Part shown: one piece after another, positions 1 through 32,555 of the stretch | Numbering within the stretch: position 1 is the first letter of the stretch | Layout: each line of letters begins with the position of its first letter | From: Hyphomicrobiales bacterium | Lineage (GTDB): Bacteria; Pseudomonadota; Alphaproteobacteria; Rhizobiales; Xanthobacteraceae | Assembly (NCBI GenBank): GCA_017305595.1 | Contig: JAFKKL010000027.1 | Location: forward strand, 1-32,555 | Reading direction: 5' to 3' | DNA: 32,555 bases | The notes under the pieces: generated by a model | The model's input: the letters and a program-made list of their open reading frames with translations, nothing else | The model's database searches: none | Told to the model about the DNA's origin: nothing | Position numbers and translations under genes: made by a program

Positions 1-341
1 GGCGCGTGTGCCGCCATCATCAGCGGCTCATCGCCGACTTCCGCCGCCGTATGCCGCGCGGCATCGACCCGCAGCGGCCCGGGCAGCGAACCGCCATAGC
101 CGCGACTGAGCACGAAGGGCGTTTCGCCAAGACCACGCAGCATATGCACAAGCGCCAACACCGTCGGCGTCTTGCCCGCGCCACCCGTGTGATAGTTGCC
201 GACGCAGATCACCGGCACGCCGGCGTCCGCGCCCGGCCGCGCCATCCGCCGCCCGGCGATGGCTCCGTAGAGCGCCGCGAGCGGCGTGAGAAGTCGCGAC
301 GTCAGCGATGATGGCCGGTGCCAGAAGGCAGGCTCATGCAT
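1..341 (-). CDS. lpxK: Tetraacyldisaccharide 4'-kinase LpxK, N-terminal part (3' end outside window)
   Basis: LpxK phosphorylates the 4' position of the tetraacyl-disaccharide lipid A precursor, using ATP at the cytoplasmic face of the inner membrane. Reading the minus strand from the ATG at 341-339 gives MHEPAFWHRPSSLTSRLL, a typical LpxK N-terminus. It is followed by the hydrophobic stretch LLTPLAALYGAIAGRRM, then VPVICVGNYHTGGAGKTPT with the P-loop GGAGKT, and FVLSRGYGG, a conserved LpxK block. About 113 codons are visible and the frame is open to base 1, so the gene is cut by the window edge, not broken. Its start overlaps the waaA stop by 8 bases, so translation is probably coupled and lpxK is the last visible gene of the lipid A/Kdo operon. 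The frame was read directly from the sequence. Confidence 0.93.
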   Translation of the reverse strand, partial: MHEPAFWHRPSSLTSRLLTPLAALYGAIAGRRMARPGADAGVPVICVGNYHTGGAGKTPTVLALVHMLRGLGETPFVLSRGYGGSLPGPLRVDAARHTAAEVGDEPLMMAAHA

Positions 342-1638
342 CGGCCGCGCCCCGGTCGAACCGCAACTGCAAGAGATAGGGCCGCAGCGAGTCCAGCGTG
401 CGCTCAAGCGCGCCGCCGAGATCGGCGACCACCTGCTCGGCGGCGTCGATCGATGCCTGCCGCTCGCGCCTGTCGCGGAGCAGTCGACCGATCTCCTGCA
501 CCAGCTCCTTTTCGCCGGCCGCCACCCGCGCGCCACCGGCGCGGTCGAACGCGTCATAGACTTCGGTGAAGTTGAAGACGTGCGGTCCATGCACGATCGC
601 CGCGCCGAGTTTCGCCGGCTCGATCGGGTTCTGCCCGCCATGCGGCACCAGCGAGCCGCCCATGAACACGATCGGCGCCAGCCGATAGAACAACCCGAGT
701 TCGCCCATGGTGTCGGCGACATAGACGCCGGTGCGCGCGCCGGGCAATTCCTCGTGCGAGCGCAGCGCCACTTCAACACCGGCTTCCGCGACCAGCCGCG
801 CCACCGCCTCACCGCGTTGCGGATGACGCGGCACGATCACCGTCAAAATGCCAGGGAAATGGCCGGCCAGTTTCTTGTGCGCGGCGAGGATGATTTCTTC
901 CTCACCGGGATGGGTCGAGGCCGCCACCACCACCTGCCGACCGCGCGTCAGCGCCATCAGCCGCTCCAGCCGCACGTTGTCGGCAGGCGGGGCTTCGACG
1001 TCCCACTTGAGGTTGCCGGTGACGGCGACGCTTTCCGCGCCCAGCGCGGCGAAGCGTTCGGCATCGACCTGCGATTGCGCGAGGCAGATATCGAAACGGC
1101 CGAGCAGCGCGGCGATGGTCTGTGCCGCGCGCTGCCAGCGCGGAAACGAGCGCGGCGACATGCGGCCGTTGATCAGCACCATCGGCAACCGCCGCGCCGA
1201 ACAAGCCAGAATGAGATTCGGCCACAGATCGGATTCGATAAACAGCGCCAGCGACGGCTGCCAGTGGTCGAGAAACCGCGCCACGAATTTCGGCGCATCG
1301 TATGGCAGGTACTGGTGCAGCACGTCGGCCGGAAATCGCTTGGCGACGATGGCCGCCGAAGTGACGGTGCCGGACGTCACCAGCACATGGAAGCCGCGCG
1401 TGCGCAGCCGCTCGATCAGCGCCGCTGCCGCCAGCACTTCGCCGACGCTGGCGCCGTGAATCCACACCAGCGGCCCGTTGGGGCGCGGCTTGCCGGCGAT
1501 GCCGCGCCGCTCGCTGACGCGCGCCGGGTCTTCCTTGCCTTGCTTGATGCGCCGCTTGGCGAGAAGCCTTGTAATCGGCGGCGCCGCCGAGGACATCGCG
1601 CGATAAGCGCGCAACAGCGGCGGCAACGGGTCAGGCAT
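334..1638 (-). CDS. waaA: 3-deoxy-D-manno-octulosonic acid (Kdo) transferase
   Basis: WaaA (KdtA) transfers Kdo from CMP-Kdo to the lipid A precursor; it is a membrane-anchored GT-B enzyme of the inner-membrane cytoplasmic face. The 434-residue product has the family's usual length. A short hydrophobic/basic N-terminus leads to WIHGASVGE (about residues 59-67), where the Glu corresponds to the catalytic base of the family. Later blocks typical of the C-terminal nucleotide-binding lobe are VVAASTHPGEEE, IVPRHPQRG and FMGGSLVPHGGQNPIEPA. I chose ATG 1638 because GAGGG lies about 5 bases upstream; a GTG at 1644 is in frame and would add two residues. The start overlaps the preceding acyltransferase stop by 8 bases and the stop overlaps lpxK by 8. 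Whether it adds one or two Kdo residues cannot be read from sequence. Confidence 0.97.
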   Translation of the reverse strand: MPDPLPPLLRAYRAMSSAAPPITRLLAKRRIKQGKEDPARVSERRGIAGKPRPNGPLVWIHGASVGEVLAAAALIERLRTRGFHVLVTSGTVTSAAIVAKRFPADVLHQYLPYDAPKFVARFLDHWQPSLALFIESDLWPNLILACSARRLPMVLINGRMSPRSFPRWQRAAQTIAALLGRFDICLAQSQVDAERFAALGAESVAVTGNLKWDVEAPPADNVRLERLMALTRGRQVVVAASTHPGEEEIILAAHKKLAGHFPGILTVIVPRHPQRGEAVARLVAEAGVEVALRSHEELPGARTGVYVADTMGELGLFYRLAPIVFMGGSLVPHGGQNPIEPAKLGAAIVHGPHVFNFTEVYDAFDRAGGARVAAGEKELVQEIGRLLRDRRERQASIDAAEQVVADLGGALERTLDSLRPYLLQLRFDRGAADA

Positions 1639-2338
1639 CGCCACCCTCGCGGCCGATCGCGATATAGGCGCGCCGGGTGGCGTCGTTCAGGGTCGCTTCC
1701 AGTTGCGCCCGCAGGACTTCCATCGTGGCAGCATCCGCATCCGGCGGAACCGTGATCACCTCGCCGCCGACCAGCGCGCCCCGGCCGAACGGCAGATTGA
1801 TGGTGGTCCGGTCCCAATTGTTCAAACGCACGTAACGACTGGTGGCCATCGCGAACGGCATGATCGGCCGCCCCGACTCGCGCGCCAGCATAATAATCCC
1901 CATCCCGGCGACGCGCGACCGCTTCGGCACGTCGGCGGTGAGCGCCATGTTGTAGTTTTCCTCCAGCGCCCGGACCATTTCGCGGAACGCGCCGACGCCG
2001 CCCTTGCGATGGAACGCCGAGCCGTGATCGCCGGAGCCGCGCACCGCACCGATTTTCAGCCGCGCGGCGGTGATGGCGTTGATCTCGCCGTCGCGATGGC
2101 GAGAGACCAGCACCTTGCCGCGATGGCCGTCCTTGCGGATGAAGGGCGTCATAAAATGCTGGCCGTGCCAGAACGCCAGGATCACCGGCATCTGCGGCTC
2201 GACGATCTCATAGACGTCGACCGGATCGAAGGTGAACCGGTTGGTCAGCCAGACCAGCCGCAAGTATTCGGCCGCCGCGACGCCGGCAGCGCGCTGGAAC
2301 CAGGGCGAGCGCAAGGCATTGCGGAAGAAGCGTTTCAA
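1631..2338 (-). CDS. DUF374-type lysophospholipid acyltransferase-like protein
   Basis: A 235-residue protein of the DUF374 family, related to membrane glycerolipid/lipid A acyltransferases and often encoded beside waaA. Visible blocks are ILAFWHGQHFMTPF (about residues 53-66), SRHRDGE (79-85), AVRGSGDHGSAFHRKGG (98-114) and LTADVPKRSRVAGMGI (133-148), the last at the place where family members carry a TPDGPRGP-like motif. I place the start at TTG 2338 because it overlaps the DUF4170 stop in a TTGA arrangement and gives MKRFFRNALRSPWF, a normal family N-terminus. A longer frame to 2461 exists but would lie wholly over DUF4170. The acyl donor and acceptor are not known; a role in lipid A or outer-membrane lipid acylation is inferred from position between DUF4170 and waaA. 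Confidence 0.88.
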   Translation of the reverse strand: MKRFFRNALRSPWFQRAAGVAAAEYLRLVWLTNRFTFDPVDVYEIVEPQMPVILAFWHGQHFMTPFIRKDGHRGKVLVSRHRDGEINAITAARLKIGAVRGSGDHGSAFHRKGGVGAFREMVRALEENYNMALTADVPKRSRVAGMGIIMLARESGRPIMPFAMATSRYVRLNNWDRTTINLPFGRGALVGGEVITVPPDADAATMEVLRAQLEATLNDATRRAYIAIGREGGDA

Positions 2339-2598
2339 TTGCCGGGCTTTATGTCTTGGGTCGTATCTTGGGTCTGGCCCGGATCGAGCAGCCGGTGCAG
2401 GTGGACGATGAAGTAACGCATATGCGCGTTGTCCACCGTCTGCTGCGCCTTGGCTTTCCATGCGGTCAATGCCGTCGCGTAGTTGGGATACACGCCGACG
2501 ATATCGACCTTGTCGAGATCCTTGAAGGTGACGTTATCGAGGTCCGTCAGTTCGCCCCCGATCACCAGATGGAGCAACTGCCGCGCGGGCTCCGTCAT
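2335..2598 (-). CDS. DUF4170 small conserved protein
   Basis: An 87-residue protein whose core, LLHLVIGGELTDLDNVTF followed by DIVGVYPNYATALTAWKAKAQ and MRYFIVHLHRLLDP, is characteristic of DUF4170. This small family is found upstream of the lipid A genes in many Rhizobiales. There is no signal peptide or membrane segment; the C-terminal tail is Gln/Asp/Thr-rich. Its function is unknown. The stop codon TGA is shared with the TTG start of the acyltransferase, which argues for translational coupling and for a role linked to the lipid A operon. An 83-base gap separates it from the upstream phosphatase gene, with no visible terminator, so it may be part of the same transcript. I see no strong Shine-Dalgarno sequence before the ATG. 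Confidence 0.85.
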   Translation of the reverse strand: MTEPARQLLHLVIGGELTDLDNVTFKDLDKVDIVGVYPNYATALTAWKAKAQQTVDNAHMRYFIVHLHRLLDPGQTQDTTQDIKPGN

Positions 2599-2681
2599 CG
2601 ACGTCCTGTCCTCATCGCCGTAGGGTTAGTTGGCCTTGCCGAATGGCTGTGACTAGAATGGCTGTGGATACACGGCGTTAC

Positions 2682-3503
2682 TCACGACCACGGAAGCGGA
2701 TGATCGCGGAAATGCGTGATCACGGAGGCATGACGTTCACGCCCCGCGGCAACCAGCACACCATGTCTTACATCCGGGCGGTTATAGCCGATCGGCTCGC
2801 CCGAAAGCATCGTCATTCTACCACCCGCTTCATGGACGATCAAATCCGCCGCCGCAAGGTCCCAGTCGCGGCTTTGTCCACCGGCGAAGGCGATATCCAA
2901 CGAGCCGTCGCCGATCCGGCACAACCGCAGCGCTAAAGAGCCGATTCGCGGATGAATCGCCACGCCGTCGCGCGGCAAACCGAGCCGCTCGATGATCGGC
3001 TTGGGACCCGCCATCCTGCTAAAGTCGAATTTCGTTCCCGACGCCGCGTGGATCGGTGCCTCGTGCAAGGTCGCACCAAAGCCGCGCACGGCGAAAAAGA
3101 ATTCATCGGTGACCGGCGCGAACACCGCCGCCAGCACCGGCACGTCGCCCTCGACCAGCGCCACGCTGACGCACCAGTCCTCGCGGCCCGCCAAGTAACT
3201 GCGGGTGCCGTCGATCGGATCGACGATCCACACCTTCTTCTGCGACAGCCGCGCCTTGTCGTCGGCGCTCTCCTCCGACAACCAGCCATAGTCCGGCGTC
3301 GCCTGCCGCAACTGCTGCTCGATCAGGTTGTTCACGGCGATGTCGGCTTCCGACACCGGCGACGACGCACCCTTGGTCCAGGTTTTCAGATCGGTCTGAA
3401 ATTTCGACAGCGCCAGCGCACCTGCCTCGCGCACCGTCGTCGCCAGCAGCGCGCCATCGCGCCCGGCGTGGTCGATGGCGAGCGCGGGATCAGCGTCCGG
3501 CAA
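2682..3503 (-). CDS. Inositol monophosphatase family phosphatase (CysQ/SuhB-like)
   Basis: A 273-residue cytosolic Mg2+-dependent sugar/nucleotide phosphatase of the IMPase superfamily. The metal site is complete: SEES (residues 76-79), DPIDGT (95-100) and WDLAAADLIVHEAGG (214-228). The family includes inositol-1-phosphatases, 3'(2'),5'-bisphosphate nucleotidase (CysQ) and histidinol phosphatase HisN; sequence alone does not separate these here, and 'DPIDGTRSYLAGREDW' with the pmbA linkage is what is usually annotated as an inositol or PAP phosphatase in this bacterial group. The start is a TTG at 3503 that overlaps the end of pmbA by 14 bases; no better ATG lies near the N-terminus. It is probably the second gene of the pmbA operon. 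Confidence 0.9.
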   Translation of the reverse strand: MPDADPALAIDHAGRDGALLATTVREAGALALSKFQTDLKTWTKGASSPVSEADIAVNNLIEQQLRQATPDYGWLSEESADDKARLSQKKVWIVDPIDGTRSYLAGREDWCVSVALVEGDVPVLAAVFAPVTDEFFFAVRGFGATLHEAPIHAASGTKFDFSRMAGPKPIIERLGLPRDGVAIHPRIGSLALRLCRIGDGSLDIAFAGGQSRDWDLAAADLIVHEAGGRMTMLSGEPIGYNRPDVRHGVLVAAGRERHASVITHFRDHPLPWS

Positions 3504-4896
3504 TCGTCAGCCCTTCGATGCGCAAGGTCGGCGCGTTGACGCCGTAGCGGAATTCGAGATCGTTGGCCGGACGCAGCGATTTGAAGATGTCGAACAGATG
3601 CCCGGCGATGGTCATCTCGCTCACCGCATAGGTCGGCTTGCCGTTCTCGATCCAGAAGCCCGACGCGCCGCGGCTGTAATCGCCGGTGACGCCGTTGACG
3701 CCGGAGCCGATCAGGTCGGTGACGTAGAAGCCCTGCTTGATGTCGGCCATCAGTTCGGCCGGCGTCATCTCGCCCGCTTCCATGTGCAAGTTATAAGCGC
3801 CCGGCATCGGCGACGACGACACGCCGCGATGCGCATGGCCCGTCGTGGTCATGCCGAGTTCGCGCGCGGTCGCAGAATCCAGCAGCCACGAGGTCAGCAC
3901 ACCGTCGTCGATGATCGCGAGTTGTTTAGTGGCGACACCCTCGGCGTCGAAAGTTTGCGAACGCAAGCCGCGCACGCGGCGCGGATCGTCGACGATGCGA
4001 ATGCCGTTCGCGAACAGTTGCTGTCCGAGCTTGTCCTTCAGAAAACTGGTCTTGCGCGCGATCGATGCGCCGTTGGCCGCACCGACCAGATGCCCGACCA
4101 GCGAGCCCGCAACGCGCGGATCGAAGATCACCGGCGCCTTGCAGGTTTCCGCCTTGCGCGGATTGGCGCGCGCCACGGCACGCGCGCCGGCGCTGCTGCC
4201 GATGCTCTCGGGCGACGCCAGATCAGAGCCATGCAGCGCCGAACTGAAATCGTAATCGCGCTCCATGCCAGTGCCCGTGCCGGAAATCGCGGTCATCGAG
4301 ATGCCATGGCTCGAACGCAAGTAAGCGCCGTGGAAGCCGGTGGACGTGACGAGCACCATGCCGCCGATGCCGCTCGACGCCGATGCGCCGCCGGACTTGG
4401 TGACGCCCTTCACCACGAGGCCCGCCGCTTCCGCTTCCAGCGCGCGACGTTCGAGTTCGGCCGTGGACGGCATCGATGGATCGAGCAGATCGAGATCGGG
4501 AAACGCGCGCGCCAGCAACGCCGGATCGGCGAGGCCGACATAGGCGTCGTCGGGCGCGACGCGCGCCATCGCCACCGCGCGCTCGGCGAGCTTCGCGATG
4601 CCGTCGCCGCCGACGTCGTTGGTGGAGACCACCGCCTGCCGCTTGCCGACCAGCACGCGCAAGCCGACGTCGTCGCCTTCGGAGCGTTCGGATTCCTCAA
4701 CGCGGCCGTCGCGCACCTCGACGCCCTGCGAGACGCCGCGCACCGCGACCGCGTCCGCCGCGTCGGCGCCGGCGCGCCGCGCCGCCTCGACGAGACGCTG
4801 CGCGAGGTCGCTGAGCGCCGATTGATCGAGCAGTCCGGCATCGGTGACGCGCGTTTTTTCCGCGGTCGAATTGTTTGGTGAAGCAATCACGAACAA
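3490..4896 (-). CDS. pmbA: TldD/PmbA family protein (PmbA/TldE)
   Basis: A 468-residue PmbA/TldE protein, the usual family length. Together with TldD it forms a heterodimeric metalloprotease that, in E. coli, matures microcin B17 and degrades CcdA. PmbA is the partner without the zinc-binding HExxxH motif, and none is present here. Recognisable blocks include GDDVGLRVLVGKRQAVVSTND near residues 73-93, VIFDPRVAGSLVGHL in the middle, and the C-terminal GSGVNGVTGDYSRGASGFWIENG followed by YAVSEMTIAG. No tldD is in the window, as expected because the two genes are commonly unlinked. This is the first gene of the minus-strand envelope operon; its promoter should lie in 4897-5173, but I could not identify one with confidence. 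Confidence 0.94.
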   Translation of the reverse strand: MFVIASPNNSTAEKTRVTDAGLLDQSALSDLAQRLVEAARRAGADAADAVAVRGVSQGVEVRDGRVEESERSEGDDVGLRVLVGKRQAVVSTNDVGGDGIAKLAERAVAMARVAPDDAYVGLADPALLARAFPDLDLLDPSMPSTAELERRALEAEAAGLVVKGVTKSGGASASSGIGGMVLVTSTGFHGAYLRSSHGISMTAISGTGTGMERDYDFSSALHGSDLASPESIGSSAGARAVARANPRKAETCKAPVIFDPRVAGSLVGHLVGAANGASIARKTSFLKDKLGQQLFANGIRIVDDPRRVRGLRSQTFDAEGVATKQLAIIDDGVLTSWLLDSATARELGMTTTGHAHRGVSSSPMPGAYNLHMEAGEMTPAELMADIKQGFYVTDLIGSGVNGVTGDYSRGASGFWIENGKPTYAVSEMTIAGHLFDIFKSLRPANDLEFRYGVNAPTLRIEGLTIAGR

Positions 4897-5020
4897 AATC
4901 CCAAAGAAGCGAACGAGTGGCCCATCATGCGCAGATGTGCCCGATTTACGCGGAATTCAAGCGCCTGGCGGCGCTTTGGCGGCAAATCGTCGAGCCTTGT
5001 CGGGACCTTGGCAACGACTC

Positions 5021-5064
5021 GTCAATCATCCCCGCCAAGGACTTGTCAATCATGCCCGCGAAAC
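5021..5064. repeat. Short 24-base-period tandem repeat upstream of pmbA
   Basis: Within the 277-base gap between pmbA and the DUF6101 gene, GTCAATCATCCCCGCCAA (from 5021) is followed 24 bases later by GTCAATCATGCCCGCGAA (from 5045). The units differ at 2 of 18 positions. The gap is shared by two divergent genes and must hold both promoters; the repeat could be an operator pair or a chance duplication. Confidence 0.5.
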
Positions 5065-5173
5065 CAGGGCAAGTGACTTTCGATTAACCAGCCTTCTTAA
5101 GCGAATCCGGACGCGGCTCTGGCACAGTCTCACGCATCGATCGGGAACATAATCCCGGCGGGGAGACAAGACC

Positions 5174-5695
5174 TTGAGACGTCAAACAGCGACAGGCGGG
5201 ATCAATCCCGCAGGGTCGAGCCGCATTGCACGGCTCGACCCCCACTCACTCCCGGTCAGCTTCGAGGCGCACGACACGCGCGCCGACGGCAACGTCCGGC
5301 ACATCGAAATGCATCGCGAACATATCGTCCTGCGCCGCGCCGTTCACGGCATGCACATGGCGATCAACGTGCGGGTGCGCGACTTCCTCGGCGTGGCGAT
5401 CCGCGACCGTGGCGAGACGCAGATGCTGGTGCTGATGCATCGCGATCCGTCGTTGTCGGTGCCGTTGTGCGAGATCGACGATCCGGAAGCGATCAACGAT
5501 ACCTGGCAATCGTGGAGCGATCTCTTCGCGCTGCCGCAGCTCGTCGAGTTCAAGCGTCAGCCGGCGCAGCGCCGCCGCCGCCGCAACGCGGTCGCCAAAC
5601 GCCGCCCGCGCTTCCTCGCCCGCCGCCGCGCCGGAGAGATGCCGAGCGTGCCTATGATTCATCGCGGCGAATTCGAGATCATCGCGCGGGATTGA
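5174..5695 (+). CDS. DUF6101 family protein
   Basis: A 173-residue conserved protein with no signal peptide or membrane segment. The N-terminus MRRQTATGGINPAGSSRIARLDP and the core HIEMHREHIVLRRAVHGMHMAINVRVRDFLGVAIR, MLVLMHRDPSLSVPL match my memory of DUF6101, a family seen in Bradyrhizobium relatives. The C-terminal part is strongly basic (an Arg-rich run near residues 133-155) and could bind nucleic acid or membranes. Function is unknown. The start is TTG at 5174, supported by GGGGAG about 9 bases upstream. The gene is divergent from pmbA and converges on ubiA across a palindromic repeat. Confidence 0.8.
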   Translation: MRRQTATGGINPAGSSRIARLDPHSLPVSFEAHDTRADGNVRHIEMHREHIVLRRAVHGMHMAINVRVRDFLGVAIRDRGETQMLVLMHRDPSLSVPLCEIDDPEAINDTWQSWSDLFALPQLVEFKRQPAQRRRRRNAVAKRRPRFLARRRAGEMPSVPMIHRGEFEIIARD

Positions 5696-5736
5696 GTAGC
5701 TGCGCCGTTGCGAGAAGCGAGGCGACAACCACTCTC

Positions 5737-5827
5737 CGTCATGCCCGGGCTCGTCCCGGGCATCCACGTCTTGACTAACATCACAGCAATGAAGACGTGG
5801 ATGGTCGGAACAAGTCCGGCCATGACG
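5737..5827. repeat. Palindromic intergenic repeat, copy 1
   Basis: The element begins CGTCATGCCCGGGC and ends with its near mirror, GTCCGGCCATGACG. Inside, CATCCACGTCTT (5761-5772) is the exact inverse of AAGACGTGGATG (5792-5803), so the whole can fold into nested hairpins. It sits between the convergent DUF6101 gene and ubiA. It belongs to the same family as the copies at 7809, 20660 and 30877. Such REP-like units are common in Bradyrhizobium relatives. Confidence 0.8.
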
Positions 5828-5884
5828 ACTAGTGTCTCATCGACGTTGTAACCAACGGGCTCCCGCCTTCGCAGGGACGACCAG

Positions 5885-6817
5885 CTAGGCTGCCCGCAAC
5901 ACCGCGTCGATCACCAGCATCGCGAACAGCAATAGTCCGGCGTCGCGGTTGGATTTGAAGATGCGCAGGCACAGCGCGGAATCCGAAATATCGAGTCGGC
6001 GCACCTGCCACGCCAGATGCGCGGCGAAGGCGGCGAGTCCGAGCGCCGCCGGCCAGCCCGCGCCGGCAAGCCACAGCGCGATGCCGATCAACACGACAGC
6101 AGCGGAATAGAAAATCGTCAGCGCAGGTTTCGTCTTGTCGCCGAACAAGAGCGCCGTCGACTTGATGCCGACCAGCACGTCGTCCTCGGTGTCCTGATGC
6201 GCGTAGATCGTGTCGTAGGCGATCACCCAGCAGATCGAGCCGGCGTAAAGCACCAGCGCGGCGGGATCGAGCCGCCCGAGCGTCACCGCGAAACCCATCA
6301 GCGCGCCCCACGAGAACGCGAGACCGAGCGTAATCTGCGGCCAATAAGTGATCCGCTTCATGAACGGATAGACCGCGACGATCGCCAGCGATGCAATGCC
6401 GGTGAAAATCGCGAAGCGGTTGAACTGCACCAGCACCGCGAGCCCGACCATCGCCTGCAACACCAGGAACACGAATGCCTGCGTCACGCTCACCTGCCCG
6501 GCCGGGATCGGCCGCGAACGGGTGCGCTCCACTTTGGTATCGAGATTGCGGTCGGTGATGTCGTTCCAGGTGCAGCCCGCGCCGCGCATCACGAACGCGC
6601 CGATGAAAAACAGCAACACGGTGAGCGGCAGGCCGCTGACATCGCGTGCGACGCCGGAAGCCAGCGCCGCCGACCACCAGCACGGCATCAGCAGCAGCCA
6701 CGAGCCGATCGGGCGGTCGTAACGCGCAAGGCGGAGATAAGGACGCGTCCACTCAGGCGCGCGGTTGTCGACCCAGTTGCCGACGGAATCGGCGACGCGG
6801 GCGGTCGCGCCGCTCAT
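5885..6817 (-). CDS. ubiA: 4-hydroxybenzoate polyprenyltransferase
   Basis: UbiA is the integral membrane enzyme that attaches the polyprenyl tail to 4-hydroxybenzoate in ubiquinone synthesis. The 310-residue protein has the family's alternating hydrophobic helices and both aspartate-rich motifs: NDITDRNLD (residues 85-93, the NDxxDxxxD form that binds the Mg-diphosphate) and YDTIYAHQDTEDD (201-213). RSRPIPAGQVS follows the first motif as in other UbiA proteins. The N-terminal tail PEWTRPYLRLARYDRPIGSWLL is typical of the proteobacterial 4-hydroxybenzoate type. The start is ATG 6817; no strong Shine-Dalgarno sequence is visible. It lies 28 bases downstream of the secreted proline-rich gene on the same strand and may be co-transcribed with it. 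Confidence 0.96.
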   Translation of the reverse strand: MSGATARVADSVGNWVDNRAPEWTRPYLRLARYDRPIGSWLLLMPCWWSAALASGVARDVSGLPLTVLLFFIGAFVMRGAGCTWNDITDRNLDTKVERTRSRPIPAGQVSVTQAFVFLVLQAMVGLAVLVQFNRFAIFTGIASLAIVAVYPFMKRITYWPQITLGLAFSWGALMGFAVTLGRLDPAALVLYAGSICWVIAYDTIYAHQDTEDDVLVGIKSTALLFGDKTKPALTIFYSAAVVLIGIALWLAGAGWPAALGLAAFAAHLAWQVRRLDISDSALCLRIFKSNRDAGLLLFAMLVIDAVLRAA

Positions 6818-6845
6818 GGCCGCACCGCGATGGTGCGGGCCGATC

Positions 6846-7604
6846 TCATCGCGTCAGCACGTTGCCGCTGAGCGTATCGAAAGTGCTGCCGCCCTTCTTG
6901 CTGCCGTGGGTGGGCGTGGGCATCGACGCCGAGGAGCCGAGCACGTCGGCCAGGCTCGGACCCGAAGGTCCACGCGGCTGCTGCGCCTGCTGATGCGCCA
7001 CGTTGCAGACCTGCTTCAGCATCTTCTCGGTGTTCTTGTGCCCGTCCTTGAGCTGATCGGACACCTGCGCGGGAATTCCGCATTTCTGCTGATTGGCGTG
7101 GACGTATTTGATCATCTTCACTTCGGCCTGCGAGAAATTGCCAATCAGCTTGCAGGCCTCGGCGGCCGGCGCGCGGCGATCGCTGGCGGCCTTGATCAGT
7201 TTGCCGCGCCGCTCCGCTTCCTTGCGCAGCGGCATGAACTCCTTCATGCAGTCCTCCGCGCCCGGCGGCGGCCCTCCCTGCGGCCCGCCGAACGCGCCAG
7301 CGCCCGCGACAGGCGGAGCGCCGTTCGACGGAAACGGACTCGGGCCACTTAGCGAGGCACGCGGTGCGCCATTGACCGGCGGGAACGGCGAATTGGCCGC
7401 CGCGCCATTGACCGGCGGAAACGCCGGGTCGTTCTTGATCACGCCACCGTTGTTGTTGTTGACCGGCGGGAATGGCGACGGTTTCTCAGCCGGCGTGATG
7501 CCTGCGGGCAACGGCGCGGGAAACGCGCCTTGCGCGTAAACCGGACCTGCCACTCCGAGAAGAGCGGCGACTGTCAACGGCACGATCAGGCTGCGGATAC
7601 TCAC
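6846..7604 (-). CDS. Secreted proline-rich protein with a four-cysteine helical domain
   Basis: A 252-residue protein I do not recognise by function. A signal peptide is clear: MSIRSLIVPLTVAALLGVAGPVYA, cleaved near residue 24. Residues 26-115 are low-complexity and Pro/Gly/Asn-rich, with FPPVN repeated at 45-49, 62-66 and 74-78 and a degenerate FPSNG at 91-95. Residues 115-205 look helical and carry four cysteines (C119, C151, C175, C200), which in the periplasm would probably form two disulfides. A short Ser/Pro/Gly tail follows. This fits a periplasmic or envelope-attached protein: an extended linker holding a compact domain. The gene is immediately upstream of ubiA, 28 bases away. The start is ATG 7604. 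Confidence 0.8.
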   Translation of the reverse strand: MSIRSLIVPLTVAALLGVAGPVYAQGAFPAPLPAGITPAEKPSPFPPVNNNNGGVIKNDPAFPPVNGAAANSPFPPVNGAPRASLSGPSPFPSNGAPPVAGAGAFGGPQGGPPPGAEDCMKEFMPLRKEAERRGKLIKAASDRRAPAAEACKLIGNFSQAEVKMIKYVHANQQKCGIPAQVSDQLKDGHKNTEKMLKQVCNVAHQQAQQPRGPSGPSLADVLGSSASMPTPTHGSKKGGSTFDTLSGNVLTR

Positions 7605-7978
7605 GGATTTCCCTCCGGCAGAACACGACGGACGATCAAGGTTCTCGAAATAGAAAGCGATTTGCGGTTTAGAACCTTTTACGATTCCCGCTCCGCGTTA
7701 ACAACCCGTCGAATGGGGCAAGAGCGCGGCGCAAGGCCGCGACAAGGTGGCATTCCAACAGTGATGCTCTATAGCAGCGTTCTCGGTTTCGACGAAAACA
7801 CCATGAGGCGTCATTGCCGGGCTTGACCCGGCAATCCATGGTTTTTCAATGAGGGATGCGCGAATCGTAGGCGAGCGGAAGCGACGCCGTTCTTCGAACG
7901 ACTATGTCCGCGCATGACGACGGTTGTGTCCGTCACCCGCGAAAACGCTAAAGCATTTCGATTATTGGACTTTCGACC
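7605..7978. other. Gene-free stretch between divergent secreted-protein gene and rsmE
   Basis: These 374 bases hold no convincing gene. The left part must contain the promoter of the minus-strand secreted-protein gene, and the right part that of rsmE, but I see no clear -35/-10 pair for either. Most of the right half is the palindromic repeat described separately at 7809-7919. Confidence 0.6.
7809..7919. repeat. Palindromic intergenic repeat, copy 2 (long form)
   Basis: The element starts CGTCATTGCCGGGCTTGA, in which TTGCCGGG and CCCGGCAA form an 8-base-pair hairpin (7814-7834). It ends ACGCCGTTCTTCGAAC...GCGCATGACG. The end mirrors the start (CGTCAT/ATGACG). The right half, from about 7884, resembles the right half of the copy at 30877 (30961-30995), so this is a longer composite version than the copies at 5737 and 20660. 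Confidence 0.75.
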
Positions 7979-8731
7979 ATGCCCCTCGCCGATTTCCGCA
8001 GCCCCCGCCTGTTCGTCGACGCGCCGTTGTCCGCGGGCGCCCAAATCTCGCTGGAGCGCGGGCAAGCCAATTATCTCGGCAACGTGCTGCGGCTCGGCTC
8101 CGGCAGTTCCATCCTCGTCTTCAACGGCCGCGATGGCGAATGGCGCGCTGCGATCGCCAGCGGCAAGCGGCCGGATCGCCTCGACATCGTCGCGCGGACC
8201 CGGCCACAGGACAGCCTGCCCGATCTCGCTTACGTGTTCGCGCCGCTGAAACACGCGCGCCTCGACTATATGGTGCAGAAGGCGGTCGAAATGGGCGCCG
8301 CCTCACTGCAACCGGTATTGACGCAACACACGCAGGTCAGCCGCATCAACGGCGAGCGGATGCGCGCCAACGTCGTCGAAGCCGCCGAACAATGCGGCAT
8401 CCTCAGCATCGCGGCGGTGGAACAGCCGTTGGCACTGGATCGCTACCTCACCGGGCGCGATCCGCTGCGCCTGCTGGTGTTCTGCGACGAGGGCGCCGAA
8501 GTCGCCTCGCCGATTGCCGCGCTGGGCGGGATGCACAGCGGCGGCATCGACGTCCTGATCGGCCCCGAGGGCGGATTTGCCGAGACCGAACGCGCGGTGC
8601 TCCTGAAACAACCCAAGGTGCTGCGGCTGTCACTCGGGCCGCGTATCCTGCGCGCCGACACCGCCGCCGTAGCCGCACTGACGTTGGTTCAGGCAACGCT
8701 GGGGGACTGGTGCGCGCCCCCCAAGCCCTGA
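7979..8731 (+). CDS. rsmE: 16S rRNA (uracil-1498-N3)-methyltransferase
   Basis: RsmE methylates N3 of U1498 in 16S rRNA, using S-adenosylmethionine through a SPOUT trefoil-knot fold; it acts in the cytosol on assembled 30S subunits. The 250-residue product has the usual length and both knot motifs: VLIGPEGGF (residues 192-200) and LSLGPRILRADTAAVAAL (217-234). The N-terminal PUA-like part contains FRSPRLFVD and NYLGNVLRLGSG. DYMVQKAVEMG (97-106) is the family's conserved helix. The start is ATG 7979, with no strong Shine-Dalgarno sequence. Downstream on the same strand comes the TonB receptor with its own promoter, so rsmE is probably transcribed alone. Confidence 0.95.
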   Translation: MPLADFRSPRLFVDAPLSAGAQISLERGQANYLGNVLRLGSGSSILVFNGRDGEWRAAIASGKRPDRLDIVARTRPQDSLPDLAYVFAPLKHARLDYMVQKAVEMGAASLQPVLTQHTQVSRINGERMRANVVEAAEQCGILSIAAVEQPLALDRYLTGRDPLRLLVFCDEGAEVASPIAALGGMHSGGIDVLIGPEGGFAETERAVLLKQPKVLRLSLGPRILRADTAAVAALTLVQATLGDWCAPPKP

Positions 8732-8851
8732 CGGCGGCCAGCCTCGCACCTCTCCGGCCCACCGATATCCGTAAGTTCCCGCCAGACAGGCGGGCATCAC
8801 CCTTCACCTCCGCCTGCGACAATATCTACCGTCCATAAGTTCCATTTCTTC

Positions 8852-8881
8852 TTGCAAGTGACTTGCATCTGCATCTTTAAT
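8852..8881 (+). promoter_or_regulatory. Likely promoter of the TonB receptor gene
   Basis: TTGCAA (8852-8857) and TTTAAT (8876-8881) are separated by 18 bases and would serve as -35 and -10 elements. Transcription would then start near 8888, leaving a leader of about 24 bases. The -35 lies inside the first Fur-type operator and the start region inside the second, a layout that suits repression. Confidence 0.5.
8853..8867. promoter_or_regulatory. Fur-family-type operator 1 (perfect 7-1-7 palindrome)
   Basis: TGCAAGTGACTTGCA is a perfect inverted repeat of seven bases either side of one central base. The 7-1-7 geometry is classic for Fur-family metalloregulators, and TGCAA/TTGCA half-sites are reported for alphaproteobacterial Fur/Mur-type regulators. 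It overlaps the probable -35 element of the TonB receptor gene. Confidence 0.6.
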
Positions 8882-8886
8882 GCTTT

Positions 8887-8901
8887 TGCAAATTAGTTGC
8901 A
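8887..8901. promoter_or_regulatory. Fur-family-type operator 2 (7-1-7, one mismatch)
   Basis: TGCAAATTAGTTGCA repeats the TGCAA-N5-TTGCA pattern of operator 1, with a single mismatch in the arms. The two sites are 34 bases apart centre to centre, close to three helical turns. Its last base touches the Shine-Dalgarno sequence AGGAG (8901-8905), so a bound dimer would cover the start of transcription. Confidence 0.6.
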
Positions 8902-8911
8902 GGAGAACTTA

Positions 8912-11050
8912 ATGAAACGAGCGGTATGGGTCGCGGGACTGGCGTGTCTGGTCGGCGCGCCGGCCTCCGACGTCCGCGCCCAGGAGGAACTGCCGGAAAT
9001 CACCGTCAGGGCGCCGAAGCCGGCCAAGCGTCGGGCCCGCGTCGCGGTCCGCCCTCCCGCTCCCGCGCCGGCCCCGGCACTGCCTCTATCCGTCGCTCCG
9101 GAAGAGCCGCGTCCCGACGCGCCGCTCGCCTCCGAAAGCCGGCTGACCGCCGAACAGGTCCTCGGGCGCGGCGCGGCTTCTCTCGGCGACACCCTCGGCA
9201 CGACGCCCGGCGTCTCGGCGACATCGTTCTCACCGGTGGCGAGCCGCCCGGTGATCCGGGGTCTTGGCGGCTTCCGGGTGCGAACCCAGGAGAACGGCAT
9301 CGGCTCCGCCGACATGGCCAATCTCGGGGAAGACCATGCCGTGGTGATCGACCCATTGGCGGCACAGAGCGTCGAGGTCATTCGCGGCCCCGGCACGCTG
9401 CGCTATGGCTCGCAGGCGACCGGCGGCGTGGTCAGCGCCAGCAACAACCGCATTCCCACGGCAATCCCGAAAAACGGCGCGTCGTTCGAGGCGCGCGGCG
9501 GCCTCAACAGCGTCAGCAACAGCCGCGACGGCACCGTGCAACTCGATGCCGGCGGCGGCAACGTCGCGATCCATGCGGATGCCTACACCCGGAAGGCCGG
9601 CGATTATCGCATCCCCGGCGGCGTGCAGGCCAATTCCAGCTATCGCGCCGAGGGCCACGCGATCGGGGGCTCCTACGTCTTCGATCGCGGGTTCGTCGGC
9701 ATGTCGTTTCAGGACACGGCGATGACCTACTTCATCCCCGGCATCGATTCCGCGAGAGTGAAGAACCACATCGACCTGCGCCAGAAGAAATGGACAAGCC
9801 GTGGCGAATGGCGCGTCGGCGAGGGCGGCATCGACACGGTGCGCTACTGGCTCGGCTATACCGACTATCACCACAACGAGATCAACGGCGTCGACGCAAA
9901 CGCGCAGATCGGCTCGCGATTCAAGAACCGCGAATTCGAATCGCGGATCGAAGTCGCGCACCTGCCTTTCACCACAATGCTGGGCGAATTGCGCGGCTCG
10001 GCCGGCGTGCAATGGAGCCGGCGCGATCTGTCGGTCGCCGGCGCGACCGAATCCCTGCTCGCACCGGCGCAGAATACCAATCTCGCCGCCTTCGTGTTCG
10101 AGGAACTGCGGATGGCGCCGCGCCTGCGCGCGCAGGGTGCGCTGCGCATCGAACAGACCGAAACCAACGGCACCGGCGCGCAATTTCCCGCGAACTACCT
10201 GCCGCCGCCCGAACAGCCCACGGTGTTTCCGGTCGACCGCCGTTTCATGCCGGTCAGCGCCAGCGCCGGGCTGCTCTACGATCTGCCGCACGACATCGTC
10301 GCGCGCGTGACCGTCCAGCATGTCGAGCGCGCCCCCGATCCCATCGAGCTGTTCTACAAGGGGCCGCACGATACGCCGCGCACGTTCGAGATCGGCGATC
10401 CGACCATGACGCTGGAAAAGGCCAACACCCTCGAACTCGGTTTCAAGCGTGCGCGCGGCGATACCCGCTTCGAACTGTCGATCTATCACACACGCTATCA
10501 GAACTTCATCTTCAAGAATTTCACCGGCGTCCGCTGCAACGAGAGTTTCGCATCCTGCGGCACGCCAGGCGCGAGCTACGACCAGATCATCTATTCGCAG
10601 CGCGACGCCCGCTTCACCGGCGGCGAATTGCAGATCGAGCATGACGTCGCGCGCGTATGGAACGGCGTGTTTGGCGTCGAGGCGCAATACGACATCGTCC
10701 ACGCCACCTTCGCCGATGGCAGTTACGTGCCGAAGATTCCCCCGCAGCGGCTCGGCGGCGGCGTCTACTATCGCGACCCGAACTGGACCGCGCGCGTCAA
10801 CCTGCTGCACGCCTTCGCCCAGACTAACCTCGGTGCGTTCGAAACGCCGACGCCGGGCTTCAACCTGCTCAATGCCGAAATCAGTCACACCACGACATTG
10901 CCGAACGGCGACTGGCCGGTGACGCTCACCATCGGCTTCAAGGGCGAGAACCTGCTAGACGCCGACATCCGCTTCCACCAGTCCTACAAGAAGGACGAAG
11001 TGCTTCAGCCCGGTCGCAATATCCGCCTGTTCACCTCGATGAAGTTCTGA
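8912..11050 (+). CDS. TonB-dependent outer-membrane receptor (ZnuD-like, metal or metallophore uptake)
   Basis: A 712-residue outer-membrane gated channel. The signal peptide is MKRAVWVAGLACLVGAPASDVRAQ. EELPEITVRAP (residues 25-35) resembles a TonB box. A Lys/Arg then Pro/Ala-rich spacer (about 36-75) precedes the plug domain: VLGRGAASLGDTLGTTPGV, RPVIRGLGGFRVRTQENG and VEVIRGPGTLRYGSQATGGVV. The rest is a beta-barrel ending in aromatic Phe (TSMKF). The C-terminal GENLLDADIRFHQSYKKDEVLQPG resembles ZnuD-type receptors. I chose ATG 8912 over the in-frame 8897 because AGGAG (8901-8905) lies 6 bases before it and the signal peptide then starts cleanly. The promoter carries two Fur-type operators, so transport of a metal or metal complex is likely; which metal is not decided by the sequence. 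Confidence 0.9.
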   Translation: MKRAVWVAGLACLVGAPASDVRAQEELPEITVRAPKPAKRRARVAVRPPAPAPAPALPLSVAPEEPRPDAPLASESRLTAEQVLGRGAASLGDTLGTTPGVSATSFSPVASRPVIRGLGGFRVRTQENGIGSADMANLGEDHAVVIDPLAAQSVEVIRGPGTLRYGSQATGGVVSASNNRIPTAIPKNGASFEARGGLNSVSNSRDGTVQLDAGGGNVAIHADAYTRKAGDYRIPGGVQANSSYRAEGHAIGGSYVFDRGFVGMSFQDTAMTYFIPGIDSARVKNHIDLRQKKWTSRGEWRVGEGGIDTVRYWLGYTDYHHNEINGVDANAQIGSRFKNREFESRIEVAHLPFTTMLGELRGSAGVQWSRRDLSVAGATESLLAPAQNTNLAAFVFEELRMAPRLRAQGALRIEQTETNGTGAQFPANYLPPPEQPTVFPVDRRFMPVSASAGLLYDLPHDIVARVTVQHVERAPDPIELFYKGPHDTPRTFEIGDPTMTLEKANTLELGFKRARGDTRFELSIYHTRYQNFIFKNFTGVRCNESFASCGTPGASYDQIIYSQRDARFTGGELQIEHDVARVWNGVFGVEAQYDIVHATFADGSYVPKIPPQRLGGGVYYRDPNWTARVNLLHAFAQTNLGAFETPTPGFNLLNAEISHTTTLPNGDWPVTLTIGFKGENLLDADIRFHQSYKKDEVLQPGRNIRLFTSMKF

Positions 11051-11279
11051 TCGGCGGCGCTTGTCTTCGGCCGCCATCAACCTTTCCATCAAACGAGACA
11101 AGGAACGAGGTCGAAACTCATCCTCTGCCGTGCTAAGGGCTTCCCGCAGCGAATGCGCCGGGCGGCGGGGCGACCGCGCCAACTCCGTCGATATTCGATT
11201 AACTTCAATATGTTAGGCAATCGCGCGACGCCATCCGGAGAAGGCGCGTGAGGCCTCGACGATACCTTGGACGATCTCG

Positions 11280-12452
11280 ATGACCGACACCCAAGCCCCA
11301 GGGGCGACTGGAACCGCCGCCTGGGCGGCGGCCCTGCTGTCGTCATTCGCGCAGGCCGGCTACATCCGCGCCGAGCCGCCGATCCTGCAACCCGCCGAGC
11401 CGTTCCTCGATCTCTCCGGCGAAGGCATCCGCCGTAGCCTGTACCTGACCAGCGATCCGGGCGGCGAGGAACTGTGCCTGCGCCCCGACCTCACCATTCC
11501 GGTCGCCCGCGACTATCTCGCCTCCGCGCGCAGCGGCCAGCCCGCCGGGTTCTGTTATCTCGGCCCGGTGTTTCGCTATCGCGGCGGCAAGCCGAGCGAG
11601 TTCCTGCAGGCCGGCGTCGAGTCTTTCGGACGGCAGGACCGCGCCGCCGCCGACGCCGAGATGCTGGCGCTCGGCTGTGAGGCCACCGCCGCCTTCGGCG
11701 TCACCGACGTCGACATCAAGACCGGCGACGTCGCGCTGTTCATCGCGCTGATCGACGCGCTGAAGCTCTACCCGGTCTGGCGCCGCCGCCTGATCAAGGA
11801 TTTCAACCGCAAGGTCAGCCTCGCCAAGGATATCGAGCAACTGACGCTCGCAGCCAGCCCGACGCATAACGAATACGAAGGCGTGCTGGCGGCCCTCGCC
11901 GGCTCCGACCGCAAGGCCGCGCTGGCGCTGGTCACCGACCTGATGACGATTGCCGGCACCACCAATGTCGGCGGCCGCACCGTGGCCGAGATCGCCGACC
12001 GCTTCCTCGAGCAATCGACGCTCAAGGGCGGCGCGTTGCCGCGCGATGCCCTACAGACCATCAATCGCTTCCTCACCATCACCGGCACGCCCGACGAGGC
12101 GCTGCGCCAATTGCGCGCACTCAAAGCCGACGCCAGGCTCGACATAGATGCCGCGATCGACCAATTTGAAAGCCGCACGCAATTCATGAAGGCGCGCGGC
12201 ATCGACCTCGCCACGGTGCGCTTCGCAACCGCGTTCGGTCGCGGCGTCGATTACTACACCGGCTTCGAGTTCGAATTGCATCGCAAGGGCAACGGCGACG
12301 ATCCGCTGGTGGCGGGCGGACGCTACGACGGACTGCTCACCCAGCTCGGCGCGGCCGCGCCTATCCCCGCTGTCGGCTTCTCGATCTGGGTGGAAGCGCT
12401 GACACAACTCCGCCATCAGATCGCCGCAAGAATCCCTGGGGCTAATTCATGA
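11280..12452 (+). CDS. hisZ: ATP phosphoribosyltransferase regulatory subunit
   Basis: HisZ is a catalytically inactive paralogue of histidyl-tRNA synthetase that joins HisG to form the first enzyme of histidine synthesis and gives it histidine feedback. The 390-residue product has class II aminoacyl-tRNA synthetase-like blocks: [43 protein letters not shown], and [27 protein letters not shown], where a synthetase would have motif 2. [15 protein letters not shown] and [14 protein letters not shown] near the C-terminus are further shared features. There is no tRNA-anticodon-binding domain, as expected for HisZ. The start is ATG 11280. The stop overlaps the hisG start in ATGA. Confidence 0.95.
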
Positions 12453-13429
12453 CCACGCCGTTCGTTCTCGCGGTCCCCTCCAAGGGCCGCTTGCAGGAAA
12501 ATGCCGAGGCATTCTTCAGCCGCGCCGGTCTCACATTGTCGAAGCCTGGCGGCGCACGGGACTATCGCGGCACCATCGCCGGATTGGACAACGTCGAGAT
12601 AGCTTATCTCTCCGCGAGCGAGATCGCGTCGCAACTCGCGCGCGGCAGCGTGCATCTCGGCATCACCGGCGAAGACCTGATCCGCGAAAGTATCCTCGAT
12701 GCGGATCGTCGCGTTGCGCTGATCAATCCGCTCGGCTTCGGTTACGCCAACGTCGTCGTCGCGGTGCCGCAGGCGTGGATCGACGTTCGCACCATGGCCG
12801 ACCTCGACGACGTCACTACCGAATTTCGCGCGCAGCATAATCGGCGCATGCGGATCGCGACCAAGTACATCAACCTGACGCGCACGTTCTTCGCCGCGCA
12901 AGGCATCATCGATTATCGCATCGTCGAAAGCGCCGGCGCCACCGAAGGTGCGCCTGCGACCGGCACCGCCGAGATGATCGTCGACATCACCACCACCGGC
13001 GCGACGCTCGCCGCCAACGGACTGAAGGTGCTGGATGACGGCGTGATGCTGCGCAGCCAGGCCAATCTCGTCGCCTCGCGCAATGCCGACTGGTCGACCG
13101 ATGCACGCGAGACCGCGCGCGTCATCCTGGATCACATCGCCGCCCGCGCGCGCGCCAGCAAATACAAGGAAGTCCGCACCCGCTTCAAAGGCTGCAATGC
13201 CGAGCTTCTCGCGGAAGCGCACAACCGCTTCGGCGTGGTGTCGCCGTTCGGCGGGCCGACCTCGTCCGGCATGGTGACGCTGCACTGTCCGCCCGCGCAG
13301 ATCTACGCGCTCGGCAGCTTCCTGCGCGACCACGGCGCCGACACCGTTTCGGTGGCGTCGCTCGACTACGTGCTGGATCGCGAGAACCCGCTGTTCGCCA
13401 AACTGGCGGCCTTCCTTCCGCCCGCGTAA
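12449..13429 (+). CDS. hisG: ATP phosphoribosyltransferase, catalytic subunit, with C-terminal extension
   Basis: HisG condenses ATP with phosphoribosyl pyrophosphate in the first step of histidine synthesis. The catalytic region is clear: [18 protein letters not shown] at the N-terminus, [26 protein letters not shown] and the PRPP-binding-type stretch [21 protein letters not shown]. At 326 residues the protein is about 100 longer than the short HisG that normally partners HisZ. Residues from about 225 on ([17 protein letters not shown], then [19 protein letters not shown] and [18 protein letters not shown]) look like the HisG C-terminal regulatory domain of long-form enzymes. It starts four bases before the end of hisZ (ATGA), so the two are translationally coupled. 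No other histidine genes are in the window. Confidence 0.94.
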
Positions 13430-13513
13430 TTTCACCGATAGGACTCATTGCCGAATTTATTCCTCGGCCTCATATTATTGAGTGGGGCAGGAAAACGGTG
13501 GCGGACACGATCA

Positions 13514-14551
13514 ATGGCGGAGGAGAATCTCATCACAGCTGAGGCTGCAGACGGCAATCTCCGTCGGCTGTCAATCGTTGTGCCGGTCTATAACGAGGCG
13601 TCCGGCCTCGCCTTGCTGCATGAGCGACTGAGCCGTCTTGCTACGGGGCTGCGTCAACGCTACGCGCTCGCCAGCGAAGTGATCTATGTCGACGACGGCA
13701 GCAAGGATGCAACCCTGTCGATCGCCCGCGATCTTCCCGCCGATACCATCGATGTGCAGGTAGTGTCACTGTCGCGCAACTTCGGCAAGGAAGCCGCCTT
13801 GATGGCGGGCCTCGATCATGGCGGAGACGGCGCCATCCTGTTCATGGACGGCGACGGCCAGCATCCGCCGGACCTCGTCGAGAAACTGGTCAGCCATTGG
13901 ATCGATGACGGCTATGACGTCGTCTACACCGCCAAGGCGCATCGAAATAACGAGTCCGCGTTACGACGCGTTGCGGTGCATGGCTTTTACGCGCTGATCA
14001 ACTGGGGCGCGCGCCAGAAAATCCCGGAAGACGCCGGCGATTTTCGCCTGCTGTCGCCGCGCGCGGCGAGCGCGCTGCGTCGCCTGCCCGAGCGCAACCG
14101 TTTCTTCAAGGGACTTGCGAGCTGGATCGGCTTCCGCCAGATCCGCGTCGATTACGAGCCGGCACCACGCGCACACGGCGTCACCAGTTTCAGCCCGGCG
14201 CGACTGCTCGGATTGTCGATCGAAGGGCTTACTTCATTTTCAGTTGCGCCATTGCGCTTCGCCAGTCTGTTGGGATTGCTGCTGGCGTTCGGTGCTTTCC
14301 TGTTCGGACTGTCGATCCTGTGGGAAACGTGGGTCAACGGCGAGAGCGTCCCCGGCTATACGTCGCTGATCGTCGGCCTGATGACCATCGGCGGCGTGCA
14401 ATTGATCATGATCGGCATCGTCGGCGAATACATCGGCAAAATCCTGTCCGAGTTGAAAGCGCGACCGATCTACTTCGTCGCCGAGCATGATATCAAGCGG
14501 ACACCGCCGCGCATCGAAGCCATGAGCGCTGAGCGGACAGGCTCTCAATGA
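13514..14551 (+). CDS. Family 2 glycosyltransferase, polyprenyl-phosphate type (GtrB/ArnC/FlmF-like)
   Basis: A 345-residue inner-membrane GT-A enzyme of the class that moves a sugar from a nucleotide onto undecaprenyl phosphate. Visible motifs are VVPVYNE (residues 22-28), YVDDGSKD (58-65), LSRNFGKEAALMAGLDH (86-102), FMDGDGQHPP (110-119) and RLLSPRAASALRRLPERNRFFKG (178-200). Two C-terminal membrane helices (about 244-272 and 280-308) end in IGIVGEYIGKILSELKARPIY, the usual ArnC/GtrB ending. An in-frame TTG at 13448 would add 22 residues, but MAEEN from ATG 13514 is the normal length. The stop overlaps the deacetylase gene start in ATGA. The sugar is unknown; the partner gene points to an N-acylated amino sugar. 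Confidence 0.9.
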   Translation: MAEENLITAEAADGNLRRLSIVVPVYNEASGLALLHERLSRLATGLRQRYALASEVIYVDDGSKDATLSIARDLPADTIDVQVVSLSRNFGKEAALMAGLDHGGDGAILFMDGDGQHPPDLVEKLVSHWIDDGYDVVYTAKAHRNNESALRRVAVHGFYALINWGARQKIPEDAGDFRLLSPRAASALRRLPERNRFFKGLASWIGFRQIRVDYEPAPRAHGVTSFSPARLLGLSIEGLTSFSVAPLRFASLLGLLLAFGAFLFGLSILWETWVNGESVPGYTSLIVGLMTIGGVQLIMIGIVGEYIGKILSELKARPIYFVAEHDIKRTPPRIEAMSAERTGSQ

Positions 14552-15390
14552 GCACCCCGTCGCCGCGTCGCATCTGGTTGTGCGCTGACGACTACGGCAT
14601 CAGCCCCGGCGTCAATCGCGGCATTCGTGATCTGATCGAACGAAGGCGCCTCAATGCGACGTCGGTGATGGTGGTGGGACCCGCCGTTGACCACGACGAG
14701 ATCACCACATTGCAAGCCGCAGCCGCAGCCAGTACGCATTGCGCGATCGGACTGCATGCGGTACTGACCGCGCCGTTTCACCCGCTAACCATGCATTTCA
14801 AGCCGCTTGCGGGCGGACAGTTTCTGCCGCTGTCGAAGTTGTTGCGCGTTAGCCTGCTACACCGCCTCGATGGCGAAATCATCCGCACCGAATTGAGCGC
14901 ACAGATCGCAAAGTTCATTGAGCTTTTCGGGCGCGCGCCGGATTATCTCGACGGCCATCAGCACGTGCAATTGTTTCCACAAATCTGCGACGCCTTTCTC
15001 GACGCAGCGAAAAGCGGCGCACCCGGCGCATGGGTTCGCCAATGCGGCCGCGCGCAACCGTTCCGGCACGGCCTCGGCGCACCCAAAGCCCTGTTGCTTG
15101 ATGGATTGAGCCGGCAATTCCGCCGCAAGGCCGCGCAGACCGGGCTTCCGTTCAATCCGGGTTTTGCCGGCGCTTATGACTTCACCGATGGTGGTGACTT
15201 CGGCGCGCTGATGCGCCAGTTTCTCGACAGCCTCCCCGACGGCGGCCTGATCATGTGCCATCCCGGATTTGTCGACGACACCTTGCGCGAACTCGATCCC
15301 CTCACCGACCAGCGCGAACGCGAATACGCCTATCTTACAAGCGATGACTTCCCGGCCCTGCTGGCCGCAACGCAGGCCGAACTGCGCTGA
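14548..15390 (+). CDS. YdjC/ChbG/HpnK-family carbohydrate deacetylase
   Basis: A 280-residue metal-dependent N-deacetylase of the YdjC superfamily. The metal site is visible: CADDYGISPGVN (residues 12-23, with the paired aspartates D14-D15), IGLH (67-70) and LDGHQHVQLFP (134-144, the two His ligands); GGLIMCHPGF lies near the C-terminus. The family includes ChbG (chitooligosaccharide), HpnK (hopanoid N-acetylglucosamine) and NaxD (undecaprenyl-phosphate N-acetylgalactosamine). There is no signal peptide, so it acts in the cytoplasm. The start overlaps the glycosyltransferase stop (ATGA), so the two proteins are made together. The most likely job, by inference, is to deacetylate the lipid-linked sugar made by that enzyme. 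No hopanoid genes are nearby. Confidence 0.9.
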   Translation: MSTPSPRRIWLCADDYGISPGVNRGIRDLIERRRLNATSVMVVGPAVDHDEITTLQAAAAASTHCAIGLHAVLTAPFHPLTMHFKPLAGGQFLPLSKLLRVSLLHRLDGEIIRTELSAQIAKFIELFGRAPDYLDGHQHVQLFPQICDAFLDAAKSGAPGAWVRQCGRAQPFRHGLGAPKALLLDGLSRQFRRKAAQTGLPFNPGFAGAYDFTDGGDFGALMRQFLDSLPDGGLIMCHPGFVDDTLRELDPLTDQREREYAYLTSDDFPALLAATQAELR

Positions 15391-15499
15391 CATTGCCGAA
15401 ATGTAATCCGTGACGCCGTGAACGAATTATTTTCGGCCGCTACTTATTGCGACACAAAGCGCGCCTACATCTTCTCCCGGTTCCGCATTGGAGAATGCC

Positions 15500-16288
15500 A
15501 TGACACCGCAAGAACGCCAGATGATCGACGACCTTTTCGACCGGCTGGCCCGTCTCGAGAATGCCCCGCGCGATCCGGAAGCCGAGACCCTGATTGCCCA
15601 GGCCTGGCAACGCGCGCCCAACGCATCCTATGCGCTGGTGCAAACCGTGCTGGTTCAGGACGAAGCGTTGAAGCAGGCGCATCAACGCATCGAAGCGCTG
15701 GAGGCACGCGGCACCCCCGAGCAAAAGCCGGCCGGAGGCTTCCTCGATTCCATGCGCGATAATTTGTTCGGACAAGGTCAGGGACGCGGATCGGTGCCTA
15801 ACGTTCCCCCGCCCGGCAACGCGCCTCCGAACCGGCCGGCGTGGAACACCGGACAGGTGCTCGGCCAAGGCGGCCCCGATTCATATCCGCCGCCACCGCA
15901 ACAGCAGCAACCGCAGGCGGCCGGCAGTGGTGGCGGGTCGTTTCTCGGAACGGCGGCAGCCGCGGCAGCCGGCGTTGTCGGAGGGTCGCTGTTGTTGAAC
16001 AGTTTCCGCTCGATGATGGGCGGCGGCCAGCACAGCTTCGGCGATGCATCGGCGCTCGGCAACAAGAGCGGCGGCAGCCCGTGGAGTTCCGATCAATCCG
16101 GCGGCAACCTCGCCCGCGATGCGGGCGTGAATGACATCGCCTCCGGCGGACGCGGCGGCGACAGCAGCCGGTTCGATCAGGCGCAAGCCGACGCCGATCA
16201 GGACCAGGATCAAGACCAGGACGACGAGGACGATTTCGCCGATAACGACGACGGGTATGACGGCGACGACGACAGCGATTTCGCGTAA
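15500..16288 (+). CDS. DUF2076 domain protein with acidic tail
   Basis: A 262-residue protein. Residues 1-75 are the helical DUF2076 start: MTPQERQMIDDLFDRLARLE, then AQAWQRAPNASYALVQTVLVQDEALKQAHQRIEALEA, which could form a coiled coil. The middle is low-complexity Pro/Gln/Gly (PPPPQQQQPQ) with a hydrophobic Ala/Gly/Val stretch (FLGTAAAAAAGVVGGSLLL) that may be a membrane segment. The tail is strongly acidic, beginning with repeated Asp-Gln (DQDQDQDQDDEDD). COG3416 names such proteins as periplasmic ligand-binding sensors, but there is no signal peptide and the function is not established. The start is ATG 15500, with GGAGA about 5 bases upstream. It converges on the L,D-transpeptidase gene. 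Confidence 0.85.
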   Translation: MTPQERQMIDDLFDRLARLENAPRDPEAETLIAQAWQRAPNASYALVQTVLVQDEALKQAHQRIEALEARGTPEQKPAGGFLDSMRDNLFGQGQGRGSVPNVPPPGNAPPNRPAWNTGQVLGQGGPDSYPPPPQQQQPQAAGSGGGSFLGTAAAAAAGVVGGSLLLNSFRSMMGGGQHSFGDASALGNKSGGSPWSSDQSGGNLARDAGVNDIASGGRGGDSSRFDQAQADADQDQDQDQDDEDDFADNDDGYDGDDDSDFA

Positions 16289-16309
16289 CGGCTACTACCT
16301 CTCAAACGG

Positions 16310-16336
16310 GAACGGCTGCTCGATGAGCGGCCGTTC
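16310..16336. terminator. Hairpin between convergent DUF2076 and L,D-transpeptidase genes
   Basis: GAACGGCTGCTC and GAGCGGCCGTTC form a 12-base-pair stem (one U-G pair) with a GAT loop. It lies between two convergent stop codons, so it could end transcription from both sides. There is no T-run, so confidence is limited. Confidence 0.45.
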
Positions 16337-16356
16337 TGCGTTCAAGGCTCAATCCG

Positions 16357-17154
16357 TTAGATCACGACGACACGCGCGCCGACATGGACACGCTCGTACA
16401 GATCAATGACATCCTGGTTGCGCATGCGGATGCAGCCGGACGAGACGTTGGTGCCGATGGTCCAAGGCTCGTTCGAGCCATGGATGCGATAGAGCGACGA
16501 GCCGAGATACATCGCGCGCGCGCCGAGCGGATTTTCCGGTCCGCCCTCCATGAAGCGCGGCAGATCGGGGCGACGCTTGAGCATCTCCGCCGGCGGCGTC
16601 CATGACGGCCATTCCTTTTTCGCGGTGATTGACTTCACGCCCGACCAGGCAAAGCCGGGGCGGCCGACACCGATGCCGTAGCGCAACGCGGTGCCACCCG
16701 GCTGCACGAGGTAAAGAAACTTGTTGGGCGTATCGACCACGATGGTACCCGCGCGCTCCTTGCCGTGATACTCAACGAGTTGCTTTTCGTATTTCGGATC
16801 GAAGCCCGGACGCGCCGCTTCCATCGGATCGCTACGACCATACATCGCCTGTTGCGGCACCGGCTGCCGCGTCATCTGCTCGGGTGACGGCGGATAGACT
16901 GGCCGGCGATCATAGGATGGCTGCGCGTGATAACCACGCGGCTGCGTCTGCTCGTCACCGAACAGGAATTCAATGAAGCCGCCGCCCATGTTCGAGCGTT
17001 GCGCATAGGCAATCTGTGTCGGCGCTGGCTGGCCGGCATAGACTGGGGCCGACGTCGCGACCGGATACGATCTCTCGAACGCGGCGGCGGGGCAGAGCCC
17101 CGCGCCCAAACCAACCGCGCCAACGCACATCATCAAGGAGACATTCTTCAACAT
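16357..17154 (-). CDS. L,D-transpeptidase (YkuD domain), exported
   Basis: A 265-residue periplasmic enzyme that makes 3-3 peptidoglycan crosslinks or attaches proteins to the wall. A signal peptide is visible (MLKNVSLMMCVGAVGLGAGLCPAAA). A Pro/Tyr/Gln-rich linker of about 100 residues follows. The YkuD domain runs from about residue 130 (GTIVVDTPNKFLYLVQPGG) to the end, with the active site HGSN (225-228) and SSGCIRM (238-244); the catalytic Cys is C241. A longer frame reaches 17211, but ATG 17154 starts the signal peptide directly. Polar-growing Rhizobiales rely heavily on L,D-crosslinks, which fits. It is divergent from the CheZ-like gene. Confidence 0.93.
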   Translation of the reverse strand: MLKNVSLMMCVGAVGLGAGLCPAAAFERSYPVATSAPVYAGQPAPTQIAYAQRSNMGGGFIEFLFGDEQTQPRGYHAQPSYDRRPVYPPSPEQMTRQPVPQQAMYGRSDPMEAARPGFDPKYEKQLVEYHGKERAGTIVVDTPNKFLYLVQPGGTALRYGIGVGRPGFAWSGVKSITAKKEWPSWTPPAEMLKRRPDLPRFMEGGPENPLGARAMYLGSSLYRIHGSNEPWTIGTNVSSGCIRMRNQDVIDLYERVHVGARVVVI

Positions 17155-17438
17155 CGACGTACTCTGCACTGTTTCGTCGTGAATGGCCGCGAGGCCGCGG
17201 CGTGGAACCAATAGAGTCTAAAACCGCGTCGGTTTGGTAAACGGAACCGGCTTTCGGATTCACCACACCCGACGAAAGCCCGCGTTCTTGTGGACAGCGT
17301 TTATTTTCCGTCAATACCGGCCGGTGATGGTTAATCAGTGGTTGGCGCGAAATCTATGCAACGAAGTTCCCGCTGTGAACCTCGCGTTAAAGGCCGGTGC
17401 TTTACAACGCTTCGTAGTAATTTGCGGGGATGGGGTCG

Positions 17439-18197
17439 ATGGTTCAGCGCAAGCGCTTTCGCATTGAGGATATTGTCGGCGGCACGCCGATTCCGGACGA
17501 GGCAAACAACGACGCCATTCCGACACACAGCCAGATCATGGCGGAGTTGCGCGCGATCCGCGACCAGATGGCGAAGCCGGATCATGGCGGAATAGCTCAT
17601 AACGAAGATATGCCGCGACAAACCTCCGAGGCCCAGATCCTGCTGCAGACCTACCGGGCGCAGATCGAGCAGTGCGAGAAGCTGAAGGTCGAACTCGACC
17701 TGATCTACGACGCCATCAACCGCACCAAGCAGGAAATCGCCGTATTGCACGGCAAGAGCTTTAGCGGCGCGGAAATGGCGAAAGTTACCGGTGAACTCGG
17801 CGCTGTTGTTGGCGGCACCGAGGAAGCCACGCAACAGATTCTGGAAGCCGCGGAAGCAATCGACCAGTCGGCCTCGGCGCTCGCCAGCGGCACCTCGACC
17901 GATCAGCAGCATCGGCTCAGCGAAGAAATCCAGGACCGAGTCGTCGCGATCTTCGAGGCCTGCAATTTCCAGGACCTCACCGGACAGCGCATCAACAAGG
18001 TGATGAACACGATGAAGTTCATCGAGCATCACATCAATGTCATGATGGATATCTGGGGTGGCGTCGATGCCATCAAGGCACATGCGCCAGCGGCCATCGA
18101 TGATCGCGTCGGCGATGCGCGCCTGCTCAACGGCCCGAAGAGCGTGGGCGAGACCGATCACGCCTCGCAGGACGATATCGACGCGATGTTTGGCTGA
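17439..18197 (+). CDS. CheZ-type protein phosphatase
   Basis: A 252-residue, mostly helical protein of the CheZ family. CheZ dephosphorylates CheY-P. The phosphatase helix is intact: IFEACNFQDLTGQRINKVM (residues 171-189), where D179 and Q183 match the D-x3-Q pair that acts in E. coli CheZ. The C-terminal DDIDAMFG resembles the CheY-binding tail of CheZ. A long helical hairpin (about 60-200) with glutamine/glutamate-rich heptads precedes and includes it. The N-terminal MVQRKRFRIEDIV is conserved in the alphaproteobacterial version. I chose ATG 17439 because GCGGGGA lies 8 bases upstream; ATG 17430 is in frame but leaves that site no spacing. No other chemotaxis gene is nearby, so its response-regulator partner is unknown. 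Confidence 0.82.
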   Translation: MVQRKRFRIEDIVGGTPIPDEANNDAIPTHSQIMAELRAIRDQMAKPDHGGIAHNEDMPRQTSEAQILLQTYRAQIEQCEKLKVELDLIYDAINRTKQEIAVLHGKSFSGAEMAKVTGELGAVVGGTEEATQQILEAAEAIDQSASALASGTSTDQQHRLSEEIQDRVVAIFEACNFQDLTGQRINKVMNTMKFIEHHINVMMDIWGGVDAIKAHAPAAIDDRVGDARLLNGPKSVGETDHASQDDIDAMFG

Positions 18198-18243
18198 ACG
18201 CCAGATCCCGCCACCGCAACTAAATGCGCAGGTAGGTTTCGGC

Positions 18244-19452
18244 CTACCTTCGCGACGGCGCGGACGGCAGGCGAAGCGCCAGCAGGCAACTGAGCGCCGC
18301 CAGCGCGCCGACGGCTCCCAACTCCAAAACCGTTCTATCGGACAAGCGTTCCGCCGCCGCGGCGACGGCGAACGGCGCCGATGCTTGCAACAGCAGCGCC
18401 GGCCGCGCGATGCGTCCGATCACCCGGCCGTAGCCGGTGGGACCGAACATCGCCAGCGGGACCGCGCCGCGCGCAATCGTCATCACGCCGTTGGCGGCGC
18501 CGAACAGGATGCAAAACAACCCGGCCACGACGACGGATATGCCGGTCACTGCCAGCGACGCGAAAGCAATGACCATGCAGATTACGGCGGCCCGCGCCAC
18601 CCACAGCGGACTGGTCTTGCTCGCGAAGGTGAAGTCACCCAGCCGCGCCATCACCTGCGCCGGTCCGAACAGCGCACCAAGGGTCACCACCGTAGCGGCA
18701 TCAATTCCCCCGCGCTCCAGCATCGCCAGCAAATTCGAGGTGACGCCTGACAGCAGGAAGGCATGGCAGGCGAAGGCTGCCGCCAGCAAAACAAACGGCC
18801 AGCCGTGAGGCGACAGGAACGCCTTCGCCGCTGGCGTTGCGCTGGCCTGTGCGGGCAACGGAGTATTCGGCACAGCGCGCGGCAATGCGAATGCATGCAG
18901 CGGCGCGATCACCAGCCCGAGCACGATCGCAAACACGATATAAGTGCCACGCCATCCGAACTGCGCGAGCAGCACATGCGTCGCTGGCCATCCCACCGTG
19001 GATGCGAAACCGCCCGCGAACGTCACGAAGGTGATCTGCCGCCGGGCAGTCGCGCCAAAGATGCGCGTCAGCGTGGTGAAGGCAGGATCGTAGAGCGTCG
19101 ACGACATCGCCGCCCCGATCAGCAACCAGCACAGCAAGTAGGCTTGCCAGTGATCGGCGAGCGCCAGTCCGATCATGCCCGCCATTCCGGCGAGCGCGCC
19201 GAGGGACATCACCCGGTTGCCGCCGTAGCGATCGATCAGGCCGCACGAGGTCGGCGACAACAACCCCGATGTCGCCAGCGCGACCGATAGCCCGCTCATG
19301 CAAAAGGCCAACGACCAACCCCGCTCGGCCGCGATCAACGGCATCATCAGCACGGGCGGGTAGATCAGGATTCCCCAGCCGAGAATCTGGGTAAACGACA
19401 GGACAGTGACAGCGCGCCCCGGCCCGGCAATCAGATCGCGAGGCCAGGACAT
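18244..19452 (-). CDS. MFS transporter
   Basis: A 402-residue inner-membrane carrier with about 12 hydrophobic helices. Features of the major facilitator superfamily include GLIDRYGGNRVMSLGALAGM (loop 2-3 motif of the G-x3-D-R-x-G type, near residues 75-95), FVTFAGGFASTVGWPATHVLLAQFGWRGTYIVFAIVLG in helices 4-6, and a central loop of about 25 residues rich in Pro/Ala. The substrate is unknown; the layout resembles the monocarboxylate/oxalate-formate branch, but this is weak. It starts at ATG 19452, 49 bases downstream of the lipoprotein gene on the same strand, and probably shares its transcript. It converges on the CheZ-like gene. Confidence 0.88.
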   Translation of the reverse strand: MSWPRDLIAGPGRAVTVLSFTQILGWGILIYPPVLMMPLIAAERGWSLAFCMSGLSVALATSGLLSPTSCGLIDRYGGNRVMSLGALAGMAGMIGLALADHWQAYLLCWLLIGAAMSSTLYDPAFTTLTRIFGATARRQITFVTFAGGFASTVGWPATHVLLAQFGWRGTYIVFAIVLGLVIAPLHAFALPRAVPNTPLPAQASATPAAKAFLSPHGWPFVLLAAAFACHAFLLSGVTSNLLAMLERGGIDAATVVTLGALFGPAQVMARLGDFTFASKTSPLWVARAAVICMVIAFASLAVTGISVVVAGLFCILFGAANGVMTIARGAVPLAMFGPTGYGRVIGRIARPALLLQASAPFAVAAAAERLSDRTVLELGAVGALAALSCLLALRLPSAPSRR

Positions 19453-19501
19453 CGCATCACGCCATCACATCAGGTCAGGGCAGGACATTCCACTCGCCGG
19501 A

Positions 19502-20014
19502 TCAGGCGTGCGGCGCGCAGCGGACGTAGACCATGTTGCCGTAGCGGGTGCCGGCATCCTTGTCGATGAAGCGCGTGACCAGCACGCGGCCATCGAACGA
19601 GATGATCTCGCGGTCTTTCTCGCCGCCGGCCGGCCCTTCCGGTCCGATATAATTCTTGCCGCTTTGGCTGCCCTTCAACCGCAGTTCCTGCGGGGTCGCC
19701 TCGTCGGCGAGATGCATGATGACGCCGCCATTGGCGCCCTGGCCGATCACGTAAGGATTCTTGCACTGGCCTTTGGCGGCCGCTTCGGTGCGCGCCCGGT
19801 CGTTCGGGTTTTGATAGGAGGCAAGGCCCCAGCGCCCAACAAGTTCGCTCGGCCGGATCGTCGAGGGAATTTCCGGCGGCGCGGCCGGCTCCGGCACGGC
19901 AGCCGGCTGCGAGGTTCCAAAGGTCTCGCATCCCGCGAGGAAGACCGCAAACAGCGACACCAGACCGGCATTGAGCAGTTTGCGCCCGTGACGAAATTTC
20001 GTATCGACCATCAT
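19502..20014 (-). CDS. Conserved lipoprotein of unknown function
   Basis: A 170-residue protein. Residues 1-29 form a lipoprotein signal: basic HGRK, the hydrophobic run LLNAGLVSLFAVFLAG and the lipobox Cys29 (LAGC). A short Pro/Ala spacer leads to a compact domain: IRPSELVGRWGLASYQN, GQCKNPYVIGQGANGGVIMHLADE, GPEGPAGGEKDREIISFDGRVLVTRF and GNMVYVRC. I do not recognise the function. A longer frame to 20128 exists, but ATG 20014 (or the adjacent ATG 20011) begins the signal, with GGGGGA just upstream. The gene is divergent from groES and precedes the MFS gene. Confidence 0.8.
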   Translation of the reverse strand: MMVDTKFRHGRKLLNAGLVSLFAVFLAGCETFGTSQPAAVPEPAAPPEIPSTIRPSELVGRWGLASYQNPNDRARTEAAAKGQCKNPYVIGQGANGGVIMHLADEATPQELRLKGSQSGKNYIGPEGPAGGEKDREIISFDGRVLVTRFIDKDAGTRYGNMVYVRCAPHA

Positions 20015-20162
20015 ATCCCCCGAGCGAGCTTGCCTTCTCGCCGAATGTGCCGGACAACCCGCCCGTCCTGCCGAAGCAATGTTACAACCGCCGGCGACGT
20101 CATGGTTATCGCCGAGTTTATTCACCATGCGCGATTCGTCTCACCAAGGCCTTAAGCCCTTG

Positions 20163-20192
20163 CTTGACAGGATCAGCCGCAGCCCATATTTC
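20163..20192 (+). promoter_or_regulatory. groESL promoter
   Basis: CTTGACA (20163-20169) is followed by CCATATTTC (20184-20192). Read as a housekeeping promoter, TTGACA and TATTTC are 17 bases apart. Read as a heat-shock promoter, CTTG and CCATATT are 17 bases apart, close to the alphaproteobacterial RpoH pattern CTTG-N17-CYTATNT. Either reading places the CIRCE operator just downstream, at the transcription start. Confidence 0.6.
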
Positions 20193-20201
20193 GACCCTTG
20201 A

Positions 20202-20228
20202 TTGGCACTCTCGGCTTCCGATTGCCAA
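20202..20228. promoter_or_regulatory. CIRCE operator (HrcA binding site) of groESL
   Basis: TTGGCACTC, nine bases, then GATTGCCAA: the arms pair with one mismatch and match the CIRCE consensus TTAGCACTC-N9-GAGTGCTAA with a few changes. CIRCE is the binding site of the HrcA repressor, which is released on heat shock. It lies 96 bases before the groES start. Confidence 0.82.
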
Positions 20229-20323
20229 AACGCGGCGCGCCGATCCGGTGACAACCGCAACCCGGCACCGCACCCACGCATTTACAGGCGATTCAGACCG
20301 TAACCGAACCTCAAAGGAACGTC

Positions 20324-20620
20324 ATGGCTAAAACCAAATTTCGTCCACTGCATGACCGTGTCGTGGTGAAGCGTATCGACGCCGAAGAAAAAACCAAGGG
20401 CGGCATCATTATCCCGGACAGCGCCAAGGAAAAGCCCTCCGAGGGCCAAGTGGTGGCGGTTGGCCCCGGCGGTCGCGACGAAGCCGGCAAGCTGATCCCG
20501 ATCGACATCAAGGTCGGCGACCGCGTGCTGTTCGGCAAATGGTCCGGCACCGAGATCAAGCTCGATGGCGAGGACCTGCTGATCATGAAAGAATCCGACA
20601 TCATGGGCGTGGTGGGCTAA
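20324..20620 (+). CDS. groES: Co-chaperonin GroES
   Basis: A 98-residue Hsp10 that forms the heptameric lid of the GroEL cage in the cytosol. [13 protein letters not shown] (residues 6-18) begins the beta-barrel; the mobile loop that docks on GroEL runs through [18 protein letters not shown] (21-38) with the hydrophobic GGIII anchor. [35 protein letters not shown] completes the fold. The length is typical. AAAGGA (20311-20318 region) precedes ATG 20324. It is the first gene of the groESL operon, controlled by the promoter and CIRCE operator upstream. Confidence 0.98.
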
Positions 20621-20644
20621 GCCACCTTTATCCAAATTCACTGA

Positions 20645-22432
<1,788 letters not shown>

Positions 22433-22466
22433 TCCGACTCACTCCCGACCACTTCAACAAAATGCG

Positions 22467-22490
22467 AAGGCCGCCCTCGGGCGGCCTTTT
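22467..22490 (+). terminator. groESL terminator
   Basis: AAGGCCGCCC and GGGCGGCCTT are perfect inverses separated by two bases, followed by more T residues. This is a standard intrinsic terminator 35 bases after the groEL stop. Confidence 0.88.
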
Positions 22491-22621
22491 GCTCGACAAT
22501 CATCGTTGCCGCCCATCCGCTGACGTGGCTGCGCGCGGCGGAAAGCCACGACAAACTCCATTTCGGATTTCGACGCGCATGCACTAAACTCCACCGCGTT
22601 CCTTTCAAGAGAGACATTCTC

Positions 22622-23818
22622 ATGCGCGTGATTTCTGCCTATCTGATCGGCCTGACGGTAGCGGCTGCCGGATCGGCGATGGCCCAGAACAAAACCAACG
22701 CAAAGCTCCCAGCATCGAGCAACGAGACGCGCTATTTCACATCCATCGATGGCTTGATGGATGGCAATGCCGATGTGATTCTCAGGGAGAATTATCAGGG
22801 CAAGACGGTCACCTCCGCGGTGCTCGACGTATGTTACCCCGCAGCCAAAGGCTCAGACCGCAAGGATCGCTTCGTCGTCAATCTTGCCGTCAATGGCCAG
22901 ACCATGACTGGCACCACCCAAAGCATCGGCGATAAGCTGCCGGTCTCGGTGAACCTGACACGGAAGCAGACCGGCGACACCTACGAGTTCAAAGGCCAGA
23001 TTCGCGTCGGGCAAACCGCAACCAATGTTGTCTCGACCGACAACGCCGATCTCAGCGAGAAGGAATTCCGCGAAAACCAGACTAACGACGACGGCATCGT
23101 TCCCGCGCCGCAGGATTTCACGCAGGTGTCGCCGGAAGCCATCGCCGTCAAGGTCAAGCTCGACAACGCGGCTGACCTGCTGAAATACCTCAAGGGCCAG
23201 AATGTCGGAGTTGCCGTCAATAGTCTGGCAGTCTCATGCGAGTCGCTCCGCAGCGGCCAGATGACGCTCAACCTCAGCATCGATCCGCAACGCGCCGCCG
23301 ATCTGCTCGCCACCGTCAAGACGCAGCCGGGCGTGACCGGCGCGGGCTGGACCAGCGGGCTGTTCGATATGGAGCGCACCGTTCGCTTTGCCGCGGCGGA
23401 TTGGCAAGAAGGCACCAAGCCCAATCGCGACAAGCTGGCCGCGGCAATCGGAGCCGTTGCGGCAAAGGTCTTGTCGGCCAAACTGGTTTCCTCGGCATGG
23501 AGCGACGACACCGGGAAATTGACGCTGCTGCTCAAGCGACCCAGCGACATGTTTCCGGCATTGAACCTCACCGAAACCGTCGAACTGAATGCGATGGTCG
23601 CGCCAGACCAACCGGGCACATCCGGTCATCTCATGCTGTGGATCAGCGCGCCATCGATCACCACAGCCGATGATTCAACGCCGCCGAGACTCAACCTGAT
23701 CGATAGCAGCAGCGACGACGACGAGGGCGACCAGAACGACGAATACGGAATCGTCGATGCCCTTGCAAAGGAATTCAAGGCACAACGTTGGGATCTCGAA
23801 AACACGGTTTGGAAATAG
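22622..23818 (+). CDS. Secreted protein of unknown function
   Basis: A 398-residue protein I do not recognise. A signal peptide is clear (MRVISAYLIGLTVAAAGSAMA, cleaved before QN at about residue 21). The mature protein is rich in beta-type sequence, with no membrane segment. Blocks such as DGLMDGNADVILRENYQGKTVTSAVLDVCYP and FVVNLAVNGQTMTGTTQSIGDKLPVSVNLTRKQ look like beta-sandwich strands. The middle, VAVNSLAVSCESLRSGQMTLNLSIDPQRAADLLATVKTQPGV, is a second region. The C-terminal part has an acidic low-complexity run (DSSSDDDEGDQNDEYG) followed by a short basic/aromatic end (EFKAQRWDLENTVWK). Two or three cysteines could pair in the periplasm. The start is ATG 22622. It follows the groEL terminator and stands alone. 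Confidence 0.75.
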   Translation: MRVISAYLIGLTVAAAGSAMAQNKTNAKLPASSNETRYFTSIDGLMDGNADVILRENYQGKTVTSAVLDVCYPAAKGSDRKDRFVVNLAVNGQTMTGTTQSIGDKLPVSVNLTRKQTGDTYEFKGQIRVGQTATNVVSTDNADLSEKEFRENQTNDDGIVPAPQDFTQVSPEAIAVKVKLDNAADLLKYLKGQNVGVAVNSLAVSCESLRSGQMTLNLSIDPQRAADLLATVKTQPGVTGAGWTSGLFDMERTVRFAAADWQEGTKPNRDKLAAAIGAVAAKVLSAKLVSSAWSDDTGKLTLLLKRPSDMFPALNLTETVELNAMVAPDQPGTSGHLMLWISAPSITTADDSTPPRLNLIDSSSDDDEGDQNDEYGIVDALAKEFKAQRWDLENTVWK

Positions 23819-23929
23819 CAGGCTCGGGCGCGTTCTGCTGAGCTTCTACATTCATCATGCACTCACCCCTTCACGATCGATGACGGCGGCAAGCCGACGC
23901 GCCGCGAGCGTCGGCAATACGGACTTTCG

Positions 23930-25387
23930 ATGACGCACTATGACGCCGTGGTCGTTGGCGCCGGGCTCGGAGGCTTGACCGCAGCAGCCATTCTGGCCCG
24001 GGCCGGTCGCAAGATACTGGTAATCGAGCGCGGCAATTCGGTCGGCGGAGCCGCGTCGAGTTACATGGTCGGCGATCTGTTCGTCGAGGGATCGCTACAC
24101 GAGACCAGCAATCCAGTGCTGCCCACCGATCCGAAGCACGATATTCTCAATCGCGCAGGCGTGCGCGGTGCGGTCGAATGGGTCCCGTCCAAGAACTTCT
24201 ACGAAGTACGCGGCGGGCCATTTCCCGAGCCGTTCGCGTTACCCGATAACTTTATCGATGCCGGCAGCGCTCTTGTTGCGCGATTCCCCAATCATCGCGC
24301 GGCAATCCGACAGTTGATCGACGAGATGCGCGCGGCCACTTCCGGGGTCGACGATGCTCATGTCACAAATGACGGGTCATCGCTTGCGCAACGACTCGAT
24401 GCGCTGTTCGGCGACGATGAAGCGATCAAATGCGCCGTCGCAGCCAACCTCTGCTATTACCACGACGATCCTGCATCGCTGCCGTGGCATGTCTTCGCGC
24501 GAGCGCAGGGGCGCTATCTTTTGAACGGCGCATGCTTCGTTCGCGGCGGCTCCCAGCGTTTATCGAGCGCTCTGGCGAGGTCGATCCGTGCTGCCGGCGG
24601 GGCCGTGCTGCTCCGTCGCGTCGCGACGAGCTTCGCGTTTGGAATCAACGACAATCCTGTCGGTATCACCCACACTGCGCGTGACGGCGGCGATCCGCAG
24701 ACCGCCGCCTGCGATCGTATCATCATCAACGCAGCACCGACCGCAGCGACACCGATGCTGCCCGATTTCATCGCTACGCGCTGGTCGCAGGTTTACGCGC
24801 AACGCCAACCGTCGATCTCGCTGTTCACACTGACCTTGGGATTAACGGAATCTCCGCGCCGCTATGGCATCACCAGCTATTCGACACAATTGCTGCCGGA
24901 CTGGATGACGCGCTTTCCCGACTATGCCGCAGCAACCCGACTGATGGCGAACGAGCCAGGCAACCGCATGCCGCCACTGGCGATTGCCAATTACGATGCG
25001 ATCGATGCCGGGATTCCGGCTCCGCCCTTTACGTTGTCGATCATGGGACCAGATCATATCGACAACTGGCAAGAGGCAACCGCCGAACGCTATCACGCTA
25101 GGCGGACGAACTGGCGCACCGCGCTGCTGCGCCATCTCGATACGCACTTTCCCGGTTTGTCGAGTGCGATAGTCGCGTCGTCGTTCAACACCGCCCACTC
25201 GGTGCAGAGCTATCTCGCCGCGCCGCGCGCTGCGGTTTATGGCTTCGCGCCGAACACCGGTCCGGGGTCACCGCGCACGCCGTTGCCGCGCGTTTATCTT
25301 GCCTCCGCCTATGCCGGCTCCGGCGGTTACAGCGGGGTGATCGAGGCCGCCGGTGGGTGTGCGGACATTATTCTGAACGAAGGTTGA
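23930..25387 (+). CDS. FAD-dependent oxidoreductase of the phytoene desaturase/carotenoid isomerase type
   Basis: A 485-residue flavoprotein of the CrtI/retinol saturase-like superfamily. The N-terminal Rossmann fold is clear: YDAVVVGAGLGGLTAAAILARAGRKILVIERG (residues 4-35), with GAGLGG for the FAD diphosphate and E33 for the ribose, then SVGGAASSY. The C-terminal FAD closure VYLASAYAGSGGYSGVIEAAGGCADIIL matches the family. The middle (FVRGGSQRLSSALARSIRAAGGAVLLRRV) is the usual GG-x-L helper. The substrate is unknown: no carotenoid or hopanoid genes are nearby, and family members also act on other polyenes and fatty or phenolic compounds. The start ATG 23930 has only a weak Shine-Dalgarno sequence. 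It is convergent with the next gene. Confidence 0.88.
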   Translation: MTHYDAVVVGAGLGGLTAAAILARAGRKILVIERGNSVGGAASSYMVGDLFVEGSLHETSNPVLPTDPKHDILNRAGVRGAVEWVPSKNFYEVRGGPFPEPFALPDNFIDAGSALVARFPNHRAAIRQLIDEMRAATSGVDDAHVTNDGSSLAQRLDALFGDDEAIKCAVAANLCYYHDDPASLPWHVFARAQGRYLLNGACFVRGGSQRLSSALARSIRAAGGAVLLRRVATSFAFGINDNPVGITHTARDGGDPQTAACDRIIINAAPTAATPMLPDFIATRWSQVYAQRQPSISLFTLTLGLTESPRRYGITSYSTQLLPDWMTRFPDYAAATRLMANEPGNRMPPLAIANYDAIDAGIPAPPFTLSIMGPDHIDNWQEATAERYHARRTNWRTALLRHLDTHFPGLSSAIVASSFNTAHSVQSYLAAPRAAVYGFAPNTGPGSPRTPLPRVYLASAYAGSGGYSGVIEAAGGCADIILNEG

Positions 25388-25417
25388 GATGCGTGAGACG
25401 CACTGCACGCGACATCG

Positions 25418-25828
25418 CTAGTTCGTATTCAAATGAAACCGCAAGCTCGTGCGGCCTGTAAAGGTGACGTAATCACCCTTCCGCGCCCAGGTGCTTGCGT
25501 CAGCCAATTCCGCCAGCAAAGCATCGTCCATCTGCACCTGCGCCGGTGAGCACGTCCGATTGTCCATCGCGCCCGGAACAAAGATCACGGTATTACCCGC
25601 GACGGAGAACTGCCCCACTCCGCCCTTGCACCACAGCTCCAGCCTGACCTCGCCGCGATCGCCGATCTCGAGATTGGGAATTCGCTTGGAGCCCGGTTGC
25701 GGCGGCACGTCCAATGTCATCTCCAAGCCGAACGGGAATTCGTCCGCCGCCAGCGCGGGAGTCAAACCGCAACTGATCGTCAGGAAAATCATTCCCGCCA
25801 ACGTCGTTTTGAAATAAGCAACAATCAT
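25418..25828 (-). CDS. Small exported META-like protein
   Basis: A 136-residue protein with a signal peptide (MIVAYFKTTLAGMIFLTISCGLTPALA). The mature part, ELWCKGGVGQFSVAGNTVIFVPGAMDNRTCSP followed by STWARKGDYVTFTGRTSLRFHLN, has the cysteine pair, strand pattern and W-x-GD-x-L-F-G ending of META/HslJ-like domains. In E. coli, HslJ is a heat-inducible envelope protein; the function here is not established. ATG 25828 is chosen over the in-frame GTG 25849 because AGAGG lies about 5 bases upstream. It is convergent with the FAD oxidoreductase gene. Confidence 0.7.
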   Translation of the reverse strand: MIVAYFKTTLAGMIFLTISCGLTPALAADEFPFGLEMTLDVPPQPGSKRIPNLEIGDRGEVRLELWCKGGVGQFSVAGNTVIFVPGAMDNRTCSPAQVQMDDALLAELADASTWARKGDYVTFTGRTSLRFHLNTN

Positions 25829-25925
25829 ACTGCCTCTCGTCAGGTTCACCGCGATAGAGATACCGGCGAAGTCTGTTGATCAAATACCGTCATCGTCAAG
25901 GCAACGACAACATAACTTTCGGCAA

Positions 25926-25957
25926 CAAAAATCCCCGCGGCCTTCGCCGCAGGGATT
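25926..25957 (-). terminator. Terminator of the lactate/glycolate permease gene
   Basis: On the minus strand AATCCCTGCGGC, a GAAG loop and GCCGCGGGGATT form a 12-base-pair stem (one U-G pair), then TTT. It lies 23 bases after the permease stop. Confidence 0.85.
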
Positions 25958-25979
25958 CTTGCTTCTTGGAGGCTATCGT

Positions 25980-27644
25980 TTATTTCACGACCATCGCCGT
26001 GAACGGATAGACGTAGGCTTGCAGCATCACGAACAGGCCGACAAGGCAAGCCAGCGCGATCGAGTGCTTGAACACGAAGCGCAAAATACTGCCTTCATGC
26101 CCGTACCAGTTGGTCGCCGTCGAGGCGACGACGATCGACTGCGCGTCGATCATCTTGCCCATGACACCGCCCGATGAGTTGGCGGCGCTCATCAGAATCG
26201 GCGACAGGCCGAGCTGTTCCGACGTAATCCTCTGCAAATTGCCGAACAGCACGTTCGAAGCCGTATCCGAACCGGTCAACGCCACGCCCAACCAGCCCAG
26301 CAACGTTCCGAAGAACGGATACAGCACTCCCGTCGCCGCGAAGGCCAGACCGAGCGTCGCATCGATGCCGGACAGGCGGGTCAGCGTGCCGATCGCCAAC
26401 ATCGCCGAGATGGTGATCAGCGACACCGCGCAGATCCGGATGGTCTTGCCGTAGACCGAGATGATCCGCGCCGGCGAGAAGCCCATCACCAATCCGGAAA
26501 TAATCGCGGCGATCAGCATGCCGGTACCTGTGAACGACAGGTACTGGAACGAGAACACAGCGGCTTCCGGGGTCGGCTTGGCGACGATCGGCGCGACCTT
26601 GTTGATCATGTTGTGCAGTTCGGGAACCGCGTAGTTCCAGGTAAAGATCGGATTGACCGCCGCCTTGAACCAGCCGGTGCCCCAGATCAACAGCACGGCG
26701 CAGACGATGATCCACGGCAGCACCGACGACCAGACCTCCGCCTGCGTCAGCTTTGGCAGCGTCGTGCTCTTGTCCGGCTTGGCCAGATCGGCGGAGATGT
26801 CATGGCCGCGCAACGCCGGCGAGGTCCACAACGTCTTCGGCTGCCAGACCCGCAGGAACAAGATCAGGCATCCCATCGAAATCAGCGAGGCGCCGATGTC
26901 GACGATCCATGGGTTGATGTAGTTCGAGATCAGGAACTGCGGGATCGCGAAGGAAACGCCGGTGACCAGAATAGCCGGCCAGACTTCCTTCATCCCCCTC
27001 CATCCGGCGAATGCCCAGATCACCCAGAACGGTACGATCAGCGAGAAGATCGGCAATTGCCGTCCCACCATCGCGCCGAGCAGATAGGGATCGAGACCGG
27101 TGACCGAGGCAAGACCCTGGATCGGCGTACCGAGCGCGCCGTATGCGACGGGCGCGGTGTTGGCGATCAACGACAGACCGGAGGCCGCGAGCGGCGAGAA
27201 GCCGAGACCGATCAGGATGGCACCGGTGATCGCCACCGGCGTGCCGAAACCGGATGCGCCTTCGAAAAACGCGCCGAACGAAAATGCGATCAGCAGGATC
27301 TGGATTCGCCGGTCCGTGGTCACGCTGCCGATGGCCCGTTGCAACGTCTCGAACCGCCCCGACGCCAACGTCAGTTGGTACATGAAGATAACGTTGAGGA
27401 CGATCCAGCCGATCGGAAAGAAACCGACAACGACGCCGAGCAACGATGCGCGGATCGACATGTTGGCTGGCATGGTGAAAACAAAGATCGCGATCAGATT
27501 GGCGACGATCAGTGCAGTGATCGCCGCGATATGCGCCTTGACCTTGCCGCTGGCGATCAACACCAGCAGCGTAATGACCGGGATCGCCGCGGCGATCGTC
27601 GATAATGCAGCATTGCCGAACGGATTGTAGACTTGATTCCACAT
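25980..27644 (-). CDS. lldP: L-lactate/glycolate permease (LctP family)
   Basis: A 554-residue inner-membrane symporter of the LctP family, which in E. coli contains LldP and GlcA; both carry L-lactate, D-lactate and glycolate with protons. About 13 hydrophobic helices are visible. Family blocks are FGAFFEGASGFGTPVAITGAILIGLGF, NTAPVAYGALGTPI, LGWLGVALTGSDTASNVLFGNLQ and MSAANSSGGVMGKMIDAQSIVVASTAT near the C-terminus. I chose ATG 27644 (MWNQVYNPFG) because GGTGGGG lies about 8 bases upstream; ATG 27662 would add six residues. The gene ends in a good terminator. The symbol follows the family; glycolate is equally possible given glcF 4 kb away. Confidence 0.9.
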   Translation of the reverse strand: MWNQVYNPFGNAALSTIAAAIPVITLLVLIASGKVKAHIAAITALIVANLIAIFVFTMPANMSIRASLLGVVVGFFPIGWIVLNVIFMYQLTLASGRFETLQRAIGSVTTDRRIQILLIAFSFGAFFEGASGFGTPVAITGAILIGLGFSPLAASGLSLIANTAPVAYGALGTPIQGLASVTGLDPYLLGAMVGRQLPIFSLIVPFWVIWAFAGWRGMKEVWPAILVTGVSFAIPQFLISNYINPWIVDIGASLISMGCLILFLRVWQPKTLWTSPALRGHDISADLAKPDKSTTLPKLTQAEVWSSVLPWIIVCAVLLIWGTGWFKAAVNPIFTWNYAVPELHNMINKVAPIVAKPTPEAAVFSFQYLSFTGTGMLIAAIISGLVMGFSPARIISVYGKTIRICAVSLITISAMLAIGTLTRLSGIDATLGLAFAATGVLYPFFGTLLGWLGVALTGSDTASNVLFGNLQRITSEQLGLSPILMSAANSSGGVMGKMIDAQSIVVASTATNWYGHEGSILRFVFKHSIALACLVGLFVMLQAYVYPFTAMVVK

Positions 27645-27959
27645 CGTCGTTGCCCCACCCATTTTCGACAGACGGGTCGGCTAGACAGACCCTGTCGTCG
27701 GTGCCGTTTCAGCCCGGGCCGTCACAGCCCTAACGGCTTGTTGATTTCGGAGAGATTGCGCCGCGGATATCGTCCGGATAACGCTGCCTCCCCGCATTGA
27801 GGGACCGCGCAAATCAGTCCCTAAGTACCTATGCTAGAAGCAAATCCGTATCCGCGACAAGGCAACGCAGCGACGTAATGTCTCGGAACTTCTCCACCGA
27901 ATTCCGACTCGAGGCGCTTTCAGTAGCGAAATCAACGTTTTCCCGGGAGTGAAATAGCT
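27645..27959. other. Divergent promoter region between permease and ABC transporter genes
   Basis: These 315 bases hold no gene but must carry two promoters. GACAGAC is repeated at 27667 and 27684, with overlapping imperfect inverted repeats out to 27696, close to the permease start. AGGGAC (27800-27805) and GTCCCT (27817-27822) form an inverted repeat on the ABC transporter side. Either could be an operator; neither matches a site I know. Confidence 0.4.
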
Positions 27960-29633
27960 GTGCAGAATCTGGGCAAGACCCTCGCCATCGTCTGGCGCCT
28001 CGCCGCTCCTTACTTTCGCTCCGAGGACAAATGGCCGGGTCGAATCCTGCTGGCGAGCGTCATTAGCATCGAACTGGCACTGGTCGGTCTCGATGTCCTG
28101 TTCAACCAATGGTACGGGCGCTTCTACAATGCGTTACAGGAGCGCAACTGGGATACCTTCGTTTCGGAATTGACCTACTTCGCGGTCATCGCGGCGATCT
28201 TCATCCTGCTGGCCGTATATCAACTCTATCTCAACCAGTGGCTCCAGATTCGCTGGCGGGCCTGGATGACCCGCCGCTATCTCGGCGAATGGCTGGACGA
28301 TGCCAATCACTACCGGATGCAATTGTTGGGCGATGCCGCCGACAATCCGGATCAGCGTCTTACCGACGATATCAAGATGTTCGTCGAGCAGACCCTCAAT
28401 ATCGGCATCGGCCTGCTGTCGTCAGTGGTGACCCTGTTTTCGTTCTTCCTGATCCTGTGGGGATTATCCGCGGCCGCACCGCTCCATCTGTTCGGCCAAG
28501 TGTATAATATTCCCGGCTATCTGGTGTGGGGTGCGTTGATCTATGCCGTTATCGGCACCGCCCTGACGCATCTGGTTGGCCGCCCCCTGATCCGGCTCGA
28601 CTTCATGCAGCAACGTTATGAGGCCGACTTCCGCTTCAATCTGGTGCGGGCCCGTGAAAACGCCGAGCAGATTGCGCTGCTACACGGCGAGAGCGCCGAG
28701 CGTAACCAACTTCTGAGACGCTTCCGCTTAGTCGTCGATAACTGGATCGCCATCATGATCCGCACCAAGAAAGTCACCGCGCTGACGGCGAGCTACTCGC
28801 AGGCCGCGAAAGTCTTTCCGTTCATCCTGGTCGCTCCTGCCTATTTCGCCGGGAAGATTCAACTCGGCGGAATGATACAAACGTCAAGCGCATTCGGCAG
28901 CGTGCAGGGCGCGCTGTCGTTCTTCGTCACCGCCTACCGCTCGCTGGCCGAATGGCGCGCTGTTGTCAGCCGTCTCGACGGCTTCGAGGTCGCTATCGCA
29001 CACGCGACAGCCCTGCCCCACGAGCCAGGCCGAATCGTCCATGTGTCGGCCGGCGATGCGGCGATTACCCTCGACGATCTGCTGCTGCAATTGCCCAACG
29101 GCAAACCGATCGTCGCCGCCGAGGCGCTCCACCTACGACCGGGCGAAACCACCCTGATCAAGGGACCATCGGGCTCGGGCAAGTCGACGCTGTTCCGGGC
29201 CATCGGCGGCATCTGGCCATTCGGCACCGGCACGATCCGGATTCCCGCAACGGCCCGGCTGATGTTCCTGCCGCAGCGGCCCTACTTCCCGGTCGGCTCG
29301 CTGAAAGCTGCGATCGCCTATCCCGCCGAACCGGACACATTCGACAGCGCCGCCATCCGCGCGGCAATCCAGACCGTTGGGCTCCCCGCGCTGGCCGATC
29401 ATATTGACGAAGAAGCCCATTGGAACACGCGGCTTTCGCTTGGCGAACAACAGCGTCTCGGCCTTGCGCGAGCCCTGCTGGCAAAGCCGGACTACCTGTT
29501 TCTCGACGAAGCCACCGCATTCGCCGCCGGCCACCGAACGCTTGATACGCTTCATGCCCGCGAGATCGTCCTCGCACCAGGCGGGACAGCGGCTGTCGCC
29601 TATACGATCGCCGACGACGGGAGCCGCGCATAG
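27960..29633 (+). CDS. SbmA/BacA-type ABC transporter, fused permease and ATPase, with damaged ATPase domain
   Basis: A 557-residue fusion. Residues 1-350 form the SbmA/BacA-like membrane domain (FNQWYGRFYNALQERNWDTF, YLNQWLQIRWRAWMTRRYLGEW, DNPDQRLTDDIKMFVEQTL). Residues 365-557 are the ATPase, with Walker A GPSGSGKST (402-410), signature LSLGEQQRLGLARAL (492-506) and Walker B YLFLDEATA (512-520). After DEATA the chain passes straight to FAAGHRTLDTLHARE, so the D-loop (normally SLDE), the following helix and the strand before the H-loop His are missing, about 28 residues compared with relatives. The start is GTG 27960, with GGGAG about 10 bases upstream. Relatives import peptides or other compounds; with this deletion the ATPase may be weak or dead. 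It is convergent with the porin gene. Confidence 0.87.
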   Translation: MQNLGKTLAIVWRLAAPYFRSEDKWPGRILLASVISIELALVGLDVLFNQWYGRFYNALQERNWDTFVSELTYFAVIAAIFILLAVYQLYLNQWLQIRWRAWMTRRYLGEWLDDANHYRMQLLGDAADNPDQRLTDDIKMFVEQTLNIGIGLLSSVVTLFSFFLILWGLSAAAPLHLFGQVYNIPGYLVWGALIYAVIGTALTHLVGRPLIRLDFMQQRYEADFRFNLVRARENAEQIALLHGESAERNQLLRRFRLVVDNWIAIMIRTKKVTALTASYSQAAKVFPFILVAPAYFAGKIQLGGMIQTSSAFGSVQGALSFFVTAYRSLAEWRAVVSRLDGFEVAIAHATALPHEPGRIVHVSAGDAAITLDDLLLQLPNGKPIVAAEALHLRPGETTLIKGPSGSGKSTLFRAIGGIWPFGTGTIRIPATARLMFLPQRPYFPVGSLKAAIAYPAEPDTFDSAAIRAAIQTVGLPALADHIDEEAHWNTRLSLGEQQRLGLARALLAKPDYLFLDEATAFAAGHRTLDTLHAREIVLAPGGTAAVAYTIADDGSRA

Positions 29634-29654
29634 CGTGTCGATCGATCCAAGAAC

Positions 29655-29680
29655 AAAGGGCGGCAAACATGCCGCCCTTT
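29655..29680. terminator. Bidirectional terminator between the ABC transporter and porin genes
   Basis: AAAGGGCGGCA, an AACA loop and TGCCGCCCTTT form a perfect 11-base-pair stem. A-runs and T-runs on the two sides let it work for both convergent genes. Confidence 0.85.
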
Positions 29681-29702
29681 GCCCGCAACCGGTTCGCGCT
29701 CG

Positions 29703-30644
29703 TTATTTCAGATTGCTCATCGCCGTCAGGTCGGCCGAGAGCTTGACGATGCCGGCGGCACCGCACCACTTCGATCCGGCAGCCGTCGCAGTAAAGTCGC
29801 TGGTAAAGAGATTGCAGTCGGCCTTCGACAAATTGGTGTCGGAGTAACGGAAGTCTAGCGTGAACACCTTGTAGGTGAAGCCGATGCCGACATTCCAGGT
29901 GTTGTAGTCGGCGAACTTGACGTTGCCGTAAAACGCGTCCGACGTGCCGAGCCACTGACGCCCGAACTCGCCCGACAGATACATGCCGACGCCGCTGCTG
30001 CCGAACCAATCGGTCGGGGCCGTCACCTTGGCGGTGACCGACGCGTAGGTGCCGTCCGCGCCGGAATTCAGGAAGTTGGGCGAATAGAACGCATTGGCGC
30101 CGACCGAGAAGGTGTCACTGACGGTATAGGTCACCTTGCCGTAGACCTCATAGAAGGAGACATCCTTCTTCATGAAGTTGCCGTTGGGCAGGAAGGCTGC
30201 CCCTGCCGGACACAGCCCCGCCGCGACGCCGCCAGCGTTGCCGTCGATGCACTGTCCACCGGGATAGAGATAACCCCAGACGCCGAAGTCGAAGGCGAAT
30301 GCACCGAAGGTTGGCCGGATGCCGGCATAGACGTCAACCTCGGCGGCGGCGCGATTGGTGAAGGAGATGCTGTTGCCGGCCGCGCCGACGTAGAGCTGCA
30401 AGTCCTTGGTGACGTTGAAGCGCGGCTCGAAATAGGCGCTGACCGACGCTTCCCGATTCGACTGGCTGACACCACGGAACACATAGTTGTTGGTGATGCC
30501 CGCGCCGAACGCGACGTCCCACGGATCGAAGGCGGCCACCGGCGGCGGCGCCTTGGTATAAACCTTCGCCGGTAGATCGGCGGCGGAAGCTGCGGCCGTT
30601 CCGGCCATCAATAGCGCGGCGGCGGCGAGATAAACTGTCTTCAT
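29703..30644 (-). CDS. TorF-family putative porin
   Basis: A 313-residue outer-membrane protein. The signal peptide is MKTVYLAAAALLMAGTAAASA, cleaved before ADLPAK. The mature start PVAAFDPWDVAFGAGITNNYVFRGVSQSNREASVSAYFEPRF is characteristic of the TorF/TIGR02001 family, whose members are small outer-membrane beta-barrels with the YVFRGVSQS motif. Alternating strands such as LQLYVGAAGNSISF, VDVYAGIRPTFGAFAFDFGVWGYLYPG and YGNVKFADYNTWNVGIGFTYKVFTLDFRYSDTN continue to the end. Cysteine pairs occur in extracellular-type loops (QCIDGNAGG...GLCPAG; KADC...KWCG). A longer frame reaches 30776, but ATG 30644 begins the signal, with GGGGA close upstream. The transported solute is unknown. Confidence 0.87.
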   Translation of the reverse strand: MKTVYLAAAALLMAGTAAASAADLPAKVYTKAPPPVAAFDPWDVAFGAGITNNYVFRGVSQSNREASVSAYFEPRFNVTKDLQLYVGAAGNSISFTNRAAAEVDVYAGIRPTFGAFAFDFGVWGYLYPGGQCIDGNAGGVAAGLCPAGAAFLPNGNFMKKDVSFYEVYGKVTYTVSDTFSVGANAFYSPNFLNSGADGTYASVTAKVTAPTDWFGSSGVGMYLSGEFGRQWLGTSDAFYGNVKFADYNTWNVGIGFTYKVFTLDFRYSDTNLSKADCNLFTSDFTATAAGSKWCGAAGIVKLSADLTAMSNLK

Positions 30645-30876
30645 GGCAATCCCCATCGAACTTGGTTGAGCCGACTTCGTCGACGACCGGACCTTGATGT
30701 CCGGCGACGAACCGCTGGCTTGCGTTCGCTTGCGGGATTCAATCTGCGTGGGGAAAGAAAGAACGGAAAGCAACAATGCAAGGCAATTGCTGCCTCATTA
30801 GGCGACTGGACATCCTAAAGCGACATGTCGCGCCAACTGTTGCAAGCAGACAACATTTCAGGTTGGCGGCTTAGTC

Positions 30877-30997
30877 TGTCATGCCTCGTTTTATGCCGGC
30901 GTCCACGTCTAGACGCCGCAAGTTCAAAGACGTGGGTGGCTGGGACATCGAAAGCGAAACAACGCCGTTCTTTGAATGGCTGCGCCCGGCTATGAAG
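30877..30997. repeat. Palindromic intergenic repeat, copy 4 (long form, degraded)
   Basis: It begins CTGTCATGCCTCG and contains CCACGTCT (30903-30910) facing AGACGTGG (30928-30935), like copy 1. Its right half, ACGCCGTTCTTTGAATGGCT (30962 on), resembles the right half of the copy at 7809. The outer arms have decayed (TGTCATG against TATGAAG), so this copy looks older. Confidence 0.65.
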
Positions 30998-31123
30998 AGG
31001 ATCGGCACGCAACGAAATGCATCACTCCCCAGCCAGATAGGATTCTGGCCATCGATCGGAGTGATCGCACCTCAAGCAAGAACGCGCGCTCGTTGTTGCC
31101 GGAGCACGCCGCATAAATGCCAA

Positions 31124-31152
31124 CGCCGCTTCCGGTGACTTCGGAAGCGGCG
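31124..31152 (-). terminator. Hairpin after the histone-like gene
   Basis: CGCCGCTTCCG and CGGAAGCGGCG are perfect 11-base inverses with a seven-base loop, 14 bases past the stop of the minus-strand histone-like gene. No T-run follows, so it may stabilise the transcript end or terminate it. Confidence 0.55.
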
Positions 31153-31165
31153 CGATGGCCTTGCG

Positions 31166-31534
31166 TCAGGTAGCCTCGGAAGAACCGCCACCAGACGGCT
31201 CAGGATTGCTCCACAGCGGCAACGGCGCCGGTTCCGGAGCTGGTGTGGCAGCCGGCATCATGGTGCGCGCCGGACTCGACTTCTTGGCGCTACGCCTGAC
31301 GGTTTTCTTTGCGGTCTTCTTAGCTGCTTTCTTCGCGGATTTCTTTGGAGCCGCACGTTTCGCCGCGGCCTTCTTTGCCGACTTGCGGCCTGCGGCCTTG
31401 GCTTTCTTTTTCTTCGGAGCCTTTTTCGCAGCCTTCTTGGCTGCGGACTTTTTCGCTGCCTTCTTTACGGTCTTGGCAGCTTTCTTCTTGGAACTCTTGG
31501 CCTTCGACTTGAGCGCTTTCTTGGCTTTAGCCAT
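31166..31534 (-). CDS. Histone H1-like Lys/Ala-rich DNA-binding protein
   Basis: A 122-residue, strongly basic protein. Residues 1-88 are almost entirely Lys and Ala, with repeated AKKA/AKK/AAKK units resembling the C-terminal tail of eukaryotic histone H1 and bacterial H1-like proteins such as AlgP, Hc1 and BphP. They would be disordered and bind DNA by charge. Residues 90-122 (RTMMPAATPAPEPAPLPLW and onward) are not basic: a Pro/Ala stretch, one Trp, then Gly/Ser. No folded domain is seen. ATG 31534 has an excellent AGGAGG 6 bases upstream, so it is a real gene, well translated. It is 56 bases downstream of glcF on the same strand. A role in nucleoid compaction is inferred. Confidence 0.85.
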   Translation of the reverse strand: MAKAKKALKSKAKSSKKKAAKTVKKAAKKSAAKKAAKKAPKKKKAKAAGRKSAKKAAAKRAAPKKSAKKAAKKTAKKTVRRSAKKSSPARTMMPAATPAPEPAPLPLWSNPEPSGGGSSEAT

Positions 31535-31590
31535 CGTCGTCCTCCTGTTGCCGACTTAGACACATCAAGCAGTCCGCGTTCTCCGCGGCT

Positions 31591-32555
31591 TTACACCGTT
31601 CCTTGCAATTCTGGCTTGGGACCTCCGGTCGCCCAATCGAGAAGCTCAACCGTATGCACCACCGGAACGTCAGTCCCGCTGGCAATCTGAACCATGCATC
31701 CGATGTTGCCTGCTGCGATCATATCCGGCCCAGTCGTCGCAATGTTTGCAACTTTCCGATCACGCAGCTTGCTCGCAATCTCAGGCTGGAGAATGTTGTA
31801 AGTCCCCGCCGAACCACAACAGAGGTGGCTCTCCGGGATATCTTTCACCACGAATCCATTCTTGGAAAGCAAATCTTTTGGAAGCTGTGTGATTTTCTGT
31901 CCATGCTGCAACGAGCACGCCGAATGATAAGCGACAATTAGATCGCTACGGCGCTCCGGCGGCGACAGACCCAGCGTTGCGACATACTCCGTGATGTCCT
32001 TCGCCAGCTTGGAAACGCGGGCGGCCTGCTCCGCATATTGGCGATCTTCCCGCAGCAAATAGCCGTAATCCTTGACGACGGTGCCGCAGCCCGACGTAGT
32101 CATCAGGATCGCGTCAAGCCCGCCGCCATCGATCTCCCTGCTCCAGGCCGTGACGTTGGCCCGTGCATTGGCGAGCGCAGCGTCGTCCTGCCCGAGATGG
32201 TGGGTCAACGCGCCGCAGCAGACTTCATCCGCGACCAGCACGACCTCGACGCCGTGACGCGTCAGCAAACGAATCGCTGCCTGATTGATTCGCGGCGCCA
32301 GTACCTGCTGGGCACAGCCCTGCAACAGCGCGACGCGGCCACGACGCGGACCGACGGCGGCAAACACCGTCCCGGCGGCGGGGCCCGACGGCGGCAGGCT
32401 ATGCGGCGCCAACGCCAGCATCGCCCGCAACCTGCTGACAAGCGTCGGGGCGGCGGCCCCGACTGACGGCGTCGGCAGCAGCGCCAGCAACGGGCGACCA
32501 AGTCGCGCCAGTATCATGCTGGTCCGAAACAGTTTCGGATTGGGTAGCACCCATG
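31591..32555 (-). CDS. glcF: Glycolate oxidase iron-sulfur subunit GlcF, C-terminal part (5' end outside window)
   Basis: GlcF is the iron-sulfur subunit of membrane-associated glycolate oxidase (GlcDEF), which turns glycolate into glyoxylate. About 320 residues are visible. Both cysteine-rich CCG domains are present: LLQGCAQQVLAPRINQAA followed by DEVCCGALTHHLG, and AYHSACSLQHGQKI followed by SHLCCGSAGTYNI. The N-terminal part with two 4Fe-4S ferredoxin motifs is missing because the gene runs off the window. A GTG at 32550 could be read as a start, but the frame is open through it (preceding codon TGG), and KVLPNPKLFR is an internal GlcF sequence, so this is truncation by the edge. glcD and glcE should lie beyond the right edge. 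Confidence 0.92.
   Translation of the reverse strand, partial: WVLPNPKLFRTSMILARLGRPLLALLPTPSVGAAAPTLVSRLRAMLALAPHSLPPSGPAAGTVFAAVGPRRGRVALLQGCAQQVLAPRINQAAIRLLTRHGVEVVLVADEVCCGALTHHLGQDDAALANARANVTAWSREIDGGGLDAILMTTSGCGTVVKDYGYLLREDRQYAEQAARVSKLAKDITEYVATLGLSPPERRSDLIVAYHSACSLQHGQKITQLPKDLLSKNGFVVKDIPESHLCCGSAGTYNILQPEIASKLRDRKVANIATTGPDMIAAGNIGCMVQIASGTDVPVVHTVELLDWATGGPKPELQGTV

Follow-up and report, generated by a model that had tools for sequence, protein, structure and literature searches.

The window analysed here is a 32,555-nucleotide stretch of DNA from a Hyphomicrobiales bacterium (contig JAFKKL010000027.1). It carries a gene for a ZnuD-like TonB-dependent receptor, and just upstream of this gene lie two palindromes that we read as putative Mur-type operators. 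The features of the promoter region and of the gene are these:

8852-8857, plus strand: candidate -35 element TTGCAA, placed by eye; box 1 overlaps it
8853-8867, no strand assigned: box 1, putative Mur-type operator, TGCAAGTGACTTGCA, a perfect 7-1-7 palindrome
8870-8884, no strand assigned: imperfect palindrome TGCATCTTTAATGCT, at the exact midpoint of the two boxes, in a 17-bp register
8876-8881, plus strand: candidate -10 element TTTAAT, placed by eye, 18 bp past the candidate -35
8887-8901, no strand assigned: box 2, putative Mur-type operator, TGCAAATTAGTTGCA, a 7-1-7 palindrome with one mismatched pair
8901-8905, plus strand: Shine-Dalgarno sequence AGGAG, read from the sequence, touching the end of box 2
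8912-11050, plus strand: ZnuD-like TonB-dependent receptor P0001, 712 aa, ATG at 8912, assigned by domain and structure matches

A sequence-only reading of this DNA had described the first box as a perfect 7-1-7 palindrome and the second as a repeat of it 34 bases on with one mismatch, and the sequence confirms both statements (34 bp, start to start). The same reading had placed the boxes over the promoter, and here the outcome was mixed. The Shine-Dalgarno sequence does abut box 2 and a -35 element placed by eye does lie under box 1, the candidate -35/-10 pair with its 18-bp spacer fitting 9 of 12 consensus positions by eye; however, no promoter before the receptor came out of a sigma-70 consensus scan, in which the second base of the -10 element has to be A. 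This placement of the promoter before the ATG is only plausible, and from it would follow that box 1 covers the -35 element and box 2 the start region.

The imperfect palindrome midway between the boxes was considered as a third tandem Mur box in a 17-bp register and rejected, its score with the Mur matrix described below being -4.6. It pairs 4 of 7 positions, and 6.7% of shuffles do as well. The sequence TGCAT-N5-RTGCW occupies this middle position in the eight of 15 orthologous promoters that have 34-bp spacing; the middle palindromes of those eight score from -4.6 to 11.7 (the latter in L022), and three of them pair 6 of 7 positions, which fewer than 0.4% of shuffles reach. To us the segment is more likely the -10 region than a further Mur box. 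Patterns for other metal regulators were also sought, using Zur-type and Irr-type consensus sequences; the Irr box (ICE) is an inverted repeat of the type TTTAGAA-N3-TTCTAAA. No Zur-type GTTA-N5-TAAC or one-mismatch GTTATA-N2-ATAAC sequence was found in the 400 bp upstream of the receptor, and no Irr-type sequence with up to two mismatches was found on the window's contig. Rfam and tRNA searches contributed nothing to the interpretation.

P0001 matches the plug domain (PF07715, 62.7 bits) and the barrel domain (PF00593, 106.8 bits) above the Pfam cut-offs, and among solved structures ZnuD (4rdr, E 1.6e-55) is its nearest match. The high-affinity zinc site of ZnuD is formed by D99, H100, E340 and H499 (PMC4557270). 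All four ligands are kept in P0001 (D141, H142, E323 and H486) and in 45 of 49 aligned homologues, with DHED in three others and one incomplete. The earlier description of the receptor as ZnuD-like is thus upheld by structure and ligands, yet with the NCBIfam ZnuD model P0001 reaches 263.5 bits, far under the cut-off of 950. Because its zinc-site ligands are unchanged, P0001 may still take zinc, and the receptor sequence by itself does not say manganese; it is the regulation that does. The His/Asp clusters in loop 3 of ZnuD are absent from P0001, in which 14 residues (FIPGIDSARVKNHI) replace the long ZnuD loop. Loss of the loop-3 His cluster was rejected as a sign of manganese, since 49 of 49 aligned homologues, Zur-boxed relatives included, lack the clusters and have a loop of 13–15 residues. 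At the loop-3 end, His is found in 7 of 7 rows of the window's clade (clade A) versus Arg in 40 of 42 others, which may be a lead for specificity and nothing beyond that.

How often the motif arises by chance depends strongly on how strictly it is defined. Exact matches to TGCAA-N5-TTGCA in the window are the two boxes only. With up to two mismatches, 18 were observed against 11.8 expected, and such loose matches carry no meaning since 6 of 100 shuffles reach 18. The exact motif occurs at five sites in the 4.67-Mb assembly and the reversed control at none; the one-mismatch counts are 71 versus 56 in the control, mostly noise, so that strict matches alone carry weight. A refined pattern, TGCRANTNANTYGCA, has four sites in the own genome, namely box 1, box 2, C141:2862 before mntH and C224:46211 before an OprB-type porin gene, and none for the reversed control. 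Across 17 genomes it has 32 sites versus six for the control. A genome scan for the motif before metal-transport genes, as the earlier reading had proposed, did lead to mntH, and to the porin as well; the random scatter that the same reading had set against its own claim was not seen for the strict motif.

We also built a Mur matrix from 14 distinct mntH-upstream sites of relatives, with receptor sites not included. With this matrix, box 2 (24.2) is the best site in the window and box 1 (18.3) the second, the next 15-mer scoring 9.5. First-order random sequence of 1.95 Mb contained seven sites scoring at least 18, which corresponds to ~0.12 per window, where two were found 34 bp apart. Per 4.67-Mb genome ~17 random sites of this score are expected, and hence a score of 18 alone proves nothing elsewhere in the genome. 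That the half-sites are of the Fur/Mur type and not the Zur type, as had been proposed, gains from these two ranks and from the Zur-free 400 bp upstream; the binding itself is predicted.

The first letter of the C141:2862 site is 44 bp upstream of the ATG chosen for mntH, whose product (P0002) scores 660.7 bits with NCBIfam MntH (cut-off 430). The search for mntH gave matches in 56 of 101 genomes, and 26 of the 30 best-scoring loci from these genomes carry the motif upstream, one mismatch being allowed, whereas four do not. The C224:46211 site lies 189 bp before a gene with OMP_b-brl and OprB domains, that is, the porin gene, and the motif also precedes the counterpart porin genes in L148, L150 and L151. 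The own porin gene (L147:1288-2523, contig C224) encodes 411 aa versus 655–659 aa in these three relatives, and a frame break or an assembly error would probably account for its shortness. In G065, which represents another family, the motif precedes a gene for a ZnuA-family binding protein (Pfam, 293.5 bits); its assignment as SitA/MntA was rejected, its best NCBIfam models being AztC (zinc) and EfaA (Mn/Fe), both below cut-off. One of the five exact sites (C152) is located inside a TniB gene and has a matrix score of 12.2. Another of the five, a strong Mur-type site scoring 20.8, is C276:140-154 (L005, L072), located beyond an S-adenosylhomocysteine hydrolase gene where the contig ends; no target gene was found for it.

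A search of the assembly for Fur-family proteins gave three; with 392 contigs and 94% completeness, the assembly may lack some regulators or sites. P0004 is IrrA (221.3 bits, cut-off 150), and for P0005 the best fit is Zur (113 bits, below the cut-off of 167). P0003 is the sole protein of the Fur/Mur type among the three. Its best NCBIfam model is the iron Fur (102.1 bits, below the cut-off of 146), and its best solved relatives are 5fd6 and 5fd5 (196 bits), deposited as ferric uptake regulation protein, which we take to be Rhizobium Mur. Fur and Mur are relatives, and the sequence of P0003 does not tell them apart.

The zinc-type and iron-type boxes of the genome sit at other genes. Upstream of zigA (633.9 bits, cut-off 600) there are overlapping, perfect Zur-type boxes (L213:2226-2243, C239); bfr (209.6 bits, cut-off 125.55) has a perfect Irr-type box in front of it (L210:340-356, C307). 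Zur patterns with mismatches occur seven and five times in the own assembly against four and nine for the controls, and the Irr pattern with up to two mismatches at three places against six for the control. Mismatched patterns being no commoner than controls, only the perfect boxes together with their genes count. The own genome also has a second ZnuD-like paralog (L050), whose upstream Zur-type box has one mismatch; it is used as evidence here because it recurs in relatives.

Of 391 family genomes, 13 have a close orthologue of the receptor (defined at E ≤ 1e-215), as do two genomes of Bradyrhizobium, those of B. diversitatis and B. murdochi. A separate nine-locus orthologue set also includes Nitrobacter sp. 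Nb-311A and N. vulgaris; seven of its loci have the same contig coordinates as family-genome loci and were counted once in the 15. Scans covered 900 bp upstream for loci with a leader and 400 bp otherwise (for L029 only 230 bp). It turned out that, with each genome counted once, a Mur-type site scoring at least 8 is present in every one of the 15 orthologous promoters, and that these promoters reach down to ~60% protein identity. Two such sites are present in 14, and the second site of the fifteenth prints as 8.0. A single promoter of the set, that of L025, has in addition a Zur-type box a long way upstream (-284). The 34-bp spacing, earlier read as two dimers about three turns apart, holds for the own promoter but does not appear essential: it is found in eight of the 15 promoters, the others having 28, 31, 32, 33, 38, 54 and 54 bp. 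Having two boxes is thus a conserved trait, whereas the spacing between them ranges from 28 to 54 bp.

Each of the seven examined genomes in which the window's receptor clade occurs has, in addition, a Zur-boxed paralog. The own paralog locus (L050:2286-2771; contig C343, about 5685-6170) consists of the Zur-type box GTTACATTATAAC, then a DUF2946/CruR-like leader ORF, then the receptor. The leader ORF has CXXC and a C-terminal RAPP motif, as have the copper-responsive CruR leaders (PMC9426467). Such leaders are present at 21 of 50 receptor loci, with a Zur-type box near the leader start in 20 of the 21 by a loose rule (-250 to +200) and in 17 by a stricter one. The idea that the own leader-bearing paralog is a copper receptor was set aside, because with Zur-type boxes near most leader starts zinc, by itself or in combination with copper, is equally likely. 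Double control of loci of this type, by Zur and by a metal-sensing leader, is possible.

Among 43 ZnuD-like loci outside the window's clade, a Zur-type box was found in 27 and a Mur-type site scoring at least 8 in five: L027, L030, L033 and, more weakly, L036 (12.0, at -357) and L037 (9.2). A second clade (clade C; L180-L206, 27 members in two genera) includes L027 and L033; in it, 26 of 27 loci have a Mur-type site and all 27 have Asp in place of ZnuD His-499, the fourth zinc ligand. Three more distant members listed beside this clade keep His and have no Mur site. The L030 receptor falls outside both Mur clades. At its locus, an exact Mur-type box lies 106 bp upstream of the receptor start, between the receptor gene and a divergent CDF exporter gene (L030:3775-4662) that is closest to the manganese exporter MntE (444.2 bits, below the cut-off of 500). 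The receptor encoded at L037:1240-4428 (G031) is ZnuD-like but 1063 aa long, residues 822-1056 forming an extra OMP_b-brl domain; it has Asp at the fourth ligand position in addition to its weak Mur-type site.

Two independent recruitments into the Mur regulon were considered and not retained as a firm claim. A single clade consisting of just the two Mur clades is rejected by an AU test (p 0.037), but together with L037 the two form one side of a branch (support 34), and an earlier tree placed the clades differently. That first tree left out L037, with its 1063 aa, and L068, a fragment; the second comprised 10 of 15 clade-A rows, 8 of 27 clade-C rows and 28 others, with residues 101-860 only of L037.

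Taken together, we consider it probable, with some reserve, that the two boxes are Mur operators, that they mediate manganese-dependent repression of the receptor gene along with the mntH and porin genes, and that the receptor is an importer of Mn2+. The case for manganese via Mur is built on regulation: the same motif stands before the own mntH and before most mntH loci of the set of 30, and the perfect zinc-type and iron-type boxes sit elsewhere, at zigA and bfr. In R. leguminosarum, Mur is described as an Mn2+-responsive repressor of mntH and sitABCD (PMC5575495). When Mn2+ is sufficient in the cell, Mur (P0003) would bind both boxes and, manganese-loaded, would block RNA polymerase from the -35 element to the start region. 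Bound Mur would shut off the receptor gene together with the mntH and porin genes, which have the same box; upon manganese shortage Mur would leave, and receptor, porin and MntH would come on together. The ZnuD-type receptor would then carry Mn2+ into the periplasm, driven by TonB, with the porin as a further entry through the outer membrane, and MntH would bring periplasmic Mn2+ across the inner membrane into the cytoplasm. Which metal is concerned had been left between iron, manganese and zinc; regulation sharpens this to manganese, more weakly against iron, and the cargo is deduced from it.

The other explanations differ in how much of this they give up. Chance palindromes without function, for which the abundance of loose matches might speak, are barely credible: the boxes make up two of the five exact sites in the whole assembly, the expected number of comparable sites per window is far below one, and every orthologous promoter has a Mur-type site. 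Zur operators serving a zinc receptor would agree with the ZnuD-like family of P0001, but they are highly improbable, given that the Zur-type boxes of this genome are at zigA and the paralog and not in the 400 bp before the receptor. If instead P0003 were an iron-sensing Fur and the receptor served iron, its best NCBIfam model, even below cut-off, would be accounted for. In alphaproteobacteria, Fur and Mur recognize sites of the same type, which also counts for this reading. It keeps a small probability because Mur affects iron genes in Rhodobacter as well (PMC3413700). We nevertheless find it unlikely, as the four refined sites of the own genome sit at mntH, the porin and the receptor (with two boxes), and IrrA is encoded in the genome, where bfr has a perfect Irr-type box in front of it.

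The alternative with the most in its favour, still an unlikely one in our view though less so than iron, accepts Mur as the regulator and lets the receptor go on importing zinc or several divalent metals, a switch of regulator without a switch of cargo. The four kept ligands, shared with most homologues, fit it well. On the other hand, a zinc receptor would hardly be expected to keep Mur-type sites in all 15 orthologues, and a Zur-boxed ZnuD-like paralog is already present in this genome. Manganese import under Mur thus remains our preferred reading. On a wider scale we would suggest, tentatively, that ZnuD-type zinc receptors became dedicated to manganese through the Mur regulon, in a family that includes Nitrobacter and Bradyrhizobium, one branch having changed the His ligand to Asp and the window's branch having left its ligands unchanged. 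Asp, as an oxygen ligand at the fourth position, should suit Mn2+ better.

Manganese entry through the outer membrane is described as poorly understood, with MnoP, OmpU and TseM-MnoT as named routes (PMC9334652) and an MntR-controlled receptor as a recent addition (PMC13217887). Receptors annotated as ZnuD-like need not serve zinc. A Mur-boxed receptor and a Zur-boxed paralog in one genome offer a direct route to the residues that set the metal of a TonB receptor, and, if our reading is true, such pairs represent a natural experiment in metal change.

Several known systems resemble this one in part. The Mur operators of rhizobial mntH and sitABCD (PMC5575495) are likewise Fur-family sites before manganese-uptake genes; here, by contrast, the gene is that of a TonB-dependent receptor and has two boxes, and the comparison with Rhizobium is one of kind. 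Neisseria ZnuD (PMC4557270; 4rdr) shares its fold family and four high-affinity ligands with P0001, but P0001 stays below the NCBIfam cut-off, lacks the loop-3 clusters and has Mur-type boxes and no Zur-type box. Caulobacter ZnuK, ZnuL and ZnuM (PMC4176598) are alphaproteobacterial TonB-dependent receptors under a Fur-family metal sensor as well, although that source describes them as controlled by Zur through GTTA-N5-TAAC boxes, which the receptor here is without.

Closer in metal are three further systems, all compared by description. Burkholderia MnoT (PMC8602904, PMC9334652) is also a TonB-dependent receptor tied to manganese, but is reported there to work with a secreted protein, TseM. 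The Stenotrophomonas CQNC receptor (PMC13217887), likewise a TonB receptor, belongs to a manganese regulon together with mntH; there, however, the regulator is MntR and the receptor is characterized by the CQNC motif. Bradyrhizobium MnoP (PMC9334652, PMC6011978) provides outer-membrane manganese entry as a porin-type channel, unlike P0001, and the own Mur-boxed porin may be its counterpart. None of the titles listed in literature searches concerned a Mur-controlled ZnuD-type receptor, and a Mur site before this receptor may already be among the 2006 predictions of alphaproteobacterial regulons. Set beside these systems, the kind of operator is already known, and a ZnuD-type receptor in the Mur (manganese) regulon would be a new variant, as judged from its predicted regulation.
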